A DNA stretch of 64,000 bases from Synechococcus sp. BIOS-U3-1. Lineage in GTDB: Bacteria > Cyanobacteriota > Cyanobacteriia > PCC-6307 > Cyanobiaceae. The stretch is taken from assembly GCF_014279975.1 (NCBI RefSeq), contig NZ_CP047936.1:1736001-1800000 (forward strand), given 5' to 3'. A program made the translations under genes and the position numbers. Below the pieces are notes generated by a model, which saw nothing but the letters and a program-made list of their open reading frames with translations, was not told the origin of the DNA and ran no database searches. Below, piece by piece: positions 1 through 64,000 of this stretch. Every line of letters starts with the position of its first letter. Within the stretch, counting starts at the first letter, position 1.

Positions 1-342
1 CTCGTGCTGGCCAGAAGCCAAAGGGCTTATCTGAGCATCTGGGTTGCCGTGATTGTGCTGGAAATTCCGGTCTGGCTTGTCTGGCCGGTTGGCTCGCACG
101 GGTTGTCCGGAGTGGTCTACGGGTTATTGGGATATCTAGTGCTGATTGGTTTTCTGGAACGACGTCCTTTGTCGATCCTGCTGAGCACCATCGTTCTGCT
201 GCTCTACGGAAGCGCCTTACCTGGCCTACTTCCCTGGGCATCTCCCAGAGGCGTGAGCTGGATTGGACATGCGTCAGGGTTTTTGGCCGGATTGCTGACC
301 GCACTGGCGGTCCATCGATCACCTGCTCAGCTACAAGACTGA
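1..342 (+). CDS. Rhomboid-family intramembrane serine protease, C-terminal part
   Basis: The reading frame is open from the window edge, so the 5' end is missing and the GTG at 4 is probably internal. The visible part has several hydrophobic segments. It contains the rhomboid nucleophile motif GLSG (Ser about residue 35 of the visible part) and the catalytic His in GHASG (about residue 89), which together make the Ser-His dyad. Such proteases cut membrane proteins inside the lipid bilayer; the substrate here is unknown. Its stop codon overlaps the end of the convergent gene that follows. Family call is firm, the specific role is not. Confidence 0.8.
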   Translation, partial: LVLARSQRAYLSIWVAVIVLEIPVWLVWPVGSHGLSGVVYGLLGYLVLIGFLERRPLSILLSTIVLLLYGSALPGLLPWASPRGVSWIGHASGFLAGLLTALAVHRSPAQLQD

Positions 343-575
343 TCGCGATCAGCACTCTCTTGTGCAGCTTGGGTTTTGAAAAGGAAACGACTAGAAAGGC
401 GCACCGCGAGAACAGAGGCAGCAGCTCCGTAGCCAATAAAGGTGGCGATCTGACCAAAACTCCCCTCCTGATATAGATCGGCATGGAGGAGCAACCAGTC
501 CACCATTGAGGAAGCAGTGCCCCAGATCACAACCCAGACCGAAACGTAGATCACTCCTCGGGAGGTGTTGTTCAA
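327..575 (-). CDS. Small membrane protein of unknown function
   Basis: An 82-residue protein with two probable membrane segments (about residues 8-28 and 40-60) and a charged C-terminus. No ATG precedes the hydrophobic part; the only good start after the upstream in-frame TAG is a TTG at 575. It converges on the rhomboid gene and overlaps its last 16 bases. I do not recognise the family. The composition and hydrophobic pattern look like a real gene rather than a shadow. Confidence 0.5.
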   Translation of the reverse strand: MNNTSRGVIYVSVWVVIWGTASSMVDWLLLHADLYQEGSFGQIATFIGYGAAASVLAVRLSSRFLFKTQAAQESADRDQSCS

Positions 576-613
576 GACGTGAAAACCTGTGCTGAACCAA
601 CGCTAAGCGAACC

Positions 614-916
614 TCAATCGCGTCTCAGCCAGGGATCGGCACCCACGAACCAATCACCGAGGTCATCAGCCTCGGGGCTGTACTGCTGGTCGGGTTCAGA
701 ATTGCGGAGATCCAGCTCTTCGAGAAAGCATTCAAGGCCTTCAAGACGGCGGCCTGCGAGCTGACGTCGCCTGGCCCGACTCAGCCATGAAGAGACGGTG
801 CGATCACATTCGTCGAATCTCTGGAGATCAACACGATCCGAAAGGCTGACGCTTGAATCTTCAGCCATTCTCCTGAGGATTAACTGCAGCTTCAGACGGG
901 TGCTGGTGGTGAGCAT
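614..916 (-). CDS. Conserved hypothetical protein, 100 aa, soluble
   Basis: A 100-residue soluble protein, rich in Arg, Glu and Asp, with no signal peptide or membrane segment. It begins at an ATG at 916. The mixture of leucine/arginine-rich helices in the N-terminal two thirds and an acidic tail suggests a small helical protein. I recognise no domain. It lies on the same strand as the preceding small membrane gene with a short gap, and opposite to the next gene. Confidence 0.5.
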   Translation of the reverse strand: MLTTSTRLKLQLILRRMAEDSSVSLSDRVDLQRFDECDRTVSSWLSRARRRQLAGRRLEGLECFLEELDLRNSEPDQQYSPEADDLGDWFVGADPWLRRD

Positions 917-1055
917 GGCCCGAATACTCCGAGCTGTTGACGTTGTGGATTTTCAGAGCGACATCGATGCCAACCAACCAACCCACTGGTTTAGACGGAC
1001 AAGACAACAATCATTGGCTACAACCATGACAGCGATCAACATTGAGTGAAAGTCG

Positions 1056-1265
1056 ATGAGCGATCAGGAACAGCAAAGACCCGTCGTGATTCAACAGGGA
1101 AGCAACGGAATTGGCCTGGTTCTTGCCGCATTGATTGTGGGGGGCGCCATCGTCTATGCCGTCAACATTTGGTCAAATACTCAGCAACAGAAGCTCAGGG
1201 CGCCTGCAGAAGCGATCCAGAAAGGCGTTGAATCAGTCAAGGAAGCAATCAAGCCTGCACCTTGA
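1056..1265 (+). CDS. Small single-span membrane protein, 69 aa
   Basis: Starts at ATG 1056 and encodes a polar N-terminus, one hydrophobic segment at about residues 18-38, and a basic, amphipathic tail. The likely arrangement is a single membrane anchor with a short soluble tail. No family is recognised. It is followed by an AT-richer intergenic stretch leading to a lipoprotein gene on the same strand. Confidence 0.55.
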   Translation: MSDQEQQRPVVIQQGSNGIGLVLAALIVGGAIVYAVNIWSNTQQQKLRAPAEAIQKGVESVKEAIKPAP

Positions 1266-1351
1266 ATGGTCTTGATCGGATAAAACCTTCTAAGAACCGA
1301 AGCTGACAATCCGGAAAAAGTACATCCAATATTCAAATCATCAATCAGCAA

Positions 1352-1978
1352 ATGAAGAGCTTTGTTGCCATCGTTCTTTCGATCTCAACCCTGTTGGCAG
1401 GATGTACCGCATCGGATCGCTTTGAAGAAAAAACTTTTCTGAGCAATGGACCTTACCAACAAGGAACAATCGCGATTAACAGGTCAAAACTTCAGACAGT
1501 GGTGACATGGTGCAGCCCAACTCTGCTGCAAATGGCCGTTTACGACGATATTGAAGAGACCTACCCGATGCAATACGAGCGATTGGAAGGGAAGGACCAC
1601 CCACTTCAGGTCTCTGTGACTGTGTTCCCTCAAGAGTTGCCGTTCAGTTATGCGGAGGCATACAGCACACCAACAGATGTCACTAGTGTCTGTAGCCCCG
1701 CAAGCATCCAAACGACCCTAAGCACTGAGACAGGCAACTCAGCGAATCTCGACAAAAGCCTGGGGCAAGCATTCGAGGTCAGAAGCGATAAGCCTGTAGC
1801 AGTGAGGGTGGACTGCAATGCAGGCAAAGCTGGCTATTCAGAAATCAATCAATCTCGAGGTCCTGACTATGGAAAGAATGGAGGCGTTGTACTGATCCCG
1901 GCAGGCGAATCATCAAAAGTCAAGACAGAATGCAAAACCGATATTTTCTCTATTCAGATCAGTCCAACTCAATCATAA
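1352..1978 (+). CDS. Putative lipoprotein of unknown function, 208 aa
   Basis: The N-terminus is a lipoprotein signal: basic start, hydrophobic core and a lipobox LLAGC with the acceptor Cys at about residue 18. The mature part is soluble with several cysteines that could form disulphides after export, and no recognised domain. It would be anchored in a membrane facing the periplasm. The gene is noticeably more AT-rich than the housekeeping genes nearby and is the first of four small exported or membrane-protein genes up to 3.0 kb. Confidence 0.6.
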   Translation: MKSFVAIVLSISTLLAGCTASDRFEEKTFLSNGPYQQGTIAINRSKLQTVVTWCSPTLLQMAVYDDIEETYPMQYERLEGKDHPLQVSVTVFPQELPFSYAEAYSTPTDVTSVCSPASIQTTLSTETGNSANLDKSLGQAFEVRSDKPVAVRVDCNAGKAGYSEINQSRGPDYGKNGGVVLIPAGESSKVKTECKTDIFSIQISPTQS

Positions 1979-2064
1979 AAAACAAGAGTCCGAAGCCACT
2001 GCTCACTATTCAAAGCACTGATTTACTCAGCAGGCAGCACAAGACGATACTCAATCCTCTTGTA

Positions 2065-2400
2065 TCAACGCTCATCAAAGGATTTCAGCACCTTATCAAG
2101 CACAATAATGTTCCTCATATGCTGAACTTCTGTAAGACCATTGACTCTCATGAATTCAGCGAGACGATCCGGAAAGTCAATAATCTCGCGACCGGTGCCA
2201 ACGAACTGGTGAAAAGCTTTCAGCAACTCATCCTTATTATCCGCACGCTGAATGGCACAGCAGCACCAATTGATGGCCGCATGCTCCTGAAGCTGGTGAT
2301 CTCGAACCTGCAACCTAAGATTTTTTATTGTTGATTTTGTTCTCCTTACATAAAAAGCCCATGCCAGGCCAAGACAAGCCAAAACAATTGTCTGTAACAC
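2065..2400 (-). CDS. Hypothetical protein with N-terminal membrane anchor, 111 aa
   Basis: Starts at a GTG (2400). A hydrophobic stretch covers about residues 3-18 and is followed by basic residues, fitting an N-terminal anchor with the rest in the cytoplasm. The soluble part is helical and charged, with a CCC cluster at about residues 46-48. An overlapping plus-strand frame (1930-2334) is also open but looks less protein-like. No family is recognised. Confidence 0.45.
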   Translation of the reverse strand: MLQTIVLACLGLAWAFYVRRTKSTIKNLRLQVRDHQLQEHAAINWCCCAIQRADNKDELLKAFHQFVGTGREIIDFPDRLAEFMRVNGLTEVQHMRNIIVLDKVLKSFDER

Positions 2401-2446
2401 ACATACAAGGCAACTAGAGGCAGACTAATCAAGCGGGAAGGTCATG

Positions 2447-2623
2447 TCATTTCGCAACACCCTTTGACTCAGAGGCAGACTCATCAATGACAAGTGACTT
2501 TTGACTCGGCTCTTGCTCTTCAGCCGACTCTTGAAAGACGATGTCAATTTCAGCGACCCAGGCAACGATCGCAATCAAACCGACAACAGTTCCAACCAAT
2601 AAAGCAATCCGTCGATTCGACAT
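2447..2623 (-). CDS. Small single-span membrane protein, 58 aa
   Basis: I chose the ATG at 2623 rather than a longer frame because it starts directly before a basic-hydrophobic membrane segment (about residues 4-24). The rest is a strongly acidic, Ser/Glu-rich tail. Such small anchored peptides are common in marine picocyanobacteria, but I recognise no family. It follows another minus-strand gene by about 60 bases and could share a transcript with it. Confidence 0.45.
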   Translation of the reverse strand: MSNRRIALLVGTVVGLIAIVAWVAEIDIVFQESAEEQEPSQKSLVIDESASESKGVAK

Positions 2624-2686
2624 GTTAATCACTGAGTAGTGCGCTGAGACTAAGAAAAAAGACAAGTTGCTGATGATCACAAAGGG

Positions 2687-3016
2687 CTATTTGCAGGCCC
2701 ATTGCCACCAGCTCTGTGCGACCGAAGATTGATCTATTTTCTCCCATTTTCTTTCGCCCCTTTGTTTTATTCCTATTTTTTTACATTCAATGGCATAAGT
2801 GAGTACATAATCCTTCTCAACCTCGTCTTTAGGACTGGTCACGAGGACCTTGATCACAACTTGATTGCCCATTCGGGAAAGCACTTGACCGTAGTAAGAC
2901 TGTTCGTCAGCAGCAGTCGTCATATAATCCCAATTTCCCTTTCTAAGGTCTTTAGCAATAGCCAATGCAGGTAACGCAAGAGCTAAACCAAGAGCAGCAG
3001 GAAGAGCGAAACTCAT
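2687..3016 (-). CDS. Secreted protein of unknown function, 109 aa
   Basis: The ATG at 3016 gives a clean signal peptide (hydrophobic core, then LPALAIAKD with a probable cleavage after ALA at about residue 19); a TTG at 3034 would only lengthen it. The mature protein is about 90 residues, basic, with two cysteines and a tryptophan-rich C-terminus. It is probably periplasmic or secreted. No domain recognised. AT-rich coding. Confidence 0.55.
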   Translation of the reverse strand: MSFALPAALGLALALPALAIAKDLRKGNWDYMTTAADEQSYYGQVLSRMGNQVVIKVLVTSPKDEVEKDYVLTYAIECKKIGIKQRGERKWEKIDQSSVAQSWWQWACK

Positions 3017-3179
3017 AGCCAGTAAAAAAGACAATGAATTATTAGCAATGGACGGACATTGCAGCTACCGACGTTTTTGATCGACATCTCAGCTATCACT
3101 TTAAAGATACGTTCCTTTCAAGCAGCGATGATGTCAGGAGAGGTTTGATTACGTTCGGGCTGTTCAATCAGAAACTGAA

Positions 3180-3383
3180 TTAGCCTCCTTCCATTGACTG
3201 TTGGTGGCTGTGCTGGCGAAAAAGATCGCTGGCTTCATCAAGCTCACTGATGTCAGAACTGTCCTGAGTTTTGTCGTCTTGACGACGCTTCTGCTCTCGC
3301 TCCTGTTGCTGCTCTTCCCTGCGAACAGCCCGTGCATAGGCATCAGCGGAGTCAGAGCTGAGCCGGCGCTGTTCAGAGCTCAT
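3180..3383 (-). CDS. Highly charged small hypothetical protein, 67 aa
   Basis: Begins at ATG 3383. The central part is almost entirely Glu, Gln, Arg and Lys and would form a charged helix or coiled coil; the ends are Ser-rich. It has no membrane segment. It is divergent from nth, whose start lies about 75 bases away, so the two may share a regulatory region. Low complexity makes the gene call less certain. Confidence 0.4.
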   Translation of the reverse strand: MSSEQRRLSSDSADAYARAVRREEQQQEREQKRRQDDKTQDSSDISELDEASDLFRQHSHQQSMEGG

Positions 3384-3458
3384 AGACCCTCAGTTCGCAC
3401 ATCCGCCAATCTCTCACCCCGCCAACGGCACTGCAATCATGGCTGTCGATCCTGAGCC

Positions 3459-4115
3459 GTGATGAACAAGCGCGAAAGGGCCAGAGTGATCCTCGACCGG
3501 CTGAACGAGCAGTATCCCGAGACACCGATACCCCTAGATCACAGCGATGCTTTCACGCTGCTGATCGCCGTTCTGCTCAGTGCTCAGTGCACCGACAAGA
3601 AAGTGAATGAAGTAACTCCAGCACTGTTCTCTGCTGGACCCACACCCTCTGCCATGGCAGCGCTGGAAGAAACAGAAATCCATACCCACATCCGTCAGCT
3701 GGGACTGGCGAAAACCAAAGCCCGCAACGTGCATAAACTCGCCCACATCCTCGTCAATATTCACGACGGAGACGTACCCCAGACCTTTGAAGAGCTTGAA
3801 GCTCTACCAGGTGTCGGCCACAAGACCGCAAGCGTGGTGATGGCACAGGCTTTCAATGTCCCCGCTTTCCCAGTGGACACACACATTCATCGTTTGGCTC
3901 AGCGCTGGGGGTTGAGCAAGGGCGACAACGTTGTGAAAACAGAGGCTGATCTCAAAGCTCTCTTCCCTCAAGAGCATTGGAATCGACTGCACCTGCAGAT
4001 CATTTTCTACGGCCGTGAGCACTGCACCGCACGCGGCTGTGATGGCACCGTCTGCAAGCTATGCCGAGAGCTTTACCCCAAACGCCGCAAGCCAGTGATC
4101 TGGCGTAAACCCTGA
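3459..4115 (+). CDS. nth: Endonuclease III, base-excision repair DNA glycosylase/AP lyase
   Basis: Removes oxidised pyrimidines from DNA and cuts the abasic site. The 218-residue protein has the helix-hairpin-helix LPGVGHKTA at about residues 116-124 with the catalytic Lys122, and the catalytic Asp140 in FPVDTHIHR. At the C-terminus four cysteines (189, 194, 199, 202) are placed to hold a 4Fe-4S cluster, but the spacing is C-x4-C-x4-C-x2-C, not the C-x6-C-x2-C-x5-C of the E. coli enzyme. The start could be either of two adjacent Met codons. The stop overlaps thiD by one base (TGATG), so the two are translationally coupled. Confidence 0.93.
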
Positions 4116-4933
4116 TGCAGGCCGAACACATCACTCCACCGATTGCCCTCACCATCGCTGGAAGCGATTCAGGAGGAGGTGCCGGGATCCAGGCTGATCT
4201 GAGGGCCTTTATGGCTTTCAGAGTTCATGGCTGCAGCGCTCTTTCATGCGTCACCGCACAAAACACGTGTGAAGTGGTTCGTGTTGATCCGATTCCGCCC
4301 GCAGGCCTCAAAGCACAGCTACAAGCCGTCAAAAACGACCTGTCTGTCGAGGCGCTAAAAACCGGAATGTTGCTGAATACAGAGCTGATTCAAACCACCG
4401 CAGAGCTGTTAAAGCGCTGGACTATCCCCAAGGTGATCGACCCGGTGATGGTCAGCCGCACAGGTGCTGTGTTGCTCAAAGATGAAGCGATCACAGCGCT
4501 TCGCCAAGACCTGCTGCCGCTGGCAACCCTGCTAACTCCGAATCGTCACGAAGCCCAGTTACTCAGCGGTCACGAACTGAGTGACGACAACGACATCGAG
4601 ACAGCCGCCGCCGTAATCCACGCCCAGGGCCCGGCCGCAGTGCTGATCAAGAGTGGCAGCGATCGTTCCATGGGTGGCCGGGATTTGCTGTTCGACGGGC
4701 AACCTCACTGGCTTGAAGGGGTTTGGGTGGACACACCCCATACCCATGGCACGGGCTGCACGCTGTCAGCAGCCATCACCGCCGGACTTGCTCTCGGTCA
4801 GGATCTTGACGTTGCGATTACGGCAGCACGTGCGTACGTGAAACGTGGCCTGAAGCAGGCTTTGGCCATCGGTCAGGGGCAAGGACCGATCTGCCACTGG
4901 GCAGAAATCAAAGACATTAAAAAAAGTGATTAA
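4115..4933 (+). CDS. thiD: Hydroxymethylpyrimidine/phosphomethylpyrimidine kinase
   Basis: Phosphorylates HMP and then HMP phosphate to HMP diphosphate for thiamine synthesis. The 272-residue protein has the ThiD N-terminal substrate loop ([15 protein letters not shown], about residues 15-29), the VIDPVMVSR segment, and the C-terminal anion-hole motif GTGCTLSAA of the ribokinase superfamily. Length is typical. It overlaps nth by one base and precedes an hli gene, with an HLR1-like site in the gap. Confidence 0.93.
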
Positions 4934-4952
4934 GGGCAAAAGTCAATGTGCT

Positions 4953-4970
4953 GTTACATTGCTAAACATC
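4953..4970 (+). promoter_or_regulatory. HLR1-like element (possible RpaB site) before the hli gene
   Basis: The sequence reads GTTACATT-GC-TAAACATC. The first half matches the cyanobacterial HLR1 half-site (G/T)TTACA(T/A)(T/A) at all eight positions; the second, after the expected 2-bp spacer, matches at five of eight. HLR1 is bound by the response regulator RpaB and is typical of high-light genes. It ends 12 bases before the ATG of the hli gene, so the leader would be short. Confidence 0.5.
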
Positions 4971-4982
4971 CGCAACGGTCTC

Positions 4983-5219
4983 ATGAATCAACAGCAAGCA
5001 GGCGATAAGTGGTTCCAGGATTCAGCGGCCCGCGCCATCCACGAACAACAGCTGGAGCAGGTGGAACGCTTCAATGGCCGTGCCGCCATGTTGGGCATCG
5101 TGATCGGCGTCTTGACGGAAGCCATCACAGGTCAGGGAATCGTCCACCAAATCGGACTCGGTCCTCTGGTTGATGGTTACGCCGCCTGCAGCGCCAAATA
5201 CCTTCCCTTCTGTTTCTGA
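4983..5219 (+). CDS. hli: High-light-inducible protein (one-helix chlorophyll-binding, CAB/ELIP/HLIP family)
   Basis: A 78-residue protein with the chlorophyll-binding signature ERFNGRAAMLG (Glu28 and Asn31 as pigment ligands) leading into one transmembrane helix (about residues 34-51). HLIPs bind chlorophyll and carotenoid in thylakoids and protect photosystem II assembly under excess light. The start at 4983 was preferred to one at 4926 because the extension overlaps thiD and is not HLIP-like. An HLR1-like site just upstream fits RpaB control. A strong hairpin follows the stop. Confidence 0.9.
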   Translation: MNQQQAGDKWFQDSAARAIHEQQLEQVERFNGRAAMLGIVIGVLTEAITGQGIVHQIGLGPLVDGYAACSAKYLPFCF

Positions 5220-5228
5220 CCCCGCTGA

Positions 5229-5260
5229 AGACCTGCAGGTCCCACTCCCCCTGCAGGTCT
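5229..5260 (+). terminator. Perfect 11-bp hairpin after the hli gene
   Basis: AGACCTGCAGG (5229-5239) pairs exactly with CCTGCAGGTCT (5250-5260) around a 10-base loop. It starts 9 bases after the hli stop codon. No T-run follows, so it may act as a weak intrinsic terminator or as an mRNA 3'-end stabiliser. Confidence 0.55.
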
Positions 5261-5293
5261 CACTCCTAGGTTGAAGTCAGTCGAACCAGAGGC

Positions 5294-5563
5294 ATGGCTC
5301 GCAAGCGACGCAAACTAAGCAAGGAGATGGAGGCTGAGATCAAGGCAGCCGAAAAGAAAGTGGAGTTTGTCTCAGCAATGATCAGAGACATCCGCGAGGA
5401 AGACATTCAGAACGAGTTCGCAGAAGCCTTTGCTCAGGTCCACGCCGCATGCAGCCATCTGGCCGCGCTTTACGTCACCGAGGGGGTGACCGAAGAAAGC
5501 GAGGGGACCTTGGCTCTGTACAAAGGCCTACTGGAGAGGTTTGAAGAGGAATACGAGCTCTAA
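5294..5563 (+). CDS. Conserved hypothetical protein, 89 aa, helical
   Basis: A soluble, mostly helical, highly charged protein with a very basic N-terminus (MARKRRKLSKEM) and an acidic C-terminus. The basic start may bind nucleic acid or membrane phospholipid; this is only inference. No known domain. The start ATG at 5294 is unambiguous and the coding bias matches its neighbours. Confidence 0.6.
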   Translation: MARKRRKLSKEMEAEIKAAEKKVEFVSAMIRDIREEDIQNEFAEAFAQVHAACSHLAALYVTEGVTEESEGTLALYKGLLERFEEEYEL

Positions 5564-5644
5564 ACCTGAGCGACAGGTCCCGACCTCACCCATGGCCGAA
5601 GAGCAGGAAGCCGGTACAACCAGTGCATCCAGTTCATTCAAGCC

Positions 5645-6187
5645 ATGGCAGAGCAGGGCCCGACGACCCCTCCGACCTCAGATCCCCGTTGGTTCATTCT
5701 GATGATGGCCAGCCGCTGGCCTCTGGCTGTGGTCATCGCTGCATGGGCCGTTGCAGTGGCTGCCATACAAATTCTTCGCCAACCGATCCCGATTGGCTTG
5801 CCACTCAATCAGCCATTACCTGTTCGACTCGTCGGCGGCATCACCGTTGACCAACTCACTGCACCAGTCAGAGTGCAAGGCGAAGGGCCTCTGTCGATCG
5901 AAGCTGTCAAGGCTCTCCCTGTCACTGGAGACGTGGGAGTTCCCAAAGGTGTCACCGTGACCCAACCTGTCGCGATTAAGGGTGGCGTATCCGTTGAAGG
6001 TCCCGTCACGGTGGGAGAAGTGACAGCTCCTGTCAGCGTGAATGGCAGCGACGGAGGTCCTGTCTTAGTCGGCACTCCCGACGGGGAACTGCTGAATGTG
6101 ACCGGAGGAGTGAAAGTGGATTCTGTGGGAGGCAAGATCAACGTGCAGCTGCGCGACGCCGCCAAATCCGTCCTGCCAATTCCCTGA
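5645..6187 (+). CDS. Membrane-anchored protein with beta-strand repeats, 180 aa
   Basis: After a polar N-terminus there is one membrane segment at about residues 27-45. The remaining 130 residues are a chain of short Val/Pro/Gly repeats of the kind PV-x-V-x-G (for example TAPVRVQGEG, TAPVSVNGSD, KGGVSVEGP), which suggests a repetitive beta structure outside the membrane. No catalytic motif is visible. A structural or adhesive role is conceivable, but no family is recognised. It precedes the sugar-kinase gene on the same strand by 17 bases. Confidence 0.6.
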   Translation: MAEQGPTTPPTSDPRWFILMMASRWPLAVVIAAWAVAVAAIQILRQPIPIGLPLNQPLPVRLVGGITVDQLTAPVRVQGEGPLSIEAVKALPVTGDVGVPKGVTVTQPVAIKGGVSVEGPVTVGEVTAPVSVNGSDGGPVLVGTPDGELLNVTGGVKVDSVGGKINVQLRDAAKSVLPIP

Positions 6188-6204
6188 AGCAATTCCCTGA
6201 CACA

Positions 6205-7044
6205 ATGCCCACGCCTTTGGACAGCGACCTGAAATCTCTGAATCTTGCAGTGGTGGGGCATCAAGAGTGGGTCACCTTTCTGGAAGTCGACGCACTGCCG
6301 AAGCCAGGCAGGATCGGTAGAGCTTGCCGAGATCTCGAAGAACCTGCCGGTGCAGGGGCTGTAATTGCAGTCCAACTGGCTCGCCTCACAGGTCAAAGAG
6401 TCCTCTTTTTCACAGCACTCGGCCGAGATGCGATCGGCCAACGCAGCGAACAACGGCTCAGAGAATTGGGAGTTGAACCAGTGGTGGCCTGGCGCGACAA
6501 ACCCAGTCGCCGCGGAATCAGCCTGATGGATCCCAGCGGTGACCGTGCAATCACGGTGATTGGGGAGCGCTTGATGCCCACGGCTAAAGATGACCTTGGC
6601 TGGGAACGGCTTGCAGATTGCGACGGCGTCTTCGTGTCAGCCACCGACTGCGATGGACTCCGTCAGGCTCGTCAGGCCAGAATTCTGAGCGCGACACCAA
6701 GACTGGGCATCTCGGTTTTACAGCAGGCATCAGTGCCACTGGACGCACTGATCGGCAGCGCTCTAGACCCAGGCGAACATGTTCCCGAAAACTCTCTTAA
6801 TCCATCACCCGCCGTACGAATCGCCACGGAGGGTGAGGCCGGAGGCGTGCTGATTCCCGGCGGCCGTTTTGATGCTGTGCAACTGCCAGGCCCGATGGTG
6901 GAGTCGTATGGATGTGGTGACAGCTTTGCAGCAGGGGTCACCGCAGGACTGAGCGCTGGTTGGGAGACCCATCAGGCAGTCGTGCTGGGAGCGCAATGTG
7001 GTGCCGCCTGCGCCACGCGCTTCGGGCCTTACGGCGAACACTGA
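6205..7044 (+). CDS. PfkB/ribokinase-family carbohydrate kinase
   Basis: A 279-residue kinase of the ribokinase superfamily. The C-terminal signature reads ESYGCGDSFAAG, with the conserved GxGD whose Asp is the catalytic base; a Cys replaces the usual Ala in GAGD. An N-terminal Gly-rich substrate segment (AGAGAVIAVQLARL) is also present. It phosphorylates a sugar or nucleoside that cannot be named from sequence. It directly follows the beta-repeat protein gene and may be in one operon with it. Confidence 0.75.
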   Translation: MPTPLDSDLKSLNLAVVGHQEWVTFLEVDALPKPGRIGRACRDLEEPAGAGAVIAVQLARLTGQRVLFFTALGRDAIGQRSEQRLRELGVEPVVAWRDKPSRRGISLMDPSGDRAITVIGERLMPTAKDDLGWERLADCDGVFVSATDCDGLRQARQARILSATPRLGISVLQQASVPLDALIGSALDPGEHVPENSLNPSPAVRIATEGEAGGVLIPGGRFDAVQLPGPMVESYGCGDSFAAGVTAGLSAGWETHQAVVLGAQCGAACATRFGPYGEH

Positions 7045-7052
7045 TCAAGGCC

Positions 7053-7286
7053 ATGCAAAGAATGAAATTTGACTTCTCAAACGAAGAGTTCAGCGAATTA
7101 ATTACTGCTGCGAAGGAAGCACAGGTTCGCTGGAAAAAAGCCAGAACTTTATGGAAAGTGGGTCATCACGCCTATCTCAAACACAATGAGCAGGAACTGA
7201 CGAACAACATCAACCGGTTTAAGCAAACCGAGAAAATGCTGCTTGATCGCTACAAAAGCGTGACTGGAAACGACTGGCATTGTTGA
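7053..7286 (+). CDS. Small hypothetical protein, 77 aa
   Basis: Starts at ATG 7053 (or 7062), eight bases after the kinase stop; a longer frame from 6960 overlaps the kinase and is not credible there. The protein is soluble, helical and basic, rich in Lys, Asn and Glu, and more AT-rich in codons than its neighbours. No family recognised. It converges on the decayed HIT gene. Confidence 0.5.
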   Translation: MQRMKFDFSNEEFSELITAAKEAQVRWKKARTLWKVGHHAYLKHNEQELTNNINRFKQTEKMLLDRYKSVTGNDWHC

Positions 7287-7309
7287 GCGGGCAATCACAA
7301 TGACCTGTG

Positions 7310-7745
7310 TCAATGCAGAACGACTGAGGCCAAATCTCTGGCGCGCAACAACCAGTCGTTCACACGCTCAGCGGAAGCTGCCTTGAGCTGTCCCGCTTCA
7401 ACATCGCAATAGAGAGCAGCAATCTGCCATGCGCTGGTATGTGGATCATCCACAGAACGCGGGATCAGATGCAAATGCAGATGTCTGAGACCTTCACCAA
7501 ACGCGATGGCATCAACACGTTCGCAGCCGATGACCGCACAGACCAGCTGGGGGGCGCGCTTTGCACAACAGTGCACCACTCCCGCGCTTTGTCAGGCGCA
7601 ATGTTCATCGAACCGCGGGAGCAGGACGGGGATGGTGTCGTAGCAACCAAAGATCGCTGCGTCAGAGCTCATGAGCCGTTAACTCAACCTGATCGCCATG
7701 GAGAGCACAGATAGGGCACGAAGCTACGGCTGGCGGAGAAACCAT
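7310..7745 (-). pseudogene. HIT-family hydrolase pseudogene (nonsense and frameshift mutations)
   Basis: Reading on the minus strand from ATG 7745, an HIT-like N-terminus with a CPICALHGD motif runs to HEL and then hits TGA (7664-7662). The same frame continues RSDLWLLRHHPRPAP, as expected for the family, and stops again. The next part of the protein (APDKAREWCTVVQSA) is in a second frame near 7610-7560. The catalytic region GLRHLHLHLIPR, with the histidine triad HLHLHL, and an intact C-terminus are in a third frame (to 7310). About ten to fifteen family residues also seem missing around 7610. The intact enzyme would hydrolyse dinucleoside polyphosphates or similar nucleotides. At least three lesions make a sequencing error unlikely. 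Confidence 0.8.
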
Positions 7746-7824
7746 GGGCAGCGGCAACGACCTGAGCTCACTCTGTCTGCGTCCCAGAAAAGGAGGAGGT
7801 TTTCGATTGCAATGGGCTCTATAA

Positions 7825-8856
<1,032 letters not shown>

Positions 8857-8889
8857 GCCAGAGGGAACAGAAAAGTCAAACTATATTGA

Positions 8890-10119
8890 TTAAAGAGCCC
8901 TTTCTAGCTGTTGCATCTCAATCAAGCGTGCCAATGCTTGTTGACATGTCCAGCGCAAGGGAACCCAAGGTGCCGATGAAGAGAGCTCATAAAGAAGGTC
9001 CATCTGGTCATAAAGTTTTAACTCAACGCACGCCCATGCCGCTGCAATTCTTGATTTCGTATATTGGGGAGTCGTTTCAGCAAGGGCAGACCGAATAAGA
9101 TTACTTTTTTCGCTGATTTTACGCAAGCCAACAAGACAACTAAGGTAATAGTGGGTTACATAATCGGACCATAGTCTTTCCTGCATACTCTCAATCAATT
9201 CAATACATTCACTGCGATTAATCCGCATCAGGCTCGCTGCAGCACCGTACTGTCGAGCTTCATCGCGATGGCTGAGATTTTGCTCTATGTCAGCAGGATC
9301 TGGTCCACACTCCCACTCAGAACGAATATCCAACAACAAAGGATCATCTCGAAGCAGCTGTTGAAACAAAGCCTGGTTTTCAGCTTTTGAAAGAGTCTGA
9401 TTGGCGTCAACGATCTGCAAAAAACTCTTCGCTCGAAGCGACATGGATACCGGAGCCCGAACCAAAACAGGCAGGAGACTTTCATCCCCAGAATCACCAA
9501 TATCAATCACCGCAGATCTCCTTTTACCAGCAACCAGATCGTTGAGAGATGCCACTAATGGTTTCATCAAAACAGATTCGCCATAAAGGGAAGCCATATA
9601 AGCTCTGGCAGCACCGGAGATCAAAAGACTTTCATGGTCACAACAATCAACGATGCAAGACTTCGAGCGACGACTCTTAATTCCAAGTCTTGTGAAAGTT
9701 TGGATCACTGCACGAGTTTGTGTCACTTCCCCATTTAATAATTCCAGAAGACGATCTTCTTCTGCTTCAATGGGGCGCCATCCAATTCTAGTCAAGGCCG
9801 ACAGTGCATTAATCACGGCCTCAGTGTCACTGCACCCCAAGACATCAAAAAGAGCAGGGATGGATCTTGGATCTTTTCGTCGACCTAAAGCCTCAACAAC
9901 CTTACGCCTGGTAATTCGGTCAAATAATTCGTCGACTTTGAGCTCATGCGTCGCTCGAATCAAAGCATCAAGCGTTTTATCACTATCAGAAAGCCCTAAT
10001 CGAGTCGCTGCAAAATAGCGATCAGCTGGCCTTTCAACACAAGCTGTGTCAGCAAAAAGCAGCGAAAGAGCATCAGCCTCTGACAGTCCTTGCACTAAAA
10101 CATCAAAACGCTCTGCCAT
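8890..10119 (-). CDS. mpeZ: Phycobilin lyase of the HEAT-repeat (CpcE/F, CpeY, MpeY/MpeZ) family, probable MpeZ lyase-isomerase
   Basis: About 409 residues from ATG 10119 (MAERFDVLVQGLSE); a start at 10182 is possible but less family-like. The N-terminal half has DRYFAATRLG and HEAT-type repeats including ITRRKVVEALGRRKDPRSI, typical of E/F-type lyases. Known MpeZ attaches phycoerythrobilin to Cys83 of the alpha subunit of phycoerythrin II and isomerises it to phycourobilin in blue light. MpeZ is favoured over its relative MpeW because an FciC-like gene is next to it, the published mark of CA4-A islands. AT-rich coding against GC-rich flanks supports acquisition. MpeY, MpeW or MpeQ would need a tree to exclude. 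Confidence 0.75.
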   Translation of the reverse strand: MAERFDVLVQGLSEADALSLLFADTACVERPADRYFAATRLGLSDSDKTLDALIRATHELKVDELFDRITRRKVVEALGRRKDPRSIPALFDVLGCSDTEAVINALSALTRIGWRPIEAEEDRLLELLNGEVTQTRAVIQTFTRLGIKSRRSKSCIVDCCDHESLLISGAARAYMASLYGESVLMKPLVASLNDLVAGKRRSAVIDIGDSGDESLLPVLVRAPVSMSLRAKSFLQIVDANQTLSKAENQALFQQLLRDDPLLLDIRSEWECGPDPADIEQNLSHRDEARQYGAAASLMRINRSECIELIESMQERLWSDYVTHYYLSCLVGLRKISEKSNLIRSALAETTPQYTKSRIAAAWACVELKLYDQMDLLYELSSSAPWVPLRWTCQQALARLIEMQQLERAL

Positions 10120-10383
10120 AACCAAACAAATGGCTTGAGAAAAGCTATCAGAGAAAAATTCAAAATTTCTCAGAAAAAGCAACTCATAAAACTATTTTGA
10201 ATAAAGCAGAAACCAATACTTTAAGAAAGAAAGCATCTCACAAATACAAGAAATAAACCACTGAAAAAGTCGAATTCACAAAAACACAATTGCACAAAAC
10301 CATAAAAACTACTCAGCGCAACATAGCTCCACAAAAAAATATGGAGTCCTAGGCCCTAAAGGATAAAAAAACGATTTAAAGAA

Positions 10384-10551
10384 CTACTTTGAGCGGCGAT
10401 CGATCAATTCGATGAGATGAGCATCATGCTTATTACAAAACTCAGAAACGCACTCACGCAAGATATGACCGATAGAAACTGATTCGGTATAGCAGAGAAG
10501 CTTTAACTTCTTATGCAGATCGTCGCTGAGCTCAAATGTGACTCTTTTCAT
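10384..10551 (-). CDS. fciC: 55-residue regulator-like protein, probable FciC
   Basis: ATG at 10551, TAG at 10386-10384. The N-terminus MKRVTFELSDDLHKKLK looks like the beta strand and first helix of ribbon-helix-helix DNA-binding proteins, followed by a second helix (SIGHILRECVSEF). Published CA4-A islands contain a third, small possible regulator named fciC; position and size fit. It lies between the two AraC-type genes and the lyase gene, all on the minus strand, with over 200 bases upstream for its own promoter. Confidence 0.65.
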   Translation of the reverse strand: MKRVTFELSDDLHKKLKLLCYTESVSIGHILRECVSEFCNKHDAHLIELIDRRSK

Positions 10552-10784
10552 CTGCAGACAACTGACATGACAAGAGTGCGAAACACGGGAAAGTCCCTTA
10601 TAAGCACATTTTAGTTGTTTTGATAAGAAATGGATACCGATGATCGTTCAGTTTACAAAGCTAAACAGCAGTATCAAATGGATCTGGTGTCGCCAGTCCT
10701 TGACCTGAAGAATCAAATGCTATGAGTGGCTACCGGAAACCAGGTCTTGAGCAACTTGCAAGACCAAAAATGAATCCAAAAGCA

Positions 10785-11732
10785 CTAAGCATTTTGGAGC
10801 GTCTGACTTGGCAATTCTCCGAAACTATTGAAGTATCTCCGGGCATAGCGCCCCGCGTGCTTAAAACCATATCGAACAGCAACTTCACGAATCATGCTTT
10901 CTTCAGCGACCGACTGGTACTGACATCTCAATAAAGCTCGTCTTGACTCCTCCATACGTACTTGCATCATCATCTCAATAACTCCCATTCCAAAATTTTT
11001 CTGACAAACTCGATAAAGTGATGCTTGTGCAGTATCAAGAAATTGGCAGACATCACCCAATGTCATAGGAGCAGACATTTTCTCAGTATCATGAGCTAAA
11101 CGAACAATCTCAGATAAAAGTGTATGATTTTTAGTTTCACCTTTTTTATAGGCACGTGACCTTCCATCTTCTAAACAACAAATAATGAGATCATAATACT
11201 TCGAGGGACTGGATATTCCAGATTGGAGATCTTTTCTTGCCAACCTTTTAAGCTGATTACTCAATTGATCCGAAACTTCCAGTCCCTTATTACTTGTCAG
11301 GTTTTGAATACCAACCTGAGCATTACAAGCAATCATTGCCTCCATCAACGAGGCTTTGTCGAGCATGCAAGCAGTCGAAGAACATAGTGGTGAATACTTT
11401 CCCCATGATCCACCCGGAGACCCATTGTAAGTATTCAAACCTCCAATACTGTTTGCTTTCATCTCATATCCCTCACAAAGTCCCATTGGAGCAACCGAAT
11501 TTTTCAGTGGTGTGATCCAATTAAAATCAACTGACCAATCAGTTCCCCATCCCTCATAAAGAAGTGTTTTTGATGCCTTAATTTCCGCAATTGAAATGCC
11601 AGATGCCATCGAATGAGTCATGCTGTAACTCCCAGCCCCAGAATCAAACTGTGTAATTCTGGTCAGCTGCCCCAACTCATTCAGAGTTTCTGAGAGCTGA
11701 AGAGGATCTGAATAAGGTAGAGATAACTTCAT
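10785..11732 (-). CDS. fciB: AraC-type transcriptional regulator of the CA4 island, probable FciB
   Basis: 315 residues. The last third is an AraC-family DNA-binding domain: a first helix-turn-helix around TLGDVCQFLDTAQASLYRV and a second ending in YGFKHAGRYARRYFNSFGE, the family signature. The N-terminal 200 residues resemble those of the next gene upstream, so the two are tandem paralogues with an unrecognised sensing domain. The start ATG overlaps the stop of that gene by one base (TAATG). FciA and FciB are known regulators of type IV chromatic acclimation with distinct roles; which letter applies is inferred from gene order. Confidence 0.72.
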   Translation of the reverse strand: MKLSLPYSDPLQLSETLNELGQLTRITQFDSGAGSYSMTHSMASGISIAEIKASKTLLYEGWGTDWSVDFNWITPLKNSVAPMGLCEGYEMKANSIGGLNTYNGSPGGSWGKYSPLCSSTACMLDKASLMEAMIACNAQVGIQNLTSNKGLEVSDQLSNQLKRLARKDLQSGISSPSKYYDLIICCLEDGRSRAYKKGETKNHTLLSEIVRLAHDTEKMSAPMTLGDVCQFLDTAQASLYRVCQKNFGMGVIEMMMQVRMEESRRALLRCQYQSVAEESMIREVAVRYGFKHAGRYARRYFNSFGELPSQTLQNA

Positions 11733-12763
11733 TAGTTTCTGAACCTCAACAAATCAGAGACAAACACAGTCGGCTTACTTCCCTTTTCGATCGTTTCCTC
11801 TGGACTCTGGGAGAAAGTTTTGAAGTATAACCTTTTAAAGGTATTCCAATTCTTAAATCCATAATATTCAGAGTTGTTTTTCATTGTAAAATATCGCAAG
11901 CCTTTAGGAACATGTGGATTCAAATATGATTTTTTTACTTGTTCCAGTCTGATACTTTTGATCAGTTCAAGGATGCTCATATCGAAATTTGATCGGCAAA
12001 CGTCGCTCAAAGACTTTTCTTCTGAATTAAGAAATTTAGTGATGTCACTAATACTCAGGGGAGGCAATCCCAGCCTATCTTCATGCAACAACTTGACCAG
12101 ATCTTCAATCAGATCAGTTTTGTCTGATCGTTCCGTAATAAAATTATCGTGATCAGAGGATTCTTCAAGCGTTGCAATCGCAAGATCATAAAAACTTTGT
12201 CCGCACTTAAGGCCATATTCAAAATGCTTTTCGAATAGACGCTTCAACTGTTTGGTGCATTCACTTTCAGAATCAATGCCTATGCACTCTTCTAAACGTG
12301 CATAAGCGTTATAAGCATTCATTTGATCAATCTGCTCTTTTAATTTTTCCCACTTCAAGCTCATGCAGCACAAGACTGTGTTCGCGCCAACAATGTCCCA
12401 TGTATTACCTCCCGCCTTATTCAAACGGTTGAATCCAGCAACGCTTAGATTTCGCATTTTATGGCCGCCAATAACAGTACTGGAGAACGAATCTCGTACT
12501 TGATCTCTAATCCAACAGAATGCAACTGAATTTTGATTAGCGTCTTCTTCATATAACAGTGTCTGATTAGACTTGAAAATTTCTAGATGAACATTCTTAA
12601 TTGGAGCGCAAATTGAACTTGTTATAAGTTCTCCTTTGCTCAACTGTGTGACATTACATTTGAAATTCGATTTTGAATAATATTCAGCATAGTGATTCTG
12701 GCAGTGAGTCTCCATGCCAAGCAAGTCGCCAAAAACATATTCCCTTGCTTTCCTTGCCTTCAT
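11732..12763 (-). CDS. fciA: AraC-type transcriptional regulator of the CA4 island, probable FciA
   Basis: About 343 residues from ATG 12763; a start at 12784 is also open. I prefer 12763 because it overlaps the stop of the 74-codon ORF as ATGA. The C-terminal AraC region has a first helix-turn-helix around SISDITKFLNSEEKSLSDV; the second (YYGFKNWNTFKRLYFKTF) keeps the YGF and F-x-R-x-F spacing but the helix before it is less regular. The N-terminal domain shares motifs with FciB, such as TLLYE and a Gly-rich segment before a cysteine. Coupled to fciB by TAATG. Confidence 0.72.
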   Translation of the reverse strand: MKARKAREYVFGDLLGMETHCQNHYAEYYSKSNFKCNVTQLSKGELITSSICAPIKNVHLEIFKSNQTLLYEEDANQNSVAFCWIRDQVRDSFSSTVIGGHKMRNLSVAGFNRLNKAGGNTWDIVGANTVLCCMSLKWEKLKEQIDQMNAYNAYARLEECIGIDSESECTKQLKRLFEKHFEYGLKCGQSFYDLAIATLEESSDHDNFITERSDKTDLIEDLVKLLHEDRLGLPPLSISDITKFLNSEEKSLSDVCRSNFDMSILELIKSIRLEQVKKSYLNPHVPKGLRYFTMKNNSEYYGFKNWNTFKRLYFKTFSQSPEETIEKGSKPTVFVSDLLRFRN

Positions 12764-12984
12764 GTCCGGCGTGGAGCGATCCAAACAAATTTTTGTTCCG
12801 TAAATCTATAATGAAGATCTGCAGTCGTCAATCTTTGAGCAAACTTCGAAATCTGAAGACAACAATCTTCTAGCGAGATTCTGCGGAAATAAGCCAATAC
12901 GTTACAGTTTTTATGGTTAAAGCCTTGTCCGCCGAGCGTTCGCAGCCAGTCTTGAACAATTAATTGTGCAAGAGCAGAACTCAT
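12760..12984 (-). CDS. 74-residue hypothetical protein coupled to fciA
   Basis: ATG at 12984, TGA at 12762-12760. The TGA overlaps the probable fciA ATG as ATGA, the usual sign of translational coupling. The protein is compact, with a hydrophobic-amphipathic N-terminal helix, three cysteines and a basic end; no domain is recognised. It could be a real third member of the regulator operon, or a leader ORF that sets fciA translation. A 95-base divergent gap separates it from the Nif11 gene. Confidence 0.5.
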   Translation of the reverse strand: MSSALAQLIVQDWLRTLGGQGFNHKNCNVLAYFRRISLEDCCLQISKFAQRLTTADLHYRFTEQKFVWIAPRRT

Positions 12985-13079
12985 AGTTGTGAGCTCGCGC
13001 CAGCAATAAGTGTAATTCTACGATTAGCCATTATTTAGGTCGCTTTTTCAAGTAAAAATGATTGAGATGCAATCATCAG

Positions 13080-13403
13080 ATGAGCAAGTCTGCACTGCAT
13101 GCTTTTATCGACAGGGCAAGGGTCGACGAAGATTTTAAGTCTCAATTATCTGAGCTTGGGCCACAAGAAATAATTGATTTTGCAACGCAAAGCGGATTTC
13201 ACTTTTCCGACGAAATCAAAGGTCGGTTTATCAACCGCTGGGCTGGTGTTTACTTCTGTCCACAGGCAATCGAGGTGGGCATTCTTTGCCCTGGGTTAGT
13301 CCCGAAAGGATATATAAATCTGATTCACTATGCTCAATCAACCTGCAGTTCGACTGAACTCAAAGAAGAAGAGCATGATTTTAGAGCTGGCAAAAAATAC
13401 TAA
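13080..13403 (+). CDS. Nif11-domain protein, 107 aa
   Basis: From ATG 13080 the first 48 residues match the Nif11-like domain: SALHAFIDRARVDEDFKSQL followed by the helix GPQEIIDFATQSGF. The remaining part contains three cysteines and has no double-glycine cleavage motif, so it does not look like a lanthipeptide precursor. Function unknown. It is divergent from the island regulators and converges on psbA. AT-rich like the island, so it may belong to the same insertion. Confidence 0.7.
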   Translation: MSKSALHAFIDRARVDEDFKSQLSELGPQEIIDFATQSGFHFSDEIKGRFINRWAGVYFCPQAIEVGILCPGLVPKGYINLIHYAQSTCSSTELKEEEHDFRAGKKY

Positions 13404-13597
13404 ACTTATGCCATTACCAAGCAATTTATACAATGCAATTACTCATAAATCCACTCGTTAATCATTAAAAGGATGCCAACATAGCCTGCTTGCTAAGACC
13501 TTTAATTACAGCATGAGTTGTCTTGTCCCAGGTCTTGGAATTAGCTGATTCCGATGAACTGATTGATTCACAAACTCATGAACTAATTGTCCAACAA

Positions 13598-13623
13598 AAA
13601 GCCCCCTCGTGAGAGGGGGCTTT
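13598..13623 (-). terminator. Intrinsic terminator of psbA
   Basis: AAAGCCCCCTC and GAGGGGGCTTT form a GC-rich 11-bp stem with a four-base loop. On the minus strand it is followed by TTTTTG, a classical T-run. It lies about 40 bases after the psbA stop codon. Confidence 0.88.
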
Positions 13624-13660
13624 CCGATTCAGTTGACCTGAATCGTTTGTTGATTCCAGA

Positions 13661-14737
13661 TCAACCGATGGCAGGTGCTTGCAGAGCCACAGGTGTGGAC
13701 TCAATAGCAGCCAGGTCGAGGGGGAAGTTGTGAGCGTTGCGCTCGTGCATGACTTCCATGCCGAGGTTGGCGCGGTTCAGCACATCAGCCCAGGTGTTCA
13801 GGACGCGGCCCTGACCATCAAGGACAGACTGGTTGAAGTTGAAACCGTTCAGGTTGAAGGCCATGGTTGACACGCCCATGGACGTGAACCAGATGCCGAC
13901 AACAGGCCAGGCAGCCAGGAAGAAGTGCAGGCTACGGCTGTTGTTGAACGACGCATATTGGAAGATCAGGCGACCGAAGTAACCGTGGGCAGCCACGATG
14001 TTGTAGGTCTCTTCTTCTTGGCCGAACTTGTAGCCGTAGTTCTGGGACTCGCTCTCGGTTGTTTCACGAACCAAGGAGGAGGTCACCAGTGAACCGTGCA
14101 TGGCGGAGAACAGTGAACCACCGAAGACGCCAGCCACACCAAGCATGTGGAAGGGGTGCATCAGGATGTTGTGCTCGGCCTGGAACACCAACATGAAGTT
14201 GAAGGTGCCGGAGATGCCCAGGGGCATGCCGTCAGAGAAGGAACCCTGACCGAAGGGGTAAACCAGGAACACGGCCATGGCTGCAGACAGCGGAGCGCTG
14301 TAAGCAACGCAGATCCAGGGGCGCATGCCGAGGCGGTAGGAAAGCTCCCACTGACGCCCCATGTAGGCGGAGATGCCGATGAGGAAGTGGAAGACAACCA
14401 GCTGGTAAGGACCGCCGTTGTACAGCCACTCATCAAGAGAAGCAGCTTCCCAGATGGGATAGAAGTGAAGGCCAATGGCGTTCGAGGAGGGAACAACAGC
14501 ACCAGAGATGATGTTGTTTCCGTAGATCAGAGAGCCAGCAACGGGCTCACGGATGCCGTCGATGTCGACGGGAGGTGCTGCGATAAACGCAATGATGAAG
14601 CAGACGGTGGCTGCAAGCAGACAGGGAATCATCAGCACACCGAACCAACCCACATAAATGCGGTTATTGGTGTCGGTGACCCACTGACAGAAATTTTCCC
14701 AGCTGCCGCGGCGACCGCTGCGGATTGCAGTAGCCAT
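13661..14737 (-). CDS. psbA: Photosystem II reaction centre protein D1
   Basis: 358 residues with five membrane helices. The QA/QB side and manganese-cluster sequences are intact, including FSDGMPLG (ligand Asp170) and PFHMLG (His190). At the position equivalent to 130 the sequence is GRQWEL, with Gln, as in the low-light D1:1 form; the high-light D1:2 form has Glu. The C-terminus keeps the CtpA processing site after DLA, leaving a short extension. One residue shorter at the N-terminus than the usual numbering. A strong terminator follows and three tandem 11-bp repeats lie upstream. Confidence 0.97.
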
Positions 14738-14861
14738 GAAAGGAAAGAGAACGGATATGAACCAGGCTTCCCAAAGGGTCAGCCGTGATTCGAATCAAGG
14801 CTATGGAGATCCTGACTCCTGACCTGGCAATCACATCATTCGAGTCAACTCGCAGCATTCA

Positions 14862-14890
14862 TTCATGACGACTTCATGAAGGCTTCATGA
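14862..14890 (-). promoter_or_regulatory. Three tandem TTCATGA repeats with 11-bp period upstream of psbA
   Basis: TTCATGA occurs at 14862, 14873 and 14884 on the plus strand, each copy separated by four other bases. Seven-base repeats at 11-bp period are the pattern bound by tandem dimers of OmpR/PhoB-type response regulators. The block is 125-153 bases before the psbA start and lies only in the psbA upstream region, because the neighbouring gene ends there. The regulator is not known; the motif does not match HLR1. Confidence 0.5.
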
Positions 14891-14935
14891 ACAAACCTGA
14901 AGCAGTTCAGAGCTATCCAGCTGAGTCAACAGGAA

Positions 14936-16288
14936 TCAGGCGGGTGTGCAGCGGTTGCGGTCCTGAATCCATTCACGAGCCTGCTGGGCAAACCCAGCGA
15001 GATCGAGCCGCTCCTGCTCTGCAGCCCGCGCCACCAACAGCGGTGCCTGTCGCTTGAGCTCCTCCAGATCGGGCTCAGTGACACCGGCATTGAGGGCCAT
15101 CCAATCAGCCATGGAAACGCCCACCACACGGGTGAGGTAAGCAGCACTCAATCCCTGCATGGCCCCTGCGGCAATCCAGCTGGCGCCATCAAGCTTGGCC
15201 AGCCCGAGTAGCGCCTGGCCACTCAACTCCACAACACCCTGGGCCAGGGCAGCACGGCCCAGCTGCCGGGCCACGACCTGGAGCACCTCGGAACTCCAGG
15301 GACAGCTCCAAATCGTGGCCATCTCCTTCACCATCAAGCCATTGCCCACGGCAACAGCCAACAAATCAAGAGAGGGAACAGGTGAAGCGATGACAACCCC
15401 AGCCACGATCCACTGACTGCGCTGCAGCAATAGACGGAATCTCTCCCTCCGCAGCGTTTCAAGATCAGCTTGCCAGCACCGATGCAGGTTGCTGAGAAGG
15501 CGTTGACGGGTGCCCTGTCGCACCCGTTCCGCACTCAGCAGCTGTTGACGGACCGGCTGGAGCACACCACGCAGTTCGATGGCTGCACCGGACCAAGGGA
15601 GCAGGCACTGATGCCATTGCTCAGGCAATTGGCATCGCAAAGCCCCCAGATGGCCTTCAGCAGATCTATCGGCTGAAGAGTGCAGGAGCAGCCAAACCGG
15701 ACGATCCGCAGGCAGCTGGTCCAACCAGAGCAGGTCCGCAGCTCGCAAGGGCAGAGGCAGCACATGCAGCAGCACATCCAGCTCCTGCAGATCGTCAGGC
15801 CAGCACCAGGAAGTGGATGTCACCGGCAACGGCTTGGCCAGGCAGAGATCGAGCGAATTCACTCCAGCCAATGCCTGTTGCAACTCAAGAGTGGCGGGTA
15901 GAGCGGATCCCTCAGTCGCCACAACACCGAGACTGATTGGCGCATCGAAGCTTTCGATTCGCCGCAGCTCAGTTTCACGGGGAGAACGCAATCCCTGAAG
16001 CCCCAGCGCCACCTCAAGCTCCGCGAACTGATTCAGCACTTCTTCACAGCGCTGAATCCAGCCTTTCAGTGATGCCGGCTCTCTGAAGCTGGGTTGCTTT
16101 GGAGGCCTGGACAACCACCACAGACCTGCGGCAGCAGCAGCAACGCCGAGCCCACCCCCAGGAACATGCACCACTTCCGACAGCAGCCACTGACCGGTTC
16201 CGATCACGCCGACCGAGAGCAAAACGCGCCGGATCAAACCAGATGTGATGGTTCCATCACCCAACGGCAAGGAGCGGATCAATTGCAT
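14936..16288 (-). CDS. DUF697-family membrane protein with a GTPase-like N-terminal part
   Basis: About 450 residues from ATG 16288 (a GTG at 16300 is also possible). Two hydrophobic segments lie near the N-terminus (about residues 18-60). The C-terminal region (about 300-420) has DUF697 features: VASPVPSLDLLAVAVGNG, a run of hydrophobic helices and GLSAAYLTRVVG. The middle part is where GTPase relatives carry a G domain, but no P-loop is visible, so it is probably catalytically degenerate. Membrane location; function unknown. Confidence 0.65.
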   Translation of the reverse strand: MQLIRSLPLGDGTITSGLIRRVLLSVGVIGTGQWLLSEVVHVPGGGLGVAAAAAGLWWLSRPPKQPSFREPASLKGWIQRCEEVLNQFAELEVALGLQGLRSPRETELRRIESFDAPISLGVVATEGSALPATLELQQALAGVNSLDLCLAKPLPVTSTSWCWPDDLQELDVLLHVLPLPLRAADLLWLDQLPADRPVWLLLHSSADRSAEGHLGALRCQLPEQWHQCLLPWSGAAIELRGVLQPVRQQLLSAERVRQGTRQRLLSNLHRCWQADLETLRRERFRLLLQRSQWIVAGVVIASPVPSLDLLAVAVGNGLMVKEMATIWSCPWSSEVLQVVARQLGRAALAQGVVELSGQALLGLAKLDGASWIAAGAMQGLSAAYLTRVVGVSMADWMALNAGVTEPDLEELKRQAPLLVARAAEQERLDLAGFAQQAREWIQDRNRCTPA

Positions 16289-16534
16289 CGGAAACGGCAC
16301 TGGGATCCTCCAGATCTGGCCTTCTTAGCTCACCTCCAGTGATACAGCCCAGAGAATCCGCAGCCTGCAATCGATCAACAAGCTGATCCGGCCTGGCACA
16401 CACGAAGCCGGCAAGGAGCGTGAGGAGCTGGCATTAGGCGCACGCGAACACGGCCAAGTTGTCTGAAACGGTCAAAGTCACTGCCAGAAGAGCGGTGATG
16501 CGTCACACTTGCGCCTGACTCCAGGCCCCAGGCC

Positions 16535-17062
16535 ATGACTGATTCCTACAGCGATTCCCGCCACCAGGGCGGACAGGGTGATAACGGCCGCGATGGCGGT
16601 CGAGGAGGCCGCGGTGGACGTGGCCAGGGCAACCGTGAGGGCGGTGGCTTCAGAATCAGGCTGAGTGACAACGAAATGCGCTCTGCACGAGCTCTCCAGG
16701 AGGCCTTGAATCTCCGTTCAACCGTTGCCGTGCTGGGCTTCGCAGTGCGCGCACTCGGCCAGATGCTCGAAGAGGGGAAGCTGGAGGAGCTGGTGGCTGC
16801 TCAACGGGCCCAAAGCAATCAGGGCAACCGTGGAGGTGGCCGACGTGATGACGACCGTGGCGGACGCCGTGAGGGCCGTGGAGAGGGTGGTCGTGGATCA
16901 CGACCAGATCCCTTCGCGCGCCCGGCCAAGCCTCAGCCCGCCGCTCCGGAGCCCGAAACTGAAGAGGTTGTTGAAACAGCAACAGCTGCGGAATCGGACT
17001 CAACTCCTGAACAACCAGCAGCAGATGACAGTGCCAACCAGGACAGCACAACAGAGGCCTGA
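16535..17062 (+). CDS. RGG-rich protein with a short conserved core
   Basis: 175 residues in three parts. Residues 10-35 are Arg/Gly-rich (GGRGGRGGRGQG), about 38-85 form a compact helical core (RIRLSDNEMRSARALQEALN), and a second RGG block (about 95-120) leads into a Pro, Glu and Ala-rich acidic tail. RGG boxes bind RNA or drive protein condensation in other systems; here this is inference. The stop codon is directly followed by trpS, so the two are probably cotranscribed. Confidence 0.7.
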   Translation: MTDSYSDSRHQGGQGDNGRDGGRGGRGGRGQGNREGGGFRIRLSDNEMRSARALQEALNLRSTVAVLGFAVRALGQMLEEGKLEELVAAQRAQSNQGNRGGGRRDDDRGGRREGRGEGGRGSRPDPFARPAKPQPAAPEPETEEVVETATAAESDSTPEQPAADDSANQDSTTEA

Positions 17063-17065
17063 TTG

Positions 17066-18079
17066 ATGGGGCTGCCTCGTGTTCTTTCGGGCGTCCAGCC
17101 GACAGGCGCCCTGCATCTGGGCAACTGGCTAGGTGCGATCCGCAACTGGGTTGATCTGCAAAAGGATCACGACACTTTTTTCTGTGTCGTCGACCTGCAT
17201 GCCATCACGGTTCCCCACGAACCGAATCAATTGGCCCAAGACACCTTGAGTACGGCAGCGCTGTATCTGGCCTGCGGACTGGATCACGAGCGCTCCACTG
17301 TTTTTGTTCAGAGCCAGGTGGCTGCTCACAGCGAGCTCTGCTGGCTGCTGAACTGCGTTACTCCTCTGAATTGGCTGGAAAGGATGATCCAGTTCAAGGA
17401 GAAAGCGGTCAAACAAGGCGACAACGTATCCGTGGGGCTGCTCGATTACCCCGTACTGATGGCAGCGGACATCCTTTTATATGACGCTGATCTGGTGCCT
17501 GTCGGGGAAGACCAAAAGCAACACCTGGAACTGGCCCGTGACATCGCTCAACAGCGAATCAATGCCCGCTTCGGTCAGGCTGACAATCCCGTACTCAAGG
17601 TTCCGAAACCACTGATCCTCAAGGAGGGCGCCAGGGTCATGAGCCTGACCGACGGCCGCAGCAAGATGAGCAAGAGCGATCCCAACGAGGGAAGCCGCAT
17701 CAGCCTGCTAGATCCACCTGAGCTGATTGCCAAGAAAATCAAACGGGCCAAAACAGACCCTGAGCGTGGACTGGAATTTGACAATCCAGAACGCCCAGAG
17801 ACCGACAACCTGCTGGGGCTCTACGCCATCCTCAGCGGCAATGGACGTGACGTCGTGGCCAAGGAGTGCGCCGAGATGGGTTGGGGCCAGTTCAAACCCC
17901 TACTGGCGGAAGCCACCATTGCCGCTCTTGAGCCGATTCAGGCGCGCTACCGATTGCTGATGGAGGACCGCGGTCAACTGGAGATAGTCCTGCAGAGAGG
18001 ACGCGAGCGGGCGAGCGCTGTTGCTGACTCCACCGTCAAGCGGACGCGGGAGGCCATGGGGTTCCTCAGCGCCAGCTAA
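17066..18079 (+). CDS. trpS: Tryptophanyl-tRNA synthetase
   Basis: Charges tRNA-Trp. 337 residues of a class I synthetase with the HIGH-type motif TGALHLGNW near the N-terminus and KMSKS at about residue 195. Length and sequence are normal for bacterial TrpS. I chose the ATG at 17066 rather than the TTG at 17063; either directly abuts the RGG-protein stop. Confidence 0.96.
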   Translation: MGLPRVLSGVQPTGALHLGNWLGAIRNWVDLQKDHDTFFCVVDLHAITVPHEPNQLAQDTLSTAALYLACGLDHERSTVFVQSQVAAHSELCWLLNCVTPLNWLERMIQFKEKAVKQGDNVSVGLLDYPVLMAADILLYDADLVPVGEDQKQHLELARDIAQQRINARFGQADNPVLKVPKPLILKEGARVMSLTDGRSKMSKSDPNEGSRISLLDPPELIAKKIKRAKTDPERGLEFDNPERPETDNLLGLYAILSGNGRDVVAKECAEMGWGQFKPLLAEATIAALEPIQARYRLLMEDRGQLEIVLQRGRERASAVADSTVKRTREAMGFLSAS

Positions 18080-18328
18080 TCAATCACGAATCAATTAAAA
18101 AGATTCGCTAATACTTAAACCCTGGTGAGAGCATTCAGTCCATGAAAGAGAGCTGAAGCGAGGGGTTGCAAGCCATCAGGCCGGTCTCGCGAGTCCAGTG
18201 ACGGGATTCGAGTGAGCTTTTCTGCCTAGGCATATCAACGGCAACGCGTCAAGAGAGCCCTTGGTGCCCTCGCCATCAAGCCATGCCATTGACGAAGGTG
18301 GCAACTCCTTTGTTCGGAGTCACCTCGG

Positions 18329-19042
18329 TTGCTGCATCGATTTACCCAACGGATCCAGCCCCTTGCTCAGGCCGCGCCAAAAGTCATCGGTCTTGGCGCT
18401 ATCAGCATTGGGCTCGGGCTTTCCCTTGGACAGAGCCTGCAGGCTGAGCGCTCCAGCGAACGCAATCAGCAGAACAGCATCGTGGCCGAGGCCCTGAAGC
18501 CGCAGCGATCTGCAAACACCACGACGGAGAACATCAGCACGGCGAGCGTCTCGGGCCAACCCGCATCGCATTACGCGATTACTCCTGAGCGTCGCGCACT
18601 GCTTAATACCATCCGCTTTGCCGAAGGCACCTGGAAGGATGGTCACGATCTTGGCTACCGCACCCTTTATGGAGGTGGTCAGTTTCAAGACCTCTCACGT
18701 CATCCCGAACGTGTTGTCGTCAAGCGATATTCCAGTGCAGCAGCAGGGGCTTATCAGTTCCTGCCAACCACATGGCAGGAAGTGGCTCTCAGACTCGACT
18801 TACCGAGCTTTGCTCCTGAGCACCAAGACCAGGCAGCGCTACACCTCGTCAGGAAGCGTGGAGCCTTGGAGGAGATTGATCGCAATGGTCTGACCAAAGC
18901 TGCAATGAATCGCCTCGCACCAGAATGGGCTTCCTTTCCAACCCACGCCGGACAAAGCGCGTACGGACAACCCGTCAAAAGCCATGCCGAGCTAGTGGCT
19001 TTCTACGTAACCAACCTGAGTCAGCTGCGCCAAGGAGCTTGA
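18329..19042 (+). CDS. GH104/lambda-endolysin-like peptidoglycan glycosidase
   Basis: About 237 residues starting at TTG 18329, the only start after an in-frame stop. A hydrophobic segment (about residues 18-40) acts as signal or anchor. The domain from about residue 85 contains RALLNTIRFAEGT, YRTLYGGG and SSAAGAYQFLPTTW, the pattern of lambda R-type lysozymes/transglycosylases with the catalytic Glu in FAEGT. It would cleave peptidoglycan glycan strands in the periplasm. No phage genes are near, so it is probably a domesticated or cellular enzyme. Confidence 0.7.
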   Translation: MLHRFTQRIQPLAQAAPKVIGLGAISIGLGLSLGQSLQAERSSERNQQNSIVAEALKPQRSANTTTENISTASVSGQPASHYAITPERRALLNTIRFAEGTWKDGHDLGYRTLYGGGQFQDLSRHPERVVVKRYSSAAAGAYQFLPTTWQEVALRLDLPSFAPEHQDQAALHLVRKRGALEEIDRNGLTKAAMNRLAPEWASFPTHAGQSAYGQPVKSHAELVAFYVTNLSQLRQGA

Positions 19043-19104
19043 TAACAAGCCCTCAATGATTCACGGCTGTACTGAAAGCAGCCAAAACAACTCAGGCCAT
19101 AAGC

Positions 19105-19425
19105 TCATGAAGAGGCCCGCGACACTCGTGCGGAGAGAGCCCAAACTTCCATGACCAATTGATGCCAAGGAGCCATCGCCTTCATCGAGACGGCGACAGG
19201 TTCTGGGGAGGCTTGCAAGAGAGAACGCGTGGCAGCGATCGAACGTTTGCCGTCCGCAAGGCGTTCAGCCAACTCAAGACGATCACCTGTGGAAAGAACA
19301 CCATCAGGACATTGCTCAAGCAATGTTTGACCCCTGGTAAACCAGTGATCAAAATCAGCGAGCAAAGAAGCAAGGAGTGACCCCAGTAAGTCACCACCTT
19401 CAACATCAGAGGACAAGCGAAACAA
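19105..19425 (-). CDS. DUF2605-family protein
   Basis: 106 residues from a TTG at 19425, the first start after an in-frame TGA. The N-terminal part ([19 protein letters not shown]) with the following RGQTLLE fits the cyanobacterial DUF2605 family. It is soluble and helical. Function unknown. It is divergent from thrS, with about 100 bases between the two starts. Confidence 0.62.
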
Positions 19426-19522
19426 GCCTCACTCATTTGTGAGCGTACATCCACTAATAGGATGTCTGTGGCTTGCCAGCTATAGCAGCAGCCATCGATC
19501 AGATCTCAGGACTCACGCATCC

Positions 19523-21460
19523 ATGCCCGTCGTCACCCTTCCAAACGGAACAACCAAAATTTTCGAAGGGCCTGTCACCATCGCAGACGTAGCTGCATCG
19601 ATTGGCCCTGGGCTTGCCAAGGCAGCTGTAGCAGGAGTGGTGGACGGTGAATCCTTGGACATGGCCATGCCCATCGACAAGGATGTTGACCTGCGTTTGT
19701 TAACAGCAAAAGATGCTGAAGGAATTGACGTCATAAGACACTCTTTTGCTCACCTAGTCGGGCATGCAGTGAAACAGTTATATCCTGAAGCTCAAATGGC
19801 AATTGGACCTGTCATAAAAGACGGATTTTATTACGACATCGCCTATGACAAATCCTTCACTCCAGAAGACTTAGAAGCCATAGAAAAGCGAATGAAAGAG
19901 CTAATAGCAAAGGACTACGAAGTCAATGTTGAGGTGGTAAATCGCAATCAGGCAAAACAAGCATTTGAATCCCGAAAAGAGCCCTACAAATTGAAGATTG
20001 TAGAAGAAATACCCGATGGGGAGATGATCAAGCTTTATCACCATGAGGAGTACACAGACATGTGCCGCGGGCCTCACGTCCCTAACACGAGGCACTTACG
20101 ACATTTCAAATTAATGAAGGTGTCTGGTGCTTACTGGAGAGGCGACTCCAACAACCAGATGCTTCAAAGGATCTATGGAACGGCTTGGGGCACAGAAAAA
20201 GAACTCAAATCACATTTAACGCAACTCGAAGAAGCCGAAAAAAGAGATCACCGTCGCCTTGGTCGCCAGCTGTCACTCTTTCACATCCAGGACAATGCAC
20301 CTGGCATGGTGTTTTGGCATCCCCCTGGGTGGGCGATCTATCAAAAACTTCAGCAATATATCCGTAGACGGCTACGAGAGTCCGGTTATCAAGAAATCAG
20401 CACTCCCCAAATCGTTGACAGAACATTGTGGGAAAAATCAGGACATTGGGATAAATTTAAAGAGGATATGTTTACGACATCCTCAGAGAATCGAGACTAT
20501 GCGGTTAAACCCATGAATTGCCCGTGTCATGTTCAAATTTTCAATCAAGGCTTACGGAGCTATAAAGATTTACCAGTCAGGCTCTCTGAGTTTGGTTCCT
20601 GCCACAGAAATGAACCATCAGGAACACTCCATGGACTAATGAGAGTCAGAAACTTTGTTCAAGATGATGGGCATATCTTTTGTTCAGAAGATCAAATCCA
20701 GTCAGAAGTATCAAGCTTTATCGATCTAGTTTTTGACGTCTACAAAACACTTGGATTTGAAACAATTTCCATTAAATTATCAACTCGACCTGAAAATAGA
20801 GTTGGGAGTGATGAAGTCTGGGATAAGTCTGAGAAGGCACTCCAAGACGCACTAGAAAATAAAAATCTAGAATGGGAATTATACCCAGGTGAAGGAGCAT
20901 TTTATGGTCCCAAAATTGAATTCTCGCTGCAAGACTGCCTCGGAAGAGTCTGGCAATGCGGAACAATTCAGGTTGATTTTTCGATGCCTGATCGACTCGA
21001 TGCAACCTTCATCGGTGAAGACGGGTCTCGACACACACCCGTGATGCTGCACAGAGCCGTTCTTGGCAGTTTTGAGCGATTCATTGGAATTTTGATTGAA
21101 AATTACGCTGGCGACTTTCCCTTTTGGCTTGCACCGGAACAAATTAGAATTCTTCCAGTGAGCGACGACGCAAGAGAATTCTCAGAAACGATCCAGAAAA
21201 AGTTACTTGGCCAGAGTATCGCAGCCACTGTGGATGAATCAGGTGAGCGACTCGGCAAACTGATTCGCAATGGAGAAAAAGCTAAAATCCCAGTATTGGC
21301 GGTAATTGGAGCCAAAGAAGCCGCTAACAATACCGTCAGCCTTAGAAGTCGAAAAAATGGAGATCTTGGAGAGATATCTGTTGACGAATTGATCGCTTAT
21401 TGCAATCAAGCCAACAAAAACAAATCAGAGGATGCTCTGGTTGCAGCCGTACATTCATGA
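19523..21460 (+). CDS. thrS: Threonyl-tRNA synthetase
   Basis: 645 residues from ATG 19523; a start at 19439 adds an unlikely hydrophobic extension. Domain order is TGS, editing domain ([16 protein letters not shown] and the later cysteine in DMCRGPH), class II catalytic core with the zinc-binding MNCPCH, and an anticodon-binding C-terminus. It charges tRNA-Thr and clears mischarged Ser. From about 19690 to 21450 codons are visibly richer in A/T than in flanking genes, hinting at recombination with a low-GC relative. The stop overlaps the next gene as ATGA. Confidence 0.96.
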
Positions 21461-21843
21461 GACTCAGTGACTTGAACCGATTAAGAACTGCACCCGTTCT
21501 CAATTCAACAGACAAGGCTTTACTCATTCCTGAGCTTCAACAGCAAATGACTTTGTATAGCTGGTTCACCGCTGGAATCATGGCTTTAACAGCTGATCAG
21601 GCTGTTCAATCTCTCCGCCAACTTGAACAACATCAGGCCTGGGATGCGCATGACCTGATGTCCGATTCCGAACTGGATGGGCCGGTTTATCTAAAAGCCA
21701 ACCAGAAAACATTGACCGCCAGATTGCGCATCGAGCACGGCCTCGGAGAAGGAATCCTGATCAGTGGCCATGGCAATGACAACACCGAGCCAAGCGCCAC
21801 CTGGGGGCCGCTACCTCTTGATTTCTTTGCGTTCACCCCCTGA
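21457..21843 (+). CDS. DUF1824-family protein
   Basis: About 128 residues from ATG 21457, overlapping the thrS stop as ATGA. The sequence has [24 protein letters not shown] and [12 protein letters not shown], which I associate with the cyanobacterial DUF1824 family. It is soluble and its function is unknown. Coupling to thrS suggests coexpression, not necessarily a joint function. Confidence 0.6.
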
Positions 21844-21934
21844 TACCTCGTCATCCATTGGCGGGCGCATTCCAATTGGTTGCCGAGTTGCGACGCGAGC
21901 CCCAGCCTGAAGACAGCAGCCTTGATCCGCACCC

Positions 21935-23011
21935 ATGGCAGCCAAGACCTACCTGGCAGGCGATCTTGGAGGCACAAAGACACTCCTGAGCCTCTACAGG
22001 GAGATTGATGGACAGCTGAAGAAAGAGCACAGCCACCGCTACAGATCAGCGGACTGGCAGGACCTCGAATCGATGCTTAAGCATTTTTTGAATCAATCCC
22101 CTGCCGACCTGCCAAAACCAACAACCAGTTGCATTGCCGTTGCCGGGCCTGTTCATCAGGGCAGCGCCAAGCTCACCAATCTGCCCTGGCAATTGAGTCA
22201 GACGTCTTTATCGGCTGCAACGGGTTTGGAACGGCTTGAGCTGGTCAATGACTTCGCTGTCTTGATCCATGGGTTGTCCCACTTAAGTGATGAACAACAG
22301 GTGGTGCTGCAGACGGGACGAGACAAAGCGACACCCGCCCCAGGTGGAACCGAAAATGGTCCTGTGGCCATTCTCGGTGCGGGAACCGGCCTGGGCATGG
22401 CGCGTGGATTGCCCATAGCCGGCGGATGGCTTGCCATTCCCAGCGAAGGCGGCCACCGGGAATTTTCGCCTCGCACCGAGGATGAATGGGAACTCGCTCA
22501 ATGGCTGAGACAGGATCTTGGACTGCAACGGTTGTCCATTGAGCGGATTGTCAGTGGCACTGGTCTCGGACATGTGATGAATTGGCTGCTTCACCGTCAG
22601 CCGGAAACCGAGCATTGCCTGAGGGCTCATGCCCACGCCTGGCGCACAATGACTGCCGATCAACCCGGTTATCAGGATCTGCCGTCCTGCACCGGAAAAG
22701 CAGCCGCAAGCGGTGACCCTCTTGCTGGCGAAGCACTGAAACTTTGGCTTGGAGCCTATGGATCTGTAGCAGGAGACCTGGCTCTACAGGAGCTCTGCAC
22801 CGGGGGCCTCTGGATTGGGGGGGGAACAGCCCCAAAAAACCTAGGTGGCCTCTGCTCCAAGCAGTTTCTGGAACCTTTACGGTCCAAAGGACGGTTCCGT
22901 TGCCTGATCGAAGGATTGACCATCCGCGCAGTCGTCGATCCGGAGGCAGGATTGTTTAGTGCGGCTTGCCGCGCACGTGATCTCGTGGAGTCGGGTGGGA
23001 CACTGGCCTGA
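21935..23011 (+). CDS. glk: Glucokinase
   Basis: 358 residues of the bacterial glucokinase family. The N-terminus has the phosphate-1 motif GDLGGTKT; LVNDFAV carries the sugar-binding Asn and catalytic Asp, and GAGTGLGMA is the adenosine-side motif. It phosphorylates glucose with ATP. A second, ROK-type kinase is present at 34 kb. The homoserine kinase gene follows by 14 bases on the same strand. Confidence 0.9.
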   Translation: MAAKTYLAGDLGGTKTLLSLYREIDGQLKKEHSHRYRSADWQDLESMLKHFLNQSPADLPKPTTSCIAVAGPVHQGSAKLTNLPWQLSQTSLSAATGLERLELVNDFAVLIHGLSHLSDEQQVVLQTGRDKATPAPGGTENGPVAILGAGTGLGMARGLPIAGGWLAIPSEGGHREFSPRTEDEWELAQWLRQDLGLQRLSIERIVSGTGLGHVMNWLLHRQPETEHCLRAHAHAWRTMTADQPGYQDLPSCTGKAAASGDPLAGEALKLWLGAYGSVAGDLALQELCTGGLWIGGGTAPKNLGGLCSKQFLEPLRSKGRFRCLIEGLTIRAVVDPEAGLFSAACRARDLVESGGTLA

Positions 23012-23025
23012 GCCGAGCAGCAGGG

Positions 23026-23973
23026 ATGGCGCAGCCGCGCATAGGCCAGACCGTGGTGGTGGATGTACCAGCCACCACAGCCAACATCGGGCCGGGCTTT
23101 GACTGTCTTGGCGCCGCCCTAGATCTCAATAACCGCTTCACGATGCGACGCATCGAGGGCCACGGAGAGCGTTTCGAGCTGATCATCGAAGGACAGGAAG
23201 GCTCTCACCTGCGAGGCGGTGCTGAAAATCTCGTGTACAGAGCTGCTCAGCGGGTCTGGAAAGCTGCCGGGGAAGAACCGGTTGCCTTGGAGGCAAGGGT
23301 GCGTCTTGCTGTCCCTCCCGCCAGAGGACTGGGAAGCAGTGCGACGGCAATCGTGGCTGGACTTGTTGGGGCCAACGCCCTGGTTGGAGAACCTTTGAGT
23401 CGGGAGAAACTGCTGGAGCTAGCCATCGATATCGAAGGGCATCCAGACAATGTCGTGCCATCGCTACTGGGCGGCCTCTGCATGACGGCCAAAGCCGCCT
23501 CCCAACGCTGGCGCGTTGTGCGCTGCGAATGGATGAACAGCGTCAAGGCCGTTGTGGCAATTCCAGCGATCCGGCTGAGCACCAGTGAAGCGCGGCGCGC
23601 CATGCCCAAGGCTGTTCCTGTGGGCGATGCGGTGGTCAACCTGGGTGCACTCACACTTCTGCTCCAGGGATTGCGCACCGGGAATGGCGACCTGATCTCG
23701 GATGGGATGCACGACAGGTTGCATGAGCCCTATCGCTGGAGATTGATTAAAGGCGGTCAGGAGGTCAAGCAAGCCGCACTGGCTGCAGGGGCCTGGGGAT
23801 GTGCCATCAGTGGTGCCGGTCCAAGCATCCTGGCCCTCTGTTGCGAAGAGCGTGGTGCGGCCGTCAGCCAGGCGATGGTGAAGGCATGGGAATCCGTTGG
23901 TGTTGCCAGTCGCGCGCCGCTGCTGAGCCTTCAAACAGCAGGCAGCCACTGGCAGCCCAAGGACGGAGGCTGA
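23026..23973 (+). CDS. thrB: Homoserine kinase
   Basis: 315 residues of the GHMP kinase family. It has the N-terminal PATTANIGPGFDCLG segment, the ATP-binding PPARGLGSSATAI at about residue 90, and the C-terminal AISGAGPSILAL motif. It phosphorylates homoserine for threonine synthesis. Close behind glk and before ndhD on the same strand, so cotranscription is likely although the pathways differ. Confidence 0.94.
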   Translation: MAQPRIGQTVVVDVPATTANIGPGFDCLGAALDLNNRFTMRRIEGHGERFELIIEGQEGSHLRGGAENLVYRAAQRVWKAAGEEPVALEARVRLAVPPARGLGSSATAIVAGLVGANALVGEPLSREKLLELAIDIEGHPDNVVPSLLGGLCMTAKAASQRWRVVRCEWMNSVKAVVAIPAIRLSTSEARRAMPKAVPVGDAVVNLGALTLLLQGLRTGNGDLISDGMHDRLHEPYRWRLIKGGQEVKQAALAAGAWGCAISGAGPSILALCCEERGAAVSQAMVKAWESVGVASRAPLLSLQTAGSHWQPKDGG

Positions 23974-24045
23974 GGCCATAGCTGGGTAGAAGTACTCAGG
24001 AGAGGCCCCGGAGCTGATAAGTTCAATCACAATCTTGGGAGTTCC

Positions 24046-25617
24046 ATGGACGCCAACCTGCCGCTGTCGGCTGCGTCCGACTCAGGGTTCCCCTGGCTGT
24101 CGCTGATTGTGCTGCTTCCTGCAGCGGCAGCGCTGTTGATGCCACTTCTCCCCGGAGAAGACCAGAACACCTCACCGATCCCACGCAATTTCACGATTGC
24201 CGTTCTGCTGGCTGATCTCGGCCTGATGATCGCTGCGTTCAGCCGTCACTATGACCCGCTGGACAGTCAGCTACAGCTGGTGGAACGCGTCAACTGGGTC
24301 CCTGCCATTGGTCTGGAGTGGTCCCTGGGAGCCGATGGACTTTCAGCTCCACTCGTCGTGCTTAGCGGTCTGGTCACGTTGCTGACCGTGGCCGCCAGCT
24401 GGAACATCACCCATAAATCAAGGCTGTATTTCGCACTGCTGCTCGTTCAGGCCTCCGCACAGGCCCTGGTGTTTCTGTCCCAGGACTTTCTGTTGTTCTT
24501 CTTGGCCTGGGAGCTGGAGCTGGTGCCGGTGTATCTGCTGATTGCCATCTGGGGCGGCCAGAACCGTCAGTACGCAGCGACCAAATTCATCCTGTACACA
24601 GCTCTGGCGTCCCTGCTGATCCTGATCAGCGGACTGGCCATTGCCAACTCTGGCGACAGCTTCACCCTCAACATGACAGAGATGGCCCAGCGCTCCTCTG
24701 GAGGCAGCTTCGGCCTGCTCTGCTACCTGGGCTTCCTGGTGGGTTTCGGTGTGAAATTGCCGATTTTCCCTCTGCATACCTGGCTGCCAGATGCCCATGG
24801 CGAAGCAAACGCTCCGGTCTCAATGCTGCTCGCCGGTGTGTTGCTCAAAATGGGCGGCTACGCGCTGCTGCGCTTCAACGTGCAGATGCTCCCGGAAGCC
24901 CATCTGGTGCTTGCCCCGGCTCTGATCATTCTCGGGATCGTCAACATTGTCTATGGCGCTCTCAACGCCTTCGCTCAGGACAACGTGAAGCGCAGGATTG
25001 CCTGCAGCTCAGTGAGTCACATGGGCTTCGTGCTGGTAGGGATCGGAGCCGTGGATGCTCTCGGTCTCAGCGGATCCATGCTGCAGATGATCAGCCATGG
25101 TCTGATCGCAGCGGCGATGTTCTTCGTGACGGGCTGCTTCTACGAGCGCACCAAGACACTCTCGATCCCCAACATGGGCGGGCTGGCAAAAGCTCTGCCG
25201 ATCACATTCGCCTTTTTCCTTGCCAGCTCCCTAGCCTCATTGGCCTTACCGGGCATGAGCGGCTTCATCAGCGAGATAACAGTGTTCCTCGGCATCACCA
25301 GCCAGGAAAGCTTCACCACCTTCTTCCGAGTCACGACCATCGTTCTGGCAGCTATTGGGCTTGTTCTCACTCCCATTTACTTGCTGTCCATGTGCCGGAG
25401 AGTGTTTTTTGGACCACGAATCCCTGCCCTCGCCTTCGTAAAGGACATGCGTCCTCGGGAGGTAGTAATAGGACTCACACTGCTTGTCCCGACACTGGTG
25501 ATCGGCATCTGGCCTCGGATCGCAATGGATCTCTATGAGGCTTCCACCGATGCCCTTGCTTCCGATCTGGCGAGTCACACCGTTGTTGCTGCTCGTGCCC
25601 TTCTCCCCACCGGCTGA
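24046..25617 (+). CDS. ndhD: NDH-1 subunit 4 (NdhD), proton-pumping membrane subunit
   Basis: 523 residues with about 14 membrane helices. The key charged residues of antiporter-like subunits are present: Glu in [15 protein letters not shown] and Lys in the later helices around [19 protein letters not shown]. It belongs to the NDH-1L-type complex in thylakoids, used in respiration and cyclic electron flow. The NdhD1/NdhD2 paralogue type was chosen only from overall similarity. Confidence 0.93.
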
Positions 25618-25623
25618 TCATCA

Positions 25624-27741
25624 ATGAGCACCCCCGAACTGCTGCGCGGCGAAGGCCTACCTCGTTTTGAGGTCATCGACGCTGAGCAGGTCAACAGCGA
25701 AATCCCAGCCCTGCTGACCGCGCTGAATAGTCAGCTTGAGGCGCTGGAATCATCACTGCAGCTGCGTCTCGCCGCGGCCTCCCCTCTGAACTGGGACGAG
25801 CTGATGCCGAGCCTGCATCAGCTCGGTGAACGTCTTCGCTGGAGTTGGGGCGTAGTGAGTCATCTCAGCGGAGTCCGCAACACCTCTGAGTTACGTGAGG
25901 CTCATGCGAAACAGCAACCCGAGGTGGTGCGCTTCAGCAATCGCCTCGGCCAGAGTCAGGTTCTGCATGAAGCTCTCAGCAGACTGAAAGCATCCCCAGC
26001 TCAACCGCTAGACGGCACACAGACTCGCATCCTCGACGCTGAACTTCTCTCAATGCAGCATCGCGGCGTAGGTCTGAGAGGAGCCGAGCAGGCTGATTTC
26101 AACAGCACAAGTGAGCGCCTCGCAGCTCTCTCAACCAGTTTCAGCAACCACGTGCTGGATGCAACGCAGTCCTGGAGCCTCTTGATCCAGAAGCGGGAAC
26201 AGCTTGCGGGAGTTCCAGAGCGTGCCCTGGCGGTCCTGGCCGCAGCTGCCGCAGAAGCTGGTGATCAATCCACGGATGGTTTGGCACCAACCGCTGCAGA
26301 AGGCCCCTGGCGTCTGGGCCTGGATATGCCGCGCTACATCCCTGTCATCACCCACGCCAAAGACAGAACCCTGCGTGAAACCCTTTACAAAGCGCACGTG
26401 AGCCGCGCCAGCAATGGCGATCTGGATAACGCGCCGTTGATCGAAGAGATCCTGAAGCTCCGGCGTGAGCAGGCATCACGGCTCGGGTATGCCAATTGGG
26501 CGGAACTCAGCCTTGCTTCAAAGATGGCGGATGATGTGTCTGCGGTTGAGTCGCTGCTGGAAGAGCTAAGAGCTTCGGCCATGCCTGTGGCGCAACAGGA
26601 ACTCCAGGAACTGAGTGAATGCGCCCAGAGTCATGGTGCGGCCGAAGCCGATGCATTAGCCCCTTGGGATGTGAGCCACTGGGCCGAGCAGCTGAGACGC
26701 GAACGTTTCAATCTCGATCAGGAAGCCCTAAGGCCCTGGTTCCCTCTCCCCAAAGTGCTCGAGGGATTATTCAGCCTCTGCGAACGCCTGTTCAGCATCC
26801 GCATCAAGCCCGCAGATGGTGAAGCGCCCATCTGGCATGAGGATGTGCGCTTCTTCCGCGTCATGGACTGCGGCGGTGAGGATCTGGCAGCTTTTTATCT
26901 CGACCCTTTCAGCCGTCCAGCCAGCAAACGCGGCGGCGCATGGATGGATGAGTGTCTGAGCCGTCAGCGCAATGCCAACGGCGATCTCACCCTTCCGGTG
27001 GCTTACTTGATTTGCAATCAGACGCCTCCCGCAGGCGACACGCCAAGCCTGATGAGCTTCGAAGAGGTGGAAACCCTCTTTCATGAATTCGGCCATGGCC
27101 TCCAGCACATGCTCACTACGGTCGAGCACCCGGAAGCGGCCGGCATCAACAACGTGGAGTGGGATGCAGTTGAGCTTCCCAGCCAGTTCATGGAGAACTG
27201 GTGTCTCGATCGAAGCACCCTGATGGGGATGGCTCGCCACTGGCAGACGGGAGAGCCTTTAGCTGAAGCCGATTACCAAAAGCTCTGCAGCAGTCGCACC
27301 TTCATGCAGGGGAATGGCACCCTCCGACAGGTTCATTTCGCCCTGACCGACCTGCGCCTCCACAGCCAATGGACCCCGGAGCTGAAGATCAGCCCAAATG
27401 AGTTCCGTCGCCGCATCGCCACAACGACCAGCGTGCTTCAGCCCGTGGAGGAAGACCGTTTCCTTTGCGCGTTCGGCCACATCTTTGCCGGTGGATACGC
27501 CGCTGGCTATTACTCCTACAAATGGGCAGAAGTGCTTAGCGCCGATGCATTTGCTGCTTTTGAAGAGGTGGGCCTGGAGAAAGACGATGATGTCGCTGCC
27601 ACAGGTGAACGTTTCCGCAACACCATCCTCAGCCTGGGCGGAAGCCTGCGGCCTGCAGAGGTGTACCGACGCTTCCGTGGCAGGGATGCGACCAGCGCGG
27701 CTCTCATCCGCCATACCGGTCTTGCTGCTACGGCAACCTGA
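25624..27741 (+). CDS. prlC: M3-family oligopeptidase (oligopeptidase A-like)
   Basis: 705 residues with the zinc motif HEFGH (His487, Glu488, His491) and a downstream zinc-ligand Glu in the NNVEWDAVELPSQ region. Such thermolysin-like enzymes degrade short peptides, including cleaved signal and transit peptides, in the cytoplasm. Six bases separate it from ndhD. Length and domain order match the OpdA/PrlC group. Confidence 0.88.
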   Translation: MSTPELLRGEGLPRFEVIDAEQVNSEIPALLTALNSQLEALESSLQLRLAAASPLNWDELMPSLHQLGERLRWSWGVVSHLSGVRNTSELREAHAKQQPEVVRFSNRLGQSQVLHEALSRLKASPAQPLDGTQTRILDAELLSMQHRGVGLRGAEQADFNSTSERLAALSTSFSNHVLDATQSWSLLIQKREQLAGVPERALAVLAAAAAEAGDQSTDGLAPTAAEGPWRLGLDMPRYIPVITHAKDRTLRETLYKAHVSRASNGDLDNAPLIEEILKLRREQASRLGYANWAELSLASKMADDVSAVESLLEELRASAMPVAQQELQELSECAQSHGAAEADALAPWDVSHWAEQLRRERFNLDQEALRPWFPLPKVLEGLFSLCERLFSIRIKPADGEAPIWHEDVRFFRVMDCGGEDLAAFYLDPFSRPASKRGGAWMDECLSRQRNANGDLTLPVAYLICNQTPPAGDTPSLMSFEEVETLFHEFGHGLQHMLTTVEHPEAAGINNVEWDAVELPSQFMENWCLDRSTLMGMARHWQTGEPLAEADYQKLCSSRTFMQGNGTLRQVHFALTDLRLHSQWTPELKISPNEFRRRIATTTSVLQPVEEDRFLCAFGHIFAGGYAAGYYSYKWAEVLSADAFAAFEEVGLEKDDDVAATGERFRNTILSLGGSLRPAEVYRRFRGRDATSAALIRHTGLAATAT

Positions 27742-27760
27742 TCTGCACAAGGCCTGAGCC

Positions 27761-29242
27761 ATGGCAGACGATCAGCTCAGGCTTAGTTCAACCTGGGGGC
27801 AGTCCACTGGTGACGGCACAGGCCTTGCTCCTCTGATCGGGCTTGATGAAGCACTGGAGCAAAGCAACTTACGCCGCGGCATCAGTCGTGAAGCGTTCCT
27901 CAAAGAGCTGCTCGGCGATCTGCACCATCAACGTTTAATACCGCTGCTGCTGATGCTTCCCCGGCGCTGGCGCGGGCGGAATGCAAACCTGCCGGAGCAT
28001 CTACGCAGCTTGGGAAGCCTGCTGGAAAACAATCTGGTCAGCCCTCTACTGCTGGCAACCCTGGCCGATGACCTGCAGCACCTGTTGCCCGCAGTCTCCA
28101 AACCCTCAGGGCTCAGTGCCCTTGATCGCTGGTGTCAGCGACAGATCTCCATCAATATTGAACAAACCCTCCCCTTACCGCAGACACTCCAAGCGCTGTG
28201 GTCAATGACGGCAGACGCCATGGAAACAGCGTCGGTGATGCCACAACATCCAGGTGGAATGTTGGCGAAGATCAGTCACATGGGCGGGGCTCTGACCTGG
28301 AGCAACCACGGACTCACCAATGTGCAGGCAGAACCTGAACGGCTGCGCAATCGTCTGTTAGCGCAGATCCTCAATGCGCTCGGAAGCAACCGACTGAACA
28401 GAGCAGGCCGTGCTTTAGAACCATTCAGCTTCGAAGGAGTCAGCAGCGGCCGTGAGCTATTGGATCAGCTCACGAAACAGAGCTGGCAGTGTTGTGCCCG
28501 GATTCGAACGAGTGTGGCCAGTTTTGGCCTCGGTGCCAGCACTCGCATCGGTGAGCAATGGCTGCAGATCCCGCTAGCGGTGCCTTATCGGACCGGTCTT
28601 CTTGATGAAACAAGCCAAGAGATCCAGGCACTGATGCCCCATTCCTCCCTCGAAATGGAACTGCGGCCTCCCGAGAGCTCGCCACTGCTATTGCAGTACT
28701 ACCAGGGAGTTGAAGGATTAAATGGCTGGGCAGCCCTCAATGAGCTGCATCGTCCCTGGCAGAACGACCGAAGCAATGGCACTGTCACCTATCAAACAAC
28801 TGAACTCAGAGGCGAACAGTTGGGTGAAACACTCGATCTTTGCGAGCTGATTGCAGCCGTGCATAACAGCGAAGCCCAACTCAGCCATCTGCAGTTGGGT
28901 GGATACGGAGCGCTGGGTTTCTGCATCGATTCCACAGCCCTGCTGGAGCAGGCCATCACTGGACGAACCAACCTGTTCCCACTGACGCTTGCAGACCTAT
29001 GGCGTCAGAGACTGCACCGCCAGCTGCAGCAACAACTGGACGCGGGCCTGCAAGCGACAGACGACAGCGTGAATCGCTACCGCCTTGCCCTGGAGCAGCT
29101 GCCCCAGGACCTCTTCCATGACAACCAATCACGACCTGATGCTTGCCGAAGGCTGAGAGCAAGCCAGCCACGACACAGCCCTTTCGCACTGGTACGAGCA
29201 CTTAACGGGGAGTTTTCAGGGGAGCTCTTAACGGGGGGCTAA
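27761..29242 (+). CDS. Conserved hypothetical protein, 493 aa
   Basis: A long soluble protein with Leu-rich helical segments, no signal peptide and no catalytic motif I recognise. A methionine-rich/histidine patch around residues 155-170 (MPQHPGGMLAKISHMGG) is the only local oddity. The coding bias is normal for the region. The last 41 bases overlap the 3' end of the convergent hydrolase gene. Its place after the peptidase gene, 19 bases away, suggests one transcript. Confidence 0.65.
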   Translation: MADDQLRLSSTWGQSTGDGTGLAPLIGLDEALEQSNLRRGISREAFLKELLGDLHHQRLIPLLLMLPRRWRGRNANLPEHLRSLGSLLENNLVSPLLLATLADDLQHLLPAVSKPSGLSALDRWCQRQISINIEQTLPLPQTLQALWSMTADAMETASVMPQHPGGMLAKISHMGGALTWSNHGLTNVQAEPERLRNRLLAQILNALGSNRLNRAGRALEPFSFEGVSSGRELLDQLTKQSWQCCARIRTSVASFGLGASTRIGEQWLQIPLAVPYRTGLLDETSQEIQALMPHSSLEMELRPPESSPLLLQYYQGVEGLNGWAALNELHRPWQNDRSNGTVTYQTTELRGEQLGETLDLCELIAAVHNSEAQLSHLQLGGYGALGFCIDSTALLEQAITGRTNLFPLTLADLWRQRLHRQLQQQLDAGLQATDDSVNRYRLALEQLPQDLFHDNQSRPDACRRLRASQPRHSPFALVRALNGEFSGELLTGG

Positions 29243-30341
29243 GCACTGAGCGCTCGAGTTCCGTGCAGATGGCCTCAACTACCGAACTGCGGAACGCCGT
29301 GGAGAACGGACCAGATGAGCCATTGTGACCCATCCCTTCGATCATGTAGCGCTGCAGGGAATGCTGACGTTGCCAGCGATTCCAATTGGAGAGTGGCAAC
29401 AGAGGCAGACGACCGGGATAGGCGATCCGCCCCAGAGCAGCGACAGGATCAAGGCTGCCCAGCACCATGGCCACGTCATTGACCGACTCAAGCGCGCCAT
29501 TACCGCTGAAGACACCACAGACGGTGATGACCTGAACTCTCACACGACAGAGCTGTTGAAGGATTTCAGCGATACCGATCGCCATCTCTCCACCACCGCT
29601 GTAACCGACGAGGACGATGCGAGAAGCCTGATGGGGCCGAAAGCCGATCGAATCGAGACGACGGGCAATTTTCAACGCCAGCTCGTAGTTCATCACTGGT
29701 CCATAACGGCGATCCGAGGAGATCCCGACCTTGATGACATTGTTCGCTTGCACACAAAAAGCGCAGACAAAGCGGACCAGACCATTGGGGTGATGCTCCT
29801 GCAGAGCGAACAGGCGCTGCCAGAACCATCCGGCGAAGGTGGTCGAACTCAGTCCAGCATTGGTGATTGTGTAAGCCTCGATCCCTTTCACCAGCATCGT
29901 GTCATCCGCAATCGACTCCTGCAGACAACTGAGGAAGTCGCTCACACGCGGTGGGTGGCTTTCTTCACTCTGATGAATGCCATCGAGGTAGACCACATAG
30001 TGACGATGCTGGTCAGAACCCGTGTTGCCTGACGCAAACAGGCGACTGGGGTCTGGGAGGCCATGCATCCAGCCTTCCCAGAAGACGAAATCCACCATCA
30101 CCGAATAAACACCGACCAGTGCGACCACCACCACCAGAACAATTCCGAACCAGGTCAGCAGTTCCAACAACGATCCCGGTTGCAACAGAGAGGTCGCATC
30201 CCGACGGACAGCAGTCACGCCCAGCAGGCCGAGCATGACAACACAGACCAGCGCCACCACCAACCAACGGCGCACCTGCCGAAGACGACGGCGTTGATGC
30301 TGAACAGCCGCCACGGTGTCTTTTTCAGAGGCCCCTGTCAT
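29202..30341 (-). CDS. Membrane-anchored alpha/beta-hydrolase-like protein
   Basis: About 379 residues from ATG 30341, which overlaps the previous gene's stop as ATGA. Two membrane segments lie near residues 25-45 and 65-90. The soluble part contains VLVGYSGGGEM, the nucleophile-elbow pattern GxSxG of lipases/esterases, and a late GHNG that may hold the catalytic His. Substrate unknown. The 3' end overlaps the convergent gene by 41 bases. Confidence 0.6.
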   Translation of the reverse strand: MTGASEKDTVAAVQHQRRRLRQVRRWLVVALVCVVMLGLLGVTAVRRDATSLLQPGSLLELLTWFGIVLVVVVALVGVYSVMVDFVFWEGWMHGLPDPSRLFASGNTGSDQHRHYVVYLDGIHQSEESHPPRVSDFLSCLQESIADDTMLVKGIEAYTITNAGLSSTTFAGWFWQRLFALQEHHPNGLVRFVCAFCVQANNVIKVGISSDRRYGPVMNYELALKIARRLDSIGFRPHQASRIVLVGYSGGGEMAIGIAEILQQLCRVRVQVITVCGVFSGNGALESVNDVAMVLGSLDPVAALGRIAYPGRLPLLPLSNWNRWQRQHSLQRYMIEGMGHNGSSGPFSTAFRSSVVEAICTELERSVLSPPLRAPLKTPR

Positions 30342-30895
30342 GGCGAGGTCAGAGCCGAGACCTCTGTGGCGAGCATGGTGTAGCTGGTGCGCCAACGCTG
30401 CGCGAACAGCAATCCCACCAACAGCAGAGCAAGCACAAAGCCAGGAAGCGCAACCACCAGACTCGTCTCCAGAGGGATGTTGTAGACCGCCTGAAGCAGC
30501 AACATCACATTGAGATGGATCCAGGCCAGCAAGGTCACTGCGATCAGATCACTCACATAAGGAGCAGCGGCCAGCACATAAAACAAGCCTGGCCACATGG
30601 CGGCACCCATGTGATTGGCAAAGGTGATCGGCTGAAGAGGAACGCCTTCCAACAACATCAGCATCAGGCTGTGACAAAGAATTCCGAGCAGAAAGGCCAG
30701 GCTGAGCACCAGCGCATCAACGATCATGTGCAACACGATTTGCTTCGGCGTCAGTCGGTTGGCCAGCAACGCAAACAAATGCGAGGCCGACATCGACAAC
30801 CCAACGCCGATCAGCAGACCAACGCCGGTGTCCATGGCAAGCAGAAGCTGACCCATGGACTGCAGAGAAGCCAACAGCTGATCAGCCATTGGCAT
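30338..30895 (-). CDS. Integral membrane protein of unknown function, 185 aa
   Basis: Four to five hydrophobic segments cover most of the protein. It starts at ATG 30895 (or 30889), overlapping the stop of the upstream DUF6629 gene by one base (TGATG), and its own stop overlaps the hydrolase start (ATGA). The three genes therefore form one coupled unit. No family recognised. Confidence 0.6.
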   Translation of the reverse strand: MPMADQLLASLQSMGQLLLAMDTGVGLLIGVGLSMSASHLFALLANRLTPKQIVLHMIVDALVLSLAFLLGILCHSLMLMLLEGVPLQPITFANHMGAAMWPGLFYVLAAAPYVSDLIAVTLLAWIHLNVMLLLQAVYNIPLETSLVVALPGFVLALLLVGLLFAQRWRTSYTMLATEVSALTSP

Positions 30896-31590
30896 CAGGC
30901 CCGTCGCAGATGGGGACGATTAACGATCCAGAGAACGATGATCGAAAGCACGGCGCAATAGAAGCACCAGACCGAATTGAAGGTTGCGCTGTAAGTGGCC
31001 CACGTGAGGAAAATCGACACGAAGATGAGCACACCAAACAGCTTCACAGCCTTGTCACTGACGGCAATAAGCGGCAAGACAATAAAGCCCCAATACACCA
31101 ACTCACCAACAGGTTCTGTGTTGACGAAGTTGTGAAAGATGCTGTGAAGACTTGCAATGTCATAAAGAAGACGACCATTGCTATGCACCGCCGGCTGAAT
31201 CGCCGGCGGATTGAAGAGCATGGGCAAATAGAAGGCGATCCCCAGAACCGTGGCCACAATCGAGACCCATTTCAAGCGTCGTTGCAATCCTTTGGAGTCC
31301 GTACTGCGGCTAATGGACCAAGCGCTCCACGGGATCCAGATCATCCAAAAGCAGTAGGCAAAGAAGAGAAAGCCAAGGCCACCAATCGTTGCGAGGGGCT
31401 CGATGCTGCCACGGTCGATCGCAGTCCATTCCAGACCCTCGACAAATTGCTGAACTCCGAAGAAGAACGGAACCAAAGCGAGAGGCTTGTAATCAGGCCG
31501 CTCATGACGGGTGGCCAGATGATGCGAATAAAGACCAAGAGGAACAAGCACGGCGGAGGCCGTGAAACTTGCCGAAGCCGAAAAACACAT
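30895..31590 (-). CDS. DUF6629-family membrane protein
   Basis: The ATG at 31590 gives the family-like start MCFSASASF; a longer frame from 31641 is less credible. About 231 residues with seven probable membrane helices. Motifs such as PFFFGVQQFVEGLEW and SLHSIFHN fit the DUF6629 group. Function unknown. Coupled by overlap to the membrane protein gene downstream. Confidence 0.65.
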   Translation of the reverse strand: MCFSASASFTASAVLVPLGLYSHHLATRHERPDYKPLALVPFFFGVQQFVEGLEWTAIDRGSIEPLATIGGLGFLFFAYCFWMIWIPWSAWSISRSTDSKGLQRRLKWVSIVATVLGIAFYLPMLFNPPAIQPAVHSNGRLLYDIASLHSIFHNFVNTEPVGELVYWGFIVLPLIAVSDKAVKLFGVLIFVSIFLTWATYSATFNSVWCFYCAVLSIIVLWIVNRPHLRRA

Positions 31591-31660
31591 GCGCGGCAGG
31601 ACTGGAATGACATTCAAAGTGTGCCCATCAGCACAGAACATGTCACTGTTCGTGCGCCAA

Positions 31661-32275
31661 TCAGTCGCTCAGCAGCGTTCCCAGCAAAACATCAAGAGAT
31701 CGGGGATGCGATATCAACTGCTGATGGGTGAAGACAGGAAGACTGCTGACCAGTCCAAAAGGCAGATGGGCCTGCCATCCAGGGACAACCATCAAATCCC
31801 AGCGGCAGTAATAACTGACGCAATCCAATCCCTTAAGTGCCTGGGCATCAGTATTGAGAGAACGCAACAGAGGACTGCCACGTTTCATGTCCGCCAGCCC
31901 GGCGCAAAGCCATGAGGGAATCCACTGCGCCGTGACAGTTCCCTGCTGCGGACTGCCAACACTCACAAAGCGACGAGTGCGATGAACACCTCCGAGCTGC
32001 TGGAGCCAGACACGCCCGATAATGCCGCCCATCGAAAAACCAAGCAGGTCCACCTCCACGTGATCACCCCAACGCCGACGGATGTGATCGTCAAGTTGTT
32101 CCGCCAGTGTGTGCAGAGGAACAGCCCCAAAGCGGTGCGGAAGATGGGGCACCAACAGCGGAACATCGTGCTCCTCCAGCCGCCGGACCAATCGCCGAAA
32201 AAGATGAGGTGTATCCCAGAGACCATGGACTAGAACCAGCGGTCGCCGTGACGGAGAAGGCACCGTGGTGGTCAT
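31661..32275 (-). CDS. Lipase-like alpha/beta hydrolase
   Basis: About 204 residues from ATG 32275; an in-frame start at 32305 lies inside folB. It has the oxyanion-hole motif VLVHGLWDTP and the nucleophile elbow GFSMGG, as in triacylglycerol lipases and related acyltransferases, with a candidate catalytic Asp/His near the C-terminus (FTHQQLISH). No signal peptide, so it is probably cytoplasmic. It follows folB by one base. Confidence 0.72.
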   Translation of the reverse strand: MTTTVPSPSRRPLVLVHGLWDTPHLFRRLVRRLEEHDVPLLVPHLPHRFGAVPLHTLAEQLDDHIRRRWGDHVEVDLLGFSMGGIIGRVWLQQLGGVHRTRRFVSVGSPQQGTVTAQWIPSWLCAGLADMKRGSPLLRSLNTDAQALKGLDCVSYYCRWDLMVVPGWQAHLPFGLVSSLPVFTHQQLISHPRSLDVLLGTLLSD

Positions 32276-32276
32276 A

Positions 32277-32660
32277 TCAGAACGGCTTTCGTCGCCAGCG
32301 TTCAAGGCTCACCGTACCGGCGAAACCTGGGATCGGAGCATGACATTTGCTCAGCCAAAGATGCATCGGTAAAGCGCCATAGATCCCCTCAAGCTTCTCG
32401 AATATGCGCTCACTGAAATGTTCGAGGGTGTGGCAGGTGATCTCCGCAGCAAGGCCCTGCAAAGCCTGGACTCCCAGGCTGTAATCGGCTGTTGCCGCCA
32501 GTGAGTCAGCAGACGCCGATTGGCTCAAATCAAGATGAAACTCCAGATCAACACGGAACCACTGACCGAGTTCACGCTCATGGTCGAGAACCCCCACATG
32601 GGCCCAAAGGCGGAGATTATCGACTCTGATGATGTCCAGTGGAGGGGTGACGTTGCTCAT
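32277..32660 (-). CDS. folB: Dihydroneopterin aldolase
   Basis: 127 residues, the usual FolB length. It shows the [13 protein letters not shown] substrate loop, the [12 protein letters not shown] segment and the conserved Lys in [10 protein letters not shown]. It splits dihydroneopterin to hydroxymethyl-dihydropterin in folate synthesis. Its ATG overlaps the proA stop as ATGA. Confidence 0.82.
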
Positions 32661-33970
32661 CCCTCCAAGTCCACATGATTGAACTGCCGCACACCAGAGG
32701 CATAGTCGGAAGCGGTGTGGCCATCACCACGTAATCGATAGCGATAGGTCACCAGCCCCTCCAAACCAACGGGACCTCTCGGAGGCAGGGTCTGAGTACT
32801 GATGCCCACTTCAGCGCCGAAGCCGTAGCGGAAACCGTCAGCAAATCGGGTGGAACAGTTGTGGTAGACACCGGCACTGTCCACGGAACGCAGGAATCGC
32901 TCTGCAGTGGAGACGTTACGGGTTGCAATCGCCTCGGTATGACGTGAGCCATAACGCCGGATGTGCTCCAGCGCTGCATCAAGATCATCCACAACACGAA
33001 CCGAAAGGGTCAACGCCAGATATTCCGTGCTCCAGTCCTCGTCAGCCGCGGCCTCAGCGATTCCGCGAGCACAAGCGCCTGGATCACCGAGCAGCCTGAC
33101 ACCTTCGGCCTGGAAGGCGGGGATGGCCTTCTCCAAGAAAACCCCAGCAATGTCGGCATGAACAAGCAGCGTCTCCAAGGCATTACAAGCAGCCGGATAC
33201 TGCACTTTGCTGTCCAGGGCAATGGCCACAGCCTGATCTGGGTCCGCCTCAGCATCCACATACAAATGACAGACCCCATCGGCATGGCCGAGCACAGGAA
33301 TGCGGGTGTTGTCCTGAATGAAACGCACCAGTTCGTTACTTCCCCTGGGGATGATGAGATCCACCAAGCCCTCAAGCCGCAGCAACGCAAGGCTGTCTTC
33401 ACGGGTGGTGAGCAGAGCGAGGGCCTCAGAAGAAACCGACGTGGCGACAAGTCCCTGCTGCAGTGCTGCCATCACTGCTTTATTGGTGCACTCAGCTTCA
33501 CGTCCACCCTTCAGGATTGCCCCGTTACCTGAGCGGATCGCCAGCGAGGCGATCTGGATCACGGCATCCGGACGGGCCTCGAAAATCACGCCAACGACCC
33601 CTAAGGGAACGCTGACGCGTTCGAGCACAAGGCCATCATCAAGTTGCCGGTGCAACTGACGTTGGCCTAGCGGGTCATCAAGCTCTGCCAACTGTCGCAG
33701 CCCGGTGATCGCTCCTTCAAGCTTGACTTCATCAAGTTTGAGACGGGCCATCAGTGCCGGAGCTAAACCGCTTTGCTCAGCGGTTTGAAGGTCCACCCGA
33801 TTCGCGGCAACGATGGCGTGGGTATTGGCACGAAGTGACTCCGCCATAGCCAGCAACGCCTCTCGGCGCTGCTCATCGCTGGTCAGCCCTAGTTCCGTGG
33901 CGGCACGGCGCAGGCCCGCCGCCAAAGACAGAAGCTCCGGGGAGGGATCTGGAACGGCCTGCACGGGCAT
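32657..33970 (-). CDS. proA: Gamma-glutamyl phosphate reductase
   Basis: 437 residues of the aldehyde-dehydrogenase-like ProA family. The catalytic Cys is in [14 protein letters not shown], and [14 protein letters not shown] and GSNELVRFI are typical ProA segments. It reduces gamma-glutamyl phosphate to the semialdehyde for proline synthesis. Start ATG 33970. Coupled to folB by a four-base overlap. Confidence 0.95.
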
Positions 33971-33997
33971 CAGTCAAAACAGGCTCCATCATCCCGC

Positions 33998-34939
33998 CTA
34001 GGGAGACGGAGAAAGCAGCAATCGCTGAATCGCCAGGCGAGCGGCGCCCAGACGGCCCGCGCCATTGCCCAGTGCACACGCCTTGATCTGAAGAGCCTCG
34101 CGACTCACCGACTGAACACGAGTGGCGACCTCCTGGCGCACCGCGGGGAGGAAATGCTCACTCGCACCAGCGAGCCCTCCCCCCACCAACACCAGCTGCG
34201 GCGTAAACATGTAAACAAGCGAGCTGATCCCAGTGCCCAGAAGCTGGCCGTAGCGGTCCCAATGGCTGATGGCCTGAGGATCACCACTGGATGCGGCCAA
34301 GGCCAGTGAGGATGGCTCAACACCACTGAGACGCTTCAACCCGGCAATGCTCGCAAACTGTTCCAGCGACCCCCTGTTGCCGCTGTTGCACTCAGGTCCA
34401 TCGGGAAAGAGCGTGATCAGGCCGGGTTCCGCGGCGGCTCCGTGATGCCCTGTGAACAACTGGCCAGCGAGCATCACTCCTCCGCCAACACCGGTTCCAA
34501 GAGTGAGCAACACCACATCGCTGTAACCCTGAGCAGCGCCTTTCCATGCCTCACCCACAAGAGCGCAATTGCCGTCATTGGCGAGGGTGACCCTGCGCTG
34601 AAGGCGTGATTCAAGCCACGCCGCCAGAGGAACCTCCTCCCAGCCGGGCAGATTGATGCAGACGCGGGCCACCCGCGCATCGGCATCCATAGGACCCGGC
34701 AAACCAATCCCCACCACCGAAGCCAGACCATCGGGATCAAGGCTCGCGATCGCGTCGACGATCTCCACACAGACCGATCCCGGTGTGGCCGGTTGGGGCG
34801 TCGGTCGCTGATGTTCGGCCAGTAACTCCCCTTCAAAGCTGAACAGACCGAGCTTGATCGCCGTTCCACCGAGATCCACACCCAGAACGCACCGATCAGT
34901 TACCTCTTTTCTCATGCATTGATCAATCGATTCAGCCAT
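33998..34939 (-). CDS. ROK-family sugar kinase
   Basis: 313 residues from ATG 34939. It has the ATP-binding GVDLGGTAIKLGLF and catalytic Asp in LANDGNCALVGE. The usual ROK zinc region with CxCGxxGCxE is reduced here to GPECNSGNRGSLEQFAS, keeping only one cysteine, so the structural zinc is probably lost. Substrate is a hexose or similar; glucose is plausible but unproven. The TamB-family gene ends three bases upstream on the same strand. Confidence 0.82.
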   Translation of the reverse strand: MAESIDQCMRKEVTDRCVLGVDLGGTAIKLGLFSFEGELLAEHQRPTPQPATPGSVCVEIVDAIASLDPDGLASVVGIGLPGPMDADARVARVCINLPGWEEVPLAAWLESRLQRRVTLANDGNCALVGEAWKGAAQGYSDVVLLTLGTGVGGGVMLAGQLFTGHHGAAAEPGLITLFPDGPECNSGNRGSLEQFASIAGLKRLSGVEPSSLALAASSGDPQAISHWDRYGQLLGTGISSLVYMFTPQLVLVGGGLAGASEHFLPAVRQEVATRVQSVSREALQIKACALGNGAGRLGAARLAIQRLLLSPSP

Positions 34940-34942
34940 CAA

Positions 34943-37900
34943 TCAGAACCGCATGAACAGTTGCAGCTGGCTCTGCCAAGTGCCCTGACTGTCGACCGCT
35001 CCGGACAGACTCAGGTTCGGATTGAGTTGATACGTCAAGGTTCCCTGCGGTGGGATGTCATTGCGATTAGGAGCAGCCAACACGGAGAAGTCGAAGCGTT
35101 CAGTGATGGAGACACCCACGTCGGTCACCAGGGTGAGCTGGGGCGGGATCTGACCGGAAACGCGGTCCTTTTCATTCTGAACAATGCGATTGACGTAAGT
35201 CGGATAGAGGGCGAACTGCAGGCGCTGATTGAATGAATCGTTGAACGTTCCCAGAACAGGGGACAGCAACGACTGACCAAGCACGGCAGCCAAAGCCGCA
35301 CCGGCCCCTGCTCCCGAAAGACCTGCGAGCGAGTTGCCGCCAATCAAGGCCAGCAACTGCGGTTGGGGAAGAGACGGTGTACTGCGCAGACGGATGCTCT
35401 GGGCCAGGCGGTCGGCTGGTCCGCTGGCAGTGAGCATCACCTTGATCAGCCGCAGCTGTCCTCCGCCACTGAGGTTGCCGATACCGTTGGTATCAAACAC
35501 TGAGGTGGATCCGCCACTGAGGTTGCCGAGACCATTGGTATCAAACACTGAGGTGGAGAAGGCGCTGTTATCGACGTTATTGATGGTCACGTTGTCGGAG
35601 ACCCTGGTGTCCATGGCGACATCGACGTAGGGAATCAGCCCGAGCGAGGGCGTGAACACTGCAACATTGGCGGCAGCACGATCAAGGCTGAACGTCGAGG
35701 TGAACATGGTCACCCGGCCGGACAGCAACTCAACAACTCCTCGCAGTTCCAGGCTGGGATCAAGAGCTCCATTAACGGTGAGAAGACCCGCCGTCGTGAA
35801 GTTGTAGAAAGGCAGATCCTCAATTTTCAGTTTGGGGCCAAGGGTGAGGCGCAGATCGCGGAATCCGATGAAGGGCAGCTTGGGCAGAGAGGCCTTGATC
35901 GAGCGACTGGTCGCCGCCTCCACATCAGCGCCACTGAGAACCAGTGGCTCTTTGAAGTCCCACTTTTCCTCGAGGAGTTCATCAACGGAGACTGCCTTGG
36001 TGGAAGCTGACTTCTGAGACTGTGGATTTCTGGCCCGAGAGAACATGGAGCGAGGAGGGCGAATCGCTCCATGACTGATTTCGAAGATTCCGCCGATCTG
36101 TGGGCTCACCACAGCTCCTGTGAGCATCAGGTCAGCGCCGACCTCTACATCAGCAGTAGGAAGCTTCAAACGGGCATTTTCGACCTGGATGCGTAGCGGA
36201 TTGGGCTCGGGGTAGGGACGCAGAAGCGCGAGTGCACCACTTCCTTTGAGCTGACCACCTGAGCCGAAACGACCCTTGAGCGTCTGCACTTCCAGCCGGT
36301 CAAAGTCGAAGACCATGGAGCCATTGACTTTGGTAAGGCTCTGGCCCTGAGCCTTGAAGGCAGCCTCCTTGATCACGATGTAGCCGTTGGCCTCCGGCGC
36401 TAGGAGGGTGCCACCGAGCAACAGACGAAGATCAACATCCCCCTTGTCCCAAGCGATGGTGTCATTGGCCAGCCCGGTCAGAAACTTCAGACCATCTCCG
36501 AGGCTCACGATGCGGACATCGAGTGGCTGGTCAGCAGCAAAGGGAATGCTCCCAGTGACGGTCACAGCCTCTTTGGAGGAGTCGGAGACAAGAGCTAGGT
36601 CAAGTTTAAGAGCCTGATCACTCAGCAGCACCTGGCCGCGTTTTAAAGCAATTGGGTTGGAGCCGAGACGTGCATCCTCGAGAACCAGCTCGCTGCTGAT
36701 CACTGACTTGGAACCATCAAGCCGGTAGGTACCTCTCATGCCAAGCGCACCCAGAAGTGACCGCGGGACGGGAGCAACCAGCGCGAGCAGGCTGAATGGG
36801 AGGTGCGCAAAGGAAAACTGCCCCTCTCCTCCTTGTAATGGTCCTTCAATCCGTGCAGTGAAGGGTTTCACCTGCAAGGCGTAATCAGCATCCTCACCCT
36901 CGATCCATAAATGACCTCGAGCATTGAGATCGAGATTGAGACGACTGATCCGAGGACCGGTCAGATCGATCACCGCATCCACCTGCCCGCGTAGATCTTC
37001 AAGACGGAAAGGTTCGCGGTCACGGTTCTTAAGTCGCGCCTGCAGCAAGGCCTGTCGGGCATGACGCAGTGCTTGCAGCTGCCCGTCCAGATTGCCGCCG
37101 AAGGTATTGATCAGCAGCGTGCCCAGATCGGATGCTGAGCCGTGCTCTAGGGGCTCATCTTGACTGAGCCTCGGGAGGCTGAGAGCACTGTTGCTAAGCC
37201 AACGAGCGCTCAGTCCTCGTGCCACAGCTTGCCCCTTGAAAGGACCATTAGACCGTCCTTCAACATCCACAGTGATCTGGCCCGTATCCGGTGGCAGCAG
37301 TTCGCCCGTGATCGCATAACGGCGATCCGAGTAGCGGCCCGTGAGCAGCATTTGCTGAAGCTGAAGCCCCATGAGTCCTGGACGGTTAATGCTCAGATCG
37401 CCGGTCATGGCGAGCGGTTGCAGTGCAAGGGTGCCTTCACCACTCAAACGGCCATAAACCCCTTCCCAGCGTTGTCTGGGAGGGAGGGTCAGTTCCAGCC
37501 CATCGACCGTTAGATCATTGGCTGTCCATTGGTAAGCAGCCGGCGTTCCTGTGAGCTGCAGATCCCCCTTGCGGCGACGCAGCATCACATCGGTGGGAAG
37601 CCAATTCGCACCAAGCTGGGCCTCAAGTGATCCCGCAATCACTGCTCCAACCGAGGCCATCGTCAGCACACCGCCACCACCGGAGCGACCGAGGAAGGTT
37701 CCACTCCAGTCCTCCATCAGACGCACAGCACCCGCCCGCGGATGATTCACCGCAAGGCGCAGATCAGGGCGGAGTGCATCAAGAGGGCCCATGACCCGAC
37801 CGAATGCCGTCATCGTTCCATCCATCTCTGTACCCAGAAGAGGACCCAGTCGCTTGAGCGGGTAGGCGTCTAGGCGCAGATCGGCCTCCAAGGGGCCGGA

Positions 37901-39400
37901 ATTCAGACCGCCTGCAGCAAGGCTGAGCGGCATTCTGGCGCGGGCAGTGAACTCAGGACTACGGAACTGCTCAAGCTTCAGCAGTCCTGATTGCGCAGTC
38001 CAGCCTGCCTCTAACGACCATGACTGCAGCAAGGGATTGCTGGCCTGTGCCATGGCCAGAGACACTTCCGGTTTCAGCGATGCACCGCTCAACTGCAGCT
38101 TTCCCTTCACTGGGGCTGCAGTCCCGAAAAGCGGAGAGAAGAGTGCAAAACGCTTCCACGCGGATCCCGCTAGCTCAAGCCGCTGGGTCGCAATCTTCAG
38201 CCGAGGATGCAGCGCTCCTTTGGCCTTTACATCCAGACCAGGTGCTTTGAGAACAAAGCGATCAAGAGTGGCTGACCAATCCTGGCGGTCTCGCCAATCG
38301 GCACTCAGTTGAGCGCCAAGGCGAAGAGGTCCGTCCACCGGAATGGAATCTGGCAATGCCCAGAGCCCATCGATGCGCAGTTTCGGTTGGTCCCAGTCGC
38401 CCTCCACCTGGAACGCCAGATTGCGGTTCTGATCCAGTTCTTTGAGGGCTCCCTTCAGGTCGAAGGAGCGATTGAGACGCACGCTCCCCCCAAGGGAAGC
38501 CCGATAAGGGCCGTAAGTCCATTGACTGTTTGGGACCTTGAGCATGTCCCCTCGGCAACTGACTCGCAACTGCGGCGACTCGAGCATGTGCTCCATGGCC
38601 TGACCACTCAACTGCGCTCTCCGCAGAGACAGTCCACCGCTGCAGTCAGCTTGTCCCCGACGCCAACCCAGACGAAGGTTGCCCCCGAGTTGCCCCTGCA
38701 TCTGAAGTGGCAGTTCGAACGGGAGCAGGGCCTGATAGCGAGCCAGCTGAATCCGTTCCAGTTGGGTGGTGATCTGAAACTCCGGACGGACCCAACGGCC
38801 CTTTGCCTTGACGCTGATGCGCCCCCTCTCTGGAAGCACAAACTTGAGGACGCCATCCGCCTTGTGTTCATCGAGACGGATATCGCTCCATCCCGCAGCT
38901 GTCAGGCTGAGTTCCGCAGGAACGACCCTGACCCTGGCGGGGTCACTGAAACGCACCTGAAGATCCAAGCGGGGTGGATCGCTTTGCTGAGGGAATGGGC
39001 CCGGAATCCAATAGCTGCCCTGCTCATTGCGCTTCAGATCGAGATGAGCACCTCTGACCCGCACCGTGAGCACTGGTTTGAATCGCTGCAGGCTGGCGAG
39101 GGGATCGAACCCGATAGTGATGCGCTGAATCTCTGCCGTCGACTGATCGCGTGGACCTTTGCGGACTTGAACAGGTCCTAAAGCGAATCCATGCGGACCA
39201 AGGCCCCGATAGCGACCAATGCTGACGGGGTGACCAAGAGGCTTGGAGATCTGAGCCTCAAGGCTTGGACGCAAACGCTGAAACAGCGAACCGACCCAGC
39301 GATCGGCCGCGAACCAGAGCGCCACTCCACCAATGAGGGATCCACCCAAAACCGACAGGACGAGCCTGTTACGCCGCATGCTGGGTGGACCTCCTCGCAT
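34943..39400 (-). CDS. TamB/DUF490-family translocation-assembly protein
   Basis: 1485 residues, beginning with a membrane anchor (about residues 10-28). The long middle is AsmA/TamB-like repetitive beta structure, and the C-terminal 300 residues are the DUF490 domain. TamB-type proteins bridge inner and outer membranes and help insert outer-membrane proteins or move lipids; the plastid relative is TIC236. Start at ATG 39400 or 39379. A 48-bp in-frame tandem duplication lies near the DUF490 part. Confidence 0.88.
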   Translation of the reverse strand: MRGGPPSMRRNRLVLSVLGGSLIGGVALWFAADRWVGSLFQRLRPSLEAQISKPLGHPVSIGRYRGLGPHGFALGPVQVRKGPRDQSTAEIQRITIGFDPLASLQRFKPVLTVRVRGAHLDLKRNEQGSYWIPGPFPQQSDPPRLDLQVRFSDPARVRVVPAELSLTAAGWSDIRLDEHKADGVLKFVLPERGRISVKAKGRWVRPEFQITTQLERIQLARYQALLPFELPLQMQGQLGGNLRLGWRRGQADCSGGLSLRRAQLSGQAMEHMLESPQLRVSCRGDMLKVPNSQWTYGPYRASLGGSVRLNRSFDLKGALKELDQNRNLAFQVEGDWDQPKLRIDGLWALPDSIPVDGPLRLGAQLSADWRDRQDWSATLDRFVLKAPGLDVKAKGALHPRLKIATQRLELAGSAWKRFALFSPLFGTAAPVKGKLQLSGASLKPEVSLAMAQASNPLLQSWSLEAGWTAQSGLLKLEQFRSPEFTARARMPLSLAAGGLNSGPLEADLRLDAYPLKRLGPLLGTEMDGTMTAFGRVMGPLDALRPDLRLAVNHPRAGAVRLMEDWSGTFLGRSGGGGVLTMASVGAVIAGSLEAQLGANWLPTDVMLRRRKGDLQLTGTPAAYQWTANDLTVDGLELTLPPRQRWEGVYGRLSGEGTLALQPLAMTGDLSINRPGLMGLQLQQMLLTGRYSDRRYAITGELLPPDTGQITVDVEGRSNGPFKGQAVARGLSARWLSNSALSLPRLSQDEPLEHGSASDLGTLLINTFGGNLDGQLQALRHARQALLQARLKNRDREPFRLEDLRGQVDAVIDLTGPRISRLNLDLNARGHLWIEGEDADYALQVKPFTARIEGPLQGGEGQFSFAHLPFSLLALVAPVPRSLLGALGMRGTYRLDGSKSVISSELVLEDARLGSNPIALKRGQVLLSDQALKLDLALVSDSSKEAVTVTGSIPFAADQPLDVRIVSLGDGLKFLTGLANDTIAWDKGDVDLRLLLGGTLLAPEANGYIVIKEAAFKAQGQSLTKVNGSMVFDFDRLEVQTLKGRFGSGGQLKGSGALALLRPYPEPNPLRIQVENARLKLPTADVEVGADLMLTGAVVSPQIGGIFEISHGAIRPPRSMFSRARNPQSQKSASTKAVSVDELLEEKWDFKEPLVLSGADVEAATSRSIKASLPKLPFIGFRDLRLTLGPKLKIEDLPFYNFTTAGLLTVNGALDPSLELRGVVELLSGRVTMFTSTFSLDRAAANVAVFTPSLGLIPYVDVAMDTRVSDNVTINNVDNSAFSTSVFDTNGLGNLSGGSTSVFDTNGIGNLSGGGQLRLIKVMLTASGPADRLAQSIRLRSTPSLPQPQLLALIGGNSLAGLSGAGAGAALAAVLGQSLLSPVLGTFNDSFNQRLQFALYPTYVNRIVQNEKDRVSGQIPPQLTLVTDVGVSITERFDFSVLAAPNRNDIPPQGTLTYQLNPNLSLSGAVDSQGTWQSQLQLFMRF
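35463..35558 (-). repeat. Tandem 48-bp duplication inside the TamB-family gene
   Basis: Units 35463-35510 and 35511-35558 are identical at 45 of 48 positions. In protein they give two copies of a 16-residue unit with the core SVFDTNG-(L/I)-GNLSGG. The frame is kept, so the protein is lengthened, not broken. A recent slippage or unequal recombination event is likely. Confidence 0.9.
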
Positions 39401-39464
39401 CGATGCCCGTCAATACGCCGGAGGTCGACGCAATATAAGGACCACATTCCGAGCAGACCAGCCC

Positions 39465-39908
39465 ATGCCACTTGAGGAATTGCTCTCAACCTCCAGCATC
39501 TGGCTCGCGAAGGGCGGGTTGGCGCTGTTCGGATTAACCCTGATCGCCTTCATCGCCCGCTGGGGGATCCGTTTCCGGCTGGTAGGCGTGAGCAGTTTCA
39601 CCCTGCTGTTGTCGGCCAGCTGCTGGGCTTTTGGTCTCAGCTACACACCAGGCGTCAGCGTGGAAGGAGCACTGCGAGCGCCGATTGTGTTTGACAATGG
39701 CGCCGATTTGGTTGTGGCTCAGGCTCAGGCCGATTTCCCAGACGAAGCGATCGAACCGACCCTGCAGCAACTGGCAGGAAACGTGCGTCCAGGCGGTCGC
39801 AACAGCCCGGAGGTGACTGTTCGCCTACGTCAGCTGCAGCCCGCTGGGGAAGGGGCTTCAAGATCGGTGGTTCTGGGCGAAACCGTCCGCGACTTACGAG
39901 CTGGATGA
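39465..39908 (+). CDS. ycf51: Ycf51-like (DUF2518) membrane protein
   Basis: 147 residues from ATG 39465; a longer frame from 39333 runs back into the TamB 5' region. Two membrane helices (about residues 12-30 and 40-60) carry WLAKGGLALFGLTLIAFIAR-type sequence that I associate with Ycf51/DUF2518 of cyanobacteria and some plastids. Function unknown, thylakoid location plausible. Its stop overlaps the next ATG as ATGA. Confidence 0.68.
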   Translation: MPLEELLSTSSIWLAKGGLALFGLTLIAFIARWGIRFRLVGVSSFTLLLSASCWAFGLSYTPGVSVEGALRAPIVFDNGADLVVAQAQADFPDEAIEPTLQQLAGNVRPGGRNSPEVTVRLRQLQPAGEGASRSVVLGETVRDLRAG

Positions 39909-40309
39909 GACCCGAGGATCCTCTACAGGAGCTGCCCCAGGGCCTGCGCGACGAACTGAAACAGCTGCTTGCCTCCGGCATTACGACCTGGGGGCAGCTT
40001 CAGGCTCTCGATGAACGACGGATCAGTCGACTGGCTTCCAGCGGGCGAGCATCAGCACGCAACCTCAGGCGCTTGCAAGCAATGGCCAATCTCGCCTGCT
40101 CGTTGGACCTGGCGCCTCAGGATGCTGCTCTGCTGATGCATGCAGGACTGGCCACCGTGACAGCAATCGCTGGGTCTTCCCCTCAGGAGCTACTCACCCG
40201 GACCGGTCGGCTTGAACGTCAGTTGCGAAGCGGACGTCCACCCGTTGTGGATCTGGCATTGGCCCGTCGCTGGATCCTCCGAGCCAAGGAGAGGCAAAAC
40301 ACGAACTGA
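39905..40309 (+). CDS. DUF4332/helix-hairpin-helix protein
   Basis: 134 residues, mostly helical, with two half-repeats resembling helix-hairpin-helix folds: LLASGITTWGQLQALDERRI and LMHAGLATVTAIAGSSPQEL. Such proteins (DUF4332) may bind DNA or act as scaffolds. No enzymatic residue visible. Coupled to ycf51 by ATGA. Confidence 0.62.
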   Translation: MRPEDPLQELPQGLRDELKQLLASGITTWGQLQALDERRISRLASSGRASARNLRRLQAMANLACSLDLAPQDAALLMHAGLATVTAIAGSSPQELLTRTGRLERQLRSGRPPVVDLALARRWILRAKERQNTN

Positions 40310-40374
40310 CCGTCGAGACCAGCCATGTTCGTCTCACCCGTTTCAAATGAGGACCGATTCGGACAGAGGTTGCG

Positions 40375-40662
40375 ATGCGTTTCCTCAACAACCTGAAATT
40401 CGCAACAGTTGCTGCCGTCTCAGCACTGCTCGCGGTGAGCCCTGTCAGTCAGGCCCAGTCATCACTCTTGGAAAGCGTCAAGCGCAACCCCGGTGAAGCC
40501 CAGGCTCTCTGCCAACAGTTCAAATCGATCAATGCTCAAGGTGGGTCAGCACTGTCGAGCCAATCCATTGCTGTCATTGCCGGCCAACGCAACCTCAACA
40601 AAACTGAGGCTGAAATTGTCGCGACCTACGTAATTGGACTCAACTGCCCGGAAGTTCGCTGA
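40375..40662 (+). CDS. Secreted hypothetical protein, 95 aa
   Basis: A signal peptide (about residues 1-27, with SQAQ at the cleavage region) precedes about 68 mature residues with two cysteines that could form a disulphide. The mature part is helical with no known domain. The 3' end overlaps the TTG start of the hydrolase gene by 29 bases. Confidence 0.6.
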   Translation: MRFLNNLKFATVAAVSALLAVSPVSQAQSSLLESVKRNPGEAQALCQQFKSINAQGGSALSSQSIAVIAGQRNLNKTEAEIVATYVIGLNCPEVR

Positions 40663-42277
40663 TACATCACTGATCACCAGCGACGGCGTTGAGCTCGTCT
40701 CACGGGTATGGCGACCCTCCGGACATGGCCCCTGGCCTGCGCTATTGATGCGACAGCCTTACGGCAAGTCCATCGCGTCAACGGTCACGCTTCCTCACCC
40801 TGATTGGTGGTGCAGCCATGGCTTTGTCGTCGTCGTGCAAGATGTGCGCGGTCAGGGGGATTCGGGAGGACGCTTCCAAGGCTTCTCGCAGGAAGCGCTC
40901 GACACAGCCGACACCTTGACTTGGCTTCGGAATAGGCCAGAGGTCAATGGTCGCATTGGGATGTATGGCTTCTCTTATCAGGGACTAACCCAACTACTGG
41001 CGCCTTCAGACTGCCCACCGCCAGATTGTCTGGCACCGGCGATGTGCGGCCTGCATGAACGGGATCACTGGAGCTGCGACGGCAATGCCCACTGGTGGCA
41101 TCTGGGGTTGGGCTGGGGCCTACAGCTGGCGAGTCTCCAGGCCAAAAAGCGTGGAGATCACTCGGCCTGGGAGGAGATGCGACGCAGCCTGGAGGACGGC
41201 AGCTATCTACGAGAAGGCATGCCATTGCTTGAGCGCCATGATCCCGACGGCATGGCCCTGCGCTGGCTGCAGCAAACCCCCGAACAGGACAGCGAGTGGA
41301 TTCAACATTCCGTTTCGCAGCGATGGCTGCAGCAACCCATGCTGTTATTGGGGGGATGGTGGGATCCCCATCTCCGCGGCGTGATTGCTCTTGCGGAACA
41401 AGCCAGGGCGGCTGGAGGCCGGCCTGAACTCCACATCGGCCCTGCGACCCATCTGCAGTGGTGGACAGAAAGCAGCGCACTTCTGTTGAACTTCTTTCAG
41501 CGGCATCTGATCTCACCCTCCAACGACTCCGCAGACCAAGAAAGCGACGATGAAATCGTTGTTTGGCTGTGGGACCAGGTCAGCGAAAGCTGGTGCGAAC
41601 CGAACGGTCTCAACCCAGCATCGAGCGCACCCTCATCTCAGACTTCATCACAACCGCCATCTCAGCAGCGCTGGTATTTGTGCAGTCGAGGCCTCGCCTG
41701 CATTGAGGCAGAAGAAGGTCAGATCCTTACTGCGGCTGCTGATTCTGCTGGCAAGGTGGTGATCGTGCATGACCCATGGCGGCCTGTGCCCGCTATCGGC
41801 GGGCATCTCAGCCCCAGTGCCGGGCCGTGCGATCGAGCATCCCTTGATCGCCGCAGCGATGTCGCGGTATTTACCGGTGAAACCCTGAAAGGCGCCCTGC
41901 TTCTGAGTGGCACGCCGAAACTGAAACTGCGCGTCTGCGCTGACCAGCCTGGATTCGATCTGTGCGTAGCGCTGTCGCGATTGCCTCTGGATATGAACAC
42001 AGTGCAACAGCTCTCAACGGGGATGCTGCGAGTCCGCGGGCAAGGAGTCCAGGAGCTCTGCGAACGAGAGCTGGAACTTCAGCCACTACACGCCACGTTC
42101 GAGCCCGGTGACCGGCTGCGCCTGTCGATCGCAGGAGCAGCCTGGCCAGCCATTGCCATCAATCCTGGACAGCCGGGGATTGCCTGTAGGGCACCCAGCG
42201 CTGATTGCCGCGTGATCAGTATTGAGTTGCATCTTGAGATGGCTCAGTTGTGGATGCTGCCTCTGCTGGCGCCCTAA
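40634..42277 (+). CDS. CocE/NonD-family hydrolase (X-Pro dipeptidyl-peptidase-like)
   Basis: 547 residues starting at TTG 40634, inside the previous gene; no ATG fits the family start. The alpha/beta-hydrolase part has VQDVRGQGDSGG and the nucleophile elbow MYGFSYQG. A jelly-roll C-terminal domain follows from about residue 320, as in CocE/NonD esterases. It would hydrolyse an ester or peptide; substrate unknown. Confidence 0.82.
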   Translation: MDSTARKFADTSLITSDGVELVSRVWRPSGHGPWPALLMRQPYGKSIASTVTLPHPDWWCSHGFVVVVQDVRGQGDSGGRFQGFSQEALDTADTLTWLRNRPEVNGRIGMYGFSYQGLTQLLAPSDCPPPDCLAPAMCGLHERDHWSCDGNAHWWHLGLGWGLQLASLQAKKRGDHSAWEEMRRSLEDGSYLREGMPLLERHDPDGMALRWLQQTPEQDSEWIQHSVSQRWLQQPMLLLGGWWDPHLRGVIALAEQARAAGGRPELHIGPATHLQWWTESSALLLNFFQRHLISPSNDSADQESDDEIVVWLWDQVSESWCEPNGLNPASSAPSSQTSSQPPSQQRWYLCSRGLACIEAEEGQILTAAADSAGKVVIVHDPWRPVPAIGGHLSPSAGPCDRASLDRRSDVAVFTGETLKGALLLSGTPKLKLRVCADQPGFDLCVALSRLPLDMNTVQQLSTGMLRVRGQGVQELCERELELQPLHATFEPGDRLRLSIAGAAWPAIAINPGQPGIACRAPSADCRVISIELHLEMAQLWMLPLLAP

Positions 42278-42323
42278 CACTGAAGAACTCCGGCAGACTG
42301 ACACGACCGTACTGACGATTGCT

Positions 42324-43070
42324 GTGAAGTTCACCTCCTGTCTTCTGGCCGCTGCCATGGCCACCTGCACTGTGGAGATGATCCCTGCGGCAAACGTCCG
42401 AGCAGAGGTGAGGGTTGCACAGGCCCTCAATGCTCCGCGGACCAATCTCACCACAAACCAAGCCAAATCGGCAGCCAGCGAACTGCTCCAATCGATCCAA
42501 ACGAAGGATGCGCAGAGGATCTTCAAACTGTTGGCGTCGCCCCTGCAAGCAGCCACCAGCGTGGAGGCCATCAGCCAGCGACTACAAAGCGCACCCATCA
42601 TCGAGTCCTACCGAGTCGTCGCGATCAATCAAGGTCTTGACGACACGACCGTTGAAACGGTGGCTGTTACCAATAGCGGCACCCGTGAGCTGCCACTTCT
42701 ACTGGTGCTCGATGACGACGGTCAGCTGCTGGCGTGGAAGTGGGTCGAGACGATGCTCCCCATCGAGCAGACCGCATTGAACTTTGTAAAAGATCTGGAT
42801 GCCGGTCGTTGGATCGCAGCGCGGTACTACCTGGACCTCGACTTTCAAAGAGAGATCTCCCCAGCCGACCTCAAGCGCAAGTGGTCGAAGCTGGAGCGGG
42901 TTCTCGGGGGAGTGAAGAGCATCAAAAGTGCGCTTGCAGCCTCGAGTAGCAATGAGCAGCAACTGGTGCTGGTCACGATCGAATTCGGCAACATGACCGA
43001 CAACCTGTTCGTGATCTTCAACCGCCAGGGGCAGATCATCAACGTCGACTTCTCAGCAGATCTGGTCTGA
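42324..43070 (+). CDS. Exported protein with DUF3887-like domain
   Basis: About 248 residues from GTG 42324, chosen because it begins a clean signal peptide (KFTSCLLAAAMATC, cleavage near NVRA). Two halves each look like a DUF3887/NTF2-like fold: one around ASELLQSIQTKDAQRIFKLL, the second ending VFIFNRQ-type LFVIFNRQGQIINVDF. Periplasmic. Function unknown. It is followed by glgB after about 70 bases. Confidence 0.65.
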   Translation: MKFTSCLLAAAMATCTVEMIPAANVRAEVRVAQALNAPRTNLTTNQAKSAASELLQSIQTKDAQRIFKLLASPLQAATSVEAISQRLQSAPIIESYRVVAINQGLDDTTVETVAVTNSGTRELPLLLVLDDDGQLLAWKWVETMLPIEQTALNFVKDLDAGRWIAARYYLDLDFQREISPADLKRKWSKLERVLGGVKSIKSALAASSSNEQQLVLVTIEFGNMTDNLFVIFNRQGQIINVDFSADLV

Positions 43071-43140
43071 AATCCCTGGCAGGGAAGGAGTTTGAGCAGG
43101 CTTTCCGCTTAAGCTCCCGGCCTACGAAAGCTCCGTCGTC

Positions 43141-45438
43141 ATGACCATCACTGTGCAGGACTGGATGGTTGAGGACGCCCAGCGACTTGCGGAGTGTCGT
43201 CACGACCACCCCTTCTCCATTCTCGGCCCTCAATCGCAGGACAACGGTGGCTGGGTCATCCGTGTCTGGATGCCCGAAGCCAACAGCGTGACTCTTCTGA
43301 GCGGTTCAGAGGAGATCGCCATGGCAACTCCCCACCATCCCTGGATCTTCGAAGCAGAGGTCAATCAGAACCCAGGCAGTACCTACAGGGTCCGGGTGAA
43401 CCGTGGAGGGATCACCCATGAGCAACACGATCCTTGGGCCTTCCGTCTGGAATGGATGGGGGAAATGGACCGCCATCTGTTTGCGGAGGGCAATCACCAT
43501 CACATCTGGCGGCGCATGGGTGCCCATCGCAGCGATCAGGACGGAGTCGAGGGGGTGATGTTCTGCCTGTGGGCTCCCAATGCCCGCAGCGTCAGCGTGA
43601 TCGGCAACCTCAACACCTGGGATGGGCGCCAGCACCCCATGCAACAACGCCTTGGCGGAATCTGGGAGCTATTCGTCCCCGGACTCGCTGAAGGAGAGCT
43701 CTACAAATACGAAATCCGTACTCAGGACGGTCACTGCTACCAGAAGGCCGATCCGTATGGCTTCCAGCACGAAGTGCGTCCAGCCACGAGTTCCCTGGTG
43801 ACCCATCTGGATGGTTTCAACTGGACCGATAGCAACTGGATGAAAACCCGGGACAGCAGCAATGTGCTGGACCAGCCGATTTCCGTTTACGAGATGCACC
43901 TCGGAAGCTGGATTCACGCCTCCGCGGAAGAGCCCTTCATTGAGGCCGATGGCACCGCCCGACCGCCGGTCCCCGCCGCAGATCTCAAGCCAGGCGCGCG
44001 CCTGCTCACCTATCCGGAACTGGCTGACCGGCTGATTCCATACGTGAAGGAGAGGGGCTTCACGCACATCGAACTGATGCCCATCACCGAGCATCCTTTT
44101 GATGGCTCCTGGGGTTACCAGGTCACCGGCTGGTATGCCCCAACCAGCCGTTACGGAACCCCTGATGAATTTAGGGCTTTCGTCGACCGCTGCCATGCCG
44201 AGGGCATCGGTGTGATCATCGACTGGGTGCCAGGTCACTTCCCACGTGACAGCCACGGTTTGGCCTTTTTTGATGGCTGTCATCTGTACGAACACGCCGA
44301 TCCACGCATCGGCGAGCACAAGGAATGGGGCACGCTGATCTTCAACTACAGCCGCAATGAAGTACGCAACTTCCTAGTCGCCAACTTGGTGTTTTGGTTC
44401 GACCAGTTCCACATCGATGGCATCCGTGTGGATGCGGTGGCCTCCATGCTCTACCGCGACTATCTGCGACCCGACGGCGAGTGGCTACCCAACGAAAACG
44501 GCGGCCGTGAGAACACCGAAGCGGTGCGTTTTCTTCAACAAGCCAATCATGTGCTTTTCCAGCATTTCCCTGGAGCACTATCGATTGCCGAGGAATCCAC
44601 CACCTGGCCGATGGTGACCCAGCCCACTGATATTGGCGGCCTTGGCTTCAACCTGAAATGGAACATGGGTTGGATGCACGACATGCTCGATTATTTCGAG
44701 CTTGATCCCTGGTTCCGTCAGTTCCATCAGAACAACATCACCTTCTCGATTTGGTACACCTACACAGAGAATTTCATGCTTGCCCTGAGCCACGATGAAG
44801 TGGTGCACGGCAAGAGCCATCTTCTGCACAAGATGCCAGGAGACGACTGGCAGAAATACGCGAACACGCGCGCTCTTCTCGCCTACATGTGGACTCACCC
44901 AGGTAAGAAAACCATCTTCATGGGAATGGAGTTCGGTCAGCGAGCCGAATGGAATGTGTGGGGCGATTTGGAATGGGATCTGCTGAACCACGAACCGCAT
45001 CAGGGGCTTCAACTCCTGGTGCGCGATCTCAACACTCTCTATAAGGCGGAGCCTGCTTTGTGGAGAGATGACTTCGATCAATTCGGCTTCCAGTGGATCG
45101 ATTGCAACGACAATCGCCATTCAGTCATCAGCTTCATGCGCAGGGAAAGCAGCAGCGGAACCTGGCTTGTTGTGGTTGCCAATTTCACACCTCAAAGTCA
45201 CTCCCACTACCGAGTGGGCGTGCCACTGGCAGGCTTTTACGAGGAAATCTTCAACACTGACGCAGCCAAATACGGCGGCAGCAATCTGGGCAACATGGGA
45301 GGCAAACCAACCGATGAATGGGGCATTCATGGGTATGACAACTCTCTCGATCTCTGCCTGCCACCGTTAAGCCTGATGGTGTTCAGACACGACCCGAAAC
45401 GCAGCATGAGCGCTTTGGACCAATCCAAGAGCGACTGA
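43141..45438 (+). CDS. glgB: 1,4-alpha-glucan branching enzyme
   Basis: 765 residues of the GH13 family. It has an N-terminal CBM48-like domain, then the catalytic barrel with nucleophile Asp in [15 protein letters not shown], acid Glu in IAEESTTWP and the third Asp in [10 protein letters not shown]. It makes alpha-1,6 branches in glycogen, the night-time carbon store later used through gap1. Length and motifs are typical. Confidence 0.97.
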
Positions 45439-45538
45439 ACCGCGGCCAACGATGTGACGAACCGCCCAGCCTGCCTGGAAACCAGTGCTTTTGCACGGTT
45501 TCTTCAGGTAGGTTTCCGACTGATTTGATTTCGGCTTG

Positions 45539-46597
45539 ATGAGCGACTCTCTGCCTCTGTTACTGCGTGCAGCCCGCGGTGAAGCGGTGGAGCGTCCTCC
45601 GGTCTGGATGATGCGCCAGGCCGGCCGCTACATGAAGATCTATCGCGACCTAAGGGACAAGTACCCCAGTTTCCGCGAACGCTCTGAGAACCCCGATCTC
45701 TCTTATGAGATCTCGATGCAACCCTTCAGGGCCTTCCAGCCAGACGGGGTAATTCTGTTCTCCGACATCCTCACGCCTCTTCCTGGCATGGGGATCGACT
45801 TCGACATCATTGAGAGCAAAGGGCCTCAGATCGGTGATCCGATCCGCAACATCGACCAAGTCAATGCTCTACGTCCCCTGATTCCAGGCGAATCGATGCC
45901 CTTTGTGGGCGAAGTGCTGGGTCGTCTACGTGAGAGCGTCGGCAATGAGGCTGCTGTGCTTGGTTTCGTTGGGGCTCCTTGGACGCTGGCTGCCTACGTC
46001 GTGGAAGGCAAAAGCAGCAAAAACTATGCAGTGATCAAGGCCATGGCCTTCCGTGAGCCCGAAATGCTGCACAAACTGCTTGATCATTTTGCTGAGTCCA
46101 TTGCCAACTACCTTCGCTACCAGATCGATTCCGGGGCACAGGTAGTGCAAATGTTCGACTCTTGGGCAGGGCAACTCAGCCCAGCCGACTACGACGTCTT
46201 CGCGGCCCCTTATCAGAAAAAAGTGGTCGACTTGGTCAAGCAGACCCATCCCGACACCCCGTTCATCCTTTACATCTCCGGCAGCGCCGGTGTGATCGAA
46301 CGGATGGCCCAGACCGGTGTAGACATCATCTCCCTCGACTGGACCGTGGACATGGCCGAAGCCTGTGCACGACTGCCTGAGCACATCGGAGTGCAAGGCA
46401 ATGTTGATCCTGGCCTGCTGTTCGGCACCCCAAAGGCCATCGAAACCCGAATCGATGACTGTGTTCGCAAGGCCAAAGGCCGCCGCCACATCCTCAACCT
46501 CGGCCATGGAATCCTTCCCGGCACACCTGAAGAAAACGGAGCTGCCTTCTTCACTGCCGGCAAGAGCGTGATGGACCGCATTGGGGCTCTCGCTTGA
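45539..46597 (+). CDS. hemE: Uroporphyrinogen decarboxylase
   Basis: 352 residues from ATG 45539 (a TTG lies at 45536). Signatures are [12 protein letters not shown] near residue 22, with substrate-binding arginines, and [16 protein letters not shown]. It converts uroporphyrinogen III to coproporphyrinogen III on the way to heme, chlorophyll and phycobilins. The stop overlaps the TTG start of the SDR gene. Confidence 0.97.
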
Positions 46598-47601
46598 GTC
46601 AGCCCACCACTCCGGCACGCATCCTGATCACCGGCGCCAGTGGCTGCGTCGGTCAATACACCACCTCATGGCTGCTGGAGAACAGCGAGGCCGAGCTATT
46701 GCTCTGGTTGCGTGATCCGAGCAAACTCACTGCTGTTTCCGCAGATCATCCGCGCATCCAACTTCTGGTGGGCGACCTGCGCGAGGCCGATCGTTTCGAA
46801 GCCGAACTGGCCAGCGTGCATCGCGTGATCCACACAGCCACTGCCTGGGGCGATCCCGAGCGCGCTCAACAGGTGAATGTGATGGCAGTCAAGCGAATGC
46901 TGTCTCTTCTCAATCCATCCTTAATCGAGCAAATCACCTACTTCTCGACAGCCAGCATCCTGGATCGGCATCTGCAGCCTTTAACCGAAGCACTGGCCTA
47001 CGGCACCGAATACATCCAGACCAAGGCCCAGTGCCTCAAAGATCTGGAGGAGCACCCTCTCGCCGAGAAAATCGTTGCTGTCTTTCCCACTCTGGTCTTC
47101 GGAGGTCGAGTCGACGCCAGCAGCTCTTTCCCCACGAGCTATCTCACCGAGGGCCTCGCTGAGGCCAGCAAATGGCTCTGGCTAGCTCGATTTCTAAGAG
47201 CCGATGCCAGTTTCCACTTCATCCATGCAGCAGACATCGCTGCAATTTGCGGCCATCTCGCCACCCACCCCCATCAACGCAACCCGGAACCCGGCCAGGG
47301 TGCTGTCCGCAGAATCGTGATGGGTCAGAAGGCCATCAGCGTGAATGAAGCAGTGGCCATTCTCTGCCGCTGGCGGGGCATTCGACGAACCCCTGGAATC
47401 CCGCTGTGGCCCTGGTTGATCGAAACACTGATCAGAGTGCTGCCGATTGAGGTCAATGCCTGGGATCGTTTCTCCATTCGTCAACGCCATTTCATTCACC
47501 AACCCGTCACCCAGCCAGAACGCTTCGGCGACATCAGCCATGCAGCAGATCTTGAGTCAGTGCTGCAGGATTCAGGTTTACCGAGGCGGGGCTTGCCATG
47601 A
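46594..47601 (+). CDS. NAD(P)-dependent epimerase/dehydratase-type SDR protein
   Basis: 335 residues of the extended SDR family. The nucleotide-binding motif is [14 protein letters not shown] at the N-terminus. The active-site Tyr is likely in [12 protein letters not shown] with the Lys four residues on (YxxxK). Start is the TTG at 46594 overlapping hemE. Substrate unknown; the coupling to hemE may be only positional. Confidence 0.8.
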
Positions 47602-47609
47602 AATACCCT

Positions 47610-47615
47610 TATAAT
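47610..47615 (+). promoter_or_regulatory. Consensus -10 box (TATAAT) of petE
   Basis: A perfect TATAAT lies 22 bases before the petE ATG, just after the SDR gene stop, which predicts a very short leader. The nearest -35-like hexamer, TTGCCA at 47593, is only 11 bases away, too close, so the promoter may rely on the -10 box or an activator. Confidence 0.6.
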
Positions 47616-47636
47616 TAGACAACTTCAACAGTCGTC

Positions 47637-47996
47637 ATGCTGAAGAGCCTGAAATCGCTTCTCTACACCACCCTCGCCTTCGTGCTCGCCTGCACGGTTG
47701 GTGTTGCATCTGCCAATGCAGCCACCGTTGAGGTGAAACTTGGCGCAGATTCCGGAATGTTGGCTTTCGAGCCCAGTTCCGTCACCATCAAAGCCGGTGA
47801 CACCGTCAAGTTCGTCAATAACAAGATGGCTCCTCATAACGCCGTCTTTGAAGGTCACGACGAGTACAGCCATGCCGACCTGGCATTCTCCCCAGGCGAA
47901 TCCTGGGAAGAAACCTTCACTGAGGCAGGTACCTTCGATTTCTATTGCGAGCCACACCGCGGTGCTGGCATGGTTGGTCAAGTGATCGTTGAGTGA
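47637..47996 (+). CDS. petE: Plastocyanin
   Basis: 119 residues: a thylakoid-lumen signal peptide (about 1-28, ending ASANA) and a cupredoxin domain. Copper ligands are His67 in MAPHN, Cys104 and His107 in [10 protein letters not shown], and Met112. It carries electrons from cytochrome b6f to photosystem I. The consensus promoter lies upstream and two hairpins follow. The c6 gene petJ lies directly downstream. Confidence 0.97.
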
Positions 47997-48038
47997 TTCA
48001 CTCAGACAACACCTGATTTTTCAGGTTTCAACATATTC

Positions 48039-48076
48039 AGACCCCAGTTTGTCAACGTTCATTCTGGGGTCTTTTC
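48039..48076 (+). terminator. Intrinsic terminator after petE
   Basis: AGACCCCAG (48039-48047) pairs with CTGGGGTCT (48064-48072) and is followed by TTT. A smaller hairpin (ACCTGA-TTTT-TCAGGT, 48011-48026) lies between it and the petE stop. This separates petE from petJ transcription. Confidence 0.8.
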
Positions 48077-48123
48077 ATGTTGTTGATGATGGATAGGTTT
48101 GGCATAGAGACGAACGCCAAGGG

Positions 48124-48486
48124 ATGCCAAACCCTGCTTCTGCACTGGCACTGATTCTCAGCCTCTGCCTGAGTCTCGGGGCGGCGCTACCCGTGAGCGC
48201 CATGACTGAACCGGACCTTTCCCATGGCGCCCAGCTGTTTTCCAGCAATTGCGCTGCTTGCCACATGGGTGGCGGCAATGTGATTAGAGCCACTCGCACG
48301 CTGAGACAGGCCGACTTACAGGCCTACCTCGACTCCTACAGCCAGCATCCAATTGAAGCTATTGAATACCAGATCGAGAATGGGAAAAATGCGATGCCGT
48401 CCTACGAAGGCAAGCTGAGTCTTACTGAAATCGATGATGTGGCTGCATTCGTCGAGAAACAAGCTGAAAAAGGGTGGTCACGATGA
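48124..48486 (+). CDS. petJ: Cytochrome c6
   Basis: 120 residues with a signal peptide (about 1-26). The heme is bound by CAACH (Cys43, Cys46, His47), with the sixth ligand Met91 in NAMPSYEGKL. It replaces or complements plastocyanin as the donor to photosystem I, or feeds cytochrome oxidase. The stop overlaps the following Nif11 gene as ATGA, so the two are coupled. Confidence 0.93.
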   Translation: MPNPASALALILSLCLSLGAALPVSAMTEPDLSHGAQLFSSNCAACHMGGGNVIRATRTLRQADLQAYLDSYSQHPIEAIEYQIENGKNAMPSYEGKLSLTEIDDVAAFVEKQAEKGWSR

Positions 48487-48710
48487 GCAGAGAAGCACTG
48501 AATGCCTTTGTCCATGCGCTCGAACACAGTGCATCGCTTCGACGAAAACTGCATGGCTGCTCGAATGATGCTGAGATTGTTTCTCTGGCACGACGTCTCG
48601 ACTTCGCCTTAGATCGTTTCGATTTGATCGAAGACGATCAGGTGTCGAACATGGAGACCTGGTTTAGCCGCAGTGCTTTGGGAATCAGAACTCACAACAG
48701 CACTGATTGA
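48483..48710 (+). CDS. Nif11-domain protein coupled to petJ
   Basis: 75 residues from ATG 48483, overlapping the petJ stop by four bases. The N-terminal 50 residues match the Nif11 pattern (EALNAFVHALEHSASLRRKL, then EIVSLARRLDF). No Gly-Gly leader cleavage motif. Function unknown, but tight coupling to a c-type cytochrome, seen in similar form at 59 kb, suggests a link to cytochrome production or use. Confidence 0.72.
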   Translation: MSREALNAFVHALEHSASLRRKLHGCSNDAEIVSLARRLDFALDRFDLIEDDQVSNMETWFSRSALGIRTHNSTD

Positions 48711-48861
48711 GCCGTTGTGGCTGAAGACAACGCTTCAGCTGAGCAGCGCATCACATAAAAGCGGTAGCAACCGACACCTATTGAACTTCTTTTAAGGATT
48801 TCAGAAAGACGCGGTCCTGGGCACTGCTGATCAACGAAAGTGCTCTCGCTCGAGAATGCTC

Positions 48862-49029
48862 ATGAACGACACCGTTCACAACCGTCGCGGGACCAGCCTG
48901 AAATGGGAAACCAACGGAGAACTGGCTGGGGCCGACCTGCGCAACATCCTGCACCGACTCCAGGAAGCCGACCCTAATGCTCAGGGGCTCAATCAATGCG
49001 ACCTCGTTGATCGACCACAGCAGACGTGA
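48862..49029 (+). CDS. Possible small protein, 55 aa
   Basis: ATG 48862 to TGA 49027-49029. The sequence has a compact, protein-like mixture (TVHNRRGTSLKWE and GADLRNILHRLQEADPNA), with no membrane segment. A 90-codon frame on the minus strand covers the same DNA and is less protein-like. No ribosome-binding site is evident. Uncertain. Confidence 0.4.
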   Translation: MNDTVHNRRGTSLKWETNGELAGADLRNILHRLQEADPNAQGLNQCDLVDRPQQT

Positions 49030-49066
49030 CTGACCTGGCCAAGCCGCCAATCGTCAACGACTGGCA

Positions 49067-49372
49067 TCAGAGCAGTTCGGCCATTCGATCAACGCTGGAT
49101 CCGATGCATTCGACCACATATCCCTCCAACGACTGATCGTCACTGCCTGGCCTAAGCCTGAAGAGATAGGCATTCACCCAGGCCGTTTCCGTGTTGTTGA
49201 CATCGTGACCACGATCAACAAAACCAGGTTTCTGATCAAACAGGTGGAGAAGAACCGTCAGCACATCCTGTCTAGAAAGGCTTTCAGGATCGATCGATGG
49301 CAGCTGATCCCGGATTTCAAGAAACGAGATCGAAGCTGAATAATCAAAATCTTCCGGCACCACAACCGACAT
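49067..49372 (-). CDS. Hypothetical protein, 101 aa
   Basis: From ATG 49372 (a GTG at 49444 is possible but reads unlike coding). The protein is soluble and acidic, with segments VVVPEDFDYSASISFLEI and TAWVNAYLFRLRP. I recognise no domain. It diverges from the 52-codon gene at 49432 with a 59-base gap. Confidence 0.5.
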   Translation of the reverse strand: MSVVVPEDFDYSASISFLEIRDQLPSIDPESLSRQDVLTVLLHLFDQKPGFVDRGHDVNNTETAWVNAYLFRLRPGSDDQSLEGYVVECIGSSVDRMAELL

Positions 49373-49431
49373 CAGCAGCTTCTCGATGTTGGGATGGTAG
49401 GTGCGACAGACACAACGACGATCAGTCAGCC

Positions 49432-49590
49432 ATGAGCCTTGCACCGAACGACCGCCACCACTGGATCGAAGAGATCGCGTTTCTTGAAGCCCGCCTGAAT
49501 GGCAGCCAGGGAGACATCGACAAGGAGGATCGTGCGGCCTGTGAAGAAGCCCTCAAGGCAGCAAAAAGCAATCTTGCCGCCTGTCGCTGA
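49432..49590 (+). CDS. Small hypothetical protein, 52 aa
   Basis: ATG 49432. A helical, charged peptide (HHWIEEIAFLEARLNGS and EEALKAAKSNLAA) likely to form a coiled coil or helical hairpin. Such short proteins recur in marine picocyanobacteria, but I cannot name the family. It converges on the next minus-strand gene, nine bases away. Confidence 0.5.
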   Translation: MSLAPNDRHHWIEEIAFLEARLNGSQGDIDKEDRAACEEALKAAKSNLAACR

Positions 49591-49598
49591 TCCTGTCC

Positions 49599-49829
49599 TC
49601 AGGCCCGAAAGGTATGGGACGGAGAAACAAAACTTTGCCGCTTCGCGAACAGCTGCTTGCGAGGTCTAGAAGCGCTCTGAAGACGAATCCTTTCGGACAA
49701 GAGCTTGGCTTGCAGCGACTTGTGGCGGGTCTCCTGATCCCGCCAGTACTGCTGGATCGTGGGCGGCCAAAACTCGGACACCCGATCAAGCTTGGGGGTC
49801 ATGTCGCCGGAGATATTGATCACGGACAT
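49599..49829 (-). CDS. Hypothetical protein, 76 aa
   Basis: From ATG 49829, with ATG 49841 as alternative. The N-terminal part (DMTPKLDRVSEFWPPTIQQY) is followed by a basic helical tail. No domain or export signal. Coding character is moderate, so the call is tentative. Confidence 0.42.
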   Translation of the reverse strand: MSVINISGDMTPKLDRVSEFWPPTIQQYWRDQETRHKSLQAKLLSERIRLQSASRPRKQLFAKRQSFVSPSHTFRA

Positions 49830-49954
49830 CCAGCTCACCATCAATGAGGTCGTCTCCAACCCCTAGCCAGAGCCGAACAGAGTGGCAGCAATCAAGTCAC
49901 GGCTGACATGAAGTGGGATCACAGGAGGGGGTGACGAGCCACGGCTCAGCCGAC

Positions 49955-50113
49955 TCAACGATTGCTGGTCGGCCTGGTGGCATCCACTTCAGGTTTCAAA
50001 TTGCAGCACGGAAGCTGCTCTGAGTACTGGGCCGGTTCGCGCATCGCCCAATACTCATCAACCACACCAAGAAGGTGAGAACTGATCCGAGCTAGCCATG
50101 ACCGTATCTTCAT
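49955..50113 (-). CDS. Small hypothetical protein, 52 aa
   Basis: ATG 50113. The start KIRSWLARISSHLLGVVDEY forms an amphipathic helix and is protein-like, while a longer version starting at 50251 is not. The stretch from here to 50407 holds no other convincing gene. Tentative. Confidence 0.42.
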   Translation of the reverse strand: MKIRSWLARISSHLLGVVDEYWAMREPAQYSEQLPCCNLKPEVDATRPTSNR

Positions 50114-50407
50114 CCCTTCATCCTGGCGAACAAGGGGGGATTCAGCCACGCTCAGCAACCAGCCAGTCCTGGTTGCCGAGCGTTCCAGTGGACTTCGAGT
50201 CCAAACTCCACTGCCTCCACTCCGAAGCAGACGCTGGTGATACGGCGTCAACCAGGGCGTTATCGGTCCAGTAGTCGGGTGAATCGAGGATCCCCAGATG
50301 CAGAGGACAGGACGGGGCAGCCTTCACAACCCACTCCTTCAGATTTGCTTAATCATGACTCAATCGCAGCCTGAGTTGCAACTAGACCATGACGCCATAG
50401 CAAGCCT

Positions 50408-50623
50408 TTATCCCTTTAAACGAGCCTCAGTCAGCACAGCCAAATACAGATCCTCATCAACCTCCCGGATGTCGTACTCCGAAGGCATCGCACCATGGTG
50501 ATGTTCATGAACCACGGTCCAGCACATTCTCTCCAAGTCAGAAGGTGAAGCTCCATAGAGCTCCCTCACTCTGGCCGCAAGCCTTGTCACCAAGCTCGGA
50601 TTCACAGGGTTTTCCTCAACCAT
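50408..50623 (-). CDS. Conserved small hypothetical protein, 71 aa
   Basis: ATG 50623. Soluble, acidic, with segments LVTRLAARVRELYGASP and MCWTVVHEHHHGAMPSEYD, including a His cluster EHHHG. No family recognised, although the sequence is strongly protein-like. Divergent from clpB, 140 bases apart. Confidence 0.58.
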   Translation of the reverse strand: MVEENPVNPSLVTRLAARVRELYGASPSDLERMCWTVVHEHHHGAMPSEYDIREVDEDLYLAVLTEARLKG

Positions 50624-50763
50624 GGGATTGCCAGCATTCGGTGGACCCTACCGATCTGGATCGGTTGACCGCAGGCTGGAGTGCAGACCGAACCACTTGG
50701 ATCGGTTCCCCATGGGCTTGAGGATGATGCCCCCCATACGGTTGTTGCAGTACAAACGGAATC

Positions 50764-53379
50764 ATGCAACCCACGGCCGAACAATTCACCGAAAAGGCCT
50801 GGGCCGCGATTCTTTCGGCCCAGAACCTGGCCCAGAAGCGACGCCATCAACAACTGGAGACCGAGCATCTGATGCTGGCACTCCTGGAACAAGACGGACT
50901 CGCCAGTCGCATCCTCGAAAAAGCCGGTGTGACGCCAGCCGCTCTTCAGAGCAACCTGGAAGCCCATCTGAGTGTGCAACCGGCGCTGCAGTCTCCTCCG
51001 GAATCCGTTTACCTAGGCAAGGGGCTCAACACCCTGCTGGATCGTTCCGAAACTCTCAAGCAGAGTTACGGAGACAGCTACACCTCCATAGAACACCTGC
51101 TGTTGGCATTAGCAGAGGATTCCCGCTGCGGACAACGCCTACTCAATCAGGTGGGCGCCGACGCCAAAGCCCTGAAAACCGCCATTGATGCCGTGCGTGG
51201 CAGCCAGACCGTGACCGACCAAAACCCAGAAGCAACCTACGAATCGCTGGAGAAATATGGACGTGATCTCACGGCGGCGGCCCGTGACGGCAAGCTGGAT
51301 CCTGTGATCGGCCGCGACGAGGAGATCCGCCGCACCATTCAGATTCTTAGCCGCCGAACCAAGAACAACCCTGTACTGATTGGTGAACCAGGCGTTGGCA
51401 AGACCGCCATTGTGGAAGGCCTGGCTCAGCGCATCGTGAACGGCGACGTTCCTCAGGCGCTGCAGAACCGACAACTCATCGCCCTCGACATGGGGGCACT
51501 GATCGCCGGTGCCAAATATCGCGGTGAATTCGAGGAACGACTCAAGGCGGTTCTGAAGGAGGTCACCGACTCCGAGGGGCAGATCGTTTTGTTCATCGAC
51601 GAGATCCATACGGTGGTAGGGGCCGGTGCCACAGGCGGCGCCATGGATGCCAGCAACCTGCTCAAACCGATGCTGGCCCGCGGTGAATTGCGCTGCATCG
51701 GCGCCACCACACTCGACGAACATCGTCAGCACATCGAAAAGGATCCAGCTCTTGAGCGTCGCTTCCAGCAGGTGCTGGTGGACCAGCCGACGGTGGAAGA
51801 CACGATCTCGATCCTGCGCGGACTGAAGGAGCGCTATGAAGTGCATCACGGTGTTCGCATCGCCGATAGTTCGCTAGTGGCTGCTGCAGTACTCAGCAGT
51901 CGCTACATCGCCGACCGCTTTCTCCCGGATAAGGCCATCGATCTGGTGGATGAATCGGCAGCGCGCCTGAAGATGGAAATCACCTCCAAACCGGAGGAGA
52001 TCGACGAAATCGATCGCAAGATCCTGCAGCTTGAGATGGAAAAACTCTCACTCGGCCGCGAATCCGATGCCGCCAGTCAGGAGCGGCTGGAGAGACTCGA
52101 GCGGGAATTGGCAGAACTCTCAGAACAGCAGAGCACCCTGAATGCCCAATGGCAGCAGGAAAAGGGGGCGATTGATGAACTCTCCAATCTCAAGGAGGAG
52201 ATTGAGCGGGTGCAACTGCAGGTGGATCAGGCCAAGCGCAGCTACGATCTCAATAAAGCCGCAGAGCTGGAATACGGCACCCTGGCCACCCTGCAGAAGC
52301 AGCTGTCGGGGAAAGAGGCCGCACTGGCCGAAGACGACGACAACGGTCAGGAGAAGACCTTGCTGCGCGAGGAGGTTACCGAAGACGACATCGCCGAGGT
52401 GATCGCCAAATGGACCGGCATTCCCGTGGCCAAACTGGTGCAGTCGGAAATGGTCAAGCTTCTAGAGCTTGAGAACCAGCTGCACGACAGAGTTGTGGGT
52501 CAACAACAGGCTGTCACCGCCGTCGCCGATGCGATTCAACGCTCACGCGCCGGGCTCAGTGATCCCCATCGACCGATTGCCTCCTTCCTCTTCCTCGGTC
52601 CTACCGGTGTCGGCAAAACAGAGCTGTCCAAAGCACTGGCAGCTCAGCTGTTCGACAGCGAAGACGCGATGGTGCGCATCGACATGAGTGAATACATGGA
52701 GAAGCACACCGTGAGTCGTCTGATCGGTGCGCCTCCTGGTTACGTCGGCTACGAAGCAGGAGGTCAGCTCACAGAAGCCGTACGCCGGCGCCCTTACGCC
52801 GTGATCCTGTTCGACGAAGTGGAGAAGGCCCACCCCGATGTGTTCAATGTGATGCTGCAGATCCTGGATGACGGTCGGGTCACCGACGGCCAGGGCAGGA
52901 CTGTTGACTTCACCAATGCCGTTCTGATTCTCACCAGCAACATCGGCAGCCAGTCGATCCTTGATCTTGGTGGCGACGACGGGCAGCACGAAGAAATGGA
53001 ACGGAGGGTGAATGAAGCCCTTCGCGGCCATTTCCGTCCTGAATTCCTCAATCGGCTTGATGATCAGATCATCTTCCACAGTCTGCGCAGAGACGAACTG
53101 CGCCAGATCGTGAGCCTGCAGGTTGACCGTCTCCGTCGACGACTCATGGAGCGCAAGCTCAGTCTGACCATCAGCGAGAACGCCACCGACTGGCTTGCGA
53201 ATGCCGGCTATGACCCGGTGTATGGCGCCCGTCCGCTCAAGCGTGCCATCCAGCGCGAACTGGAAACACCGATTGCCAAGGCGATCCTGGCTGGACGTTA
53301 CGTCGACGGAGATGACGTCACTGTGGATGTGCAGCCAACCGGAGGCAGCGATGAGCAACAGACCCTGGTGCTGCGCTGA
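50764..53379 (+). CDS. clpB: ClpB disaggregase (HSP100)
   Basis: 871 residues in standard order: N-domain, first AAA+ domain with GEPGVGKT and LFIDEIHT, a coiled-coil middle domain (about residues 410-530) and second AAA+ domain with GPTGVGKT and [14 protein letters not shown]. It uses ATP to extract proteins from aggregates together with DnaK. Start ATG 50764. A stretch of antisense frames over the 5' end is a shadow. Confidence 0.97.
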
Positions 53380-53871
53380 TCACTGGCCAGGTTGTGGGTG
53401 CGCAGTGCTGAACCAATCGGGCATTGCTTCATAGCTAGCACCATTGGCAGAATTCTCGCGAGCCTCCACCTTCCAGCAACAGCTGCGGCCGGCATCACGA
53501 TTTAGCAACAAGACGTTGGCCCAACCCCAGACCAATCGTGCGCTGGCTTCCATCCCAACGTTGTCCATCACTCGCAGGTCCAGGGCACCTTGTTCATGCA
53601 GGGTCTGCCATTGCTGCATCAACGGATCATCACTATTCACCAAAAAGGTGTGATCGAACTGGTCTCTGAGCTGCTTCTCTAGAGGCCTGAGACTGGAGAA
53701 ATCCACCACAAACCCACATTGGTCGAGATGAGTTGCGGCGAACCACACGGTGAAGCTGCGGCTGTAACCGTGGACGAATCGACAGTGTCCGGGGTGCTGC
53801 CACTGCCGATGGCTACAGGGATACCCCTCGAAATGCTTACTGCAGGTGTGACCGGTGGAGGGCAGAGGCAT
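53380..53871 (-). CDS. queD: 6-carboxytetrahydropterin synthase (QueD)-family protein
   Basis: 163 residues. The N-terminal segment [12 protein letters not shown] then [13 protein letters not shown] fits the zinc-binding part of the 6-pyruvoyl-tetrahydropterin synthase family, except that the usual HGH is HGY, losing one classical zinc ligand. [21 protein letters not shown] matches the second family block. In queuosine synthesis QueD makes 6-carboxytetrahydropterin. It directly abuts the clpB stop on the opposite strand. Confidence 0.78.
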
Positions 53872-53939
53872 CGGGCAGAGGGAAGGGACGGCACTGCGGC
53901 AGGATTCTTCCTGTCTACATCTGCAGCACGCGCAGACCG

Positions 53940-54608
53940 ATGCAGCCCCTCACATCAGCCTTCATTGATCAACTCCGTTTCAATGATGCGGGACTGATCC
54001 CCGCGGTCGCCCAGGACTGGTTGGACGGTGCGGTGCTGATGGTGGCCTGGATGAATCAGCACTCCATTGACCTGACGTTGAGTACTGGAGAAGTTCACTA
54101 CTGGAGCCGCTCGCGTCAAGAGCTCTGGCACAAGGGAGCCACCAGCGGCCACACCCAAACAGTCAAAAGCATCCGTTACGACTGCGACGCGGATGTGATT
54201 TTGGTCTCAATCGAGCAGACCGGCGATGTGGCCTGCCACACCGGCGCTCGCAGCTGCTTCTACGAAGACAGCGACCAGCGTTCTCCGGGTGGTGTAGACG
54301 CGCTCCCACCTCCGGCTGACGCCTGCACGGAGTTAATGCGGGTGATCGAAGACCGCCGAGATCATCCTGAGCAGGGCAGCTACACCAACAAACTGCTGGA
54401 GGGAGGTGACAACAGCATCCTCAAGAAAATCGGTGAGGAAAGTGCAGAATTTGTGATGGCCTGCAAGGACGGCAACGCCGACGAGATCGCTGGAGAGGCT
54501 GCTGACATCGTGTTCCATCTGCAGGTAGCCATGGCCCATCACGGTGTCAGCTGGCGTCAGGTACAGGAAGTACTGGCCGCCCGGCGTGGAGCTCCGCGCA
54601 GGCCTTGA
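53940..54608 (+). CDS. hisIE: Bifunctional phosphoribosyl-AMP cyclohydrolase/phosphoribosyl-ATP diphosphatase
   Basis: 222 residues: an N-terminal HisI domain ([19 protein letters not shown], with the metal region DCDADVILV and [10 protein letters not shown]) fused to a C-terminal HisE domain ([19 protein letters not shown]). It performs the second and third steps of histidine synthesis. The L,D-transpeptidase gene converges on it and abuts its stop. Confidence 0.94.
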
Positions 54609-55256
54609 TCAAGGCGTGCAGGGAGAATCAGAACTGATCACAACTTCATCTCCGAGCTGCACTGTTGTGAGCAGGTCAGCCATCACCTTGCGATCCACAT
54701 TGATGCAGCCTCCGGTGATCGATTTCCCCACCCTGCTGGGATCGTTGGTGCCATGGATGGCGAAGCTATACCAACGGAACTTGCCGTCGTAGGTGTTGAA
54801 ACGGAATGGCTGTGGCGTAGCAGGCACGGGCGCCAGGCTGATGTAACCCTCGCCGTACTCACCTGTTTCACCATCACCCTTGAAATCGATGGAACTCATG
54901 TTGCGAAACAGGTTCTCGCGCAGATAGGTCTCAGTTTTTCCGGACTCCTTCACCAAGGCGGGATCCATGACAAAGCGATCCTCACTGAGGATTGCATTCA
55001 CACGAAAGGTGCCCAGCGGTGTCCAGCCCTCTTCAAACGTTGATCCAGCGCAAGTCATACCGTTGCGGCCATACCCCACCTTGAAGCGAAGGGGTTCTCG
55101 TCCCTGATTCAGCTCTCCTGCGCTGGCAGAAGGCTCGGCAGCATCCAGTTGAATGCGGATGCTGTCCTTGGAGGCTCGGCCTTCCCTGGATAGAGGACCC
55201 GACGATCCACACCCAGAAACAACAACGAGCACTGCGCCCATGAGCAGTGAACGCAT
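54609..55256 (-). CDS. L,D-transpeptidase (YkuD-domain) lipoprotein
   Basis: About 215 residues from ATG 55256. The start is a lipoprotein signal (LLMGAVLVVVSGC, with the lipid Cys at about residue 16). The catalytic motif is IHGTND followed by SITGGCINVD, where the Cys is the nucleophile. It would crosslink peptidoglycan or attach proteins to it in the periplasm. A longer start at 55301 is unlikely. Confidence 0.82.
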   Translation of the reverse strand: MRSLLMGAVLVVVSGCGSSGPLSREGRASKDSIRIQLDAAEPSASAGELNQGREPLRFKVGYGRNGMTCAGSTFEEGWTPLGTFRVNAILSEDRFVMDPALVKESGKTETYLRENLFRNMSSIDFKGDGETGEYGEGYISLAPVPATPQPFRFNTYDGKFRWYSFAIHGTNDPSRVGKSITGGCINVDRKVMADLLTTVQLGDEVVISSDSPCTP

Positions 55257-55373
55257 CAGACCACGTGAGCGCAGCAAGGTCGCAATCCTCAAGGCCAGCA
55301 ATCGTTCAGTGAAGGCAGCATGCCAAGTTTTCAGCGGCCTGTCAGAAGCTTGAAGCGTGCGTCAAAAACGTCG

Positions 55374-56027
55374 TCACTGCGCGGCGGCATCGGCAGGCTT
55401 GAAGGGCTTGCCAAAACGAGTGGGCTGATCACGCAACCAGTTGAGAGTGCGTCGATCACCAGCAGATGGAGCGAGCACTGGCGATGCTCCTTGCACCGGT
55501 GCAAGGGCATCAGTGGGATCAACGCTATGGCCCCAGAGACCGAAAGCATGGCCCAGCTCATGCAACGCGGTGGCCTGCAGAGACTGTGCCCTCAGCTCCG
55601 GTGACACCATCACGGTCACACCTGGTTCCAGTCGCCAGATGTCTTCGCGCTGAACCTCCAGCAGTTGCAGCACGGCACGACCATTACTGGCTCGCCAGCC
55701 GCCCGCCAGCTTTCGCCGAAGCGGCCGACGACGTTCGACCCGAACGTGAGCCCGGTTGGGATCACTGACACGCGTGATCGGCAAGAAAGGCATCCAATGA
55801 TCCAAAGCAGCATCAACGGCATTCAGCCAGCGACGCTCCCATCGATCCGGCACCTCATCAGCTGAAGGCTCGACCCACACACACCAGCGAGGCAGGGACG
55901 GAATACCGAAAGCCGTGGTCGCCAAACGCGCCCCATATCCAGGTGCTGTTTCAGGAGCCGCGGCAGTGAAGGGCTGACCCTCAAGCCTGCGAACCTGCTG
56001 AACTGGTGGACAGGGGTCGTCAAGCAT
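55374..56027 (-). CDS. Zinc metallopeptidase (matrixin/M10-like)
   Basis: 217 residues with the extended zinc motif HELGHAFGLWGHS, that is HExxHxxGxxxH as in metzincin peptidases; the catalytic Glu follows the first His. No clear signal peptide is visible, which is unusual for this family. Substrate unknown. The DUF2214 membrane gene follows by 12 bases in the same direction, upstream. Confidence 0.8.
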   Translation of the reverse strand: MLDDPCPPVQQVRRLEGQPFTAAAPETAPGYGARLATTAFGIPSLPRWCVWVEPSADEVPDRWERRWLNAVDAALDHWMPFLPITRVSDPNRAHVRVERRRPLRRKLAGGWRASNGRAVLQLLEVQREDIWRLEPGVTVMVSPELRAQSLQATALHELGHAFGLWGHSVDPTDALAPVQGASPVLAPSAGDRRTLNWLRDQPTRFGKPFKPADAAAQ

Positions 56028-56039
56028 CGAACTTGTTAC

Positions 56040-56531
56040 TCAGGCAGCGGAAAGACCAACACCCCTGGCCATCAGTGTGGCGAGCATCGGAACCAGGGCA
56101 AATCCCACGAGCTCCACGTTGATGATCCACCCCAGACGGGTTGCCAGCGCCTGGCCCACCTTGGGCAGTTCACCTTTACGGAGCGGAATCGCCCACAGGA
56201 TGTAAGTGACTGTGGGATAAAGCGAAAGCCCTCCGACACTCAGGTAAAGACCGACTTTCCACCAGAACAGAGGGTTTTCGGTGTAAAAGTCGCTGCCCTG
56301 ACCGAAATAGAGCACCCGCAGAATCCCGGTCAACAGCAGAGCGAGTGCTGCGATTCCATAAATGATGTCGGTGATCACCATGGCCGTGGCGGTCCTGCGG
56401 TCAGGATCTGGACGAATCAGCCGGCGCTCCACCACCAAGGCCGCGAAGCAGAGCATGAAGCTCAGGTAGTGGACATAGGCCACTCCAGCACTCTTGGCGA
56501 TCTCCGGCGTTAGCGCAGTGGCCAGCAACAT
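56040..56531 (-). CDS. DUF2214-family membrane protein
   Basis: 163 residues with four membrane helices. The segments AYVHYLSFMLCFAALVVERR and FWWKVGLYLSVGGLSLYPT fit the DUF2214 family. Function unknown. It is divergent from the sigma factor gene; a CRP-like palindrome lies in the 220-base gap between them. Confidence 0.75.
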   Translation of the reverse strand: MLLATALTPEIAKSAGVAYVHYLSFMLCFAALVVERRLIRPDPDRRTATAMVITDIIYGIAALALLLTGILRVLYFGQGSDFYTENPLFWWKVGLYLSVGGLSLYPTVTYILWAIPLRKGELPKVGQALATRLGWIINVELVGFALVPMLATLMARGVGLSAA

Positions 56532-56631
56532 GAGCTCGAATCATTTGTTGCTGGCGACAGTAGCGGCTGAGAGGAAACCTCCGCTGCTTCCATGCGGAAG
56601 GTCTGCACAACAAATCCAACGCAAATATGAA

Positions 56632-56645
56632 GTGATACGAATCAC
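56632..56645. promoter_or_regulatory. CRP-like palindrome GTGA-N6-TCAC
   Basis: GTGATACGAATCAC is a perfect inverted repeat with the GTGA-N6-TCAC core of CRP-family sites. It lies in the divergent gap, about 100 bases from the DUF2214 start and 109 bases from the sigma factor start. Cyanobacterial SyCRP1-type or NtcA-family regulators are candidates; the regulator is not identified here. Confidence 0.4.
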
Positions 56646-56753
56646 ATTATGAACAAAAGTTGAATTCGGTACAAATTCAGAATTACGACTGAAATATGAA
56701 TTCCGCAGTCTTCATTACACGCACCAGATAAAAAGCCATTCGCCCTAGGTTCA

Positions 56754-57701
56754 ATGAAACCTGGCATACATGTGATGGTGAGTTCACTGAGTGCATTTCT
56801 GGGCGAAATCGGCAGACATCAACTATTGACTCCTGAACAGGAGTTAACAATGGGTCGAAAAGTTCAGGCGATGGTCGCTCTGAATGAGCGCTGTCTGCTT
56901 GCCGGTGGAAGTGGATCCGCATGTGAATACAACGACGAAGAGAAACGCACGATTAAACGAGGGGAGCGGGCCAAGAATCAGATGATCACCTCCAACCTCA
57001 GGTTGGTAGTCAATCTTGCAAAGCGATACCAGGGCAAGGGACTTGACCTCTTGGATCTGATTCAAGAAGGCACCCTTGGACTCACACGCGCCGTCGAGAA
57101 ATACGACCCAACTCGCGGTCACCGCTTTTCCACATACGCCTACTGGTGGATTCGTCAGGGCCTGAACCGTGCTCTTTCAACCCAGAGCCGAACTATTCGC
57201 ATACCCGTAAATGTGAATGAAAAACTCACCAAACTGCGTGCTGCCAAAGCTCGACTGATGCAGAGCAATGGCTTACCTCCAACATCGGAACAACTTTCGG
57301 AGTCGATGCAAATCTCCCTCAGCGAGGTGGAAGATCTGCTGGGTTGTGAGTTACGCAGTGTGACGGTCAGCCTTCAGGGAGTCGTGAAGTCAAAGTCAGA
57401 TCCATCAGAACTCGTTGACGTTTTGCCAAGTGATGAAATTCCACCGATGGAACGGGCGGAAATCGCTGAAAGAACGGCTTCGGCCTGGAAGCTGCTGGAC
57501 AAATCCAATCTCACTCCCAAGGAACGAACGGTGGTGATGCTGCGCTTCGGCCTCGACGGCAGCCACGAATGGCGCACGCTTGCTGAGGTGGCCCGGCACA
57601 TGAACTGCAGCCGTGAATACTGTCGCCAGGTGGTCCAACGTGCATTGCGCAAACTGCGCAAAACCGGTATCCAGCATGGCCTCGTCGAGATGAGCGTCTA
57701 A
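56754..57701 (+). CDS. RpoD-like sigma factor, group 2 type
   Basis: 315 residues (or 308 from ATG 56775). Region 2 is complete, including LIQEGTLGLTRAVEKYDP and the -10-recognising FSTYAYWWIRQGLNRAL; region 4.2 is TLAEVARHMNCSREYCRQV. It lacks the long N-terminal region 1 of the principal sigma. It would direct RNA polymerase to condition-specific promoters. The region 4.2 helix with CSREYCRQ is slightly unusual. Control by the upstream CRP-like site is possible. Confidence 0.9.
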   Translation: MKPGIHVMVSSLSAFLGEIGRHQLLTPEQELTMGRKVQAMVALNERCLLAGGSGSACEYNDEEKRTIKRGERAKNQMITSNLRLVVNLAKRYQGKGLDLLDLIQEGTLGLTRAVEKYDPTRGHRFSTYAYWWIRQGLNRALSTQSRTIRIPVNVNEKLTKLRAAKARLMQSNGLPPTSEQLSESMQISLSEVEDLLGCELRSVTVSLQGVVKSKSDPSELVDVLPSDEIPPMERAEIAERTASAWKLLDKSNLTPKERTVVMLRFGLDGSHEWRTLAEVARHMNCSREYCRQVVQRALRKLRKTGIQHGLVEMSV

Positions 57702-57793
57702 ACGGGAACCCACCCTCCCGGGATCGGCTCTCCTGCTGGCCAATCCGCTCACAGGGTGAGACTGTTCATGCTGACTGCTGCGCTACTTCTGCC

Positions 57794-58195
57794 ATGACCT
57801 CGAGCTCCTCTTCAGGCCACTCGGAGTTCGACACCAGCTTCAACGGGGAAGTGGTGGATGCAGAAGTGCTCGACAGTGAAGTGATTGATGAGTCGGCATT
57901 CCGTCAGCTGCTGAAGCGGGCTGGACGATCCATTGCCCGCCCAGCCCTTGAGGCGCTCGAGATGATGCTTGATCCAGCAACGCCTCCTCAGGCGAGGCTG
58001 ACCCTGCTAGCAGCACTGACCTATCTCCTAGTCCCCACCGATCTAATCCCGGACCTCTTGCCAGTGGCTGGTTTCAGTGATGATCTGGTGGCAATCACCG
58101 CAGTCATGGGTCTTTGCCGGAATCACATCACACCCGAGATCAGGCAACGGGCACAACGCAGACTGGATCAATGGTTCCCGACCCAATGTCCATGA
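57794..58195 (+). CDS. DUF1232-family (YkvA-like) protein
   Basis: 133 residues with an acidic N-terminus and the DUF1232 core YLLVPTDLIPDLLPVAGFSDDL near residue 80, flanked by hydrophobic helices. It is likely membrane-associated. Function unknown. Its end overlaps the next gene start (ATGA from ATG 58192). Confidence 0.8.
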   Translation: MTSSSSSGHSEFDTSFNGEVVDAEVLDSEVIDESAFRQLLKRAGRSIARPALEALEMMLDPATPPQARLTLLAALTYLLVPTDLIPDLLPVAGFSDDLVAITAVMGLCRNHITPEIRQRAQRRLDQWFPTQCP

Positions 58196-58527
58196 CCCGC
58201 TGGTCACGCGAATTGGAGGATGAGCTTGCAGCACTGCTCAAGGACTGGCTGAAGCAGCAGGGGCGTACACAGTCAGACCTGCGCCGCAGCCTGAGAGCAA
58301 CATCCACCCGCATGCCTGCCCTGATGGAGGTCCTAGAGCGTGAACATGTCCTTGGGGGCATGCCTCGGCTGGCAGCCCGGCTGTGCTCCATCGAAGCCGA
58401 ATGGGCAGCCAATCCGGAAATGCCTGCGAATGAGGCTTCAGGCGCAGGTGCCCCTCAGAACGGTGCCGACCCCTTCGGTCAACTGGATCTACTGCTGCGA
58501 GAAATTAGAGATGACTGCACCGGCTGA
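58186..58527 (+). CDS. Conserved hypothetical protein, 113 aa
   Basis: From ATG 58186; ATG 58192 overlaps the DUF1232 stop as ATGA and is equally possible. The protein is soluble, with helical segments LEDELAALLKDWLKQQGRTQ and a middle resembling a small DNA-binding helix bundle (SDLRRSLRATSTRMPALMEV). That fold is inference only. C-terminus is acidic. Confidence 0.6.
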   Translation: MSMTRWSRELEDELAALLKDWLKQQGRTQSDLRRSLRATSTRMPALMEVLEREHVLGGMPRLAARLCSIEAEWAANPEMPANEASGAGAPQNGADPFGQLDLLLREIRDDCTG

Positions 58528-58544
58528 ACCCGATCGCAGGCAAC

Positions 58545-58823
58545 ATGGGGTTATCCGTTTGGTTCTCAATGGCCTCCGTCCCGCAACGACTGCTCGGCGT
58601 CAGCCTCATCACGGCTGTCAGCGCGACGCTTCCGCAGGCAGCGACGGCTCAATCAGAGGTCTGGTTGCTCGGCCCCAACAGTCGTACGGGAGAACAGAGC
58701 ACTGTGGTTCCCACGGACTGCGTCGAAGGAGCGGATGGTTCCATCACCTGTAACACCAAGATCCAAAATCCCCCTGGCGACACACCCGCCAAGCCCTTTT
58801 ACAACCCGTTCAGCAACAACTGA
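58545..58823 (+). CDS. Secreted hypothetical protein, 92 aa
   Basis: A signal peptide covers about residues 1-35 (LITAVSATLPQAATAQ). The mature part is short, with two cysteines in TDCVEGADGSITCNT that may form a disulphide, and a Pro/Asn-rich end. No domain. It precedes the PsiE-like gene by five bases. Confidence 0.58.
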   Translation: MGLSVWFSMASVPQRLLGVSLITAVSATLPQAATAQSEVWLLGPNSRTGEQSTVVPTDCVEGADGSITCNTKIQNPPGDTPAKPFYNPFSNN

Positions 58824-58828
58824 GCCCA

Positions 58829-59386
58829 GTGATTCAGTCTCGTCGCAAACGCCGAAGTTTCCTGCAATGGGTTGATGCAGGGGAAAAGCAGGTCGCCATC
58901 CTGCTCACCATCATCACTGCTGTTGTGATCGCTGCTTCGATCGTGCAGCTCACAATCCGCGTGGCTCTTTCGCTGATCACCAATGAACAGGATTCCTACT
59001 GGCTGGGTGATGGTCTGATTCGCATCCTTGGTGATCTGCTGACGGTCTTGATCGCACTGGAAGTGCTGCAAAACATCACCAGTTACCTGCGTCGCCACGT
59101 CGTCCAGATTGAACTAGTGCTGGTCACCGCACTCACGGCCGTAGCCAGGAAAGTCATTGTGTTGCCCAAAGGCGCGGAAGACAAACCACAGCTTTTGATC
59201 GGCCTTGGCGTCTCCGCCATCGCGTTGGCGGGGGCTTACTGGCTTGTTAAACGATCGGCTGAACCGGATACTCGCTTGGACGCTCATTCCAGTAGAGAGC
59301 AAGCCATACCGTTCCAGGATGAGCATCCGTCCGCTCAACCCGATGACGTCGACCAGCTGAGAGCATCAGTTGATCCCCCACGCTGA
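58829..59386 (+). CDS. PsiE-family membrane protein
   Basis: 185 residues from GTG 58829. Four membrane segments and the motif LGDGLIRILGDLLTVLIALEVL fit the phosphate-starvation-inducible PsiE family. The family core ends near residue 150; the last 45 codons (from 59247) are antisense to the C-terminal part of the Nif11-cupin gene. The tail is charged and low in hydrophobicity, as expected for an unselected extension. Confidence 0.72.
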   Translation: MIQSRRKRRSFLQWVDAGEKQVAILLTIITAVVIAASIVQLTIRVALSLITNEQDSYWLGDGLIRILGDLLTVLIALEVLQNITSYLRRHVVQIELVLVTALTAVARKVIVLPKGAEDKPQLLIGLGVSAIALAGAYWLVKRSAEPDTRLDAHSSREQAIPFQDEHPSAQPDDVDQLRASVDPPR

Positions 59387-59798
59387 GTTCAACGCATTCC
59401 TCTGGATCTTCAAGACGTAGGAGCGCGCTCCCCTTCAACAAGGTGAGCCACTCATGCTCTTTCTGTTGATACCAGAAACCATCCGGACTACGTGATCCGT
59501 TGGAACTGATCCTCATCAGCCTCCAACCCTCGCCGGAACACAACTCGTCTTCGATTTCATGCCCTGAAGCTGCCAGTGGCCCAGCCAGCAGATTGGAGAA
59601 ACCTGGTCCCTCCACACTCGGCTCTCCCCAGCGTCGGTCGATGCGGTATCCCCATAACCGCGCCAATTGCACGACCGCATTGTGATCCGAGCAGGCCGCT
59701 AATTGACGACGACGCTCCGGATTGGCCTCAAGACTGCTGACCAATGCATTGAGCTGTTGGACCTTCAACAGAAAACGCTGCAGATCCTCTTCCGCCAT
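59247..59798 (-). CDS. Nif11-cupin fusion protein
   Basis: About 183 residues from ATG 59798. Residues 1-60 are Nif11-like (FLLKVQQLNALVSSLEANPE and HNAVVQLARLWGYRIDR). The C-terminal half is a cupin with EWLTLLKGSALLRLE and GDQLMLSAGRRHRVE, where the His residues could bind metal. The 3' 140 bases overlap the convergent PsiE gene. It diverges from the c6-like cytochrome gene with 94 bases between starts. Confidence 0.72.
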   Translation of the reverse strand: MAEEDLQRFLLKVQQLNALVSSLEANPERRRQLAACSDHNAVVQLARLWGYRIDRRWGEPSVEGPGFSNLLAGPLAASGHEIEDELCSGEGWRLMRISSNGSRSPDGFWYQQKEHEWLTLLKGSALLRLEDPEECVELSVGDQLMLSAGRRHRVERTDAHPGTVWLALYWNERPSEYPVQPIV

Positions 59799-59892
59799 CA
59801 GATCAAAGACAACTGTTCTGATCCTGACAACCCACCGATTCAGACCCAACCAATGGCTTGCACCAAGGCAGACTGAAATCACCTACCGATAG

Positions 59893-60228
59893 ATGATGAG
59901 AACTCTGCTGGCAGGTGCACTGATGCTGCTAACACTGTTCTGGCAGAGTTCCAGCGTCTGGGGCTTGAGTGGATCAGGAGCGCAGCTGTTTGATCTGCAT
60001 TGCGCTGGATGTCATCCCAATGGCGGAAACATCATTCGTCGAGGACGAACACTAAAACTTACGGCCCTCGAGAAACGAGAGCTCAACAATGCTCAAGCGA
60101 TTGCACAGATTGCCCGTGAAGGCATTGGCCAAATGAGCGGTTATGCCGATGCTCTCGGAGAAGGGAATGACATCGTGGTTGCCGAATGGATCTGGCAGCA
60201 GGCTCAGAATGCCTGGACCCATGGATAA
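59893..60228 (+). CDS. Cytochrome c6-like protein (c6B/c6C type)
   Basis: 111 residues with a signal peptide (about 1-24) and heme motif CAGCH (Cys37, Cys40, His41). The sixth ligand is probably Met81 in GQMSGYADAL. The divergent C-terminus separates it from petJ and suggests the c6B/c6C subgroup, whose redox role is not settled. It is divergent from the Nif11-cupin gene and its 3' end overlaps the YciI gene by 25 bases. Confidence 0.8.
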   Translation: MMRTLLAGALMLLTLFWQSSSVWGLSGSGAQLFDLHCAGCHPNGGNIIRRGRTLKLTALEKRELNNAQAIAQIAREGIGQMSGYADALGEGNDIVVAEWIWQQAQNAWTHG

Positions 60229-60473
60229 ACATCCAGTTGAGTCCAAATTCCCTCTCGCCAGTAGACATCTGCTTCAAGCAGAGCGCGCACAGTTGATTCA
60301 CTGTCGGACTCAAAGACTGCGAAAACGTGTGTACTGCCAACAGTGGGACCAAGGGTGATCAATGTCCCACTTTCCTTGAGGGCTTTGAGCCGCTCGAGAT
60401 GCTCATCACGAAACGGAGCTCTTTTTTCCAATGCGTTGTCGCAATAGGTCCCCCAGAGAACGAATCGGGCCAT
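60204..60473 (-). CDS. YciI-family protein
   Basis: About 89 residues from ATG 60473. The start ARFVLWGTYCDNALEKRAPF and the DEHLERLKALKESGTLITLGP segment match the YciI ferredoxin-like fold, which holds a conserved His-Asp pair; the Asp/His appear as RDEHL. The reaction is not known. It converges on the c6-like gene. Confidence 0.75.
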   Translation of the reverse strand: MARFVLWGTYCDNALEKRAPFRDEHLERLKALKESGTLITLGPTVGSTHVFAVFESDSESTVRALLEADVYWREGIWTQLDVYPWVQAF

Positions 60474-60560
60474 AGTTTCACCTCCGGTTGAAAAAATCTG
60501 CACCGAATGGTTGGCGCATACTGCACACTAAGCGCTATGTTCAGAGGGTAGATTATTTTT

Positions 60561-60935
60561 ATGATGATGCTCACTGGTGCTGAACTCCTTGCAAAGGTCA
60601 AGGATTTAGGTGACGTCTCCAAGACAGACCTGGCTACTGCCTGTGGTTATGTCTCTAAAAAAAAGGATGGTTCTGATCGCGTTAATTTCACTGCTTTCTA
60701 CGAAGCTCTTCTCAATGCCAAAGGCATTGATCTAGGTGGCGGTTCCGCTGGTATTGGCAAAGGTGGTCGCAAACTTTCCTACGTGGCAACTGTCCAAGGA
60801 AACGGCAACCTGTTGATCGGCAAGGCATATACAGCCATGCTTGATCTAAAGCCTGGTGATGAGTTCGAAATCAAGCTGGGTCGCAAACAAATCCGCCTCG
60901 TTCCCGTTGGTGGCACTGACGAAGACGAAGAGTGA
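60561..60935 (+). CDS. cyAbrB-type transcriptional regulator
   Basis: 124 residues. The C-terminal half has the AbrB-like SWAP-hinge region (VATVQGNGNLLIGKAYTAML then DLKPGDEFEIKLGRKQIRL), which is the cyanobacterial AbrB (CalA/CalB) type. These regulators affect nitrogen and carbon genes. The N-terminal half has the lysine-rich KKKDGSDRVNFTAFYEAL segment. It starts at the first of three Met codons; the divergent YciI gene is 87 bases away. Confidence 0.88.
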   Translation: MMMLTGAELLAKVKDLGDVSKTDLATACGYVSKKKDGSDRVNFTAFYEALLNAKGIDLGGGSAGIGKGGRKLSYVATVQGNGNLLIGKAYTAMLDLKPGDEFEIKLGRKQIRLVPVGGTDEDEE

Positions 60936-60938
60936 TTT

Positions 60939-61745
60939 TCAGCCGGCTGCTGCACGCAGCTCACGGCAAAAATCACCTGCTTCCGCCGCTGCGCAACCTT
61001 GTTGTGCAGCGGCGATTCTTTTGACTAAGGCACTACCAACAATGGCTCCATCAGCGCCCCATGCACGCACCTGACGGACCTGCTCAGGACCAGAGATTCC
61101 AAATCCCACAGCAACAGGACCCGCATCGCATCGCTTCAAAGAAGTGACTAATTGGCCGACACGTTCTTGAAGAGTTGAGCGTTCTCCGGTGACACCAGTC
61201 ACAGAAACCAGATAAGTGAACCCACGACTGGAAGCAGCGATACGTTCCATGCGCTCTTCCGGAGTGGTGGGTGCCACCAACAAAACAAGATCAAGGCCAT
61301 GTTGTGCTGCAAGTGGAGACAAACGTTCCGCTTCCTCAAGGGGGAGGTCAGGTACAACCAAACCAGAAACACCAGCGGCAGCAGCTTCAGAAAAAAAGCG
61401 TTCTGCTCCTCGATTCAGCAGTGGGTTGCTGTAAGTGAACAGCACCACCGGCATCGTGAGTTGTTCACGCAATCCACCCAACATCTCCAGCACTTTTGCC
61501 GGGGTTGTTTTCTGTTCAAGAGCTCGATGAGCCGCAGCCTGGATCACTGGTCCATCTGCCAAAGGGTCGCTGTAGGGAATGCCGAGCTCCACCACATCAG
61601 CCCCATGATTTTGAAGACTGAGCAACACATCTGCCGTGCTCTGAAGATCAGGATCACCAGCCATCACGAAAGGCATCAGTGCCAGACGCTGCTCAACGGC
61701 GGTCTTCACAAAGACCTCTGCAATGCGTGAAGACTGCTCTGTCAC
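60939..61745 (-). CDS. trpA: Tryptophan synthase alpha subunit
   Basis: 268 residues from GTG 61745. It has the substrate loop [16 protein letters not shown] (catalytic Glu and Asp) and the phosphate-binding [11 protein letters not shown]. It cleaves indole-3-glycerol phosphate to indole, passed to TrpB. Converges on the cyAbrB gene, with only three bases between stops. Confidence 0.96.
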
Positions 61746-61790
61746 GGATTCTGAAACTGTGATGCAGGCGAGCCTAGAGGTCGGCTGAAA

Positions 61791-62129
61791 CTACTCAGAT
61801 GCTTGGGTGGTCTCCTCTTCAGCGATAGAGGCCATCAGTGCCTGCTGCTGCTCTGGAGTCATGGCATCGAACCGCTCCTGAAGCTGTTGAGCGGTGAGCT
61901 GGTCGTAACCGCTGCGATAGCGACGGCGTTGCTGCATGTAAGTCATGCGTCCCGTCACCACTCTGAACAGATAGGAGCTGGTCCAGATCACCACCACCAC
62001 GACAAGAAGGGCTTCGGCTGCGATTCCCGCAGAAAACCCCTCCAGCCCAAGAGCTTCAAACAGCCAATAGCCCAAACCACCAGCGAGCAGAAGACCCAAG
62101 CCAAGTTTCAGAACACCGGCACGTGTCAA
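61791..62129 (-). CDS. DUF3007-family membrane protein
   Basis: 112 residues starting at a TTG (62129). Two membrane helices lie at about residues 8-27 and 34-56, followed by TYMQQRRRYRSGYDQLTAQQLQ-type charged sequence typical of DUF3007. Found next to ndhL in many cyanobacteria, so a link to NDH-1 has been suspected. ndhL ends three bases before its start. Confidence 0.8.
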   Translation of the reverse strand: MTRAGVLKLGLGLLLAGGLGYWLFEALGLEGFSAGIAAEALLVVVVVIWTSSYLFRVVTGRMTYMQQRRRYRSGYDQLTAQQLQERFDAMTPEQQQALMASIAEEETTQASE

Positions 62130-62132
62130 TTC

Positions 62133-62378
62133 TCAGACCTCACCCTGACCGCTGAAACGCAGATTGAGGAATGGAGCAAACACAATCAATCCTGGAAAAA
62201 ACAGGAACACCAGCGAGTAAATCCCCAAACGCTCGTATTTACCCATCACGGTCCAGCGGCGGGTCATCCAGGCGTAAAGAAGAAGGGGAACTACCACTAG
62301 GTAGGCACCACCCAGGACGATATAGGCACCGATCACAAGCCAGGTATCCAGGGAAACCGCGTTGAGGAGAGTCTCCAT
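62133..62378 (-). CDS. ndhL: NDH-1 subunit L
   Basis: 81 residues with two membrane helices (about 14-35 and 50-70), the segment [20 protein letters not shown] being typical of NdhL (IctA). It belongs to the cyanobacterial NDH-1 complex used for cyclic electron flow and CO2 uptake. It begins at ATG 62378 and forms one unit with the DUF3007 gene. Confidence 0.9.
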
Positions 62379-62439
62379 GGTCTGCAGAATGGGCCTTCTG
62401 GAGGGAATCTAGAATGCCAAGGCGGTGCCGGTGGCACCT

Positions 62440-62528
62440 GGGGGCGTGGCGGAATCGGTAGACGCACGCGACTTAAAATCGTTTGGGATGAAAATCCTGT
62501 GGGGGTTCAAGTCCCCCCGCCCCCACCA
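62440..62528 (+). tRNA. trnL-UAA: tRNA-Leu (anticodon UAA), no intron, CCA encoded
   Basis: The acceptor GGGGGCG (62440-62446) pairs with CGCCCCC (62518-62524). The anticodon loop CTTAAAA (62472-62478) has TAA, and the T arm is at 62501-62517; the long variable arm is class II. CCA follows at 62526-62528. Many cyanobacteria have a group I intron in this tRNA; here the loop is uninterrupted. Confidence 0.96.
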
Positions 62529-62569
62529 CCGGTAGTGATACAAGCCGTTTTGTCATGGGCATTCGAGAT

Positions 62570-62599
62570 CACCCTCATTAACTTCGAAGCATGAGGGTG
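62570..62599 (+). other. 9-bp hairpin just before the glucosidase start
   Basis: CACCCTCAT (62570-62578) pairs with ATGAGGGTG (62591-62599) around a 12-base loop that itself holds TTCGAA. Eight bases separate it from the ATG at 62608. It lacks a following T-run, so it may be a weak terminator for the tRNA or control translation of the next gene. Confidence 0.5.
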
Positions 62600-62607
62600 C
62601 TTCGTTC

Positions 62608-64000
62608 ATGGCAACTTCTGTGATCTTCAACGCAGAGCTTGGAGAGGAACCTGCAGAGCTGATTCGTTGCCGCGAGCGCGACGATGGGCATCAACCCTGG
62701 GATCGATGGGGCACCTATCTCAGCGACAGACAGTGGGGAACCGTTCGAGAGGACTACTCCGCAGACGGCAGTGCCTGGGACTCGTTTCCCTTTGACCACA
62801 GCCATCTACGCACATACCGCTGGGGCGAAGACGGCCTGCTCGGCCTTTGTGATGAAAAGGGTCTGCTCTGTTTCGCCCCGACACTCTGGAACGGAAAAGA
62901 CCCTGTTCTGAAAGAACGCCTTTTCGGTCTAGGTAATCCGGAAGGCAATCACGGTGAAGACATCAAGGACATGATGTATCACCTGGCCGGAACGCCCACA
63001 GGAAGTTATGCCAAAGCGTTGTATCGGTACCCTCAGAAAAGCTTCCCTTACAAGCAACTAAGAGATGAAAACCGGTGCCGCGGTAGACACCAGAACGAAT
63101 ACGAACTGATTCACACCGGCATTTTTGATAACAATCGATTCTTCGATCTGGAGGTGGAGTACGCCAAGGCCTCACCAGAGGATGTGGTCATCCGTTTCAC
63201 CATCACCAACCGTGGACCGGAGCAGGCTGAACTCCATTTGCTTCCCACACTTTGGTTTCGCAACACTTGGAGCTGGGGTGAAAACAGAGAGAACGACGGC
63301 AACACACCATCACTACACCTGAAGGAGGATCTGCTCGTCAGCAGTGCAGTTGAGGGACTCGGCTCCTACGGCCTGAGTTGCAGCGAACAGGGAACATGGC
63401 TGTTCACCGAAAACGAGACCAACACCCAGCGGCTTTACAACCAGCCTCTGAAGCAGCCCTATGTGAAAGATGCCTTTCACCGTTATCTGACCGAAGGCAA
63501 GCTCGATGCCGTGAATCCCAATCAAACAGGAAGCAAGGCAGCTCTCCACCTGCAGCGCGAACTCAAGCCCGGCGAGATCTGGGAGATTGATCTCAGGCTG
63601 CGCAAATACGACACCGCAGGGACAACAGCACAAGGCAGCGTCGAGTCCGCCACAATTACTGCCCTCATTGAGCAACGTCGCCAGGACTGGCAAGAGCATC
63701 TGCACTGGGTAGCCCCAGGACTAAACGACGAAGACAGAGCGATTCATGCCGCAGCAGCGGCTGGTCTGTTTTGGTGCCGCAAGTTCTACAACTGGTACGT
63801 GGCTCGCTGGCTGCGCGGCGACAGCAACTCAGCCAAACCACCAGTAGAACGCTGGCAAACCGACAACGCCTATTGGCGCAACCTGCGAGCACGCAACATC
63901 ATCTCCATGCCCGACTGCTGGGAGTATCCCTACTTCTGTCAGTGGGACCTGATGTTCCATGCCGTGGCCTTCGCAGAGATTGACCCGGGTGAAGCAAAGC
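62608..64000 (+). CDS. GH63/MGH1-like glucosidase, 5' part (runs off the window)
   Basis: The frame from ATG 62608 stays open to the window edge, about 464 codons, so the C-terminal part is missing. The N-terminal region has RQWGTVREDYSADG, YRWGEDGLLG and LKERLFGL, which are typical of the bacterial MGH1-like glycoside hydrolases (GH63 relatives). Residues around FWCRKFYNWYVARWLRG begin the alpha/alpha-barrel domain. It would hydrolyse alpha-glucosides such as glucosylglycerate-type compounds; substrate unproven. No clear ribosome-binding site is visible. Confidence 0.85.
   Translation, partial: MATSVIFNAELGEEPAELIRCRERDDGHQPWDRWGTYLSDRQWGTVREDYSADGSAWDSFPFDHSHLRTYRWGEDGLLGLCDEKGLLCFAPTLWNGKDPVLKERLFGLGNPEGNHGEDIKDMMYHLAGTPTGSYAKALYRYPQKSFPYKQLRDENRCRGRHQNEYELIHTGIFDNNRFFDLEVEYAKASPEDVVIRFTITNRGPEQAELHLLPTLWFRNTWSWGENRENDGNTPSLHLKEDLLVSSAVEGLGSYGLSCSEQGTWLFTENETNTQRLYNQPLKQPYVKDAFHRYLTEGKLDAVNPNQTGSKAALHLQRELKPGEIWEIDLRLRKYDTAGTTAQGSVESATITALIEQRRQDWQEHLHWVAPGLNDEDRAIHAAAAAGLFWCRKFYNWYVARWLRGDSNSAKPPVERWQTDNAYWRNLRARNIISMPDCWEYPYFCQWDLMFHAVAFAEIDPGEAK

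Follow-up and report, generated by a model that had tools for sequence, protein, structure and literature searches.

The CA4-A chromatic acclimation island between gap1 and psbA in Synechococcus sp. BIOS-U3-1, with a candidate regulator box upstream of mpeZ

Gene content and boundaries of the island

The window, meaning the whole stretch of 64,000 nucleotides analysed here, covers positions 1,736,001–1,800,000 of the single 2,710,834-bp contig of Synechococcus sp. BIOS-U3-1, a strain with a 2.71 Mb genome at 55% GC (PMC10669429) that belongs to clade CRD1 and pigment type 3dA (PMC9124967; publications are cited here from excerpts of their text). Window positions 8890–13403 hold an intact island for type IV chromatic acclimation (CA4), of the CA4-A type, composed of unk10, fciA, fciB, fciC and mpeZ. 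It is flanked by gap1 (7852–8856, plus strand; syntenic in relatives) on the left and psbA (13661–14737, minus strand; its 3′ end matches the genome's four other psbA copies) on the right, both outside the island. All five island frames are open. Four lie on the minus strand: fciA (11732–12763, 343 aa) and fciB (10785–11732, 315 aa), tandem genes for AraC-type regulators in which the fciA stop and fciB start overlap by one base; fciC (10384–10551, 55 aa), encoding a putative ribbon-helix-helix regulator; and mpeZ (8890–10119, 409 aa), encoding a phycoerythrobilin lyase-isomerase. Alignment with relatives makes ATG 12763, not TTG 12784, the likely start of fciA, and ATG 10119, not TTG 10182, that of mpeZ.

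A sequence-only reading of this DNA had described the same minus-strand order (regulator, regulator, 55-codon regulator, HEAT-repeat lyase), and all four genes were found as claimed. It had also placed the island at 8890–12984. The start holds; the end does not, since unk10 (13080–13403, plus strand, 107 aa) belongs to the island, which thus reaches 13403. This gene sits at the 5′ end of the island on the strand opposite to fciAB, and is likewise placed in all 15 complete CA4-A islands compared (11 from genomes of the genus plus RCC307, SW22112_bin_11, ARS1019 and AG-683-C23). Its product has a Nif11 domain (Pfam, E 6e-8, over the cut-off). The former end coordinate came from a 74-codon open reading frame at 12760–12984, which is most likely no gene.

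AT-rich coding between a gap1 and a psbA that are not AT-rich, another element of the sequence-only reading, was borne out per gene and by sliding windows. The island has 41.4% GC and the window 55.4%, with values of 46.0% for mpeZ, 41.7% for fciC, 41.6% for fciB, 37.8% for fciA and 43.2% for unk10, against 56.0% for gap1 and 57.2% for psbA. Only seven of 1190 island-length sliding windows match the AT-richness of the island, and all seven lie over it. The reported lack of adjoining phycoerythrin genes is true beyond the window as well: the phycobilisome rod genes found are at about 527–541 kb and the island at 1745–1749 kb, 1.2 Mb away, and thus not at the CA4-B site.

Identity of the lyase

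Although the lyase could have fallen in the CpeY or MpeY clades, phylogeny placed it instead in a 22-row MpeZ clade (support 100/100), together with the lyase of the CA4-A strain RCC307. The tree held 78 distinct E/F-type lyases with open frames of at least 330 codons, taken from the loci of a genus search (given for 30 of its matches) and from those of 41 named places. The genome's own MpeY, its own CpeY and the MpeW rows fell elsewhere, and the sister of the MpeZ clade was a group of 13 rows labelled MpeQ; the labels MpeY, MpeW and CpeY were given on the basis of family models, location next to mpeB and CA4-B context. The lyase matched HEAT_2 (E 6e-11) and has, at residues 284–287, the HRDE motif that characterises MpeZ and is absent from CpeY. 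The best solved relative of the lyase alignment was PDB 7mc4 ("Bilin Lyase-Isomerase", E 2e-200), which we take to be MpeQ. Tyr320-Val321 of the window lyase corresponds to the Tyr-Val pair of isomerising lyases (Y318 V319 in MpeQ); the pair occurred in 22 of 22 MpeZ and 13 of 13 MpeQ-type rows, and Gly in the remaining 43 of the 78. For MpeQ, activation of the bilin is ascribed to Tyr318 and the enforced isomerisation to Val319; the residue in MpeW is Gly (PMC9705338).

The regulators FciA, FciB and FciC

The fciB product matched the Pfam domain HTH_18 at E 8e-12, and the fciA product at E 2e-6, below the Pfam cut-off. The two regulators might have failed to group with FciA and FciB, yet in a 32-row tree each fell in the corresponding 15-row group (supports 100/99 and 93/95), made up of 12 complete CA4-A island rows, RCC307 and 10 other complete islands among them, and three CA4-B rows. 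Another AraC pair of this genome fell outside both groups; a third further AraC gene (2577 kb) was left out of the tree. Among FciA sequences the CA4-A rows formed their own clade (99/99), apart from the three CA4-B rows, and among FciB sequences this split was not resolved.

AlphaFold models of both proteins were confident (pLDDT 85.9 for FciA and 88.3 for FciB). Foldseek ranked AraC-family regulators highest: ToxT and Rns for both proteins and, for FciB, also CuxR. Whole-chain TM-scores were low (about 0.25–0.40), which means that the domains match but their arrangement does not. The N-terminal part of FciA matched CuxR (Z 13.2 over 169 residues, 3.0 Å) and the ligand domains of BgaR (Z 9.4) and AraC (Z 7.5), and its C-terminal part matched AraC-type DNA-binding (HTH) domains; low-ranking cupins and unrelated structures were not used. 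Several of the matched regulator structures are titled as small-ligand-bound or ligand-sensing. FciA and FciB are thus predicted from the models to be cupin-type AraC regulators, which would probably read a ligand or partner protein, not light itself. No photoreceptor fold was among the structure matches listed, an absence that does not exclude one. To our knowledge, no light sensor has been identified for CA4, and the predicted cupin ligand domains make the question of what the Fci regulators sense testable. A redox or bilin-binding Cys cluster in FciA was considered and rejected: six of the nine Cys in its N-terminal 205 residues are invariant across 12 FciA rows, an excess that is not significant (p 0.09). 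The fciC product is 84–95% identical in the 14 other complete islands, and its ribbon-helix-helix matches are weak and sub-threshold (RHH_1 E 0.014; CopG chain E 0.13).

Comparison with known islands and function in this strain

Humily et al. 2013 (PMC3877281) count BIOS-U3-1 among the CA4-A strains and report that blue light raises its mpeZ expression 6.7-fold. Given that both the island and its expression are in print, the CA4-A island of this strain and its blue-light mpeZ induction were already known in 2013 (PMC3877281). The published CA4-A islands, that of BIOS-U3-1 in particular, hold the same unk10, fciA, fciB, fciC and mpeZ, likewise lie outside the phycobilisome region and often have adjoining psbA or hli genes; comparison via the figure legend and text available to us found no difference from the published BIOS-U3-1 island (PMC3877281). 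The island of RCC307 (CT978603.1, L046) has the same genes in the same order, psbA again lies next to unk10 and is oriented alike, and its proteins are 72% (MpeZ), 75% (FciA) and 68% (FciB) identical to those of the window. The psbA–unk10 spacing is about 0.6 kb in RCC307 and 0.26 kb in the window island, and no gap1 lay within the stretch fetched for RCC307.

The assignment to CA4-A, which the sequence-only reading had called probable, is borne out by the MpeZ clade, the FciA/FciB groups, the presence of fciC and the location of mpeZ and fciAB on one strand, unlike in CA4-B. A CA4-B or mixed island, with the phycoerythrobilin lyase MpeW induced in green light, might nevertheless be suspected because CA4-B likewise carries fciA, fciB and unk10 (PMC3877281). 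In three CA4-B islands (L061, L062 and L079) these genes encode proteins 52–53% (fciA), 48–49% (fciB) and 50–53% (unk10) identical to those of the window. In these islands, however, mpeW takes the place of mpeZ and lies on the other strand, no fciC was found, and the island adjoins an MpeQ-type gene within the phycobilisome rod region. The window island stands outside that region, and its lyase belongs to another clade than the three MpeW rows (35–37% identity) and has Val, not Gly, at the key residue. Gene content and tree refute the CA4-B reading, to which we assign a vanishingly small probability. Much the same holds if the lyase is supposed to be a phycoerythrobilin lyase like MpeY or CpeY, which would give the cluster another role. 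CpeY was the only NCBIfam model that the window lyase matched well (E 9e-48), but the score of 163 bits falls far below the cut-off of 600, and the tree and the Tyr-Val pair put the protein among the lyase-isomerases; we regard this alternative as improbable in the extreme.

The genome also encodes the target of MpeZ and its competitor: MpeA has Cys75, Cys83 and Cys140, and the strain's own mpeY is open, at 539.5–540.7 kb. As a separate mark of the strain, CpeB has His141, in agreement with the published His in BIOS-U3-1, where MITS9220 has Leu (PMC9705338). In RS9916, Cys83 of MpeA is acted on by MpeY in green light and by MpeZ in blue light (PMC7948978), and by analogy we infer that BIOS-U3-1 works in the same way. 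FciA and FciB, with their predicted cupin ligand domains and overlapping genes, would control the island. In blue light mpeZ would be switched on, probably via a box just upstream of its promoter, and MpeZ would join phycoerythrobilin to Cys83 of MpeA and isomerise it to phycourobilin, out-competing MpeY; the absorption of phycoerythrin II would then move from green to blue. In green light mpeZ would stay low and MpeY would win. A complete-looking island may still be non-functional, as in the natural mutants MVIR-18-1, WH8103 and WH8109, which have all the genes and do not acclimate (PMC3877281). For BIOS-U3-1 this seems very improbable given the open island frames and mpeY, the presence of Cys83, the reported pigment type 3dA (PMC9124967) and the blue-induced mpeZ (PMC3877281). 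That the island is an intact CA4-A island under FciA/FciB control, with MpeZ out-competing MpeY in blue light, is a reading of which we are nearly certain. Along one ocean transect, chromatic acclimaters are reported to account for over 40% of the marine Synechococcus (PMC10904595). Beyond the known island, our comparisons add an empty gap1–psbA site in relatives, psbA gene conversion at the island edge, a candidate regulator box and the joint absence of fciAB and intact mpeY, as hints at the control of the switch and its loss in relatives.

A candidate regulator box and a possible coupled loss of fciAB and mpeY

Within the mpeZ upstream region (10120–10383, minus strand), the candidate box TATGAGTTGCTTTTTCTG begins 69 bp before the mpeZ ATG (leave-clade-out p 0.005). 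A motif search of the fciC–mpeZ regions found TATGARTTGYNTTTTTGC-like sites 66–69 bp before the ATG in 12 of the 15 intact islands and no box in the other three (G010, G029 and AG-683-C23). When sites were scored with a matrix built from other clades (leave-clade-out), the best site stood at the usual place in 12 of 12 islands, with p < 0.05 in 11 and p 0.11, above that threshold, in ARS1019; the scoring is mildly circular, as the box places came from a prior search over all 15 islands. None of the six islands without fciAB had a significant site: the lowest p was 0.06, in G017 and at another place, and the match in G016, 71 bp before the ATG and so close to the usual place, was weak (p 0.35). 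The box may be the target of FciA/FciB, and its presence or absence in natural variants makes the Fci binding place testable. No description of an FciA/FciB binding site was found in the open-licence PMC text available, including passages of PMC3877281.

The divergent unk10–fciA intergenic region (12764–13079) has a weaker box match. It reached p < 0.05 in three of the 15 islands (0.017 in this genome, 0.015 in G009, and G001), and the fciB–fciC region did so in two, hardly fewer; a second functional copy between unk10 and fciA is unproven. A longer motif, TG.TGCatTTGTGCaa, obtained by a joint fit to the regions upstream of mpeZ and fciA, reached a score of 54.4, and the highest of 24 column-permuted controls was 35.0. 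It was not relied on because permuting columns breaks up any ordinary conserved block as well. Visual inspection of four upstream regions from two CA4-B loci showed no obvious counterpart of this motif.

Across the genus, an MpeZ-clade lyase was present in 17 of 31 genomes, 11 with the whole island and six without fciAB (G008, G014, G016, G017, G018 and G028). Two further genomes hold remnants: G006 has fciAB, with a stop in fciA, and no mpeZ, and G022 only broken fci pieces. The gene patterns of G008, which lacks fciAB and mpeY, and of G006 agree with the published descriptions of BIOS-E4-1 and WH8016, respectively. Five of the six islands without fciAB are of the BIOS-E4-1 type (all but that of G016); their mpeZ is 77–84% identical to that of the window, and fciC, unk10 and mpeZ are kept beside gap1, with psbA on the far side in G008 and G028 and the contigs of G014, G017 and G018 ending before that point.

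Absence of fciAB went together with absence of an intact mpeY. An mpeY match was found in all 11 complete-island genomes; the in-frame stops counted in G005, G010 and G029 lie in matches that extend as far as query position 404, which is beyond where mpeY usually ends, and open mpeY frames of 397 aa were recovered for UW105 and UW140, the probable counterparts of G010 and G029. By contrast, intact mpeY was absent from all five assessable genomes with mpeZ but without fciAB, which are related and not five independent cases; four of these are among the five of the BIOS-E4-1 type, G014 being left out because its only lyase match is mpeZ. No mpeY match stood at the mpeB-adjoining place in G008, G028 or G018. 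In G017 the gene beside mpeB carries two frame changes and one stop, which may be sequencing errors since the assembly is fragmented and of single-cell type (QCUI01) and the piece with mpeY begins where a contig does. What stands at the mpeY place in G016 is a remnant of 65 residues (38% identity). The loss in G016 may have been a separate event, as suggested by its position as the deepest MpeZ branch and by the lack of an fciC match.

When the sequences preceding mpeZ in the five fciAB-less CRD1-type islands were aligned with those of this genome and G009, none of the 10 pairs did better than shuffles. The same sequences have a 14–23 bp element in common with the unk10–fciA region of these two genomes, present in the window as AAAAACTGTAACGTAT at 12897–12912 (minus strand). 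Eight of the 10 pairs beat all 200 shuffles, and for the two G014 pairs 2 and 4 of 200 did as well; against four islands of other clades, one pair in 20 (G007–G028) was reached by only one of 200. A search of the 31 genomes for the element pattern, with at most one mismatch, returned eight hits: one in each of those seven islands and another elsewhere in G008. Its reversed control gave six hits in five genomes. Tentatively, and at slightly less than even chances, we propose that the box is the FciA/FciB target and that islands have repeatedly been made "blue specialist" by coupled loss of fciAB and mpeY, with a box-less mpeZ promoter that in the CRD1 type carries the 14–23 bp element of the lost unk10–fciA region. 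The decay of mpeY alongside fciAB loss suggests which changes are needed to make a blue specialist out of an acclimator.

Insertion site and psbA

Comparison of gap1–psbA neighbourhoods across relatives, the check proposed with the sequence-only reading, revealed an empty site. Among 13 fetched gap1 loci, the two genes directly adjoin, 97–294 bp apart, in G004, G005, G011, G023 and G024; the gap is 1.3 kb in G013 and about 4.3 kb in G002, and in the other six either no psbA turned up next to gap1 or the contig stopped. Given these empty sites, the island was most likely inserted between gap1 and psbA in the lineage that comprises this genome, G009, G008 and G028. Transfer by phages is unsupported by any phage copy: pattern scans of viral contigs confirmed no relative of FciB from the window or of the MpeZ and FciA/FciB alignments, and MpeZ had no relative in 50,697 phage records.

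Six of the 15 complete islands (this genome, G009, G005, RCC307, SW22112 and ARS1019) have psbA next to unk10, with the 3′ ends of the two genes facing each other at a distance of 0.3–0.7 kb; for the last four, the stretch fetched did not include gap1. In the remaining nine the fetched stretch held no psbA. This genome has five psbA copies. Over the last 75 aligned columns, comprising the gene end and terminator, the island psbA is 100% identical to a second copy of the genome, and its identity to the psbA at the G009 island is 81%, a pattern that indicates psbA gene conversion extending to the island edge. Humily et al. proposed psbA as a hotspot of recombination (PMC3877281), and such conversion is consistent with that idea without proving it; the island may have come to psbA by recombination. 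In some strains a further gene, unk14, lies between psbA and unk10 (PMC3877281).

Variation in mpeZ and fci gene content

In G016 / AG-679-C18 (loci L099 / L055), mpeZ formed a deep branch and was accompanied by unk10; no match to fciA, fciB or fciC was found, and mpeY in the rod region was reduced to a remnant. This is possibly an independent blue specialist. Decayed fragments of fciA and fciB, interrupted by several stops, were detected in a further genome (G022:C1:2255307-2256164), which lacks mpeZ. Synechococcus-like MpeZ and MpeQ-type genes were also present on contigs labelled as Flavobacteriales and Deltaproteobacteria MAGs (L054 and L056), which were most likely mis-binned.

Among other AraC-type genes, a second tandem pair in BIOS-U3-1 (G000:C1:771478-773747, minus strand, L011 7479-9748; 339 and 346 aa) fell outside the FciA/FciB groups. 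Genes judged by eye to be sulfatase-like and sulfotransferase-like adjoin this pair. In G008, one AraC-type frame had three matches with identical scores, spaced approximately 20 kb apart (C1:3114562-3155144), which suggests a recent repeat.

Genes near the island

The psbA gene beside the island (window 13661-14737) is one of five copies in BIOS-U3-1; these five evolve in concert, and the conversion tract stops close to the island edge. The AT-rich threonyl-tRNA synthetase gene thrS (window 19439-21460; 43.7% GC at 20-21 kb) shared 94% identity with the G008 and G028 copies and only 40-46% with partial matches at the equivalent place in five other genomes, and looks like a replaced, foreign gene.
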